Source: Cladocopium goreaui
Taxonomy: Eukaryota; Sar; Dinophyceae; Suessiales; Symbiodiniaceae
Assembly: GCA_947184155.2 (NCBI GenBank)
Contig: CAMXCT020000835.1
Span: 753,388 to 817,387 of the forward strand
Reading direction: 5' to 3'
Length of the DNA stretch: 64,000 bases
The notes under the pieces are model-generated. The model ran no database searches and was not told where the DNA came from. It saw nothing but the letters and a program-made list of their open reading frames with translations. Both the position numbers and the translations under genes were made by a program. How positions within the stretch are numbered: position 1 is the stretch's first letter; each line of letters starts with the position of its first letter. This document shows, in pieces, positions 1 through 64,000 of this stretch.

Positions 1-390
1 ACAATTGCCACATATTCCAAGAGGGAAAACCCATCACGATGTCTAGCTAGATCTGTCAGTGGCTAAGGTCCCCCCAGATCCGGTGGTTGTTCCTTCACAA
101 AATGTCATGCCTTTGTCTGAAAATTGATGGGAAATTTTGCCATATGGCTGTGTCCCCCTGAGTTACCAAAATTCATGACCGCTTAAAATCTCTGGTGAAA
201 ATGATGCTCCAAACATCTCCAAACTATAGGATGTTGGGGTTCACTGAGACGACCCTCTCAACACCACCAAGTCCAAGTCCAAAATAGATCTCTCATGATC
301 TCCCAGTTTTCCCTATTGAAGTCCCAAAATGACCTACATTTACCATCATTTACCTACCCCTACAATCCTTCACCCATCTCATGTCCCAGC

Positions 391-550
391 CGAGAAGTTC
401 CAAGCTGCATAGAGAATGGCTGGCCCGAAGCCTAGGGCTGCACCGCTGAGTTCCGCTAGAAAGGCCGTGATGAAGGACACCAGCGTCCAAGTGGCACTCA
501 TGGCGCTGCACGCGGGCAACGGGAGGATTTTTGGGTCAAGGTCCAGGGGC
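391..550 (-). CDS. Exon of a probable TauE/SafE-type membrane transporter (partial)
   Basis: The minus strand reads open for 53 codons. A polar leader is followed by a hydrophobic segment (TWTLVSFITAFLAELSGAAL) and then the motif GFGPAI before LYAAWN. A first transmembrane helix followed by a Gly-rich GFGP-type turn is typical of the N-terminal repeat of sulfite-exporter TauE/SafE family proteins, which are common in dinoflagellates. I therefore infer an anion or organosulfur exporter of the plasma or an internal membrane. The exon is bounded by AG|G on its 5' side and by a GC donor after NFS. The rest of the gene would lie to the left, outside the window. An in-frame Met (MSATW) could be the start, or the exon may be internal. 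The family call rests on one helix and one short motif. Confidence 0.4.
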
Positions 551-2777
551 CTTTGGGAACTTGAAGATGGTGGCATTAGTGTTTGGGGAAAAGTCTCTAT
601 TTTTTGCAGAGGTTTGGGGTGAGAGACCTGTGGTCTTTGATTTGTTGAGATGGGGTTGAGCATGGTTGAGCGCATGAGGCTACACTCTGAGCCTCACAGC
701 ACCAGATCCAAGCGCATAGAAAGCTGAGAGGTATGAACACCGCAAATAAAGTTGAGACGTGGTCGACAGTCGACTAATTACAGTACTTATTACTGACAAG
801 TATAAAATCCCTACTTGATGATGTTTTGATGTGTCAGTGACAGAACTTACAGAATAACAAACAAGAAAATCCCAATATGATGTATCAACAACATGGACAG
901 GATGTAGTAATGTAGGAAATTGATTGCAAGACAACCTCAATTGGGATGAATGTCCGAATGAGAGATATCATTATGTTGACACATGATGCTTCTTCCACAC
1001 CCAAGGACAGCAAAAAAGCGAACAACAAGGAACTGAAAATGCCCAACAAATTCCATTTGGGGATTATCTTCCCATTCAAACATCTTCATTGAGGATGATT
1101 TTTCCGGCTGTAAGCCCCGCATAGCCATGAGCAAAGCCTGGAAATAGCCCAGGTTGCCCATGACAATGGTGTCATCTGAAGCCTGGCGGGATGTTTTTTG
1201 GGTGAGATTTTAGTCAAAAAAAAATATATGGGCGGGATCATATTGAGACTTTCTATTGGGTGATCAAAGTGGAAGTTGTATTGGCTTACCAGACTCTCTG
1301 TAGGATCAAAGAATCCATAGAAATCTCATCTGTGCGCCGGAAAACGTTACGTTGCGGAAAAGAACGTGCCATAAGACTGCAACAAGCAACATATTTTGAT
1401 CATTCAGTTAATATTGGTCAAGATATTAGAGTACTGGTGCACCAACAAATGACTGGTAATTCTGGGTATTAAATCACACCATCCATGTTGGGTGTTGATA
1501 CGTGTTGATACTGTTGACCCATAATTTGGGTTTGTCCCCAAAAATGGAAGTTCAAGAGATAATTATTAACAAAATCCTGATTCAATCCTTATGAAGAATT
1601 CTTGTTTCTTGTGCACTCGTTTTTGTGCTTCTCTTCTTGACTCTTCTCTTCTCTATTCTTCTCCTCTTTACTTTTCTCTACTCTATTCCTTTCTCTACGA
1701 TTCTTGATGTTTTCCTGTCCACTCCTCTCTTCTCTTCGTTTTGTGCCTCCGTCCGGCTTCTGCCGTGTAGTAGTCTAAGAGCCACTGATAAGAATCAAAT
1801 CTTGAGACAAATCCGTTTATATTGTTTCTTACGCACCGGCCATCATTCTTCTCCTTTTCTGTTCTCTCGTCTTCTCAAATCTTATCATCTCTATTCTTTA
1901 CTCATTTTTTCTGTTCCCTTCTAGCATACACTTAGGGTCTCTTCCCAGTCTCTTCCCCGTAATTAGTAGTCTAGTTCTGGTCATATTGGTTCTTATTATT
2001 CACTGGTGGTTTTGTTTCTGTAATTACTCTGCTATACTTTTCTCATCATTTCTCTTCTATGCTCTTCCCTACTCTGTTCCACTTTCCGATACTCTCTTCC
2101 TTTCTAGTCTTCTCTTCTCTTCATTTCTCGTGCATCTACTCAATTAAGTCTAGATTGAATTCCCAAAAAAGATACCAAACACCATGTAGTGGAATCATAT
2201 TTTAATTGTCCCGAAAAAAAAAATCTAACACCATTAAAACAAACTAAGTGTGGATTACAACAAACAACACCAAAAAAGAGAGGCCAAACATCATGAGAAA
2301 GGGGAATCAACTCTGGCCTCCAAGGCACCCTTGCCGGTGATCTCGAACTGACAGCAGAGCTGGCATCTTCTGAAGAAACATATAACTTGGAAGCCCCAAA
2401 AAGACAGACATCACACAAATGTGGTAGGATTCTATATGTCTATCTTTTTTTTGGTTGCTATACATCTATAACTACAACGGTTTTGGATAGTTTTGGTTTA
2501 GTTTCAGGAAGTGCCATACATGTTCATGTTGCATGATATTGCACTGAACATGTATTGAAACTGATTGCTTCTTCAACTTGCAATCTTCCAGATTACAAAG
2601 TTAGTATCATTAAAATATGTCGAACTTCCAACTTGGATACATTCCAGATCTTTCTCTCAGCCTTCCCCAGTTCGTAAATATCCCCATTTAGATCCAGGTA
2701 CTATCCTCCAGTAAACCAACATAGCTCTGCAAAATCACAGTGTTTAATAGATAAACTATGAAATCGACCATGATTCA

Positions 2778-2808
<31 letters not shown>

Positions 2809-2999
2809 ATATATATATATAATATAATATATATATATATATTATACATATGTATACTATAGTCATACATTTGGAGGGTAACTTGTTTAACAGTGCTGCC
2901 TTGCCGCGCCTGCATCCCCTTGGCTGTGGCGATGGGCCATCCTTCCTCACCCAGGATCATGGCTTGCCCCTCCACCTGGCCACCACGAAACCCAGATCC

Positions 3000-3126
3000 A
3001 ATATATTAGTCAGTTGGGATTATGACATTCCATGACATTCCCAATATATATATATATGGATATATATATATATGGATATATATGGAAAAATAATCCAAAT
3101 ATATCCAAATGTTCCAAACCACCAAC
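3000..3126. repeat. Family B inverted-repeat element, 3' half only
   Basis: The segment contains the family B interior (AGTCAGTTGGGAT, then ATTCCCAATA) and ends with GTTCCAAACCACCAACCAG. The left TIR is missing and the middle is expanded by ATATGG repeats. Confidence 0.6.
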
Positions 3127-3172
3127 CAGAATGATCGGGATCCATTGTTTCTGAGATACAATATACATATAC

Positions 3173-3348
3173 GGTATATATGGGGTTGCGTCAAAATTCG
3201 GGTATGGATCGGCCCGCGGTGATCCAGACGTATATGGATCGGTCTGGATCACCTGCGTGTTGATATGGATCGGGGGTATGGATCCGCCTGTGGGTTTAGG
3301 GTATGGATCGGGGCTTTACATTTTGACTCGCAGCCATATATATATATA
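3173..3348. repeat. Short element with GAGTCAAAAT-type inverted ends and internal TATGGATCGG repeats
   Basis: The left end reads GGGTTGCGTCAAAATT and the right end CATTTTGACTCGCAGCC. These are imperfect inverted copies, each next to an ATATAT run. Between them the motif TATGGATCGG recurs about four times. The same ends occur at 31223-32414, and a single end near 61870. Confidence 0.55.
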
Positions 3349-4389
3349 CTACGTATTATCAATATGATATCTATCTCATATGTATGTATATATTATTCAG
3401 TATAATATCACAGAGTATATTTTCCAATGGTGTTGTTTGGTTCAGCACAGCTGACAAGCTCCACGGACATGCCGGGAACACGTAGAGCTGTCGAAGTGCA
3501 TACCTCAGCTGACTTCATGGGTTGCAACTGTTCAAGGTCTCCACATATACCACATTTGATATCACTTAATATGATTTCATATGTACCTATATAGAATTAT
3601 AAAATTAGTACAATCTAATATATATATATATATGATGATATACAAATACAATCATACAAATACATCACAGATGTGTCCACAAGCGCACATGGCTATGATA
3701 TCCTGAGTCAAAGCATGTTTTCTGAGCTTCTTGCGTGGTCTGGCAATGACCACCTGGGGGATCGCCAGGTGGCTAAAAGACATCACCTTCAATCCTGGTC
3801 CCCAAAAAGAATCAAACGATCAAACATAGTATATATATATACACATACAGTATATATTCATATATATTCATAAATATATATATATTGTAATTAATATACT
3901 TCATGAAACAAATCTGAAATCGCTTTAAGCCTTCGCCTCTTTTGGGTTTAGGGACTCCATTGTGGACTCCATGCCGTGCCGCCGTGCCTTTGCTCAGAAC
4001 ATCCACTGGGCGCAGGTTGTCCATGTCATGCTCGGCCTGATGACCAATATGGAGATGTCCTTTTTGTGGGCTAACCCAATAGCTGGATGGTTTATTTCAT
4101 GGACGGGATTCACCGCTCAGTGTCCGAATTCAATGTCGCAAAGTATACATGAGTTTCTGTCCAGAATGTTTATTCATTTGGATGAGTCATCACAAGAAGA
4201 AGCGAACATTAAACACCACCAATGGCTTCAGAACATGTTGAATCAGGAAATTGTCCATCGGAAACAGTACTGAATATGCGACACGGGATAATACAAATGA
4301 CTTGGGAAGGTCCAAACTCATCTTCTTTGGGGCTGTCTGATCAGTGATGATCATAATGATCACATGTATTCGTTTTGTTTCCAAACATT

Positions 4390-4425
4390 GGGTATAGCAT
4401 GGTATAGCTATACCATGCTATACCC
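4390..4425. repeat. Perfect 36-bp palindrome
   Basis: The sequence GGGTATAGCATGGTATAG is followed directly by its exact reverse complement, giving a gapless 18+18 bp palindrome. Confidence 0.8.
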
Positions 4426-5874
4426 TCAAAACGTACATGTTATGCGAAGATGGATGAGGGATGACGAGGGGTGACAAACCATGATAAACTATGGGACTTT
4501 AGAGGTCGCCCAGCTAACCCATATTTTTGGGTCCTTTTTGTTTTTTTTAAGCGAATATTGATCATATTCATCATCCCCAAGAGAGCTTTATTGGGGAAAA
4601 ACCTCTAGATATCTCTAGACGATGATGTTATTGTATGTCTATACTATGACCCCCAGTTGGTTGGTAAGTGGTTGATGCTGCTGATGCCTCATGGGCGGTG
4701 ACGAGCCAGGTGGGCAAGGCATGCACTGCTGCGGTGAGGGTATGCCTCAGTCCAAGTCGGCCCAAGTTGCCTAAGTTTCATGAAATTTCACCTCCGGTGT
4801 TACGAAACAATGGGTGGGAAATTTCATATGAATGCAGCTGTGGGAACATCATCTATAAATGGAGGCTTCAATGGGAAAATATGGGAAAATCATCAATGAA
4901 TGAAGGTTTCAGAGTTTCAATGATAATTTAGTCTACAATCATCAATGCATCATTTTAATGGTAAAATCATCAAACATTCCATCGTGAGGGGATTACCTGT
5001 TTAGCAACAAATTCAGAGCCCCGGAATATTCACATTGCGGCCTGTTAGACCCTACAAATCCCTACAATCTTATGATTCATACATGTAGGTCTCACGGAAT
5101 ATTGAATGAAATTTAATCTTAATTCTAGCTTTAATATACATGTAGGTATTGGTATATGTTGGTTAAATTAGTACCTATTGGTAATATATGTCATATACCT
5201 AATGTACCTATTGTAGGTATATGTTGGTTTGATTAAGTTGGACTATAGATGACTTTTTCGGATGCATGAAGTTGCTTCAAATCGTCGATTCCTCTGAGCT
5301 CCAAAACTGGGTGGCCAGGGTGAACTCTGCGATACCACGTCCCACCTATGATGATCGAGGACCCAGGGTACTTCGAGCTATGCTATGTTTAGACACACCC
5401 ATAGACCATCAATGTTCATCGATTTCGGTACAAATTCGCCTTAACTTTACTTTATGGCATGCTCAATCCAGATGTTTTGAACATCGAATATCATGATCAT
5501 TGAGGGGCTGAAACAAAATGGTGATCCAACTAGTCTTGTATCCGTTCCTCATGTCTCAAATACAACGAACTCACGTTTGGTAGTAAACAAAATAACACAA
5601 CAGTAAATATTTTGCCAAATGCAGGTAATATCATGAATCATTAATATCATGCAATATAATTCTCACCAAGTTCATCAATGTTCTCCCTGGATCTTTTTGG
5701 TTTCACACATTTTCTTGGATTTGCCAAAGGCGTCATGGAAAATCATCAAGCAGATTCCCATTAGAGTCCCCAAATGGTTATAAATTGACCATGGGAAAAT
5801 AACGAAATCATGTTCAGCAAATCAGGCTATAGGTCAAAAACTGGATTGATCTTTGGCAAAACTCCATTGATAAA

Positions 5875-5979
5875 TGGAGGTGTCCTAAAATGGGGGTACC
5901 CCCAAATCATCCATTTCAATAGGATTTCCCATTCTAAACCATCCAGCTATTGGGGATCCCCCATTTTAGGAAACCCTCA
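5875..5979. repeat. Family C inverted-repeat element
   Basis: The left end reads GGAGGTGTCCTAAAATGGGG and continues into TACCCCCAAATCATCC. The right end reads GATCCCCCATTTTAGGAAAC. The ends are imperfect inverted repeats, and this is the clearest copy of the family. Confidence 0.65.
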
Positions 5980-6100
5980 CATTTCTCCTGAGATTTTTGC
6001 CTGTGTCCCCGTAAAATCGCTGCTCCACATTTTTTGTAGGTAATCTTAGAATTCCCATGAATGCCATCTGAGAATCCCATGAAATCCCCATGATTTCCAC

Positions 6101-6191
6101 GTTTTTGGATGGCCCACGCCTGCGCATTGGCCTCCTCCGCCACATCTGAAAGCAGCCGGCCATCCGCCAAACGCTCAGGCCAACGTACTAC
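6101..6191 (-). CDS. Candidate exon, unknown protein
   Basis: A GC-rich island in AT-rich surroundings, open on the minus strand for 30 codons. It includes VVRWPERLADGRLLSDVAEE and then ANAQAWAIQK, a soluble helix-like composition. It is bounded by CCCAG|G and a possible GT donor. It enters in phase 0, so it could follow the exon at 7189-7281. No family recognised. Confidence 0.4.
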
Positions 6192-7188
6192 CTGGGAGGA
6201 CCCTTTGAGATTCGTTGGCAAAGGGGAAGGATTCAGAAGTGATAAACCCAAGATCCTATAGTGATAGAGGGAAAGGATACCAATCATACACCCAATATGT
6301 AATGTGGGATATCATGGGATATCTATAGTTATCAATTTGATACAAAAATATGTTCTCAGATGTCAATGGAATCTAGATATCTATAGTGTTTGGATGGGAT
6401 TTTAACCAAAGAAAATGGTAAATACCAACAAAGATGGTGATTGAAACATAGATACCCTGGGGTAAACCTACAAAAATATGTGGATAACTCATGGTTTCCC
6501 TAGGAACATTATCTACACATGTTGGTTTTTCCACATCTATGTTGGTTTGCCCATAGGGTATCTATAGTTATCTTTTCAATTAAAAATGATATCCCAGATG
6601 TGTTTTTTTCATATAATTGATCTATGTTTCATCTACTATATCTACATATGCCTATATATATAGATATTGCTATAACCTATATACCTTGACCCTCGAACGA
6701 CCCTCCTGTTTGGGGTTATTCAAAAATTGGCATTATTTTTCAAACGCCCAGTGATCTACCAATTCATACTGATATATCATATGTTAACTTATCATATACA
6801 GTAATTATTCTATGGTTCATATACTCTACATCTTGCTACAACAACATTATATATATATACATCATTATACAGTATCTATGTACATACTTATACGGCTGTA
6901 AGAATTCATAGGATATGAGTTAGCATGAAAAAGAAACGTTTGGGGGGGACTGTATTCAGAAGTGAGCTATAGATCTAGATGTATATATATATATATACAC
7001 ACACCTTACACACGCATGTATGCTTTGATATATGACATAATATGTATATATATAATTATATAGAGATATATTGATCTCCTGTTTTTTTTTGTGTTGTCAC
7101 TTTGTGAACATCATACTCATAATTGTAGTTGAACATTAGATTCTGGACGTATGACATCTGAAGTCGCTCTACATGGAAAAATGCACAC
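6192..7188. other. AT-rich non-coding stretch
   Basis: No exon-like segment is visible. The stretch holds AT dinucleotide runs and several loosely repeated segments of the type GGGATATCTATAGTTATC (about 6305, 6555), which look like decayed copies of an inverted-repeat element. Confidence 0.4.
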
Positions 7189-7281
7189 TGCATTCTGGAT
7201 GAGCCCTTTTGGCACCTCGCGGTAGTAGCGCTTCAGAGGGTATTCTTCCACTTGCAAAGTTGGGTTCAAGACCAAATTCAC
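7189..7281 (-). CDS. Candidate exon, unknown protein
   Basis: Exactly 31 codons on the minus strand between GCGAG|G and a GT donor, phase 0 at both ends. It includes VNLVLNPTLQVEEYPLKRYY and then REVPKGLIQNA. The composition is convincingly protein-like. Family not recognised. Its phases are compatible with membership of the possible gene starting at 12785. Confidence 0.45.
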
Positions 7282-8599
7282 CTCGCGGGAAGGTCGATGG
7301 CGTCTCACATCTCCGCCAGGGTTGATGGCTTGATCATGGCTAGTCACGACTAGGAGAATCGTCATGAATCTATGTGGTATATCAAGATGTGCACCCAGGC
7401 AATGCCAACAGCAAAAATAAGAAACTAATTAGAATATAACATATAGATACATAGAGCTTCTCCCTGCCACCATGGCTGACATTTTATTCACAAAGCCAAC
7501 TGATGCCCTACGGAAGACCCTAGTCAGTTAGCTCCAACAGGAGCATCTTGCTATAGCCTTTCAGCGGTTTCCTATCTTGGTGCTTCATTGGATTTTCCAA
7601 GTTCAACCCCCAAGTAGTGGCTGTTGTTTTGTCCCCGCCATGGTTTCTATTGTTAATGTTTTTGGTTCCTGTTTGCAGCAATTACATGTAATTACATGTT
7701 TTGTTACTGACAATAGCGACAATCGATGCTTCACCATCCCAAAAGTGATGCATTTGCCTCAGCATTGAAGGCCATGCCGAAAAGCGCCAGTGCTGCAGAA
7801 GCAGACTGCGCTGTGGTCTTAGCAATCAATTTTCTCCCGTAACCCACAAAAAAACAAACATATCTCTTGAAATGGCAAAGGGCACAAACTCTTAACTGAA
7901 TTTAAGTAAGCATCTAGTCACTGCAGGTCGCGAACTATCAAATATTCTATGTCCGCACAGTCTGACTCTGACACAAAGTGTACGCGTAGACTTTCGAGGA
8001 AAAAGCGCTGGGTGCCCATGACCCAGTTCATGCTTGTTAATGCTATTATGAAGGCTGGAACAAGCTGGGCGAACTAGTTGCAGGCAAGGGGCACTAAGAG
8101 GATCCAAAATGCCATAGACCCTCAGGCATGGACATCAAATGCAACCGAAGCTTCGAAGCTTGCCACGAAATACACCAGACCTCTCTGAAAAAGCTAAGCA
8201 AAGCAAACAGGCTTGTTAAAGTCTGGTCATGAGCTCTCCACCACATTGATTTTGTGTCAATTTGACCCCTGAATGAGATGATTTACATACTAAGAATATC
8301 TAAGAATAATGAACCAAAATTGGTGGTGCCATGCGTCTTACATTCTGATCAATCTTCAATGGCCATGTCAGGAACCTAAATATGGCGATGGCCAAGGGGA
8401 TCCTACCCCCAATTTCTTTGGCTTTATATGGTACAGTAGCCCTATTTTAGGGTCCATTATGGCCATGGAAATCTTGGCCCATACCCATCAATGACCAGTC
8501 GAGCACAACCTTAGGACTCCCTGACGTGATGGGAGAGGCCGCATCCGGTTTCGCGGGAGGAATCTTCACCCTGCCCAGCGAAATGATGGGAGGCATCAA

Positions 8600-8697
8600 C
8601 TGGTTGGTGGTTTCAACCCCTCTGAAAAATATTAGTCAGTTGGGGTTACTATTCCCAATATATGGAGAAAACAAAAATGTTCCAAACCACCAACCAG
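8600..8697. repeat. Family B inverted-repeat element with 6-bp target duplication
   Basis: A complete copy. It starts CTGGTTGGTGGTTTCAACCC and ends CCAAACCACCAACCAG. Immediately outside both ends is the hexamer CATCAA, a clean target-site duplication. There is no internal ORF, so it is a non-autonomous MITE-like element. The adjacent GC-rich stretch 8530-8591 may be an exon, but its strand is uncertain. Confidence 0.8.
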
Positions 8698-9412
8698 CAT
8701 CAAAGTTCTGTATATGAGAAAATGAAAAATGTCATCGTAGTCGGAAATATATGGTGAATCTTAATCTTAGATACCTGCTTAAACAAAAATAGCTGGTTAG
8801 TACATTTTACATCATTTTACCGTTGATAGCAAGAATGAAAACTAAAGTAAAGTATCGAACAAAGGCTGACCCAGGAAATAGTACCCAGGAGAAATTGAAA
8901 ATATCCATTACCATAATTAACCCATGATAGGAATGATTACTGCACTGGTACTCCATTTTTGAGGAGAAATTCAAGTACCGATGGCTTTGAGAGAGCAATT
9001 TCACATTGTGGCTATGGATGAAAACCCAGTACCCTGTAGTTCGCATCAAAATCGGAGTTGTTCATGGATCTTTGTTCCCCCAAATATGGTATCATGTGCG
9101 CTGACCCATCAATTGGTTCAGTTCCCGTTGGTTTCGAAGACAGAGGTATGTGGTCCAAGCCGGTAAAGCCTAAGGTATGTGGTTGACAGGAATGATGAAT
9201 GATGTCTATAAACCCTTGAAGCACTCGGTAATAGTTTGTAACATGTTGCACTTCTAGATTCTAGCACTTTTTTGTCATAGGAGTTTCACAGAATAAGGGT
9301 CCCATACTATTGTTATAAGTTTTAGGAACCATCACCTTACCCGGTTTGTCAAATCATGCAGGTCCTGAATGCAGCTGGTGCCCGTTCAAAGATCTTCGCA
9401 GGTTGTGTGAAC

Positions 9413-9451
9413 CTGCAAATAGCCAAGCTCCGAACGGCTCCCTCCATTCAC
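9413..9451 (-). CDS. Candidate micro-exon
   Basis: Thirteen codons on the minus strand (VNGGSRSELGYLQ) between AGAG|G and a GT donor, phase 0-0. It is short, so support is weak alone. Its phases fit its neighbours at 9583-9633 and 7189-7281. Confidence 0.3.
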
Positions 9452-9582
9452 CTCTGGATACCTACTATGTCTTTTGTTAAGGGATGGTCTGATAATTCAA
9501 ATCTATATACAGTCGCACTTGACACATCCCAATCATTTTCTCATATGCTATCTTGAGTGTAGCTGTGAACATGTCAGGCAGC

Positions 9583-9633
9583 TTCTTCTGACTCTGGGAG
9601 CCCCTGCCGATCATGCTTGGCATGAGACAAGAC
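9583..9633 (-). CDS. Candidate exon, unknown protein
   Basis: Seventeen codons on the minus strand (VLSHAKHDRQGLPESEE) between GGCAG|G and a GC donor, phase 0-0, charged and soluble. Family not recognised. Confidence 0.35.
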
Positions 9634-9715
9634 CTGCCGGAAAGTGGCTCACAAAATAAAATTTATCAAGTTTCACCATCTGGATTTGTACAAACATTGG
9701 GTATACCCGGTGAAC

Positions 9716-9860
9716 ATATGTGATTGTGTATGTGTATGTCAGTGTATGTGTACTGTATACGTATACCTATACATATGTGTGTGTATGTATATGTGTATAT
9801 GTATATATTATATTTGTATGTATGTGTATAATTCTGTATGTATGTATGTATGTTTATTTG
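9716..9860. repeat. TATG/TGTA microsatellite
   Basis: Imperfect repeats of GTAT/ATGT, ending in a run of (ATGT)n near 9820-9850. Confidence 0.8.
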
Positions 9861-10036
9861 TAGATCTTTCCTGGAACGGATGCTGCACAACAATACATTT
9901 GTTGCCAACGAAGTTGGAAGTGCTGGCAAACAATGAATAATGCGTGAATAAAGTGGATCGGTTTATACCTGATGCATTGAAACGTACTTTGTTCAGTTTG
10001 TATTCAGCTTGTCAAACTTCGATCTGCCGCTTACAC

Positions 10037-10158
10037 CAAGTGAACGATGACTGCGCGCACACATCTTTGCAGCAGCATGTTCAATAAAGCTCAAAAGAGG
10101 CAATATATCATCAAAACAAAGCAGCAAAAGATCTGCGCAAGATTCAGCAGTGCCAGGC
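10037..10158 (-). CDS. Weak candidate exon
   Basis: The minus strand is open and includes CADLLLLCFDDILPLLSF followed by IEHAAAKMCA, a hydrophobic Leu-rich run. It starts at AGAG|G and ends at a possible GT donor. Its entry phase does not fit the neighbouring candidate exons, so it may be chance or belong elsewhere. Confidence 0.25.
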
Positions 10159-10229
10159 CTCTGAACGAATAGCAGCCACCAAACCATAAACACTCGCCTG
10201 ACTGCAACGAAGCAAGCTATGAGTACAAC

Positions 10230-10360
10230 CCAAGTCATCCCCGATATATATAATATATTACATATATATAATATTACATATATATATATAATTTATATAT
10301 ATAATATATATATATATTATATATATATTATATATATTATATATTATATATATGTGAATA
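10230..10360. repeat. AT dinucleotide-rich tract
   Basis: Almost pure TATA/ATAT sequence with short inverted blocks. Confidence 0.85.
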
Positions 10361-10978
10361 GCGGACAAAATTGTTAAATTTAATCGTCCCCTATCGGTTT
10401 TGAGGATTTCAGTATTCCCGGAGGTATCACAAATGGGGTATCGGTATGGGGTCGTCCCCTATCGGACATGAATGTGTTGAGCAACCTTGGAAAGGCCAAG
10501 GCAAAGCAAAGACTAAATTAGTATTACAATAATTTTGTCGGTTACTCATATATGTATTCACCTAAGTTAAAATTACACCAAAAGTCACTCACATGTCATG
10601 TAGGATAGTGTGGCTGGTACCTGTACAGCACACTCCACTGGTCTTGTAGCACATAGGCTCGAACTATTTGCCGTACACTCTATATAGCTAGTGAATGCTA
10701 GTGACTGGCATGCCGCTATGCCGGACAAAAACTGAACGCCGGCAAGGGCTAGTGAGTCAGGAGATACTGAAATTCGATGAGTTGATGTAGAAAATGAGCT
10801 ACCAAACTTTGATGCAAGAACATCGAAGATGCAGAATTGAAGTACACTGAGTCCAAACGATCCAGTGCAATTGAACCAATACGTTGAAACACATAGTTCT
10901 TTGCCTAAACCTAAAATTAAATATAATATAGGACAGGGTGACAATCACTAAGAGACTAAGAGTCACCCAAAATGCGGC

Positions 10979-11047
10979 CTTCCCGGCCACTCTGAGTGAC
11001 CCTGCTGGTAGGCTGGCGCTTTCATCGGCCAACCACTGTGACAGTGC
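10979..11047 (-). CDS. Candidate exon, unknown protein
   Basis: Twenty-three codons on the minus strand: ALSQWLADESASLPAGSLRV then AGK. It sits between CCCAG|G and a GC donor (AAG|GC), phase 0-0. A family C element ends only about 6 nt upstream of the acceptor. In phase with 12533-12610. No family recognised. Confidence 0.45.
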
Positions 11048-11053
11048 CTGGGA

Positions 11054-11159
11054 AGAGGTTTCCAATGGCGGTACCCCCAAATCATCCAGTCATCATGGAT
11101 GACCATTTTAGTATTGAAACCTATGGTTTTGAGGATCCCCCAGTTTAAGAACCCCCCAT
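11054..11159. repeat. Family C inverted-repeat element abutting a candidate splice acceptor
   Basis: Carries the family C left end (GAGGTTTCC, then GGTACCCCCAAATCATCC) and right end (GGATCCCCCAGTTTAAGAAC). Read on the minus strand, its end lies about 6 nt before the AG that precedes the candidate exon at 10979-11047. Confidence 0.6.
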
Positions 11160-11723
11160 ATCTTTACTCAAACTGCATTTTCTTACACACAATGGAAAGA
11201 CTCAGTTGTTGCCTGCATCTTGGGGGGCAGCACATGCAGGTGTATAGATGCGCCTCTCATCAATCCCATCCCCCTGATGAATGGATTACACTATGTACAT
11301 GTATATATATATATATAAATTATTATATATATATATACAAATATTATCCCTGATTATGTAATGTATTATATTATCTTATATTATCTTACCACTTAATTTC
11401 ATTAAAGCATTGTTTCTGGCAGCTTCTGCTAGCACGAGTTTCTAGTGTTTACTATCGAGGGAACGGAATGGGATTAGTATTAAATCAATATGTAGCCTCT
11501 GGTAATGAAACATGCGTGCTGGGAAACCCACCATTCATACTTGATTTTCCCGGCTATCAACCTCCATTTATTTCGTGGATTTCCCATATGTCCTATGGTT
11601 TTCTTATGGTTTTCCAACAATTTGTCCCATTAAAAACCTCCATGGTTTACTCCCACGCCTTGGTCGTGACTTCGACCTCCTGTGGGGATGGGAGGGATGG
11701 GAACAACCGGCCTGGTAAACATA

Positions 11724-11815
11724 CGAAAATCACCATTTTTCATGGGAAAATCACCATTTTTCATGGGAAAATCACCATTTGTCATGGGAAAATCACCATT
11801 TTTCATGGGAAAATC
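11724..11815. repeat. 22-bp minisatellite, four copies
   Basis: The unit AAATCACCATTTTTCATGGG plus AA repeats four times with one substitution. The unit resembles the interior of family A elements, and a family A end follows (11821-11918), so this is probably an internal expansion of one element. Confidence 0.8.
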
Positions 11816-11820
11816 CAAAA

Positions 11821-11918
11821 TAACTATGGAAAGATCCACCCATGTTCAATGGGTAAATCCACTATTTCGACTGGGCCATTCTCAATAGCTATGTTAAATA
11901 TTGTTAAAATACCAGAGG
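11821..11918. repeat. Family A element, right half
   Basis: Contains TCAATAGCTATGTTAAAT and ends ACCAGAGGG followed by TA. The left half is replaced by the 22-bp minisatellite. Confidence 0.6.
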
Positions 11919-11928
11919 GTATCTCCTA

Positions 11929-12038
11929 CTGGTTGGTGGTATACCTACCCCTCTGAAAAATATGAGTTCGTCAGTTGGGATGATGGCATTCCCAATATGA
12001 TTGGAAAAATAATCCAAATGTTCCAAACCACCAACCAG
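11929..12038. repeat. Family B inverted-repeat element
   Basis: Complete copy from CTGGTTGGTGGT to ACCACCAACCAG. The tetranucleotide CCTA lies directly outside both ends, a likely target duplication. It is inserted about 10 bp from the end of a family A copy. Confidence 0.75.
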
Positions 12039-12532
12039 CCTATTATTGATGGTTATATCCCATTCTTGGTGATTATGACCATCAATAATGGGATATATAT
12101 ATATATATGTATTATATAATATAAATGGTATATTCAATGGGATATCATCAACAATAAAATGATATATACCCTGCGGTGTCATCAAACATAGCAATTGGAC
12201 ATACCCAATTGGAAATTCGATGATTTTCCCAGCTATAAACCTCCATTTATAGGGGATGCTCCATTGCCACGTTTGAGACATGGACCTTGAATTTTGAAGT
12301 GAATCATGAGGAGTTGAAGGACAATCATAGCAATGTGTGAGACATCAACATTGGCTGCCAACATCATGCCGTGTGGCAAGTGAATCACGACGTGAAGAAG
12401 TCGCTAAAACCTCGGAAAATGATGTAAGTTGGGACATGTTTTTTTCCACAAGGACCTTGCCTCCTCTATAGCCGAAAAACATGTTTTAAGAAGACGGTAG
12501 TAGTTTGAGAAATTTGGCTCTGTGAGCTCCGC

Positions 12533-12610
12533 CTGGAATTTCAAACTTCCAAGCTGGGACGAGTTGTTCCGAAGTTCCGGTGAGTCCTTGGAATCCTCTT
12601 CTTCAGACTC
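12533..12610 (-). CDS. Candidate exon, acidic Ser/Glu-rich protein
   Basis: Exactly 26 codons on the minus strand: ESEEEDSKDSPELRNNSSQL then GSLKFQ. It sits between TCCAG|G and a GC donor (CAG|GC), phase 0-0. The low-complexity acidic composition matches the exon just upstream (12690-12785), so I infer the same gene. Function unknown. Confidence 0.45.
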
Positions 12611-12689
12611 CTGGATGGAAAACGGCTGTCACGCTGTTCGTGTCAAACTTGCATAATTATATAGAATATTATATAATTATATAATTATT

Positions 12690-12785
12690 CTCAAAGGGTC
12701 CAGGGAGGCTCAAGTTTGACCCAAACCTCCAAATATCATCCTCCTCCTCATCATCATCATCAGGAGGCAGGGGTGCCGGTGTCAT
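12690..12785 (-). CDS. Candidate first exon of an acidic protein
   Basis: On the minus strand an ATG at 12785 opens MTPAPLPPDDDDEEEDDIWR and continues FGSNLSLPG. The donor is not resolved; several GA or GT options exist before the AT-rich tract at 12660-12690. An acidic, Pro-rich start followed by the equally acidic exon at 12533-12610 suggests a disordered N-terminus. The phase-0 exons at 10979, 9583, 9413 and 7189 could all follow it, making a gene of at least 6 kb, but the linkage is inferred from phase only. No family recognised. Confidence 0.35.
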
Positions 12786-13386
12786 TTAGCCATGAGATCT
12801 CCAAACATGCCTGAAACTTTGGCAATGACAACATGGTCCAATACAAGTCCATGATAACCTGTTCATCAACTGGATGTCTCGTTGTGGAGCTTTGTTATTG
12901 TTTGTCTGAAGAAATATTGTTAATTGGACATCACTCCATGTAGTAGGCAGGCATTCACAAAGAAACATGACTTGAAATGATTTGAAACCATCAACAACTT
13001 CTGTTTACATATCATGTTGCATCTGAGAGGATGGAGCCCACAGTGGAAGCTTTCAGCTGTTTTCTCCGGCTGCATCCAGCCTCTGGTTCTTCCGATGAAG
13101 ACTTTGGCAAATCATACTGACCCTGGAAATGCGCAAGTTGTCACCATGAATTCACTTTGGTTCTGGTTGGTGGATTCAGCCTATCTGAAATGCATAGCAC
13201 AATATAAGACATTTGAAACTATCAAGTCGATTTGGATCATCGTAAGTCTCAAGGACCAAAGTACAAAGCCAACTAAAAACTCCTTGAAATCATCAGCCAG
13301 TCACAACTCCTGTTCATGGGCTTCCTGCATTGTAAATTGAAGAGTATTCCAATGCGTTTCAACCAGGTTTCAAGTTTCAAGCACTA

Positions 13387-13495
13387 CCCTCTGGTAAATT
13401 AACATAGCTATTGAAAATGGCCCAGTCGAAATAGTGGATTTTCCCATTAAAAATTGGTGGATCTTTCCATAGTTATGTAAACGTTTACCAGAGGG
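13387..13495. repeat. Family A inverted-repeat element
   Basis: Starts CCCTCTGGTAAATTAACATA and ends GTTTACCAGAGGG, flanked by TA on both sides. The interior carries AGTGGATTTTCCCATT. Confidence 0.8.
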
Positions 13496-13546
13496 TAATC
13501 TCATCCGCCCAATATTCACCCCCAAGAGACCATGGTTTCGACCGGC

Positions 13547-13584
13547 CTCTAGCAGTTCCAGAGCATGGACCTTGGACCACAGAG
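13547..13584 (-). CDS. Candidate micro-exon between two family A elements
   Basis: Twelve codons on the minus strand (LWSKVHALELLE), phase 1 in and 0 out, bounded by AAAG| and a GC donor (GAG|GC). The upstream family A copy ends about 10 nt before the acceptor and the downstream copy begins about 50 nt after the donor. The peptide is too short to identify. Confidence 0.35.
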
Positions 13585-13595
13585 CTTTCATCATA

Positions 13596-13695
13596 CCCTC
13601 TGGTAATTTAACATAGCTATTGAAAATGGCAATTTATAGTGGATTTACCCATCAAAAATGGTGATTTTCCATAGTTATGTTAGTTTACCAGAGGG
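13596..13695. repeat. Family A inverted-repeat element
   Basis: Complete copy: CCCTCTGGTAATTTAACATA at the left, ATGTTAGTTTACCAGAGGG at the right, TA on both sides. Best example of the family (100 bp). Confidence 0.85.
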
Positions 13696-14198
13696 TAACC
13701 ATCATCATCAGGTACTTCATCCATTCATGTGTCTGGAATCACATATTCAACCACAAGCAAAGTATTTCTCCTGGGAGACATATCTATTGAAGCTGCTGTC
13801 ATTTCCATTATCATTGCGGGCAGTAAATGATAGTGCCAAGACTTAACATTATGGCCCAATCATGGCCAATCTTGAATATCCTGCTCAAAAGAACACATGG
13901 GAAGCATGTGCCCATCCACGTTACCCCAAGCAAACAGGTTTGTCTATAGGGTACCCGTTTATGGCATAAATCCAATGGTGTATCATCATCCCTACATAAC
14001 TGCCACACATGAGGGTTTTTCATGGTTTCTCTCCACAGTTTTCAGGTACCATACCCATATTCCAACCCCAAAAAAGATAGAAATGTGTTTCTAGGTATAG
14101 ATATGTACAGATATGTATAGAGATGTATAGATATGTATAGATGATATTTTCGCAGATTTTCCAGGTTCTTATACTTTTCTACTTTTCTTCAGGGTTGC

Positions 14199-14282
14199 TA
14201 AAGCATCCAACCCACCGTGCCCATGACGGATCACCATCTGAGTCTCCCCAACGTGACGAGCTGAGATGGCTTGGCCACCAGC
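14199..14282 (-). CDS. Candidate exon, unknown protein
   Basis: Exactly 28 codons on the minus strand: AGGQAISARHVGETQMVIRH then GHGGLDAL. It sits between GAAG|G and a possible GC donor, phase 0-0. Composition is protein-like. Family not recognised. Confidence 0.4.
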
Positions 14283-14639
14283 CTTCGTAGAAACCATCCC
14301 CCAGTCATCACCATTTTTATAGGTGGTATAAACCAGCAACAATGGGGTGGCAAAAATGGCTCTGTGTTTTACCCACATTACAGAAATTGATGATTTACTG
14401 TATATGTGGCAAACCCAAGGCCATAAACAACTACCATGGCTAACATAGCACCCATAAACATGGACTTGGGGATGGTTTGTTGGGTTTATCACATTGAATA
14501 AGATCATATTCACTGGTACTTCCAAGCCGGAATCTAAAATAGGATCAAATGGGTGTCCAGATGTGAAAATGTGATTTGGATGTTGATAGGTAGTTTCGAA
14601 GATGCTGTTCTGGCACTCCTATTCCCTGCAGGTCAGACA

Positions 14640-15265
14640 GGTCAGCCTGAAGGTCTATTCTTCTGCCATTGCAGACCTCAGACCAGGGATGCTTCCTGAA
14701 ACCCACAGTGAATACGCCGAGGAACCTCGGTCAATTCTCAACTTCATCGAACCAGGGAATTTTGACTGTCCAGGGTAGAATTCAATTCAGATCCAAGAAA
14801 TGGCTGCAGAAATTCTGCAGATCCCACGTTGCCAAAATTCCAGGATCCTCTGTGGCACCCGAACCCAAATGGCCACAGCATCTGGGTCATTTTGACCAGC
14901 CAAATTCTGCAGCAACTTCAAGTCCTGACGAAAGAAAACTGTACAGGCATGTCCACAAAGTGGTAATGAATTGGTCCTTGTGGTTGCTATACATAGAGCA
15001 AATGATTCTATGATTGGCTACAATATAGTCGTATATATTAATATAGTATATTATATATATAGTTGAACAAAAGCATGAATGATGAACTCATCTCATCTCA
15101 TCTCATCTCATCTCATCTCATCTCATTTTTCCTGAGTTCGACCATTCTGAGACAATATCCAACATGCATAAGCCAGCAGTGCTGGTTGGCAGAATCCGTC
15201 TCCTCCTCTGGTGACGAGAGGTCTTGGGAGATGAGAGCCTCAAAATGGAAGGGCTCTGAATGAAC
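14640..15265. other. GC-moderate stretch with open frames on both strands
   Basis: Minus-strand frame DPDAVAIWVRVPQRILEFW (about 14830-14900) and plus-strand frame PETHSEYAEEPRSILNFI (about 14695-14750) are both protein-like. Probably one or two exons, strand unresolved. A (TCATC)n run of seven units lies at 15091-15126. Confidence 0.3.
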
Positions 15266-15553
15266 AGCAACACTTGGGGGTACAAGAGGCGGTCAACTCA
15301 TCTCCCAACTGTTCAACAGTGACGTCTCTTCTAAAAAACAATGACACTGTATTTGAGTGACTGAACATCCATTTATATCCATTTAATTCCATTTACTACT
15401 TTTGCTTATCTTCGCGTTTACCGGGGTACCAGGGTTCTTGAAAAATGTACAAATATTTCTTCGACAGGATTCATCCCTGCACTCCTGGATGTTCAACGAC
15501 TAGTGCAGAAAACATCAGAAACACACAGACAAATTGAACCAACCCAAGAAATA

Positions 15554-15659
15554 CCATCTGGTTATTTAACATAGCCATGGAAAATCACCATTTTTAGATG
15601 GTTTACCTATTAATAGAATGGTGATTTTCCAGTTCGCTATGTTAGTCATAACCAGAGGG
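15554..15659. repeat. Family A inverted-repeat element
   Basis: Starts CCATCTGGTTATTTAACATA and ends ATAACCAGAGGG, with TA at both ends. The interior shows GGTGATTTTCCAGTTCGCTA. Confidence 0.8.
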
Positions 15660-16098
15660 TATATTCTACATGGATTCTACAGAGTTGATGTTATCTCACT
15701 GGTATATATATATATTACATGGATTCTACATGGATTCTACAGGAATATATTACAAACTCACAACCGGTGACCCGGTGACCGACCCGGGGAACTCAGAATG
15801 ACGGCCATAAGGCGCCTCCACACCAGGCCTGGGCAGTTTCTTCTGAAGCGCCAGCCTGGCGGTGGCCGATGAATTGTAGGGAGACAACTCCTAGATTATG
15901 TAGATTGTATTTAAAAATATCTAAAACAATAATATAATGTATATAAATGTATATAATATATAATATCATCATACAATGATCATATGTTTAACATTATTTA
16001 ACTACAATATATTATAATCTAATAATATCTCATTATCTTAGATAATATTACAGCTATTATGGCCATGTCGAATTAGCCGAAAGCATTCCATCATCTGC

Positions 16099-16149
16099 CT
16101 GCAAAGATCACGCAGTCGTTCCGCAGGAAGCTGTGGATCTGTCGCCAAG
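16099..16149 (-). CDS. Candidate exon, unknown protein
   Basis: Minus-strand frame LATDPQLPAERLRDLC, bounded by CTCAG| and a GC donor (CAG|GC). The frame stays open beyond, through RQMMECFRLIR, so the exon may be longer (to about 16070). Helical, charged, no family recognised. Confidence 0.4.
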
Positions 16150-16463
16150 CTGAGGACCATCCGAGCAAAAAAAACAGATCTTATATAACCAAAGCCATAG
16201 TGAAACATCTGCTAATTTGGTAAAAATAAACTACAGTAAATCCTGTCAAACCAGCCATTTGATCAAAAAACATCTGCGAAATCAAGATATGCTTGGTTTC
16301 AACTGATCATTTGCTGGTTCAAGATGCTTAAAGCAGAACGTATTTATTGGATTTTATTGGTAACTATCTTCAGACCCATCAAGAAGCAACTCGAATTGGC
16401 TGGTGTTTTTGTTGGTTTCATTTTTGTTGGTTAAAAAAAACATGTTTCAAGGTTCATACATCC

Positions 16464-16588
16464 CAGCTGCAAGACTTCATCTGGACATGGATGGAACACT
16501 TCCCATGTGCCTTGCATGGCAATGGGGATGGCAGTCCCCAAGAACTTCAGGACGCTCAACTTTTGCCTCCCAACTCGGCAGAATATCA
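16464..16588. other. Exon-like island, strand uncertain
   Basis: A GC-rich island with AG on both outer borders. The plus frame reads LQDFIWTWMEHFPCALHG and then NGDGSPQELQDAQLL. The minus frame reads QKLSVLKFLGTAIPIAMQ and then GTWEVFHPCPDEVLQ. A third minus frame (AKVERPEVLG) would be in phase with the exon at 17282-17325. Real coding is likely, but the frame cannot be settled by eye. Confidence 0.35.
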
Positions 16589-17281
16589 GGCATGAAGACT
16601 TTCGTGTTCAAATCTATCCTGGTTGGGGCTAGGGCAAACCTGCTATGAGATCAAGATATATCAGGATCTTACTATGGGGCAAACATTCAACATCATGTTG
16701 ATACCGATAGAACGCCGTTCATACTAGAAATGACCCAGATCTGGTCTATTTAATCCTCTTCATGTCTCACAGCGATATCCAAATTGGGAGAGTCATCAAG
16801 AACAGGCTCCAGCTGTCTCATCTCAAAATCAATTTGGATGTGTGTGGTTTCCATGTTCTTTAATTTTGTTTGTTACATGTTAGTTTTTCGGGACAGAAAG
16901 AGATCATTGAAAAAAACACAACACCATTGCCACTTTGCGGATACGACCGCACGTCTCGCGCTTGGTACATGCAATTGCATGTTCATGGATTTCCATTACC
17001 CATGACGGATCCATGGTGCTGCTATATATGGTATATGGTAACATGGATCCCATCAATATACCCCATTTATGTTAGCATATATACCAGCACCATTGATCCT
17101 ATGGGTTAAAACATCATTGAAAATATATACAAATCCCATATGGGTTAGATTTTCCCATTAAATATGGGGCTTTCCTCTATATTTTCCCTTGAACCAATCC
17201 ATTGAATTTCCATTAAAAAATCATTGAAAATGATGGCTCGCCCAATGGGATGGACAAAAGGGGGTTCCCCATTTTTCTCAC

Positions 17282-18680
17282 AGGCGTGATGACGACTGAC
17301 AAAGCTCCCGTCGAAGGCGATCCTCCTGGTGGTTACGTCGGATGGGTGACTTAAAATACTTAAAGACCTGGATGGGTGTAGCAATGAACCATTTATAGAC
17401 TTTTATAGACTTGAAATACTTAAAATACTCTGGATCCCTCTGGTTATGTCAAACTAGCTATTGAATTCATCGCCCATTTATAGACTTTTATAGTTGATTT
17501 ACCCATGAGAAATTGTGAATTTCCATAGTTATGTCAGTTGACCAGAGGGTATGGATTTTCAAGGGTATCTCCCCAACAATTCCAATCTTCGTGGGGAGAA
17601 CCATTGGAATGGGGACCTATTTTCAGGCAAACCCACATGGGGTTTTACCCAAGAAACGGATGGGGCATGATTATACACTTAATGAAAGTATAGCGACAAA
17701 CATTGGATGGCAGCTATTGAACTGTACATGTTGAAAACTGTTGAAAACTGGCTCTTTTCAAGTGCAAACCATGGAACCTCATGTACAAAGAGTACAGCTG
17801 ATCATGTCGCATGTATATGTAATATTGGTAATATGTACACACACACATATATACATATATAATTTATATATATATATTATTTATACATATATATATATAT
17901 ATTAATTAACATCAAGAATTCTGACAAATCCTCATATAAAATCTCATGGCTTCTGTTCGGCCCCCGGAACGGTGCTCCGTGGCCGCATCGAAGGCAAAAT
18001 CTTTGGCCATCACATCCAGCAGCTCGGAACCGGCCACAACGAAGAGAAACTCCAAGCACCTGCGGAGCGGATCTTGTGCGCAGCAGCCCCTGAATGGTTT
18101 CTTATTATCTTATTGTTGTTCATCCTTATTTTCTCCAACATCCATCAGAATTTAGATATCATATGATATCGTTGATGATAGCAACAAGGCAACAAACCAA
18201 ACAAACCATGGGTTCCTGTAAATTGTTTCAGCAAGCCAGAAAATCAGGTATTTTTTTACGAAAGTCTCGATGGTGTACCATGGAAAATTGCCCATTTATC
18301 GATGGTGTACCTATTAAAAATTGTGATTTTCCATGGCTATGTAAAATAACCAGATGGTATTCCTCGGGTCTTCCCTATTGACAGTCACTAACCACTCAAC
18401 CACTCCTCCATGTATCGGCATTGAATCGAGGGAAATCTCAGGCGAACTCTCACATGAAAGAGCATCGCAAGAATTCAACTAACATCACGACCTTGCCAGG
18501 AGTTGAGACCTTAAAAAATCATTGAAACAAAAACTAGGATATTCTCAGGGTCTATGTCATAGTCTATGGCCCCAAAAGAAATGCACCCTCAAACAGCCTT
18601 CGACCGGCCGCCTGGCCAGGGCTATCTCCGGTGTGCTAGGCGCTATCAAGCGATGCAACTGCCGCTGGCATTCCTCTGGC
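17282..18680 (-). CDS. Three linked exons of an unknown protein (partial gene)
   Basis: Three minus-strand exons join in frame. Exon 18612-18680 reads [20 protein letters not shown], phase 2-2. Exon 17962-18089 reads [20 protein letters not shown] then [20 protein letters not shown], phase 2-1. Exon 17282-17325 reads [14 protein letters not shown], phase 1-0. All acceptors are AG|G; donors are GC, GC and GT. The middle exon suggests a helical globular domain with a hydrophobic core (LEFLFVVAG), not clearly transmembrane. No family recognised. A plus-strand frame also exists over 17970-18090, but phase continuity favours the minus strand. Upstream and downstream exons are not identified with confidence. 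Confidence 0.4.
17436..17549. repeat. Family A inverted-repeat element, diverged
   Basis: Starts CCCTCTGGTTATGTCAAACT and ends ATGTCAGTTGACCAGAGGG, followed by TA. Confidence 0.7.
18275..18357. repeat. Family A element, left end lost
   Basis: The interior GGAAAATTGCCCATTTATCG and right end TAAAATAACCAGATGG followed by TA are family A; the left TIR is not recognisable. Confidence 0.55.
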
Positions 18681-18724
18681 CTAGTGACGAAGATGGTCGA
18701 AAATGACGGGGTCATCCTACTGTG

Positions 18725-19105
18725 GACAATACGATATATATATATGTTATAACAACATATGATATACATGTATATATATTTATGTATGTATACATATATA
18801 TATATATGTATATATATGTATATATATATATATATATGTATATATATACACATATATGTATATATGTATATATATATATGTATGTATATATATATATGTG
18901 TATATATATGTATATATATATATATGTATGCGTATATATAGATGTATGTGTATATATATATATATGTATGTGTATATATATATATATATGTATGTGTATA
19001 TATATGTATATATGTATATATATATATGTATGTGTATATATATATAAATATATGTGTATATGTATATATATATATATGTATGTATATATATATATTGTAG
19101 GAGTA
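18725..19105. repeat. TATATGTA-type microsatellite, about 380 bp
   Basis: Nearly continuous TA/TG/TATG repeats. The long Tyr/Ile/His-rich open frames across it on both strands are products of the repeat, not genes. Confidence 0.9.
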
Positions 19106-19545
19106 TGTACATGATATGTACATATGATTATTATATACATTCAATATAGTTGGGTAATATCGGGATGATTAGGTATGATGATAGACCCTGACTGCTGATG
19201 ATAAATCATAGATAATGGTAAGGTATATATTGATGTGCCGTGCAATTTATCAATCGCTTTATGGGTGTACCTATGAGCAACAAATTATGAAGTAACCAGA
19301 TTGGAGAACCACACCTGCAAGTCGGACTGCCAAACATACACCGATGATGTTGTGGCTTGTTCACTTGTTCCTTACCAACTTTGACATACATCAATAATGG
19401 GTCCCAACCACAAAATTAAGTTCATGACAAGTGTCTGGAAAAATGCCTTGGAAGAGTTTACCGTGAATCAAAAAGCATCCTTCGCACAGAAAGTTGCCCA
19501 ATCCTGCCCGAAATCCGTGGTTCTTAGTGTGCCTGTATTGGATTA

Positions 19546-19653
19546 CCCTCTGGTAATTTAACATAGCTATTGAAAATGACCATAGAAATAGTGGATTTTC
19601 CCATTAAAAATGGTGGATCTTTCCAGTTCGCTATGTTAGTCATTACCAGAGGG
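19546..19653. repeat. Family A inverted-repeat element
   Basis: Starts CCCTCTGGTAATTTAACATA and ends TTAGTCATTACCAGAGGG, with TA on both sides. Confidence 0.85.
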
Positions 19654-19907
19654 TACATGTTGCCACGGTTGATGAATATTAATGGATCCAACATTACTCG
19701 ACTTTTTTGGTTGCTGTTTCACGTACGTAGTATTGGACATACCCCAGTGATATTGTAAATGTTCGCCGCTTGCAAACAATCAAATGCATGCTGTAGATAT
19801 GTAAAATTATAATTGGTTGCGGTATTACTATGATTATTCATATAGTTCTCTGCATAGTTTTCTAGTATGTTCGTATTTTCACATGTTTCTGTCGAGAAAT
19901 ACCTCTA

Positions 19908-20034
19908 CCCTCTGGTAAACTAACATAACTATGGAACATCACATCACCATTTTTCAGTTCGGTAAATCAACTACCTATTTCAATGGGCCATTTTCATCAT
20001 TTGCAATAGCGACGTAACAGCCATTACCAGAGGG
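19908..20034. repeat. Family A inverted-repeat element
   Basis: Starts CCCTCTGGTAAACTAACATA and ends GCCATTACCAGAGGG, with TA on both sides; the interior is longer than usual. Confidence 0.75.
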
Positions 20035-20064
20035 TAATGGGTGACACCGGTGCCACCCCATACA

Positions 20065-20160
20065 GGGCCTCTCACTGAGTCTCTCCGCAGCCATCTTCGC
20101 CAATGGCGGCAGCAGCTTGGACCAACGAGCTCCTGAACGGACGTCAAGTCTTCAGGCTTT
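20065..20160. other. Exon-like island downstream of the CoA-pathway gene
   Basis: GC-rich with several open frames: minus SSLVQAAAAIGEDGCGETQ ending at a GTGAG donor, minus ARWSKLLPPLAKMAAERLSE, and plus AAIFANGGSSLDQRAPERTS. It could be an exon of the next gene, or an alternative 3' exon of the phosphopantetheine adenylyltransferase gene. Unresolved. Confidence 0.3.
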
Positions 20161-20298
20161 TCCCAATGGGAGATCATCAAATGCCCATGATCTTTAATGG
20201 GACTTAATGATATTTACAAGTAAGTATATGCAATACTACTATATATATATATTATTATATATATATATATATACACATCTATATACCCTGTATTTCCT

Positions 20299-23200
20299 TC
20301 ATCTCACAGCAATGTTGGGAAAGTACGGACACCAAGTCTGGGGCGTTCTCCCAGCGCCAAGTCCTCCCGTCCGTAAGTCGATCTCGCTGCGTTTCCAGCA
20401 GCGCCAGAAGGCCAGGTGTACCTCGTCCTCCAAGCGCAGCGCACTGGAACTCAACTTTTCACCTAGCGGCTGTGTATCAAAAGTGCATCAAAAGGAAAGG
20501 GAAGTGGGTAAAAAACAAGACATTATAAGCCAGTTATATATATTATATGTATACATATATTATACAATATTATATATTATTATATGAGATATACTCAGTG
20601 ATATATGGTTATATATATATATATATGCAGATGTGCATGGTGGGTAGTTGTATATGGCATGTAAATTCAGCTATATAATATTATATATATACTATGAATA
20701 TGTAGCTATATCAAAAAGTATGTCTATATCTAACACTTGCCAACTGGGATGCAACCCCAAGTAGATTGGGAGGATGTATGGATTCCATGAATCTGTGGGG
20801 AATCTGCCATCCTTGGAGTTTATGGCTGGAGGTTTCCATAGAAAAATGGGTATCCGATGCTAAAATGGATGATTTAGGGCTACTACCATTGGAAACCACC
20901 AGATTATGGTATATTATAACCATGAATTCTTGGAACATGAAGAAGCATCCGTGAGGCCCTTCGGCTTAGCACCAACAACTCGTCAGGTGGTGACAAACTC
21001 CATGTATTGCCGGGTATTGACGATGGCTAACTTCAAATATCATATCTGTATACGATGCGCGTCACAATTTTAGACCTACCAGTAGTAATAACAAACCTGT
21101 GATCCTTCCACTACCAACCATCCGATGTTAGGAAGGAAAACATGATCTGGATCATGTCCATGTTGTTACATATTGATGGTCGTTCTCCACTAGCCAGGGT
21201 CAAAAGCACTGCTTCGAGAAGCCCGAAACATGGCATCATTAGTTGCCAAAACTCCCCCTGGGTTAAAACCAATCCTAAATGATGTCGGGTCAAATTTCCT
21301 CATACCATCTCATACCCATGTCAAGTATGGCCAACAAATCAAGGTTCTAAGGTCAGGGAAATTCAGATTTGAAGATCTTTGATTGATCTTTGATCTTTGG
21401 GGTTTCATTGAAACTGGGAAGTTAAACCAGTTATATAATGATTACCTGAGTATCATGAGAAAATCCGGATTTGGGGATTTCCATTGTTTGGGGTAGCATG
21501 CAAGAATCCCCCAATTCAATGGATTGATTTGAGGGACAGGGGTTTCTTGTAAATTGTCCCTTAAACCAATCCAATGACTGGAACTCATGGTAGATGCAAT
21601 TCTAGGCGTAGGAAAACTGATGATAATGTTGTGTTTACCATGTTTACCCATCATTTGTCATGTCTTTCATGGCAAATCTTCACCAATTCTTGGTCTTCTC
21701 TGGTACGTTAACATCGACTCAGCGAATATACAGGACTATCATTTGATATTGGTGAACATGTATATATATATATATATTATACATATATATATATATATAC
21801 AGATGGATATTAAGAAATGTTGCCATTTGGGAGGTTAAAGAAGTCTCATCCCATCAAACAAGAAAATATGTAGGAAAACTGTGGCAAACTGATGATAATC
21901 TGCTGGCTATATATAAGTTATACCCATCAACTTTCAATTGATGTTTTCATGGTAAATGTTTAGCCATTTCCTTGCGAAGTGATGCCCCATAGTTAGCTAA
22001 GTTGGTTTATAACTAGCTCAACTATGATCGATATATCGAACTAGTTAATTGGTTCTATAAATCATCCAACATGGGACCTACTTGGTTCTATGAGCTTAAA
22101 TCTCCAATTTATGTTGGTTAAATCATATTTTTTTCATAGAAAATCCATGCAAATCCCGAGCCATGTCTTAACTCCTTGGGGATGCCGCGCCTTGATTCGA
22201 TTGCACCAGTGGCACCACCAGCAGCTGCACGGGGCGTCGCTGCAGGGCGCGGCGTTTCTCGTTCACTGCGTGGCCGCCCGCATCGGTTTCGGCCTCGGTT
22301 TCGATGCATGGGGATGGGATCGCCAGAAGACCCATGGGAACTGGTTGGTGGTATACCTACCAACCCCTCTGAACAATATGAGTTAGTCAATGGTTATAAT
22401 ATGTTATAATACCAATAATAGTGGTTCTATATGGGTTATATGATGGGATAAATTATCATCTGGTTGGTGGTTGAGCCCTACCCCTCTGAAAAATATGAGT
22501 CAGTTGGGACGATGATTCCCAATATTAGTGGGAAAATAATAAAAAAAAACAAACCACCAACCAGTGTTTTTAAGTCACGTAAGTTACGTAAGCTGTTTAT
22601 AGGGATGGGATTAGGGATGGGAAAATCGATGCCGATGACAAACAAATAAACATAAATAAACACACCGAAGACCACAAAAAACAAAATTGCTACATATCGC
22701 TAAAATTCGCTGCACATTGCACGTTAATGGTTGGAACACATAGTTTCATTGCATGTTTTTACCCCTCAGATCCAGAGTGTTTTGTACAGGTTGTGCGCGG
22801 AAGTTGGGATTTGTGTAACATACATATGTATCTGTGTATAAATTTTGATTACATAATATATATATATATACATAATCGACACATGTCTTTTCTTTAAAGA
22901 AATCTGTATACACATCTGGAAGATCGGAAGTATGTATGTATATATGGCGTATAAATAAATATATGATATACAATAGCACATATACAAATATATATTATTT
23001 ATGTGAGTAGTAACGTCGTATTTGACTAAGATATGTTACGATATTACATATATATATTATAATCCTGTATATTTCCTCAAAGTTTCCACAGGCTCGAAAA
23101 AGAAAAAAAAACTATACATGTTCCAAAAAATGAACAACATGAGCAATAAAAAGGAATGACTTCAGAGCTTCCTATTTTTTGAAGTCATGGAAATCCCCTT

Positions 23201-25269
23201 CTTTGAGGTCATTTTGCATACCACTACAATAATTATTCCCTGAAGTTTAGTGTCCATCAACTAGAGCTTGTTGTATCACCGTAAAATCAAACCATGAAGC
23301 ATATATACTCAATGTCATCATCACTACTACTTGGTTTGTCTATGCCCGAAAAAGTGATATATCATGATATCTTCCATCGATTTCACATGGAACATGCGCC
23401 ATTGAAGTCGTGGAGGAAAACCCATCTGAGCTCCAGGCCGACACCACCAATGCTCCCAGTTGCGGCCACAGGGAGGGGCCAAAGGCATCCTGCAATTCCT
23501 CCAGGCGTAGCGTCAGATCTGGTCTCTGGAGCGCCAGAAAGGCCTCGGGTTTCGGCCGCGGGCCACCGAGGTGTTTTCCCATGGGGAAATTCATAGGAAA
23601 ACTATGGGCAAACCATGGGACAACTAAATTAATTAAGGAAAGATGGGAAACAATGGAGTGTGGCTTGATGATGTGGGCTGATTGTGAATGATTGTGAATG
23701 CTGAGTATGGGGTATGATTGGATTCACCGAAAAATAGCACCGATAGTACCTATTTGGGACCTTGGGACATATCTTTTGGAGATCCACGGATATCCTACTG
23801 TCCGGCGAAGTGATTCACAGTGAGTCAGTGGTTTCTCTATATTCCGCCTCAGTGCCTGCCCCAGTACTGGATATGACCATTATGATTTTCCATGTTTTCC
23901 ATTGGCCGATGTATTGTGAGAAGGTTATGTAACCATCAGCGTTGTCCCTACCCATAATATCATCGATACATGGTGTATATATATATATATAATGTATACC
24001 TACATGAATGGGCCATAGATGTTGGTGGATGGTAGGCACTGCAATCCCAATATTGTTCTCGTGTTCCTGGCATTTCTCACGGTGAAATGTAGCATCTCAG
24101 CACCATGCAGCCAAACCACAGCCACTGCGCGAGCACGTTCACCCCAGCTTTGGAGGTATGTTGCTGCAGCCTGGATCTGAAAGCCAGGCTGCCCCAAATG
24201 TCCACGAATATGGTAATCATATGTAATCATAGCCCAATTCATCCCAATTCCATCCAAAATCACCAACAGTTGGGATGAAAAATTATGATAGCCCAATTGA
24301 TTTGGTAGCCCAATTGATTTGGTCGCCCAATTTTCCAATGGCTTATCATCAACTTCCCTGGCAAAAAAAAGTCACCTTAAATCCAAATCCCATGGTCTAC
24401 CTTTTCCCGCAGCAGCGGCTCGCCAGAGATGCCCACCACCAGGCCTCCAGTGCGCAATGCAATGCAAATTGTATATCATATGTATATTATCTACATGTGA
24501 TTACATGTGTGTATAATCATAGATGTATACATATATTGCATATGCAACATATCACAAGACATCACAACACGACAACACGATCGCCAAACGCTCCACGTGG
24601 GTAACCCTTTGCCGGCCTTTGGTGGCAATGGCCGCAGCACAGCTCAAGAGTACCTGATCACACCAAGGACTTGACAGCATGGGTTTTCTTGGAAATGGGA
24701 TTGGCCAAAAAAGGTGGCGGATCAGGACGAATCAAAGTTATTCTGCATATGGCATATAGTCACTAAAAATATCGAATTAGACTATCAGCAGTGGGAGGTT
24801 TATGGTGGTTACAGTATACAGTTATATACACTTGATTTTCGGCTCAAGACTCAAAACAATGTCCCGGAATTGGCTGGTTTGGTCCATAACAAGACCTACA
24901 AGCCATTGGTGAGCCACATTATGGATCAAGTTATATGGCCTCCAGCGCTACCCAAGGCACCTTTTGTTGACACCACTAAGGAAAATCACCATTTCCAATA
25001 GACAGATTGATGTCTCATACCTAAATCATCAATAAATTTGTTCAATTATAACATGCCCAGGAGAAAATCATATATAAATCAATGGGTAATATATCATAAT
25101 AGGTATTAATTATTAATATAACAATTTGTCATCACCATGAATATACCATTCATATGGTACTACATTGGTGGCTATTCATGGGTCCCTTTCTCACGTCTCA
25201 CGTCTCCAAGAAACGCGCCTTGTGTCCCTGATGCAAACGATCAAAGGTGCCACCCACCGCGACATGCTC
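20299..25269 (-). CDS. Phosphopantetheine adenylyltransferase (CoA synthesis), core domain, seven exons
   Basis: The enzyme transfers AMP from ATP to 4'-phosphopantetheine, the penultimate step of CoA synthesis, probably in the cytosol. Minus-strand exons are 25219-25269, 24617-24653, 24401-24444, 24120-24170, 23439-23543, 22191-22293 and 20299-20462, all joining in frame. The nucleotidyltransferase signature VAVGGTFDRLHQGHK with its HxGH motif is in the first. VLLSCAAAIATKG, LVVGISGEPLLREK and AAATYLQSWGERARAVA follow. Then come AFLALQRPDLTL, DAFGP and LVVS, then AETDAGGHAVNEKR and QLLVVPLVQSNQ, and finally EKLSSSALR, the KMSKS-like ATP-binding loop. Order, spacing and motifs match the eukaryotic/archaeal enzyme. 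Every acceptor is AG|G; donors are GC except two GT. A 40-residue tail (to stop 20299-20301) follows the SSALR loop. No fused dephospho-CoA kinase is seen downstream. Confidence 0.85.
21996..22080. repeat. Possible diverged family D element
   Basis: TTAGCTAAGTTGGTTTATAA and a partly inverted segment (GGTTCTATAAATCATCC) resemble the family D ends at 57998-58120; both outer ends are decayed. Confidence 0.3.
22341..22400. repeat. Family B element, left half
   Basis: Reads CTGGTTGGTGGTATACCTAC then CCCTCTGAACAATATGAGTT; the right TIR is absent. It lies 47 bp from the acceptor of the AETDAGG exon. Confidence 0.65.
22460..22564. repeat. Family B inverted-repeat element
   Basis: CTGGTTGGTGGTTGAGCCCT at the left, ACAAACCACCAACCAG at the right. 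No clear target duplication. Confidence 0.75.
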
Positions 25270-25880
25270 CTGGCTCCAACGAGAATTGCGGAAGGCGGAA
25301 GTCCCAAAGCCCCAAGCGGAAGAAGTCCTGCACCACCTTGGATGGTTGAAACCCCATAAAATCTTACTGGTGCTTAGCAGGGAATGAGGGAATGATCCAC
25401 AATAAGTAACTATCAATAATCATCCCATTCCCCCATTCCCATCCATTCCCTACTACGCACCAGTAAGATAAATAATGGGACAAACCATCAACTGTATTCA
25501 ACTGTTGGATTTCGCCACCATCCACAGTATTGAAAAACACATCGACATCAATTTGATCAATCCACCAATGGTTGCGTTGGCTTGACTTCTTCAACTCTTC
25601 AGGCTTTCGGCACCATCCGGACGACCCAAGTTTGAAGCGAAGAATAAGACTTGAACCTGGTATTGAAACTAATTACGTACAGTAAATTCTTCCAAAACAT
25701 CAAACAAATAATGCTCAAAATCTTGACTACTCTATTGGATATATATATATATATATGTACATGTATGTATATAAACATATATTACATATATCATATAACA
25801 ATGTATATATATATATAATAATATCTAATATTTTATATATTATTATTATTTTATGCCAATTGGTACCAATTGGGGACCAC

Positions 25881-27507
25881 AAAAGGCGCTCCTGCAGGTC
25901 CGAAGGCTCCATCTGGCATTGACCTAAGCCAACCCAAACCCAACCAACCCAAGCAGCAAACTAAGAACTAAACAACAGAACTGGGGATTTTGTTTTATAA
26001 TACCTGGCAGTTAACAAACAGTGTTCATTGATGTTCATTTACCCTCTGGTAAACGTTTACGTAGCTATGGAAAATCACCATCTTTCAGTTCGGTAAATCA
26101 ACTATTTCAATGGGCAATTTTCAATAGCTATGTTAGTTTACCAGAGGGCATGGATCTGTCCGTGTCAACTTGACCATGGCCTTCGCTGGCGAAGTTTGGC
26201 AGCACCGAGAGATCCTGAGGCCGACTATGCGAAGATGGGCTCGGAAATGGAGAATCTAAGGGGGCCATAAATATCCACGGATCTTTGGATCAATGAAATT
26301 GCGTGTATATATATATATATTTATTTATATTTATTTATATTTATTTATTTGCATATATCTTTGGACGTATAGCATAGGTAGATATATATATATATGCATA
26401 GATAAGCCATGTCTGTGTCATACTCGAAACATGCTTCAATGCTTGATCAGAAGCAGGAATGTGTCCATCAGGTTTCTGCACTACCTGGCTCTGCAATCAT
26501 GGCAATGAACAGCGCAGCTGTTGACCCTCGAAAAAAACACTGCAATACATTGCAATACCATCCATGAAGCTCCACTGGTGCCAACATTTGAGGCAACTTT
26601 AAAAAAAAAAAAAAACTGATAGGCTTTACCTATATATTTACCTATCATCATCCAACTCCAAGTGAATATAGGTTGGATCCTGTTCAATGACAAGTGAATA
26701 CAAGTGATGTTGCCCGGCCGCCACAACCCTACGCACAGCGCGCTCCTCTACGTACACGTCGTCCTGCCGCGCTTTGGCCAACAGGTCATGGTAGCACTGT
26801 TGTAAGCACTGGGCCAAAGAACTCGGAGTAAACGTACCGTTGTTCAACCTGGGCAGACTGGGTTGCTGAAAATGGAAGTCTGGGTTTCCAAGAAAAACCA
26901 TTCTGTTCGGCATCTTTGCAACATAATCAACATACCATCAAGAAAACATAAACTTAAGGTGGTTTTTCTTGACCAAACTTTGCATGCAAACATGTTTTTG
27001 TATTCTACTTCTCAAGCTGACTATTCCTTTGAATAGCATACATTGTTGTCACTTACAGCTAGGGACTTCAGTTCAGAGATGTTTGGCAAAGTCAAACTTG
27101 TTTGCAATTTGTTTCCTTGGTACTGGTAGGGATCACGTGACCACATAATACTACAATTATAGTTTCTAGCCGAAAATTCTAGTGTGATTTTCTATATATA
27201 TATACATCGATCACATACCCAACATCATCACATATCTTCTATATCAGATCACCACATTATTCCACACATATATATATATGCTTATATTCATGTAATTGAT
27301 GCACCTTACGAATCCTGAAGATTTACCAGGAATCATACATACCATACATCCCATACATACCATACATACCATACAGGAATTGGCCAAATCGGCCGAAAAT
27401 TGGTCCCATCCCCCACCATCGCCTCGTCGTCCAAGGCGCCACACGCGCAGCCGCCGAGCCGGCAACGGCAACGCCGGCAACGCCCCCGAGGCATCGAGGT
27501 GAAGCTC
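25881..27507 (-). CDS. Probable N-terminal exons of the phosphopantetheine adenylyltransferase gene
   Basis: Four minus-strand exons join in frame to each other and to the HxGH exon at 25269. Exon 27370-27507 begins ELHLDASGALPALPLP, phase 0-0, with a GTATGT donor. Exon 26719-26865 includes SLAQCLQQCYHDLLAKARQD, phase 0-0. Exon 26181-26214 reads DLSVLPNFASE, phase 0-1. Exon 25881-25912 reads GAFGPAGAPF, phase 1-0. Together they add about 117 residues before the catalytic motif, consistent with the N-terminal extension seen in fungal and animal PPAT proteins. Linkage is inferred from phase and order; there is no motif. The true start codon is not identified and may lie further upstream. Confidence 0.45.
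26042..26148. repeat. Family A inverted-repeat element
   Basis: Starts CCCTCTGGTAAACGTTTACG and ends TTAGTTTACCAGAGGG. TA precedes and CA follows. Confidence 0.8.
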
Positions 27508-27600
27508 CTGGAAGGATGCCTGCACCGGGAAACGAAGGGTTGTAAGGATGGGTTGAAAACCGTTTATAAAATGTTTGTACAATGACAAATGGTGGAAAAA

Positions 27601-27820
27601 TGGATCTATGATGATCTATGATGATCTATGATGATCTATGATGATCTATGATGATCTATGATGATCTATGATGATCTATGATGATCTATGATGATCTATG
27701 ATGATCTATGATGATCTATGATGATCTATGATGATCTATGATGATCTATGATGATCTATGATGATCTATGATGATCTATGATGATCTATGACGATATATG
27801 ATGATCTATGATGATCTTTG
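27601..27820. repeat. 10-bp minisatellite, about 22 units
   Basis: The unit GATCTATGAT repeats without length change for about 220 bp; units near 27790-27815 carry single substitutions. Confidence 0.95.
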
Positions 27821-28169
27821 TATAAATGTGTATACTGTGATTATATTATCATGAAAATGGTGAAACATGATTAAACATGGTGAAAGCATGGTGGTCCATC
27901 TGGTGATGATTAACTAGAAACATGGAGATAAACTGTGGTTTCAATAGGACAAGTCAGGATTTCACCAATGCAGCCAATGGAGGAGACATACCCAAATTAT
28001 CCCAGATGGATGGTATGGACAGGATGATCCCTAAAACTTGTACCTTGCTGGCTGAATTGCCCCTCATCATTTAAATAGAAAACCCGCTGATCACGGACAT
28101 ATTACCAACATCAACCAACCTGTATTTCTGAGATAGGTGGGGATACAATATCTATATTACTATGTATAA

Positions 28170-28250
28170 TATATATCTATATAATTATATGTATGTATGT
28201 ACGTACGTACGTAGGTAGGTAGGTAGGTAGGTATGTATGTATGCATGTAT
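28170..28250. repeat. Tetranucleotide array GTAT/GTAC/GTAG
   Basis: Consecutive blocks of GTAT, GTAC and GTAG units, the middle ones forming runs of CGTA and AGGT. Confidence 0.8.
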
Positions 28251-28346
28251 GTAAATATGTGTATATACACATGATAGAACCATATATAGAACCTACTTAT
28301 ACCCAATGATCAGTGTATCGATATGAAGCAGTGATACTTGGGCACA

Positions 28347-28452
28347 ACTATCATCCCAGAGTCGTTGGACTGGTGCTGCGCCTGTGATTCCAGGCGCGAC
28401 AAACGCTCGTGAAGCGTTGAGGAAGTGTTCATTGCGTCATCGATCAACGAGA
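28347..28452 (-). CDS. Candidate exon, helical segment
   Basis: The minus strand reads SLIDDAMNTSSTLHERLSRL then ESQAQHQSNDSG, an amphipathic, possibly coiled-coil segment in a GC-rich island. Splice borders are not clear. Family not recognised. Confidence 0.35.
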
Positions 28453-29561
28453 CCGTAATTGGTCATCAAACTATTCCCACGAAAGCAAATATATATATAT
28501 ATATGTATATTTGTTTTTGCTTTCTATCTATTTTTTTATTTATTGATTTATCTATGTGCTGTAGATATAATGTATATGTTATGTGTGTAATTATAAGTAT
28601 TATTATTATCATCATTATTATTATCAATTATTATAATATATATATAATATATAATACAAAATAGATGTAGTTACAATATACTCAGTATGATATACATAAA
28701 CATATATATATATATATATATGTGTGATGTACATAAAATGTATGGTTGATTGCCATCTAATGCTGAACATGTCAACAATGAGCAACATCATATTTCTAAT
28801 CACATTTGGCAACATGGGCGCGCCAAACTGATCAACTTTGGATCAACGTTCTGCGCAGGGCCGTAGGGCTGCAGGGCGGATTTCCGGGCTGGGCAACCCA
28901 ATGCCATAAACAACTGCCATTCGGGGATGGTTTACACCGTCCCATTTATGATGATTTGGGGTACAGTATGGTTTATATATAATTGTATATATAATATATT
29001 AAAATATAATTATATACAATTGGGTTTACCGCAGTATTTAGGATGATGATGGCAAATTATGGCATATCCATACATATCCCCAAAGCTTGTCATTTGTTGA
29101 AAGTCTGGAAACTCTGCTGCTTGTGTGATAAATTTGAGTGCCCAAGACATTCCAACAAATTTGGGCCAAGATTTAGATATGATTATCAGATATGATTGTC
29201 CCATTTTTGTTGTTGTGTACCAAGTGCATTCTGAGTGTAGTGTAATTACACCTGAGTACAGCATGCCAGTAGGAGGGGCATTGTATAAAAGCGGCATTGT
29301 GGATATGATCACGTTGCAATAGGAAATTTGGGGAATCGCATGGGATATCACCCTCTCTTGGCTCTTGTATCTACATCTGCAGTCCTCTTACAGAAGAAAT
29401 ATGGAAAAAAATAGTAGTTGATCCTGTTTGTACAGGTGGTTTATCCCATTATTTCTAGGGTTTCAACCATCATTGGGCTCTAAGCTGCGAGTTCTTCTCC
29501 TTCCGTCATTGGGCCGTGTGCAGCAAACGTTGTGCTGCGGATTGTGATCATCCAGCCATCA

Positions 29562-29702
29562 ATGAGACTCGCAGCACTTGTTGCAACCTTCTGCGCAGCT
29601 TTTCTCGCCCTTCCATCCTTTCAAATTAGACCAAAGAAGAACCCCCAACGCGGAGGTTCTCGCTGTTGGTGCGCAATGGATGTGCTACTGCTAAAGGGGG
29701 AG
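29562..29702 (+). CDS. Possible first exon with signal peptide (strand uncertain)
   Basis: An ATG at 29562 opens MRLAALVATFCAAFLALPSF followed by QIRPKKNPQRGG. That is a hydrophobic signal-peptide-like start followed by a basic stretch, as in secreted or plastid-targeted dinoflagellate proteins. However, the minus strand also has a protein-like frame (ERMEGREKLRRRLQQVLRV), and nearly all other exons are minus. Low confidence. Confidence 0.25.
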
Positions 29703-29756
29703 GCACAAAATAATAAGCCAAATCTCCGCCGAACACCACCAAATTGGACCATTTAT

Positions 29757-29819
29757 CATTTATAGATGATTTACCTATAAACATCCTGTTGTTCCATAGT
29801 TTTTTGTGTTTACGCGAGG
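29757..29819. repeat. Decayed family A remnant
   Basis: TTTATAGATGATTTACCTAT and GTGTTTACGCGAGGG followed by TA resemble the right half of family A. Confidence 0.4.
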
Positions 29820-29929
29820 GTACTTCCCTGACTCACTGGCTCCATCACCCATTGGACCCATCTGGTGGCCCCAGCGCTACAAGCCGTGCTTCTGGAGGAT
29901 TTTGGCCACCTGATCTTCAGGTAGCGCCC

Positions 29930-30602
29930 TCAAATAGCGCCTTGGTGGGCAACCATGGCACCACGCCTGGGAACCATGGCCTTGCCAGGTGGAAAATGCC
30001 AGGATTTTTTCAGGTCCCACCCCTGCAACCTGCCAGATATCATCTGATATTCACTTGGGATGTTCTGAACATTGCCTTCCTGCGAAGATTCCTGAAGTGA
30101 TTGCAACTGGTTGCAACTTCCTGGGCACCATCTTGAACCCTCGTTGAAGGAACCCAGGAACCCCTGGTTGAAGGAGAGCGGGGTTCATCCTTCTGGCCAA
30201 TATGGATGACAGGTCCAACTCTTGACACACTTGATGAAAAGTTCATCCCTAAATCTGTTGGTCAGTTGCGATCCTCCCAAGAAAAGGCATATATATGTAT
30301 AATATATATATATATGTATAATATATATATATGTATAATATATATATATATATATGTATAATATATATATATGTATAATATATATATATATGTATAATAT
30401 ATATATATATGTATATATACATGTACGAATCTCCCATTTGCAGTCCAGTGACACTTGTGGATCATCGATCAGCGCAAACATGGCAGCAGCCACATTTCGG
30501 GTCGCTTGTTCGATGGCCAAATCCGGTCCTGTCTTGGCCACTGAGTCCGAATTGCCATAGCGTTCGGCAATGCTGATCAGCAGGCCGTTGGTCAAACGAT
30601 AC
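29930..30602 (-). CDS. Two linked candidate exons, unknown protein (3' end of a gene)
   Basis: Minus-strand exon 30455-30602 is 49 codons: YRLTNGLLISIAERYGNSDS, then VAKTGPDLAIEQATRNVAAA and MFALIDDPQ, phase 2-0 with a GT donor. It joins in frame to an exon starting at 30091 (ESSQEGNVQNIPSEYQ, then MISGRLQGWDLKK), which stays open to a stop near 29930. Another frame at about 29880-29930 (ALPEDQVAKILQKHGL, stop) could be the real C-terminus after a further splice. The first exon has a helical, enzyme-like composition but no motif I recognise. Confidence 0.4.
30295..30420. repeat. TATATGTATAATATA tandem microsatellite
   Basis: About seven AT-rich units of roughly 15-20 bp separated by GTATAA. 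Confidence 0.85.
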
Positions 30603-30845
30603 CTGGGTCGTTTTAGAACGGAATTTCCGGGGATCAAGTTACGATAAAATTGGTGATGGGAAATTCCCCGGTACATGTGGTGAACCTGAGGTGAGGTGAT
30701 GGACTGGTTTGATATGATGGGGGGAATGATACTTCATCAAATATATTAGGGGATTCCCCAATATAATCTCCCTAGTTGAGAACCGGATTCCCCAAACAAT
30801 GGGATTCTGATATTCCCCAAAAATCCCCAAAACATATTTTCCTGA

Positions 30846-30965
30846 AATGAGAAGGTACCCTAAATCATCCATTTTGATATGTTTATATAATACGTAGAAT
30901 TTTCCATTATAAACCAACCATTTTGATCCATTTTGGGGTTCACCCATTTATGGAAACCCCCATAT
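30846..30965. repeat. Family C element, diverged
   Basis: CCTGAAATGAGAAGGTACCC then TAAATCATCCATTTTGAT at the left, and GGGGTTCACCCATTTATGGA then AACCCCCAT at the right. Confidence 0.5.
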
Positions 30966-31222
30966 TGGTTACTGTAATCCCCATTAAAATCAACAACCAA
31001 CCGGACTTTGGCAGCCACTGCACACCTGAAAAGTCCACAGGTAGCAACATGAGTCTTGCTGTGGCAAAGGAACTATGAATAAAAACCCAACGGTACCAGT
31101 ACCCTGGTGAACGTTAAGATAGCAGGCAATTGAATCGATTGCCATTCCCAAATAATAGGTTTTGCATGGTTTTGATCCATCCACAGGTATACCATTCCAA
31201 ACATGAACAGTCTAGAATATGT

Positions 31223-32414
31223 CTATATATATATATGGCTGTGAGTCAAAATTGTGTATGGAACGTTCCGCGGTGTTCCGGACGTATGGAACGAAGGGGC
31301 TTCGTAACTGTTCTTGTTCCGGACCTTTGGAGTGTGATGAAATATAAGCTATACATACATATGTACATATATATATACACCTATTGTAAATATGTGTGCA
31401 ATATACATCTCAGGGATATGCTTGTTAAAGCTACTCACGCTGGCTGCCGCTCATTTTCACTTCTCATCTGCACATATCTGCACGACATGCTTGCTGTACA
31501 CCTGTTCAACGCAGGTTTGCCTTGCATGGCTAGTTCTCGTGCACTAGCTAGGACACAACCGGTAGCCAGCGTCATCCACAGGCTACCATGTGAAGCTGTC
31601 CACTCAGCTTCAGACCTCTATGTGAGAACCTGCCATTTGTTCACCCGAGAGTGGGTCAGGGGTGGTACAGGGTTGGTCCGGGTCTGGAACGGGTATGGAA
31701 CGGTATGGAACGGGGTCTGGAACGAAACGGCCCACTCCAGCACAGCTGCCACCACGCAGCACATCTATTTATCAACCACGCAGCGCATTTTTATCAAAAT
31801 TGGCAGATTGGAGCGAGAGTAGACTGCCAGCTGGCTGGCAGCTGGCGAGCGCATCTCTACCATCAAACATCACACACAGCTGTGCCGCAGCAGGCAACAA
31901 CTGTAAGTGGTGCAGTCGGAAACCTGCCACAGGTTGAGAGGGAGGGAGGGTTACAAGCAATCCATTCTTAGACTGCCAGCTGGCAGCAGCCAAGCGCATC
32001 CCTACCATCACACAACAAAGTAGGTAGCAGTTTTAAGTGCTGCAGGCACAGACTTCCCAACACAATCACAGGGCTTGGGCTGTATGTGCGCGAACATGTA
32101 AAATCAAATTGCACATGTTCATATATATATATATTAAAAATACAATTATAAGTTAATTATATATCTATTGTATATGTATTTGCAAAATTATATATACATA
32201 AAATTATATATATACATAATTATATCATATATATATATATACATAATAATAATATATATATATTATAACGTATGGATCAGAGGTATGGAACAGAGGTATG
32301 GAACGGATCCTTCAAGGGGGTATGGAACGGGGGTATGGAACGGGGGTATGGAACGGGTGTGGTCCCGGAGCTTGTTCCGGACCTCCTATTTTGACTTGCA
32401 CCCATATATATATT
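31223..32414. mobile_element. 1.2-kb element with GAGTCAAAAT inverted ends
   Basis: The left end reads ATATGGCTGTGAGTCAAAAT and the right end ATTTTGACTTGCACCCATAT, imperfect inverted repeats each running into AT dinucleotides. Just inside both ends are GTATGGAACG motifs (six or more near 32280-32360, two near the left end) and TTGTTCCGGACCT. The middle contains two related segments with CTGCCAGCTGGCAGC and GCGCATC(T/C)CTACCATCA (31828-31870 and 31971-32010). There is no transposase-like ORF, so if mobile it is non-autonomous. It could also be two solo ends by chance, but the shared internal motif argues for one unit. Confidence 0.45.
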
Positions 32415-32459
32415 TCTATTCACAGACTGATTTTGGAGGTGTTGAATTAGGACACCCTA

Positions 32460-32567
32460 TCAATCTTGCGCCGCGCCAGGGCGCTGAAACCGTTCCTGCA
32501 AGCGCGAACCTGCTTGGATGGACATCAGCTGCAGGGGGATCTGCTTGGCACGTGCCATGAAACGTTC
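32460..32567 (-). CDS. Candidate terminal exon, unknown protein
   Basis: The minus strand reads ERFMARAKQIPLQLMSIQAG then SRLQERFQRPGAAQD and a TGA, entering in phase 0 after GGAAG|G. Basic and helical. It could end earlier at a GT donor after SIQA. Family not recognised. Confidence 0.4.
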   Translation of the reverse strand, partial: ERFMARAKQIPLQLMSIQAGSRLQERFQRPGAAQD

Positions 32568-33336
32568 CTTCCAAGGAACTGAGGGCCATGGAGGCTTATA
32601 TATATAATATATGGTTTATATGGTTTCATAAGAATAGCGATCGGATAGTCATAAACAAGGTATAAACATGGGATAACCATAATCATATATTCATCAATAG
32701 GGATAATAACGGGAGAATCAAATCATCACAATCATATAAAATATATAGTCGAACAGGGATAATAAGGGGATAAACAATGCTAAACATTCGTAGGATCATC
32801 ACAGGATATTAATGGATTCTAGGGGAAACCCACCGAATCCAATTTGATGGTCTGTTTCAAGTTATTTCCCATTAAAATTGCTATTTCATGGGCCCCAGTT
32901 TCAAACAAAGCCACGACTGGCCGGGAAGAGTGAAGCTACCCGCTAGGCGTCAAACGTGGCTGGGAGAGTGTTCCAGCAAGCCATGATTTCGGGAGGGTAT
33001 ATCCACCAGTAGGCTGGCCCCCAATGAATAGATTGGATGCAACAGACCCAATGGACTGAGTTTATATCTATATCGAACAAACAAAAATCCAATGGTGTCT
33101 TTTCCAAGATATGCAATTGCTCATCTACTCAGCAAACTTGGATATCAATATCCGCCAGAAAGTCCCAAAGTTCATTCAAACGGAATGTCCCCAATTGATA
33201 GAATCATCCCTTGATTTTGTTGTTTTTGTTGTTGATATCCCTGGCTGCCGACTAATTGCCTCAACGGAGATGATTCTGGGGGCTCCTCGTCCCTTGACAC
33301 TGGTTAAGAACGGATTTCCCATGGTATTAGATAGTC

Positions 33337-33459
33337 CCCTCTGATTATCTAATGTAGCTATGGAAAATCACCATGTTTAATAGGTATAGATCCTATTGAA
33401 AACCATCGAAGTTAATTGGCCATTGATGGCCATTGGCCCTATGTTAAACAACCAAAGGG
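33337..33459. repeat. Family A element, diverged
   Basis: Left CCCTCTGATTATCTAATGTA, right ATGTTAAACAACCAAAGGG followed by TA. Confidence 0.6.
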
Positions 33460-33489
33460 TACACCCAATCTAATCATCAACAAAATTAC

Positions 33490-33577
33490 CCTCTGCAATG
33501 TCCTCGGCGAGAATCACCACAGTGTCCAAACTGACGCTCAAGTCCTTCTTGAACGGCTTCAACCATGCCTCACAGAT
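33490..33577 (-). CDS. Candidate exon, unknown protein
   Basis: Exactly 29 codons plus one base on the minus strand: ICEAWLKPFKKDLSVSLDTV then VILAEDIAE, ending at a GT donor (GAGG|GTAAT). One of the most protein-like segments in the window; an alternating beta/helix pattern (DTVVILAEDI) suggests an alpha/beta domain. Family not recognised. Confidence 0.5.
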
Positions 33578-33929
33578 CTGTGGACAGACATCAGAAATAC
33601 CTGCTGTAGGTGATACAATGGTGATAAGAAGGTGATATACTGGTTGTACCATGATGTAATGGTGATTCAATGGCGATATAATGGTGATATTACTGTACGG
33701 ACATGTACGGACCCCCCCATGATGCCATGAGTTTTGCAGGCCGGGAACCCACAGGATGCCCCAGTTGCAACGCTTTCTTTTGGAGGATATGGATGTCAGC
33801 CACAGAGTCCGGTCATTTTCATACTGAAACCAATCATTCTTCTCCAGAAACCATCTGAAACCAGTCATTCTCCAGTTTTCCCAGTTTTCAGCTACCCAAT
33901 GACTTGACCCAACTCCCATCACCCGCAGC

Positions 33930-33986
33930 CAGTCGCTTCAAACTCGTCCCGATTGTCTTGGATTCCACGGGGCGGACATATCAATC
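33930..33986 (-). CDS. Candidate exon, unknown protein
   Basis: The minus strand reads LICPPRGIQDNRDEFEAT, phase 1-1, between GCAG|G and a GC donor. It is not directly in phase with 33490-33577, so another exon (perhaps 33720-33800) is expected between. Family not recognised. Confidence 0.4.
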
Positions 33987-34479
33987 CTGCGACCATGGCG
34001 ATGAGAGATTTGAAAAGCCAACTGTGATTCTTGCCATCTGCAAATCGTCATGTTGATTTCATGATCTTTGGGGATTGATCATCCAAGTACTTGTAACCCG
34101 GATGACATTGGGATTCACCAAAATCAACATCACCATGTTTTTTCGCCGAGGGGCGTAGCTTTAAACCCGTCTCTTGCTGAAGTTTGCGAAGCAAACGGTT
34201 CAAATTCCTCGGCGGAAAAACTGCTGGAACGATTTCAGGCCTGGAAAATCCTGCAGAAAATCCTCATGTTCTACAGGAAAATCATCTCTAAATGGGAGAT
34301 GACTGGAGGTTATTGATAATTTCTACTGATATAGTAATAATGATATGATATATAACCAATAATCAATAATGATATGGTTAATAATGAAATGATATAATCA
34401 ATCCCCTGTTTTCTTCAGGATATATAACCATAATTAAAACCATGATTGATTCTTGATAAATAAAATCCTTTACATTTTC

Positions 34480-34581
34480 CCAGAATCGACAAAGAAACGT
34501 TTCCGTGGACGGCAGCAAGAGGTTGGTTGCATCCACCAGGACCAGGTCAGAGGAGATCGGCTCTTCTGCCATCGCCGCTGC
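34480..34581 (-). CDS. Candidate exon, unknown protein
   Basis: Exactly 34 codons on the minus strand: AAAMAEEPISSDLVLVDATN then LLLPSTETFLCRFW, after GCGAG|G, phase 0-0, ending before GA (a possible GA donor). Family not recognised. Confidence 0.4.
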
Positions 34582-35266
34582 CTCGCCGTTGAAAATTCGA
34601 TGCGATGAGATGATCGGATTGGGACTCAAAGAATGAGCATATTTGTCTACTGGTTTACTGGAACTTATACTTCTATAAATATATAATAATATATATATAT
34701 AATTATATAAGTATAATTATATAAGTATAATTATATATATAATTATATATATAATTATATATATACATGAACTCATGCCCTTAACCCCATTGCCTTGACT
34801 TCAACAGCCACAGCAGGTTACCACAGTTCCACCCTGTCATGGCTGGTCATGACACCGGCCCATTGCTTAATTCACGGTTGCCAAGACACTGCTTTCCCCA
34901 GCACTGGTGCCAACCACATCGCCCTTCGCGACAACTTTGGTCCCTGCGGGCCTGCTGAACAGCAGAAACCTGTAGGTCTGAGTTGTCTTATTCACAAATT
35001 TGTGTTCCTGCGGAATAAATTTGTTGTGTTTGCTTTCGCCAAATCTATCTCAAAGCGATTAAAGCTGCGTAGCCGTGAGCAAAACGATTGCGAAGTCACA
35101 TTTACCTGGCTAGAGAAGAGCAAAAATTGCAGTAAGGATTGTATATAATTATATATATATATGTATTTGTTGTCCTGTTTGACTGATTTTGACTGTAGTT
35201 CTTTTTGACTGATTTTGACTGTAGTTCAGAAGCATCAATGGCATCAATGAAACTGATTCTGGTGAC

Positions 35267-35338
35267 TTTCTCGGGGAAACTCTTCGATTTCCCTTCGGCT
35301 TTGCTGAAGTCGGCGTCCTCGTCCCTCAGGAATGAAAC
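35267..35338 (-). CDS. Candidate exon, unknown protein
   Basis: Exactly 24 codons on the minus strand: VSFLRDEDADFSKAEGKSKS then FPEK, between CCAG|G and a GT donor, phase 0-0. Charged and soluble. Family not recognised. Confidence 0.45.
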
Positions 35339-35477
35339 CTGGTGTCCAGGCCATGCTGTGGCAGGGTTCTTGACTGGCTTATAATAGTTTCACTTCATGT
35401 GTAGTTGGCATGTTGGCTACATCATGTTTAAACTAGTTTAATTAAACATGTTCGCCCCAACCCGGACGTTGTTCCAC

Positions 35478-35545
35478 ACTTACAATCGTCATGATGATAA
35501 TGATGATGATGATGATCATCATCATCATCACCACATCATGATCAT
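35478..35545. repeat. (GAT)n/(ATC)n microsatellite with inverted halves
   Basis: A run of ATGATGATG passes directly into ATCATCATC, making a long near-palindrome that could form a hairpin. Confidence 0.8.
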
Positions 35546-35554
35546 CATCACATT

Positions 35555-35974
35555 AAAATTAGCCACCCCTCTGAACAATATGTTGACTGGGGTAGTAACA
35601 TCAACGTTATCTTCATGAGGGATCAAAATTCGCCACCCCCTATGAACAATATGTTGATTGGGGTAATAACATGAACTTTATCTTCATAAGGGATCAAAAT
35701 TCACCAACCCCTTTGAACAATATGGTGGTTGGGGTAATAACATCAACTTTATCTTCATGAGGGATCAAAATTTGCCACCCCCTATGAACAATATTATGAT
35801 TGGGGTAATAACATCAACTTTATATTCGTAAGGGATAAACAATTGCCACCCCCTATGAACAATATGTTGGTTGGGGTAATGACATCAAGTTTATCTTCAC
35901 AAGGGATCAAAATTCGCCACCCCTATGAACAATATGTTGATTGGGGTGTTGACATCAACTTTATCTTCATAGCC
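35555..35974. repeat. 71-bp tandem repeat, six copies
   Basis: Six head-to-tail copies of about 70-71 bp, each with AAAATTCGCCACCCCCTATG, AACAATATGTTGATTGGGGT and CATCAACTTTATCTTCAT. Copies differ by scattered substitutions and 1-bp indels. Parts of the unit (CCCCTCTGAACAATATG, GTTGGGGT) resemble the left arm of family B, suggesting the array grew from such an element. Confidence 0.85.
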
Positions 35975-36228
35975 ACCTGAAGTCAGGCGCGGCGCAACGT
36001 CAGGGTTGCAGCGAACATGTTTAAACAATGTTGAAACATCATTGCTGGTTACATCCCCGACGTCTGCTGATGACATTATGATCATTATGTATCTTCCCAC
36101 CGTTTTCCCACTATGCCATTGCATCATAAAACACAAGTCGCCAATAATATTTGATAAGCAATGTTTCCGACACACTCAGTTGGTATCTGCCATTGCAATC
36201 TTGAATATCTCGCAGCCAAGGAACCTTC

Positions 36229-36301
36229 CTGCATCGCAGTCAAACTTAGTCCAGCCGCCAACATGACCAATGGCGTTGACAAACGACGCGCCATAGCGGG
36301 G
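36229..36301 (-). CDS. Candidate exon, unknown protein
   Basis: The minus strand reads PRYGASFVNAIGHVGGWTKF then DCDA, phase 0-1, after AACAG| and before a possible GA donor. Gly/aromatic-rich and very protein-like. I do not recognise the family. Confidence 0.45.
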
Positions 36302-36839
36302 CTGTTAATAAATGGCTGAGTTGTTTTTAGATGTTTTTAGATCTGAAAGGATGCAATGCAGCATTATTTTGCAAGTGCAATCATCATATCGTTGGTGTCA
36401 AGTCTCCATTGTCAGAAACCGTCACATGTTTGCAAAACCACATGTGTTTTTCTATCAAAGGCGTTCGGGGTCAAAACATCACATCTACTGCACTTGGTGA
36501 CAAGTGATGACACGTGTATCATACATATCATACACGATGCGGATGTTTCCAGGTGCTGTCCATGATCGGCACTGGCGTCGTGCCAACGATTCGACGATTC
36601 CATTGTCTTGGTCTGGTAGGATGATATCAGGATGGGTTTTGGCGAATGTGTGAGCAACTCTAATCAGGAACTTTCAGATATTTCAAATACAATCATTTAT
36701 GGAGTCCCAGGTATCAAACCTCAAAGATCTCAACAGCTAGTCATCGGGTTATGGTCCATTCCTCCCATTCCTCTCAAATGCCATGGGATCACCATCGCCT
36801 GTTCAAACTCCTGATTTCTTCCGCGTCATCGCTTTCTGC

Positions 36840-36913
36840 CTGTCAGAAACCAATGGGCCATCTTCAACACACTTCATGCAGAGGATGGTCAGCCCGCTTT
36901 TGTACTTCTGTTG
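36840..36913 (-). CDS. Candidate exon, unknown protein
   Basis: The minus strand reads QQKYKSGLTILCMKCVEDGP then LVSD, phase 0-2, between CCAG| and a GC donor (CAG|GC). Contains a CMKC pair. Family not recognised. Confidence 0.4.
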
Positions 36914-37097
36914 CTGGATTATGCATATTGGTGAATGAAATATAATATATAGCATATAGATGAATATAGAATAAAATAAAAAAAAGGAAATCAATGAAAT
37001 ATATTTATAAATAAACATACTTATATATATATAATATACAAAGGAATTGCATGTTTTTTTTTGATATGATTCTCCCCCCGGACCCCTCGGCCATGGC

Positions 37098-37167
37098 CCA
37101 TGGCGTATGCCGTCCTTGAGTCCAAGAATGGCACGGAGACAACTTGCCAGGACTTTCAAGTGTGGTC
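37098..37167 (-). CDS. Candidate exon, unknown protein
   Basis: The minus strand reads PHLKVLASCLRAILGLKDGI then RH, after AGAG|G, with a possible GC donor. Helical. The 3' border is uncertain because its phase does not fit the next candidate exon. Confidence 0.35.
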
Positions 37168-37530
37168 CTCTGCCGAGAGAAAACACAGATGTTGCAGGTT
37201 GAAGCCTATCTTTAGCCGAATGCCGCCGAATGGATCTCGATGGCAAACATGGGTATAAAATGAGTACAAAAGGTGAAAACAGGACATCTAAATTCAGCTC
37301 CAATTTTTGGGAGTTTTGTGTTGGCACACGCGACGTCTCAACATGTCCGGCTGCTGTGAGTTTACTCTAACCATGGTGACTACGACACCTATTGTCAATT
37401 TCATATCACTGGGAATGCTGCCTTGAACATGGATGAATGCTTTCACACGTTGTCACTAAGGACTCAGGGCCGAGTAAAATTTCTAGGTGCCCTAAAATAT
37501 GTTTCCAATCACCAGAAACCAGGCTGAACC

Positions 37531-37634
37531 CCCACCTTGAGATTCATCGATCAAGACTGCCAAATGTGAAGCAAAGGTTTGACCTGGCAAACTCTCGGAG
37601 CATCCTGCGTCAATGTTCTTCAATCCCAGCTTAT
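37531..37634 (-). CDS. Candidate exon, unknown protein
   Basis: The minus strand reads LGLKNIDAGCSESLPGQTFA then SHLAVLIDESQ, ending at a GT donor (CAAG|GTGG). The exact acceptor is unclear. Family not recognised. Confidence 0.4.
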
Positions 37635-37739
37635 CACACGTCGGACATGTTTGCATTCTATGTTTCAAGAAAAACATCGAATATGTATAATGTGTTGAAA
37701 CTCTATTAATTAAATATTTTCTAAAAGTGCCCACAAACA

Positions 37740-38640
37740 AATTTCAACCTCCCAAGCACTTCGCCCGGACGCTTCCCCACGTCCGGCTTCGCAATTGGGT
37801 CCCCGGTTTGCCTTTGGTCGGAAGTCGTTCGGGGGCCAAGAAGTGAGACGCCAAGGATTTCAGCATGTACCTGGCAAGCCGGCGCAGTTGTCAATCGCTG
37901 ATCCGCACCCCAAAAGAAAGGAACTTATCGAAGGAAATTTAAAAGTCAAACTTCCGACAATATGGACAGATGGAAAAGCAGAGGTGGGAAGAGTCAGAGA
38001 AGAGAAGAGTAGAAGAGAGAAGATCAAGATCAGAGAAGGGAAAGAGGCAGAAGAAAGAAGATGCAGGTGCGAAAATGTTAAATACACCACATGCTCGGAT
38101 CACTTTTGAAGGTTCAGATGTGGTTTTGCGCGGCAGGCGCAAGGGATTCTGCACCTTGCTAAAAGTGAGCAAGACGTGAGGGTTTTGTAGCATTTCCAAA
38201 AACGATGGCAGGCGTGGGACATTTGCAGAGGATCTGTCAAGAGACATATTCTGTGGCAGGCGCAGTACAAGAGACATGTTCATCAGAGATGTTAGGAGGT
38301 CAGGGCGCTGATTTCCTGAGATGGGTTGCATTTTGGGGCATCAGATCTTCAGTTTTGGGAAGATGATTTTGCGTGACAGGTGCGGCACTGCGTATGACCT
38401 GGCATCTATTTTTCGTGGCAGGCGTACTTTAGAGACGTAGATCGGAAAAATCGCACAACGCATTGGTATGAGGCCGCCAGCTCTGCACTAAACTTTCCAT
38501 TTTTGAAGGAAGTCTCGCAGAATTGCTTCGTTTTTGATGTTGTCAAGTTCAAAAAAATTGAGGAAGTCTCGCTGAATTGCTTCGTTTTGGATGTCGTCAA
38601 AAACTGAGGAAGTCTCGCAGCATTGCTGCCTTTTCAAGCT
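37740..38640. other. GC-rich repeat-containing stretch
   Basis: The motif GGCAGGCGC recurs at about 38130, 38205, 38260, 38375 (as GACAGGTGC) and 38420. Three copies of GAGGAAGTCTCGCAGAATTG followed by CTTCGTTTT lie at about 38508-38630. A purine-rich AGAGAAGAG tract lies at 37970-38060. The stretch 37750-37860 has open frames on both strands and may hold an exon. No gene assigned. Confidence 0.4.
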
Positions 38641-39350
38641 TACAAATAGACAGACAAACAACAATCAAACAGATAGACAAATAAATAGATGGATGAATAG
38701 ATAGAGAGACAAATAGATAGATAGATAGATAGGTAGATAGATAGATAGATGGAGACAAACTATTACAATTACAACTACAACTACGTACCACACTACACTA
38801 CACTATTGCTAAAACTACAAATACAAATATACTACGCTACATTACACTACACTAATTACACTACACTACACTACACTAATTACACTACAGCACACTACAA
38901 CTACAAATACAACTACAAACACACTACATTAAAAAAACTGCAATACACTGATTACATTGCATTACGCTACAACTACAACAGCAGCTACAACTGCAACTAC
39001 AACTATAGCTACCACTACATTACGCTACACTACACTGCACATACTACACTACACTACGCTACACTACACTACACTAAACTACGGTACACTAATTACACTG
39101 CATTACACTACAACTACAACTACACAACCTTGCACTAGACTACACTACACAATACCACACCATATACACTACGCAATGCTACACGACGTTACAATGCACT
39201 TCGCTACACTAATTACACCACACCACGACTACAACTGCAACTGCACTTGCAACAACACTAATTACATCTAATTACACTGCATTACAACTACAGCTCCACT
39301 ATAGTACACTACACTACAACTACAGCTACAACTACAACTGCCCTACACCA
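38640..39350. repeat. Low-complexity GATA block and CTACA/ACTAC block
   Basis: (GATA)n-like repeats at 38640-38755 pass into about 590 bp of ACTACACTACAACTACA-type imperfect repeats. Thr/Tyr/His-rich frames here are artefacts of the repeat. Confidence 0.9.
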
Positions 39351-39962
39351 CACTACATCCTGCAGTTGTGGTAAGGTGACCGCTGCAACCATTGCAACCA
39401 TTCCAAAAAACACAACTCCAACCACCGGTCGGTCTATCAGTGGATTCGCTCTGCCATCCGTGTTTCACTACAACCAACCTCTCCTATAGGTTTCTTATTT
39501 TTGAAATTTCCGCCACCACCTTGTGCGGTACTACTGGTAATCACTATTCCGTTTATATCCAATAGTGCACCAACGCACTTATCATCACTTAGTAGCATAA
39601 GTTTTTTGATCATATAAATTGAAATTTCCTTCTTGAACAGTATGGAAAATGGATGAACATGCATGAACATGGGTGGTTGAGACCAAAATATACCAAAATC
39701 ATCTAAAATACATCCACCGTATTTCGGCCGAAACAAGAGAGCTCAACTTTACGACAGAATGGGACATGTGGAAGGTGTCTACTGCATCCTCAAAAGATGG
39801 CTCAAAGACAAAAAGCAACATGGTGCGGGTAAAGCTGTTGACAGCATCACCTTTTGGTGATAATCAGCTGTCCAGGATTCTGCACCCTTGGAGTCTCCAG
39901 CCTGCATTGGGCTGCCCTTCAAAATCCATTCATTTTGGGAGCCGAAACCATTGGAAAAAATG

Positions 39963-40107
39963 TCAGGCTACTGTTACTGAGGGGTCCCTTGGAGCCGATT
40001 TAGCGGACAGCGTTTCTACGCGCAGGCGCATACCTCCAGATCCACCAGTCCGGCGAGTATTGACGGAACTGCTGTGAACAGGCTCGCCCAAGCTATGGCT
40101 CTCGAAT
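39963..40107 (-). CDS. Candidate terminal exon, unknown protein
   Basis: The minus strand is open for 47 codons to a TGA at 39963-39965. It includes FESHSLGEPVHSSSVNTRRT, then GGSGGMRLRVETLSAKSAP. A plus-strand frame (GSLGADLADSVSTRRRIPP) overlaps it. Minus preferred because it is longer and agrees with the general strand bias. Confidence 0.35.
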
Positions 40108-40872
40108 CTGAATATCAACCATATTCATGGCATCTTCAAAATCAGTGTTCGGGTCATTTGGCTGCCGGTAACACGTAGAACTCAAAGTGAGGTGTCCTTT
40201 TTGTTTACGGTCTACAGTAAATGTTCAATACACACATAGTATACAATACATGACAATACATATTCAATACATAGCATATGAATTCATATGAATTCGCTAT
40301 ATATCTATATGCATACCAAACAAGGAGTAAACACAGGCTTTCACCAAGTAGCAACACATTCAACATCTATGTCCCACCGTCCATCAAAGAGTCTCCATGA
40401 AGAAATGGATTTCACATGGCCAAATGGCGAGCTTGTTGCACTCGAGCTTAAAAAAGCTCAGAAACTCCTTTAGATCTTCAGAAATCTTCAGAACATTGGC
40501 TGCACAAAGCGACTTCAATGGTTTTCGCTGCTACCGGAGGGTGCCTGAAAGGCACGAAACATGATCAAGACATCAAGACAACCAATGAGCCACCCTCCGG
40601 TCTCAGCCATCACCAATGACCCATTTTGACAAGACAATATTCAAAGGCTCGGGCCTCCGTGGCAACATTTAACATGACAGAAAAACACGTTTTTGGTTTT
40701 GAAATGTTTTGAATGGTTTTGAGTCACGCCAGAAAAAAGGGGTGGATCTTCACTTATATCTCAATTAAATTATATAATGTTGTTGATCTCCAATCTACGA
40801 CTGATATTGAGGTTCAATCTCAACTTGGAAAATTAGTTGTTGATGAGATCAGCAAGTCAGCGAAATCGGCAC

Positions 40873-40934
40873 CTGTGCCATCCCTTAGGCCTAACTCGGT
40901 GACCCCTCCGGAGCGACCGTCGATTTCGAAGTGA
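40873..40934 (-). CDS. Candidate exon, unknown protein
   Basis: The minus strand reads HFEIDGRSGGVTELGLRDGT, phase 2-1, between AACAG| and a GT donor. The frame also stays open beyond, through GADFADLLISSTTNFP. A plus-strand frame (KLVVDEISKSAKSAPVPS) is also open. Family not recognised. Confidence 0.4.
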
Positions 40935-40991
40935 CTGTTCACTGATATTTCACCAAGAAGCATAGCTTATGATAGAGATGGACTTACAATG

Positions 40992-41081
40992 AGTTACACT
41001 TCATATTCATACATATTGGATAGTTACACTACATATTCATACATATTGGATAGTTACACTACATATTCATACATATTGGAT
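40992..41081. repeat. 30-bp tandem repeat, three copies
   Basis: The unit AGTTACACTACATATTCATA plus CATATTGGAT repeats three times with one difference. Confidence 0.9.
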
Positions 41082-41489
41082 TATATTGGCCTATTGCTTG
41101 ACTAACATGAGCCCTATGGGCTTTCTGAAAAAGGTGCCCCCCCCGAATTCGAATGGATAATAAAATCATGTTCCTTGTTGACAGCCTCAGAACTTGGAGC
41201 CCCATTTTTGGACTAACTCACTATGCATCCCTGGTCTGTTTTCACTTTACCCTCCTGTTTGCTCTCCGGATGCCCGGCACTGCGGCACAACGCAGGTATT
41301 GTCATTCTCAGTCGAGGATTCTTGGGGTGCACAAAAACAGTCGCCTAATTACTGCAAGACAAGTCCATGCATACATGGTGCCAAACATGCAAAAGAATGG
41401 GTGTGTTCGGAACACCAGGCGGCAAGCCCACTTCCACATGAAATATACATCTTATATATATATTATAATATATATATATATTATATATA

Positions 41490-41581
41490 GTGAGGTTTCC
41501 TGAAATGGTGGTTTTAATAAGATTTTCCACTATAAACATTAATAAACCATCCATTTTGGGGTACCACCATGGAAAACCCCA
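41490..41581. repeat. Family C element, diverged
   Basis: Left GAGGTTTCCTGAAATGGTGG, right GGGGTACCACCATGGAAAAC, with AAACCATCCATTTT inside. Confidence 0.55.
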
Positions 41582-41726
41582 TCAATCTACCTATTCATTG
41601 GTTTTTGATGTAGCGAAGGATCTACACAACCACCCCAAGTCTCGGCACTCCACACTCTCAGTTGAAGTTTGCCCGGCGCTCCCTGGCAAAATCTCTGTGA
41701 AAATCAGGGGATTGATAGATATTGAT

Positions 41727-41864
41727 ACAAGGTGGTGCCCCCAAGATAGCTAAGTTGGTTTATAGCTCCAATAACTATGGTTTATAGATATGTTTATAGG
41801 TGATATATCTATAGTTTTCATGATTCGAAAAACCGACTTATTTTTCTTGCGGGGCACCACCTTT
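41727..41864. repeat. Family D inverted-repeat element
   Basis: Left ACAAGGTGGTGCCCCCAAGA then TAGCTAAGTTGGTTTATA; right AACCGACTTATTTTTCTTGC then GGGGCACCACCTT. The outer ends match the copy at 57998-58120. Confidence 0.65.
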
Positions 41865-42560
41865 TCAGGCATGAAGATGGCATGAAGTCCAACTATCTTC
41901 CAAGATATCTCTGGTGGTGGGATAAAAACCTCCCACATCACTGGCCACATGGACACCCTGCGATGGTGATATTAATCAAACTCATCATCTGAACATCTCC
42001 AGTAGGTCATGTCATGTCTGAAAAACGTTGTTTTTATGCTTTTTTCAAAGAATCCCACAAAATTGAACGCCATGTCCCATTTCTCCCAGCTTGGTCTAAA
42101 ACATCAGCGAAGACCTCGAAGTTTTTTTCAGAACACCAGTGACAATTCAATCCACGAAGATCACTGAATGTTGGGGACAGATTTTCTGCACGCAGAATGT
42201 CAAAATGTTCTCCAAAGCAGGTTCGGAAAGGTGGATGAGGTGAAAACCGGCAACATGTGGCAATTTCAGAATGGCACTTTTCATGTCTCAGAGAACGCCT
42301 TTCATTCTACTTTGTGGCGGCTTTACTTGGCTTTACTTCTATTCTTCACATGTCACATCTGATATGTGAGGATATGAGTTCTGAAAGATCTGAAATGTAT
42401 GAATGATTCCCTAAAATCAAAGCGGCCAGTGGCTACAGTATTATAGTACATCCCGTCCTGGAAACATTCATAAACATATGATTCATGTTGCATTTTGTAA
42501 TATACAATGTCTACAGGTATTGGTGTACATGTCATTACATATGATTGCAGTCCATTTAAT

Positions 42561-42665
42561 TATGGAGGTTTCCTACCCGGGATTACCCCCAAATCATCCA
42601 GCCATGGATGACCATGACTTTAGTATTGAGCCAGCCAGTGACTGGGGGTCCCCCATGACTTAAGA
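42561..42665. repeat. Family C element directly after the stop codon of cold-shock gene A
   Basis: Left TGGAGGTTTCCTACCCGGGA then TTACCCCCAAATCATCC; right CTGGGGGTCCCCCATGACTT. Its right end lies one or two bases from the TAG at 42667-42669, so it forms the start of the gene A 3' untranslated region. Confidence 0.65.
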
Positions 42666-42666
42666 G

Positions 42667-45600
42667 CTACGTATGCTGCGATAGCACCCGCGCTAGCGGC
42701 CTCGGCGGCGAACGAGAGCGGGAGGAGCTTGGGGAACGACGTCGAGAGGAGCGTTTCTCTTGCTCATGCCTGTGGAGATTCGCCAGGATGTGCGAATCAG
42801 AGGTCAAAAAAAAGACATGGTCCCAGTATAGAGATCCCGATGTTCAATGGTGCATGGACCAGAAAAGTAAAATCACAGCAAATCCAAGTGACGGAGTATG
42901 CTGGAGATAGATCACAAAGATTCTATAGTCACCTTAATTAATTTCACTTGTTCGTTAAAAAAAAAAAACATGTGGTAGACATTGGAGCTTCCCTCTGGTA
43001 ATTTAACATAGCTATTGAAAATGGCCATTTATAGTTGATTTTCCCATTAAAAAAATGCAATTTTCAATAGCTATGTTAAATTACCAGAGGCTACAGTCAT
43101 TGAAGGTTGAATCTTGTGGCATCTGCCATTTGCCCCATGTGATCCATGTGGCCTCATGAAGAGCTCCCGTGCTGTAAGGTGTCGGTTCCCTCCGTTGCTG
43201 ATGTCATCCCCGCGGTTGTCGCCACCAAAGCGGTCGCCGCCGCCTCGGGGGAACGCGGATCCGGATGATTCCGGATGCTGTTACTGCAGATATGCTGAAA
43301 AGTTTGGAAAGGTTTATGGTTGGATTATGTTGGATTAATGTATCTTATCATATTTTATCCATTCTTATCCCAATTTCTGAAGTTCTTCAAAGTTCCACTC
43401 CGAAGTGCCCACAAGCTCAGAAACTGAACATACATTGCTCCTCAAAGTTTGAATAAACTGGACTCTGTACTCAATCCTGCTTCCCAAAAAAAGCAGTGCC
43501 TACTATGCCAGTCCGGAAATATCCAACTCTTGGACACACTGAAGAACTCCTACCAGTCCAAAAGGCTTGGTTCCCTAAGAAATCAATGTGTATGTAACAT
43601 GTACATCTCAGATGTGGAATATTTAGCTTCAGGATGTCATCCTGGATTTCACCAGGAATTTTCATCACTACCATCCAGTGATTCCTCCCCTGGCCGCCGG
43701 CTGCCAGGTGGCCCTTTCCACCCTTGCCCTTGCCGCGATCATCACGCCGGTCGTCCCGACGATCGTAGTCCCTTCGATCGTCGCGGCGATCATCGCGGCG
43801 GTCATCGCGGCGCTCGTAACGGCGGTCGTCCCGGCGATCGTCGCGGCGGTCGTCGTAGCCACCACCACCACCACCACCTCCCAAGACAGCGCTGGCAGAG
43901 ACTCTGGAAGGATGGAGAAGTCCTCAACCCATGTTTGTAATTGTTTTTCCTGTCTGATTATTGTGAAATTGAATGTACTTCCATGATGAAGATAGATGAT
44001 TGCCATGGTACATGATTACTAGTGAGTATCAGTATTGCTAGCAAGTGATGATCATTGAACAGGCGGAATCTTGACAACCCAAGCTCTTGGGAAACCAACC
44101 TGTTGTCCTTGCTGCACTGAATGGAATCTTCCCATTCAAAACCAAACGAAACAGCTATCTCAAGTTCTCGCAAAGTCTGTCAGGAATTAAGTATACTCTG
44201 AATATAAGGTACCCCGGAATCCAATGGTCAATTGGTTCATCATTCTTGTCCTACGGTGGATGGAACAATTCCTGCACCAGTGGATAGGTGTTTTATCCCA
44301 TTATTGATAGGGTTTCAACCATTCAAGGTGGTGCAGGATTTCTTCCACCCACAGTAGCATGTCCTAACATACCATTTTTGTGGCGATATCATGCGATATC
44401 CCATTTTCTCAAAAGGTTTTGAACAACGCTGTGGACCACCCAGGCCCAACCCAGGCCCAACCCGGCAGGACCTCCTTCTAATGACACGTTGACGGCGCGC
44501 ATCTTGCCCTTCCGGTCATCAAACTCGGAATCGAAGCGCACCTCGTGCATTAACAGGTGCAAGCACAATCTATCCGAAAGTGGCATCTGTGCCATGGTAT
44601 CATTGGTGTCTGAAATGGGGCATTCCCCCCTAAGTTGACATTGGATAGGGAATCTGATGGTAAAACAGTGGGTATCAAGAAGTATAGCGAGATTTGAACA
44701 CATGAGTGATTCAAACAAAAATCTAATCATGTGAATCTGCATAAACACTGAATTATGGCACTTTTGGCACTTTGCACAAATGGAGATGATAATTTATACT
44801 TTATACATCATATATGGGGGTCCCCAAAAGATGGACTTGTAAGTCACCATCAAAACAACATCCTGTTAAGGGAACCTTTCGCACTATCATGGCACTTAAT
44901 TTCTTCAAAAAGGGGATCCTTCAAGGATACCATCAGGAGCATCCGGGTTTGTCCCAAAGTTTTGGGGTACCTCATTTCTCGGCATCTTGGAGAAGAAAAC
45001 AAAAAAAATACCCATTAACTATATTAACTATATCCCATTATATCTCATTATATCACCATTATATCCCATTATATCACTCATTATATCCCATATATCACCA
45101 TTATATCCCATTAACTATATCCCAATATATCCCATTATATCACCATTCTGGTTGGTTTCATCCCCATAATACAAACCTCTATTCTATTTTTGCTGTGGAT
45201 CCTCATGAATTTGTCTGTATATCACGGTTGTCTACCCGGCTGCGTAAACCCTCATGATATTGCTAGTTCAATGGCTTCAAACCCTTAGTCTGTTTTTTGG
45301 GAATCAAAACCCGTTTTCTTCGTTAAACCATACTAAATCATCTTCAGTCTCACGAAATCGCCACTAAATCATCAGTCAATTCCGTAAAATCACCAACAAC
45401 ATCCCATGAAAGATGCCATAAAATCACCCATTCCCCCGGTCCCTCCGATCCCTTCCTTGAAATTGGGGAACCGGGGAAGCCCCCGGCCTTGTCTCCTTTG
45501 CCAAGGCCTTTGCATCCGCGCAAGGCCGAGGTGTGACAGAAGAGGTCCTCGCCACCGTCTTCGGGGCCTGCCAGGGGACCATCAAAGGTTTGGTGAATAT

Positions 45601-46217
45601 TGTGTTTGTCATTAACCATAATTAACCATTGTCTATCTTTCCGGGGCGCCCTATCTTATATTACATGTTTTACTGGTTATCTGGTTGGTGGTTTCAACCC
45701 CTCTGAAAAATAAGAAAGTCAGTTGGGATTATTATTCCCATATATTATGGAAAATAAAACAATGTTTGAAACCACCAACCAGATAATTAGACCTTATTAA
45801 CCATGATTAACCATAAATTACCATCATTCACCATCGTTAACTATCATTGATCATTATTAACAATGATTTGCACATTATTTGCCATGTATTCCCAATGATT
45901 TGCCATAATTAACCATTGTAAGTAACAACAGCTAACCCTTATTCACCATGATTTACAAATCATTTCTTACCATTGTTAACCATGATTTTCAGTTGTTCAA
46001 TAGAAAAAGACATAACGTGTGATCAAACTTGATCACAAATATGAGACTAGGAAGGATTGCCTGCCACTTCAAAATACTACAATTAATGAACAGTAATGGA
46101 GCAATGCACTTTAGGATGTATAATTTTAGATATACTGTCAACACAATTCCGGCCCTGGCCTATGAATCCGAAGCCCTTGTCATCGTTCCACGTCTTCACT
46201 GTCCCTGACTTCGACAT
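42667..46217 (-). CDS. Cold-shock-domain RNA-binding protein with RDD repeats and RS tail (paralogue A)
   Basis: Six exons: 46160-46217, 45488-45567, 44472-44541, 43713-43877, 43153-43243 and 42667-42769, giving 188 codons plus stop. Residues 1-69 are a cold-shock domain: MSKSGTVKTWNDDKGFGFIG holds RNP1 (KGFGFI), GGEDLFCHTS is RNP2-like, and KGKMRAVNV closes the barrel. A Gly run and YDDRRDDRR repeats follow, then GKGKGGKG, GGGDRFGGDNRGDD, LTARELFMR and an Arg/Ser tail (RSSRRRSPSSSRSRSPPRP). Single-stranded nucleic-acid binding, probably mRNA handling in nucleus or cytoplasm, follows from the family. Donors are GC (introns 1, 2, 4, 5) or GT (intron 3); all acceptors are AG|G. Introns 2 (after GDK) and 3 (inside the Gly run) are absent from paralogue B. 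Start chosen as the ATG giving the full domain. Confidence 0.88.
42991..43090. repeat. Family A element inside intron 5 of cold-shock gene A
   Basis: CCCTCTGGTAATTTAACATA at the left, ATGTTAAATTACCAGAGG at the right, ends nearly perfect inverted repeats over about 30 bp. It begins 62 bp from the acceptor-side border (43153) and fills a quarter of the 383-bp intron. Confidence 0.8.
45010..45150. repeat. CCATTATATCC tandem-like repeat in intron 2 of gene A
   Basis: Imperfect short repeats of CATTATATCCCATTATATCAC. Confidence 0.7.
45681..45782. repeat. Family B element inside intron 1 of cold-shock gene A
   Basis: CTGGTTGGTGGTTTCAACCC to TGAAACCACCAACCAG, complete. It is absent from the equivalent intron of paralogue B. 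A, T-rich AACCATNATTAACCAT repeats follow (45788-45990). Confidence 0.8.
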
Positions 46218-46226
46218 TGCCTGGCA
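46218..46226 (-). promoter_or_regulatory. Possible trans-splice acceptor just upstream of gene A start
   Basis: On the minus strand CTGCCAG ends four bases before the ATG at 46217. Dinoflagellate mRNAs receive a spliced leader at such AG sites. It could equally be a cis-intron acceptor of a 5' untranslated exon. Confidence 0.25.
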
Positions 46227-46326
46227 GTGGTGGCTTTGAGATTGCTATCTCCATCTGTGAAATAATTCTGGGATAATTGTGTGACAGTGACATATGACAT
46301 TTATATATATTTTATATTATTATATA

Positions 46327-46447
46327 CCCTCTTGTTATTTAACATGGCTATGGAAAATGGCCCACTTATAGACGGTTTATGGTGAATTAATGTGAATTAC
46401 CTATCAAAAATGGTGATTTTCCATGGCTACGTTAAATAACCACAGGG
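46327..46447. repeat. Family A element about 110 bp upstream of gene A start codon
   Basis: CCCTCTTGTTATTTAACATG at the left, TACGTTAAATAACCACAGGG at the right, TA on both sides. Confidence 0.75.
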
Positions 46448-47274
46448 TACATATATATATATATATATAACTTATGTAATTAAAACCATCTTTGGGCTCA
46501 AGAGAGATTCCGTTCTCTCCATTCCAATCTGAAAATCCTTGCAGGAATTCCCACATTGGTTTGACCATGATCCACAAATCAAATGATTTCGGACCCGTCA
46601 GTGAACCCCATGAGTCCATGAGAGATGAATCATCATTGGCTTTCAAGTCATCTATTGGATTCTTCTACCCTACGTACTCCGAGTCATATGAGTCATGCTG
46701 CTTCAAGACCCAACAGAGTCGCACTACCCAGCAAGTTATTCTGAGAGGGTTTCACAAAATGGCTATAACGTTTGTGCGAAGTGTCTTCTTGCCAAACTAC
46801 TCCAATTCGTGGACGGGGTCCGCTTGGATCGCTGGGTAAATCATCTGCTGCCTTCAAAGTTCAATTTGTTAACAAATACCCGCCAAAGAGTATACCTACG
46901 TATAGAAGGTGTAGAATGTAGAAAGGTAGGTGATTATGTATATGCATATTTAATTAGGGTGCGCCAAATTTGTTGTACCAAAACATGGATGGTGTTCAGA
47001 TCTGAAACATGATCAGCTTGTTGCGAGTACCAACAGCAGTTCCCGACCGCCAAAACCGCTGCAGTAATTGACATTGTCCCGAAATATGTGGAAAAAACAA
47101 ATATACAGTCAGGTGGATAATACTGAATCAGCATCTATAGAATCTATGACTACTAGAAATTCTGAATCATACTGAGAGTATACTGAATACTACTGCGACT
47201 ATTGGATATGTTGCAGCTGGATCTGGGGATATGTCTTTTACGAGTACCCCCAAAAATACCGTCAATGGTCTTAC

Positions 47275-47363
47275 TCAGGGCTAACGAAGGCTGCCACGCC
47301 TCCGCACCGAAATGAAGACCACCGGTGCCGGCTATGCACCCGCTCCCCGTCGGGTGGTTTGTG
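47275..47363 (-). CDS. Candidate exon between the two cold-shock genes
   Basis: The minus strand reads TNHPTGSGCIAGTGGLHFGA then EAWQPSLAL, phase 2-1, from TTGCAG| to a GTAAGA donor. A Gly-rich, protein-like segment. A plus-strand frame (MKTTGAGYAPAPRRVVCAAN) overlaps. If real, at least one other gene separates the paralogues. Family not recognised. Confidence 0.4.
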
Positions 47364-47732
47364 CTGCAAACGGCGGTGTTTTTTGGTGTAGCCATGCAAA
47401 GTGTCAACCAAACAACCTCTACATGACCCCCCAAAATGAAGGGTCTTGCCAAAACATGGGGCTAGATGGGCAAAAAATGAAAGGCTCAAGATGCAAGCTT
47501 GGGCCAGTAGGGCCACTGGTACATGTTTCGCTGTGAGGGTCGTATTTTTTGCCCATCCCAGTGGGAATCTCGGAGGGAAATCCATCAAATTGGCCAGTTG
47601 AGAAGGGGGAAACCATCCTGATTGCCGTTTTTAATTACAACATAGACATAGTAGTACATAGTCTGTATTCTTTTCAAAATATGTATGCTGATGCTACCAA
47701 ATCCATCTAAAGTCCATAACCAGGTGTCTCTT

Positions 47733-47850
47733 CCAGCCCACATCCTTTTTGCTTTTGCTTCGCTGATCCACCTTCGGATGCTATAATTGGACCTCCAAAG
47801 GGTGGCCACAGGAGCTGGGAGGATCTGCAGCTCCGAAGTTCCAATCGTTG
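47733..47850 (-). CDS. Candidate exon between the two cold-shock genes
   Basis: The minus strand reads SELQILPAPVATLWRSNYSI then RRWISEAKAKRMW, a basic helix-like stretch with several possible AG acceptors. Borders unresolved. Family not recognised. Confidence 0.3.
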
Positions 47851-48559
47851 AAATCTGTTGAATGGAGAGATTAAAGAAACAATGAAGACTTCTGAAGAAT
47901 GTATACATAAGACATGTTTGCTGCACCTTTTTAATGGCTGTGAGGCCTTTTCAAACTGGCCTTAAAATGGCACTGCTCTGACTAAATGCAACCAGGAACG
48001 CGATGGAACGCGATGGAACACGCACTGTACACACTGGCATTGCACAGCGCGAGTCACTTTGAGATCATTTGCAAGCTGAAAGTTCCGACAGCCTACAGCC
48101 AGTGATTGCCGGGGATCTTGTGGAGGGATATTGTGGAGTCTTTTTCCTAGGGCATGGCCACTAGCTTTGTGCTTGGGTCCTTACCTAGAACCAGTAGAAC
48201 CACAGGGAATCCTGTGTTGCACCCAAGCTTTTCTAACATCATGACAATCGGGATGTGCGTAGTCACAATCAAGATACTACTGTCCGCTACTAAGCTACCA
48301 GCATTGATGACATTTGCTTTTGAATATTGTGAAATATTATAAGACTCCCTCAAGCAGTATGCTGCATGCTGAAGTGGACAAAAACCTGTGATCTGAACAT
48401 AGTGTGGAAGCCAGCCTCTTTCCCCTATCCTCCTGCAACCAGGCATGGTTGAGAAACTCATGCGCAACGCATGGTTCCTGCAACAGGAGGTCATTGGCTG
48501 CAAACCGTGGAGAATGGGGATCCTACGTAACTGTTTGTTGATACCATCCTCTCCGTATT

Positions 48560-48840
48560 GTCGAAAAAAAAACATGCCAAAGGGAAGTCATCCCCTTCTC
48601 CCGAACGGTGTTTTTTATTGAAACACAAACTCAAATCTTGGACGATTCAAAGAACCCGGACTGCAGGAAACCTCAAGCAGGTGTACTGCACATCGCGACT
48701 CAGGCGAAATTGTCTCGTTTGGACCTGGCGGTGGATCGTGCGCCGCCCAATCCAATCCCACCATCGTCCACTGGCACGTTGCTACAGAAGTGTGGAAACT
48801 ACTTGCGGCAATCACTTTTTTATTGTGCTTAAGGGGTGGG
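48560..48840. other. Exon-like stretch, strand uncertain
   Basis: The plus frame HIATQAKLSRLDLAVDRAPP and the minus frame TSVATCQWTMVGLDWAAHDP overlap in a GC-rich island. Coding is possible; strand unresolved. Confidence 0.25.
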
Positions 48841-49109
48841 GGATCATCTTTCAGCAAGTTGATTAGATTGCCAAAGGGCAGTTTTGTTTGTCAAAAAAAA
48901 CAATTACAACTGGTGAAATACTTTTCTTCTCATAGTACTTTGCTCTCATGTACTTCATCCACTAGTTGGCTATGGTTCAAAATCACCCTGAATCATGAGA
49001 TGAGATCTTATCCGAGAAATATATGGGTGATGGTTTCAAATTCATACTAACATCATGATACGATCATCAAGAAACCGCAGTCATACGTTTATTTCAATCA
49101 TTGCATGTT

Positions 49110-50230
49110 GTAAATATAAAACATGTAATGTATATATATATATATATATATGATATATATGTGTTATATAATGTGTAATATAATGTGTAATACAATGTGT
49201 AATATAATGTGTATATATATAATATACCATATCCAAAACAAATGTAATATTGAATAAGTTGTTTTTGTTAATATATATTTATAATATAAAATACAAAATA
49301 TAATATATAATGTATATAATATATAATGTATACAATAATTCAATATATAGGATAATCTAATACGATATATAAAATATAATATATATGTAGACAAATAAAT
49401 AAATATATATATATGTAGTAAAACAAATATAATACTACATATATATTTATAATAATATAAATGCTATATATATGATATATATAATATACATAATATATAT
49501 ATAAAACGAAATAATAATCATAATACTATATGTATATAGTATCATATATAATATGATATATGTGATACATATATACATATACATTATCTATAGTGAAATA
49601 AATAATAAGAATAAAATAAATATAAGATACACTATATAGTGTGTATATATATACAAAAACATAATATATATATATATATATTCATAAAAAATGTGTATAT
49701 ATATATATATTATTTTAAATCTGTAAAAATATATAATCAAAATGTAATACATAAATATAATGTAATTAGTAACATATATATATATGTTTATATATACATA
49801 ATGTAATATATATATATATATACATATCTCATATACAATATATGCATATAAAACATTATATATAATGCTTTATATATATGATATGCATAATACATATTAT
49901 ATATAATATATAAAATATTATACATAAAATGAACTATATATATAATACTGTACATATAATGAAATAAATATATATAACATATAATATATCTAATATTAAT
50001 ATAATACAAAATAAATAATATATAATAAACACCGTATAATATCATTATATACATTACATTACATTACATTACATTATATTATATTATATTATATATATTA
50101 CATTACATTATATATAATGTATTACATATATGTAATGTGACATATATATATATATTATTATTATGTAAAATACATAATATATATATACATATGTATATAT
50201 ATATATTATGATAATATGCATAATATATAA
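49110..50230. repeat. AT-rich low-complexity spacer, about 1.1 kb
   Basis: Almost entirely A/T with TATATA runs, TACAT repeats (50050-50080, ATTAC units) and short inverted AT blocks. It lies directly downstream of paralogue B. Tyr/Ile-rich frames here are artefacts. Confidence 0.9.
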
Positions 50231-50272
50231 ATATGCATAAGTACGTAACAATATATTTCAACAGAATCCTTC

Positions 50273-53200
50273 TCAAAGCACCGCAGCCCGCCTGGGAGAC
50301 CTCTGCCTGGGAGGAGACCTAGACCTAGAAGAAGAGGACGAACGCCGGCGCCTCTCACGCTCGTGCCTGGCGCATCACTCGACCATTGCCACATGGCTAC
50401 ACTCTTGGATATATACGGATTAATAGTGGATAATAATCGTAATGATATGTTTGTATATAGTGTGTATATATATATATATGCAGATTTCCGAAGCATGGGG
50501 TACCCCCAAATCATCAAATTAGACAACTTTCAAGGATTTAAACAACCAGTAAATCCAGTATGCCTGGGGATCCACCATTGCAAGAAACCCCATGTATAGT
50601 GTGCCAATCAAGTGTACTATGGCATAATATGACATATGATTGTATACAATAATATACAATTCAGCACAGGTTTTTGAAAATATATATGAACATCTAATGA
50701 TAATATATAGTAATTATGGATATTCTGCTGTATACTATCGATATATTGTAGATATCTTGCTCACCAAATCCATTCATGATCCTTTCATGAAAGGTCTTCT
50801 CTCGCCGGAAAGAGTGGTGAACTTTCCAACAACCACGGGGGTTGTACGGAAACAAGAACAGAAAAACAACGTCCCTTATAAGCCTTATAGTTCTGAATCA
50901 TTCTGAATTGTCACTTGTTACAGCAAATTCGATGACAATTGTTGAACATTCATACAAAAAAACTATGGACTTCTTACAGCACATTCTTTGAAAATTTTTG
51001 AAAAATCATACGAAAAATCCATGGCAACTGCGCCTCATGAACAGCTCGCGCGCCGTGAGGTGGCGATTTCCTCCGTTGCTGATGTCGTCCCCACGGTTGT
51101 CGCCACCAAAGCGATCGCCGCCGCCTGGGACGGCAAGGGACGGCAAGGGACGGCACTGAAAGCTTCAGATTTGACGTAAATCCATGGTAAATCTATCCCT
51201 GTGAATCAAATACTGGGTCTATTTGCTGACATTTGCGGTAAACCTTGCTTTTTGACGTCCGTATGAATTATTTGACGTCCGTAGTCAAAAATTGGCAACA
51301 TTTGCGGGAACGATAATTTTACCGTAAAATGCGATGAGCACGAGCCAAGAGTAACAAGGTATATAAAATGAGGGGTCAATCCTGAAGAGATCACGGTTCA
51401 TCACGTTTTGTCACGGTATTTTCGACAAATGTCATAATTTTAAGTGGCAAAAAGATGATTCGTCACGATTTGTCACGATTTTGAACTACATATGGCCATG
51501 ATCAACTCGCATGCGCATCTTCGAAACAAAGGATGTCTGCGTTGTTTCATCAATTTCCGACAAAATCCGGTGGATTTCCGACAGATTCCGACAAATGTCA
51601 CCAAAATCAAGCGTTAACGTAGATGTAGCCGTATTTTGACTACGTTGCTATTTTTGATCTATATGCCGACATCGATTCTCAGGGTATGGTAAATCTATGG
51701 TTCCTGTAGATACGAGGCCGTGTTTAGTGTTCAAATTCATCATGTCTGCAAGTACATCATCACATATCATCACCATGTTCCCAATCCACATTGCCATTTT
51801 GTGGTGTACCAGGGTATAACAATGTATAACCCATCAGTGCACAAAGTATCTTGGGTCAACCAAACCAACAGCACAGCCAAGATTCCCTTGCCACCTTTCC
51901 CCTTGCCACGATCATCACGGCGATCGTCACGGCGATCATAATCCCGACCTTGGAACAGGTGATGGGACATGGTTTTCTGAACCCATGATGAACCCATGAT
52001 GAACACGTGGAGGCTTAAGGGATTCAACTTGTCTGCTTTGGTGCTTTTATCCCACAAAAATATTTGCCATCTCAACCAATCATCCCAAGATATCCCAAGT
52101 AGGGCACTGGATGGGCACTGGGATGATGGTTAATCCATGGATCCACAAGCCATGCATGGTACTGGCACTTAACCACAATGAAACGAAAACAATGGTGAAA
52201 TAATTTCCCTTAATAGTCTCCAATAAAATGATGTTTTAGTCATCATTTCTGGTCACATCCTTTGAAATTGCTACAGAACTGATGGCAGCTTTGCATGCCC
52301 GGCTACGATCATCGCGGCGGTCATCACGGCGGTCATCACGGCGGTCATCACGGCGGTCGTCACGGCGGTCGTCACGGCGACGATCGTCGCGGCGGTCGTC
52401 GCGGCGGTCGTCGTAGCCGCCGCCGCCGCCACCGCCCTCAATGGACACGTTCACCGCACGCATCTTGCCCTGGGAGGAATTGTGATCAACCAATATGGAT
52501 TTATGCAACAAACATGTGGATCTAGCCAACAGTAATGAGGATTCAACAAATAAGAAACGATTAAATTCATCCAAGCAATACGGAGTAAGATAATTGGCTA
52601 TTGCTGAACACTTTCTTGGGTACAAGCAGACTAAGGATTAACTCAAGGGACTTTGGAGGTTGTCAAATCTCTGGCCCACAGGTGGTACAGCTTCCAACCA
52701 TCCATTCCCTGACCCTCCTGGACCTTGGGGATGGTTTACTAACGTGACCAGCCCTAAGTGGCTCCGAAACTTTCCCGCAAAGGCTCTTTTTTATGCTCAC
52801 GACATCTCACGATAAGTACGCAATTATCACAATTTGGAAACTGTTCCACAAACTTTCCCCGGTTTTCCCGGCCTTGCGATCGTCATATTCCGGCTCAAAA
52901 CGCACCTTGTCTCCCTTCCCGAGACCCTTGCAGCCACGCAAAGAAGAAGTGTGGCAAAACAAGTCCTCGCCACCGTCGTCAGGACCTGGACGGCAGATGA
53001 CGGCAGAACTGGTTCCAGCTTTGAATTCTTGGAATTCCATGGATTTTTTCATCAGTTCAATCAGTCCATCTTGTAGATCTTATAGATGTAGATAGCGATC
53101 GTTTGCAAGATCTCAAAGACATCAACATAAATCAATAGTTTTGAAACTACAAACAGTCCTTAATATGGTTATGGATCAAAACCCTCGTACCCTAACCTTA

Positions 53201-53414
53201 AAATAGCTGGTTGATGGATGGTTATTCCCCCAAATATGGTACAGTTATGGCCATTTATCAGTTATAACTGGTTATAAGTACTTATAACTGGTAAAGGGCC
53301 ATAACTGTAATAATAGGTTTTGACCCATCCCCATATCTTCACAGCTCATTCCAGGCCTATGAAGCCGAAGCCTTTGTCCTCGTTCCAATTTTTCACGACA
53401 CCAGTCTTGGACAT
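50273..53414 (-). CDS. Cold-shock-domain RNA-binding protein with RDD repeats and RS tail (paralogue B)
   Basis: Six exons: 53357-53414, 52873-52985, 52307-52469, 51886-51948, 51034-51124 and 50273-50366, giving 193 codons plus stop. The cold-shock domain spans about residues 1-69: MSKTGVVKNWNEDKGFGFIG with RNP1 KGFGFI, GGEDLFCHTS with the RNP2-like site, and GKMRAVNVSIEG. Seven Gly, then YDDRR and RDD repeats, RDYDRRDDRRDDRGKGKGG, GGGDRFGGDNRGDD, LTARELFMR, and the tail RRRRSSSSSRSRSPPRQ. Role inferred as for paralogue A: RNA chaperone or mRNA-binding factor. Donors are GC (introns 1, 2, 5), GT (3) and GA (4); every acceptor is AG|G. Introns 2 (after DDRK) and 3 (inside the RDD repeats) have no counterpart in paralogue A. 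Gene B lies 4.1 kb upstream of gene A in the same orientation. Confidence 0.88.
50497..50597. repeat. Family C element in intron 5 of cold-shock gene B
   Basis: GGGGTACCCCCAAATCATCA at the left, GGGGATCCACCATTGCAAGA then AACCCCAT at the right; the outermost left arm is lost. Confidence 0.55.
53241..53308. repeat. 68-bp hairpin in intron 1 of cold-shock gene B
   Basis: ACAGTTATGGCC at the left and GGCCATAACTGT at the right are exact inverted repeats; CAGTTATAA and TTATAACTG continue the stem. It may be a very short inverted-repeat element. Confidence 0.7.
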
Positions 53415-54300
53415 GTCGACTCTGGTCACCTTGGAGAAATCTTCCAGAAGTTGAGAGCAAGGGAAAATCCACAGAATGTTCAACCATATTCAACCCCTTT
53501 GTTGATTGAATATATGTACATATACATATATATATATCTAACTTATAACCATGGAATAACCTGTAGAGACATGCCAACCATGTCCAAGCCAGCTCAGGTT
53601 TCAAGCGGCTCATTCGGACAAGTGAAGGGAGTGAGCCCACGGAGATCCACAATGAACTGAGTTTCCACGTTGGCATCGAAAATAAAGATTTGGCAAACTA
53701 AATCTCAAATGACAATTGAACTATGGGAAGATGTACGGTAAAAACCATTGAACATCTATATCAATCCCAGATGATCATATTGATTTGACTATATCCCCAG
53801 GTGAAAGCCATCCTGTAGCTATAGATTTCTCCTTTAAAAATAGACCCACAATCGAAGAGTGCACCAACTACAAAGCCCGCTGACGCCAAATCACAGCAGG
53901 GGTGCCGGAACGCTGCCGCAATCGCCGCGGTGGCAGAGGCTTGAAGACGAAACAGCTGAGTCGTACGTCACTCGTGTCGCATCCAATTTGCATCTTGAGT
54001 TTTGTAGTACATTTGTTGTTGAGCAATGGACAATGGAGAATGAACTTAAAATAAACACCATTGAAAAAACTCAATTCGACAATAATTGCTGTTCTATCAT
54101 AGTTGTTCAATGTGTTTTCCCCTTCAAAAGAGACAGCAATGGGTTGGTCAGCGACCGGTGCTGTGCGACCGCGCCGCGACCCTTTCTTTTTCCAGCGGGA
54201 TCAGCTCATCGTGGCGGCCGCCTGACAGCTTGCCGCCTGACAGCTTGATTCATGGAGGAAAACACGTGTTGGTATCCCAGAGCGGTTAGTTTGGATATGT

Positions 54301-54482
54301 TTAGATAATACCACTGTTGAAGAGCTTGGCAACTACGTCGCCTTTCACATCTGACAAACTCAAGATCCTCTTTCAGGTCAGTATGGAACAGCTTTCCAAG
54401 AGGAATAGGTCGGTCACCAACAAAAATTGATAAAACTTTGTTGAGTATTGTGCCCCGGGATGGATCCAAACCTCTACTTGGG
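54301..54482 (-). CDS. Candidate exon, unknown protein
   Basis: The minus strand is open and protein-like: GTILNKVLSIFVGDRPIPLG, then KLFHTDLKEDLEFVRCERRR and SCQALQQW. A second minus frame through the same DNA (VEVWIHPGAQYSTKFYQF) is also open. Borders not resolved. It lies between the Vps52-like gene and cold-shock gene B. Confidence 0.4.
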
Positions 54483-54714
54483 GGGATGAACACCCATAAA
54501 CCTCATCTGTTTTGATGTTCGAAAGGGGTTTTGAGCCGTAGGCCAGGAGGCCATTTCCAGCCTCATGTGAAGTTGTCCCGACGAACCCTGGCACGGAAAG
54601 CCCATGGTGGCTGAGTTGTCTGTCCCTATTTTTGGATTTCATTCAAGTGGAAACCTCCAAACAAATCAAAGTGATTAGAATGTAATTAGACCTAGCCTAC
54701 ATACATATAATACA

Positions 54715-54743
54715 ATATAATATAATATAATATCATATAATAT

Positions 54744-54803
<60 letters not shown>

Positions 54804-54920
54804 ATATACATATAATAAAATATAATATACATATAATATAATATAATATACATGTAATATAATATAATATAAGATACATATAATATAATATAATATACAT
54901 ATAATATAATATAATTATAG
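54715..54920. repeat. ATACAT/AATATA microsatellite
   Basis: Twelve or so ATACAT units at 54745-54800, then TAATATAATATACATA-type repeats. Confidence 0.9.
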
Positions 54921-55087
54921 GAAGGCATAGATCAACATGTACATAACATTACATAACCATACTTCCCACAGCGTCATAAGTTTGTTCCTGGGATCTCTGG
55001 GATCAACTGCGTCAACTCGGAATCATGTGGCCCGATCTGTGACAATTTTTTTGGGTCCCATATGGGCTTTATTTGGTCTTAGGATAT

Positions 55088-55194
55088 CTGGTTGGTGGTA
55101 TACGAACCCCTCTGAAAAATGATGGAGTTCGTCAGTTGGGATGATCATTCCCAAGATGATGGGAAAAGCAAAAATGGTCCAAACCACCAACCAG
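55088..55194. repeat. Family B inverted-repeat element
   Basis: CTGGTTGGTGGTATACGAAC to CCAAACCACCAACCAG, complete, with ATAT directly outside both ends (probable target duplication). Confidence 0.8.
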
Positions 55195-55208
55195 ATATGT
55201 TAGGATCT

Positions 55209-55322
55209 ATGGAGGTTTCCTAGAAATGGGGGTACCGTACCCCAAAAAAAACAACAAATACTATAGGAATTTGTACTGTAAACCATCCATTTTTGGGTAC
55301 CCCCATTTCAAGAACGCCCCAT
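55209..55322. repeat. Family C inverted-repeat element
   Basis: GGAGGTTTCCTAGAAATGGG at the left, TGGGTACCCCCATTTCAAGA then ACGCCCCAT at the right. It starts only 15 bp after a family B copy. Confidence 0.65.
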
Positions 55323-55339
55323 ATTAGGGTGAGGACTAT

Positions 55340-55432
55340 ATAGGACTCTCTTCCCAACAGACCCTGGCGCAGCTGTCAATCTTGCCAGTTCCACTCCATG
55401 AGGATCCTCGGGGATCGCTGAGAGGCGTGCAG
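55340..55432 (-). CDS. Possible last exon of the Vps52-like gene
   Basis: GC-rich, after CTCAG| or CGAG|. In the phase left by exon 55567-55639 it reads either IPEDPHGVELARLTAAPGS or SSWSGTGKIDSCARVCWEE. I cannot choose between them, and neither clearly matches the family C-terminus. Confidence 0.25.
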
Positions 55433-55566
55433 TTGATTTGAATCCAGTGTTTTCCTCCAAAATTTGAACCCAGTTGCTGTCTCAAAATTTCAACCCCCCC
55501 TTTCCGGACTTCGAAGCGTTCCCCATGTTCTGTTGCCAAGGCCAACGGGACAACGCCACGTCGTGC

Positions 55567-62949
<7,383 letters not shown>

Positions 62950-63532
62950 CTTGGGCAACTCTGAAGCACTGCAGATGATGGGATGTTCATGGGATTTTGC
63001 CAACAGGTGCAGGATTTTGCAACCATCCACCGTATCATGGGTATCTAATGGCTATACTCAGGAAAAACATGATGTAGTACCATTGAATGGCGATGATATC
63101 ATTTCCAATGGTCCAATGGCTACAATGAGGTAAACCCAATAAACCATCCCAGTCACCAACCATTTGGGGTTATGTTTCATCATCGAAAACATGGGGTCAT
63201 GGGTCGGTATACCAAATAATAAACCCCAATTGGGAATAATTGATGTAATGGGGGATTGTATAGAATGGATGTAATGGGATGATGGGAAGAATATAGCCAA
63301 AACCCAACACCAGAGTGGGCAGAACAACCAAAGAATCATCCAGTGGTGGGTGTTTGAGGCATCAACGCCGGCCCAGAAACAATGGTTGTGGATCATAATC
63401 CTACTTAGATGGCCAATATTGTCATGTATTGTTAGTAAAGACCACCGTTTTTTTTCAGCCGGGTTTCCCCCCATCCCTGGCATGATTGCATCGGAGATTT
63501 TGGCGACACGGCCAACTCGACCACACCTTCAT

Positions 63533-63662
63533 CTGGTTGGTGGTTGACCTACCCCTCTGAAAAATATGAAAGTCAGTTGAGTCAGTTGAGTCAGTTGAGT
63601 CAGTTGGGATTATTCTTCACAATATGATGGAAAAATAAACAATGTTCCAAACCACCAACCAG
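63533..63662. repeat. Family B element with 5-bp target duplication
   Basis: CTGGTTGGTGGTTGACCTAC to CCAAACCACCAACCAG, complete, with TTCAT directly outside both ends. The interior carries a four-fold AGTTGAGTC expansion. Confidence 0.85.
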
Positions 63663-64000
63663 TTCATGATTAAATTAGGGCCATCAAAGACAACTTATCA
63701 AAACGACTGGCGCCACATGTCTTTTGCTCCCCGGATGTTCCGTAGACCAGGTAGCAAACTAATCAGGTTCGGGCTGCCCAGTGGTCGATGGCTCCACTTA
63801 AAACGGGCACCCGTTGTCTTTTTCTTGGAATGGTCCGGTTGTTCAAGACAGACTGACCATAAGATACAACATTGGCTGGTTGCTATGTAATGCTATCTAA
63901 TGCTATGTACACGTGTAACCTCCATTGAGCAAGAGATGCATTGTCAGGCCGCACCCGTAATGTTCAGGTCGCAAGAAATGGGAGCATCAAGCAGAACACA
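63663..64000. other. Right end of window, nothing assigned
   Basis: Moderate GC with open frames on both strands but no clear exon. It may hold earlier Vps52-like exons. Confidence 0.3.

Follow-up and report, generated by a model that had tools for sequence, protein, structure and literature searches.

Shared and discordant intron positions in a tandem pair of dinoflagellate cold-shock-domain genes

Two neighbouring genes, A and B, lie on the minus strand of the window (the whole 64-kb stretch of DNA analysed) and encode the same kind of protein, with introns that fall partly at the same and partly at different places. The question that this locus raises is whether the mismatch is real and, if so, how two copies of one gene came to carry different sets of introns. 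We address it by defining the two genes, comparing their introns site by site, searching the introns for marks of insertion and weighing gain against loss.

Gene models and intron positions

The span 42667-53414 given in the first-pass annotation was exact, running from the stop of gene A to the start of gene B, and its description of a common protein plan of about 190 residues held, as the models predict 188 and 193 amino acids with a cold-shock domain (CSD) recognized by Pfam in both.

42667..46217, minus strand: gene A, six exons, 188 aa; sequence model, Pfam CSD 1.8e-16
46217-46160, 45567-45488, 44541-44472, 43877-43713, 43243-43153, 42769-42667, minus strand: exons of gene A; sequence model
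50273..53414, minus strand: gene B, six exons, 193 aa; sequence model, Pfam CSD 2.4e-15
53414-53357, 52985-52873, 52469-52307, 51948-51886, 51124-51034, 50366-50273, minus strand: exons of gene B; sequence model

Removal of the ten introns leaves a single reading frame per gene, of 188 codons in A and 193 in B, and both proteins consist of a cold-shock domain, a Gly run, RDD repeats and an RS-like tail. Scores of 60.2 and 56.6 bits against the PF00313 model, with its curated cut-off of 27, place the two proteins among the cold-shock-domain proteins. The KGFGFI motif is found in both, and their second motif reads DLFCHTS instead of VFVHF (for the two motifs of cold-shock domains, see the available part of PMC4863620). 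Over 184 aligned codons, the synonymous difference pS was 0.72 (0.56-1.08 by segment) and the nonsynonymous difference pN was 0.09 overall; such strong purifying selection across the aligned exons supports the gene models. From the sequence, we infer that all ten introns are spliced.

45568..46159, minus strand: intron A1, shared position, FI|G, phase 1, GC-AG, 592 nt; foldback at 45677-45786
44542..45487, minus strand: intron A2, discordant, GDK|V, phase 0, GC-AG, 946 nt; its middle is a tandem repeat of the ATATCCCATT type
43878..44471, minus strand: intron A3, discordant, EG|G, phase 1, GT-AG, 594 nt
43244..43712, minus strand: intron A4, shared position, GKGGKG, phase 1, GC-AG, 469 nt
42770..43152, minus strand: intron A5, shared position, FMR, phase 2, GC-AG, 383 nt; foldback at 42992-43090
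52986..53356, minus strand: intron B1, shared position, FI|G, phase 1, GC-AG, 371 nt; repeat at about 53157-53342
52470..52872, minus strand: intron B2, discordant, DDRK|G, phase 0, GC-AG, 403 nt
51949..52306, minus strand: intron B3, discordant, in the RDD repeats, phase 1, GT-AG, 358 nt
51125..51885, minus strand: intron B4, shared position, GKGGKG, phase 1, GA-AG, 761 nt
50367..51033, minus strand: intron B5, shared position, FMR, phase 2, GC-AG, 667 nt

Donors are GC in seven of the ten introns, GT in two and GA in one, and every acceptor is AG. By sequence, all ten thus have the features of dinoflagellate spliceosomal introns, namely a donor that starts with G, GC and GA included, and an AG acceptor followed by G; the available part of a review puts GC or GA donors at 25-74% in Symbiodiniaceae (PMC11453091). 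AG|G had been described on both sides of the junctions, which is true of the acceptors (10/10) and of only seven of the ten donors, the exceptions being A4 and B4 (both AAGG|G) and B3 (GATC|GT). By eye, a GC three bases downstream (GTA|GCCGGG) could serve intron B3 as donor instead, keeping the frame and adding one Ser; its use does not alter the discordance between A and B.

Introns 1, 4 and 5 match between the genes in codon and phase, falling in phase 1 in the Gly of FI|G and in the Gly that follows GKGGK, and in phase 2 in the Arg of FMR, just where the first-pass annotation had placed shared introns (after FIG, GKGGKG and ELFMR). A2 and A3 are confined to gene A, B2 and B3 to gene B. Wherever one gene has such an intron, at the sites assigned earlier to GDK and the Gly run in A and to DDRK and the RDD repeats in B, the other gene continues as uninterrupted coding sequence, and retention of A2, A3, B2 or B3 would introduce a stop in frame, 22-46 codons past the start of the intron. 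The alignment has no gaps around the A2 and B2 sites. The homologous base is less certain for A3, since gene B is one Gly shorter there, and for B3, since this intron lies in a repeat array that is nine residues longer in gene B. A2 and B2 are 11 codons apart and A3 and B3 about 34 (gene A numbering) or about 43 (gene B numbering), distances that appear too large for intron sliding. These comparisons confirm, at the level of sequence, that the intron positions of A and B differ. They also bear out the estimate of about four gains or losses after duplication, in that at least four separate the copies unless the shared positions are parallel insertions.

Marks of insertion in the introns

The AG|G repeats at the junctions had been read as the signature of introns that arrived by insertion, and this reading is not supported by a comparison between the two classes of introns. 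Direct repeats at the junctions measure 3, 6, 3 and 2 nt in the discordant introns and 5, 3, 4, 3, 2 and 4 nt in those at shared positions; they reach at least 3 nt in eight of ten introns (3-5 nt, the length that characterizes introners, in seven, and 6 nt, GGAG|GT, in A3), in the shared introns as much as in the discordant ones. Moreover, AG|G resembles the published dinoflagellate splice consensus, given for the exon junctions of sPCP as MWG|gy..sag|GY in the available part of PMC4201569, and so cannot separate insertion from ordinary splicing. In a chaperonin-like control gene, read by eye with a chaperonin protein as guide, AG|G was seen at three of seven donors and seven of seven acceptors (a rough count, with the acceptors judged by eye), over seven junction pairs after three unsettled ones had been dropped. 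AG|G donors are therefore rarer in the control (3/7) than in A and B (7/10), with the same roughness of count.

A second mark is the inverted repeat. According to the available parts of PMC10666404 and PMC7789003, dinoflagellate introners usually carry, in the 30 bases at either end of the intron, inverted repeats 8-20 nt long. The search that had been proposed for inverted repeats came out empty at the ends, as none of the ten introns has one of at least 8 nt within its own 30 end bases, the longest being 7 nt in A1, at a shared position. By exact pairing, the two ends of the same intron average 4.70 nt and mismatched pairs of ends 4.72 nt, with 4 of 90 mismatched pairs reaching 8 nt; by local alignment, the means are 4.8 and 5.5. 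When ten exon bases were added on each side, in a version run without a control, one of ten introns reached 9 nt (B4, at a shared position).

Longer foldbacks occur inside four of the ten introns (A1, A3, A5 and B1), only one of which, A3, is discordant.

44251..44357, minus strand: foldback of about 105 bp in intron A3, high genome copy number, termini TAC..GTA
53240-53309: foldback of 70 bp in intron B1, within the repeat at about 53157-53342, 99% identical to a copy on contig C4446

The A3 foldback was found at 39 other places at 84-95% identity among the best 40 of 1135 candidates scored, and its alignment holds rows from 11 of 20 loci, the A3 locus not being among the rows. In B1, three contigs (C5849, C294 and C2027) match positions 15-50 and 116-194, which flank the 70-bp foldback, and two others (C3517 and C768) match across its inner edge, among the best 40 of 1644 candidates; the foldback is apparently nested in another repeat. 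Because the A3 and B1 elements are internal, with ends off the splice sites, they decorate the introns and do not make them.

Intron A2 gave 109 matches in the genome including itself, and among the best 40 of 278 candidates all matches other than itself lie at query positions 323-483, in the internal tandem repeat; searched apart, its 3′ 463 nt matched only itself and its 5′ 330 nt matched itself and one further place, at 81% over positions 60-133 (74 nt, internal). Intron A3, queried whole and not by its ends, gave 74 rows, and all non-self rows among the best 40 of 1135 candidates fall within positions 93-246, around the foldback at 115-221. Besides itself, B2 has one internal 42-nt match, and B3 has nine others of 41-57 nt at positions 203-269. 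Thus, no full-length copy of A2, A3, B2 or B3 turned up among the candidates scored, and every match to another place covers an internal stretch. The method passes over simple repeats and very common words and detects fairly similar DNA, so that old, decayed relatives would be missed. The many similar introns in the genome that mark introners were not seen for these four among the candidates scored.

These results bear on the possibility that the four discordant introns are insertions of a family of non-autonomous DNA transposons with target-site duplications. Dinoflagellates are known to have introners, and inverted repeats are absent from some introner families (PMC9860276, in its available part); the 6-nt GGAG|GT repeat of A3 would fit a target-site duplication, and all four discordant introns share a motif near their start. 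GCCGGG lies within the first 11 nt of four of four discordant introns and none of the six at shared positions, a split that label shuffling, done by hand, puts at 1 in 210 for a motif chosen after looking; counted over the first 16 nt, it is present in four of ten introns against a GC-matched expectation of 0.28. However, by eye, GCCGGG also stands at position 15 of an intron in an unrelated gene, the junction repeats of the other three discordant introns are only 2-3 nt, the intron ends lack inverted repeats and no multi-copy relatives of those ends appeared among the candidates scored. We therefore consider such a transposon family an improbable source. In a variant that we consider very improbable, A2, A3, B2 and B3 would go back to a single old family of introners that lacked inverted repeats, the GCCGGG box beside a co-opted donor would be its surviving mark and the six shared introns would be older; as the motif was picked after inspection and there are ten introns in all, the box is kept for this variant only.

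A separate candidate was that the start of B3 is a decayed RDD unit (GTAGCCG compared with GTCGCCG). It was dropped, since, of 301 control GT sites, 13 gave as good a match across 7 nt and 63 across 12 nt.

Age of the pair and gain versus loss

Synonymous sites between A and B are saturated, from which it follows that the duplication is old and that the intron events may be spread over a long time. The synonymous divergence by segment (0.56-1.08) shows no sign of recent gene conversion between the copies. A genome search found no third close copy in the assembly, A and B being the only close pair; other matches have 41-47% identity at E <=0.001 and 37-60% at E <=0.1, some of them short or repetitive. 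The window stops at a contig end, and so further tandem copies could lie past the assembly edge. One scan of viral_contigs for relatives gave seven pattern matches, of which none was confirmed. In an all-against-all comparison of the introns, the pairs A1/B1, A4/B4 and A5/B5 had no hit at E <=1, and the best match was A2/B3 at 25.6 bits; given the saturation, the missing similarity between introns at shared positions is uninformative.

Could the shared positions themselves be secondary? If one copy had come from spliced RNA and both copies had then gained introns independently, introns 1, 4 and 5 would be repeated hits on AG|G. The coding sequences hold 17 and 20 AG|G sites, and the chance that at least three of five insertions coincide is about 0.07 for 20 common sites and 0.17 for 15. 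Against this, the A4/B4 junction is one base off AG|G and still falls in the same codon and phase, and tandem placement would not be favoured by retroposition. The 21-base dinoflagellate spliced leader has 172 exact copies in the genome (1.17 Gb, 6202 contigs) and its reversed control none, which identifies the host as a dinoflagellate; no relic of the leader lies in the 64-kb window within three mismatches. Parallel insertion therefore seems hardly credible to us.

A weightier alternative is that all seven positions were occupied in the ancestor and that two introns then disappeared from each copy, for example through cDNA recombination. A clean junction is what loss would leave, and the paralogue has one at the A2 site and at the B2 site; dynamic gain and loss of introns are reported in dinoflagellates (PMC11453091, in its available part). 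To find outgroups, we scanned the genome for cold-shock domains, converting the site positions through the Pfam CSD match of A and B; 28 matches were listed, and setting aside four on one bacterial-looking contig (C1) left 24. Other cold-shock domains continue in one frame across the site of intron 1 in 24 of 24 cases, of A2 in 23 and of B2 in 19, five of the 24 ending before the B2 site. None of the spanning matches has an intron at any of these sites; a stop occurs in two of the 24. The count thus favours gain over loss for A2 and B2, with outgroups that are biased, as the scan is better at finding unbroken domains, did not detect A and B and returned many copies of the same few genes (for example the C783/C2629 and C513 sets). 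The A3 and B3 sites are outside the cold-shock domain and so have no outgroup in the scan. By eye, two other cold-shock genes (L080 and L082) seem to be broken within the domain at other places. In addition, the introns that would have been lost are internal and introns 4 and 5 were kept, which does not look like the 3′ bias expected of cDNA recombination. We regard differential loss as unlikely, while giving it appreciable weight.

The explanation we think probable, with some reserve, is the high intron turnover known from dinoflagellates, most likely acting by insertion, after an ancient tandem duplication of a gene for a dinoflagellate cold-shock-domain RNA-binding protein. The common ancestor of A and B would already have had introns 1, 4 and 5, and the intron set would have changed in each copy after duplication, for which the saturated synonymous divergence leaves ample time. 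Most likely, new introns were inserted; A2 (AAG|GTG), B2 (AAG|GGC) and A3 (GGAG|GT) would have entered AG|G proto-splice sites, and B3 the sequence GATC|GT in the repeat array. AAG|G is present in the intronless paralogue exactly at the A2 and B2 sites, and AG|G underlies seven of the ten junctions, that of B3 not among them. A splicing machinery tolerant of GC and GA donors may have helped the insertions. The source elements, if any, would have decayed past recognition, and small foldback transposons would have landed later in some introns, shared and discordant alike. The preference for gain over loss, and the insertion step, are thus deduced from the present state of the two genes; introners and dynamic intron gain and loss are described for dinoflagellates in the same review (PMC11453091). 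Points against insertion are that no inserted element can be recognized and that the B3 site is not AG|G.

Comparison with known systems

Paralogue-specific introns are already known from dinoflagellates, and A and B are an ordinary instance of them; we found no publication on the pair among the titles listed in a partial coverage of the literature. As an example of intron turnover the pair is compact and well bounded, with introns of both kinds, shared and discordant, in tandem paralogues of about 190 residues, and comparison with orthologues could show where introns were gained or lost at four sites.

As proteins, A and B resemble LpCSP1/2 and SkCSP1-3, which have one cold-shock domain and a C-terminal extension containing Gly, and differ from them in carrying RDD repeats and an RS-like tail (available parts of PMC4863620 and PMC8106185). 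By analogy with what these sources say, the two proteins are likely to bind RNA without sequence specificity.

The closest likeness in intron behaviour is to the sPCP genes of Symbiodinium, in which, according to the available part of PMC4201569, the short and long genes gained different introns at AAG|GCC, G|GT and G|GC sites. Both systems have paralogue introns at differing positions, proto-splice sites, non-canonical donors and an AG acceptor before G; the sPCP gains have been mapped onto a tree that includes relatives lacking the introns, whereas A and B are compared here with each other and share some of their introns. With the introners of Symbiodinium microadriaticum, Amoebophrya and Prorocentrum, as presented in the available parts of PMC9860276, PMC7789003 and PMC10666404, the pair has in common dinoflagellate intron turnover, non-GT donors and short junction repeats. 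Unlike those introners, the introns of A and B lack inverted repeats at their ends, and no multi-copy family was found for the discordant four. Taken alone, the pair adds one example to the reported sPCP and introner cases.

GC content and motifs at the intron edges

Across the ten introns inferred from sequence in genes A and B, the tandem cold-shock-domain paralogues (A1-A5 and B1-B5; window 42770-53356), GC content was 67% in the first 16 nt and 61% in the last 16 nt, compared with 38% inside. The pattern C-N(1-2)-GG was present in the first 16 nt of all ten introns, against a GC-matched expectation of 5.8. We found that GCCGGG, a motif picked post hoc, lay inside the first 11 nt of every discordant intron, that is, those present in one gene only (A2, A3, B2 and B3; 4/4), and of none of the six at shared positions; for this post hoc motif, the GC-matched expectation over all ten introns was 0.28.

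Repeats in and around the two genes

The repeat in intron B1 (window 53157-53342) is apparently split by a nested 70-bp foldback, a small repeat element that has 99% identity to a copy on another contig. A further foldback upstream of gene A (window 46338-46450) resembled, by eye, that of intron A5 (42992-43090).

Short TGCCGTC repeats stand immediately 5' of the acceptor in introns B4 (window 51125-51155) and B1 (52986-53005). Also in intron B4, GGCAAGGGA, which spans the donor, is complementary to TCCCTTGCC close to the intron end. Directly 3' of the gene B stop codon, approximately 1.1 kb consists almost purely of AT repeats (window 49100-50250).

Bacterial-looking contigs in the assembly

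Two contigs of the genome assembly from which the window comes, C1 (7.377 Mb) and C2380, each carried three unbroken, almost full-length matches to chaperonin (GroEL-type), and C1 additionally carried four unbroken cold-shock matches. On the basis of these matches, both contigs probably represent co-cultured bacteria within the assembly.
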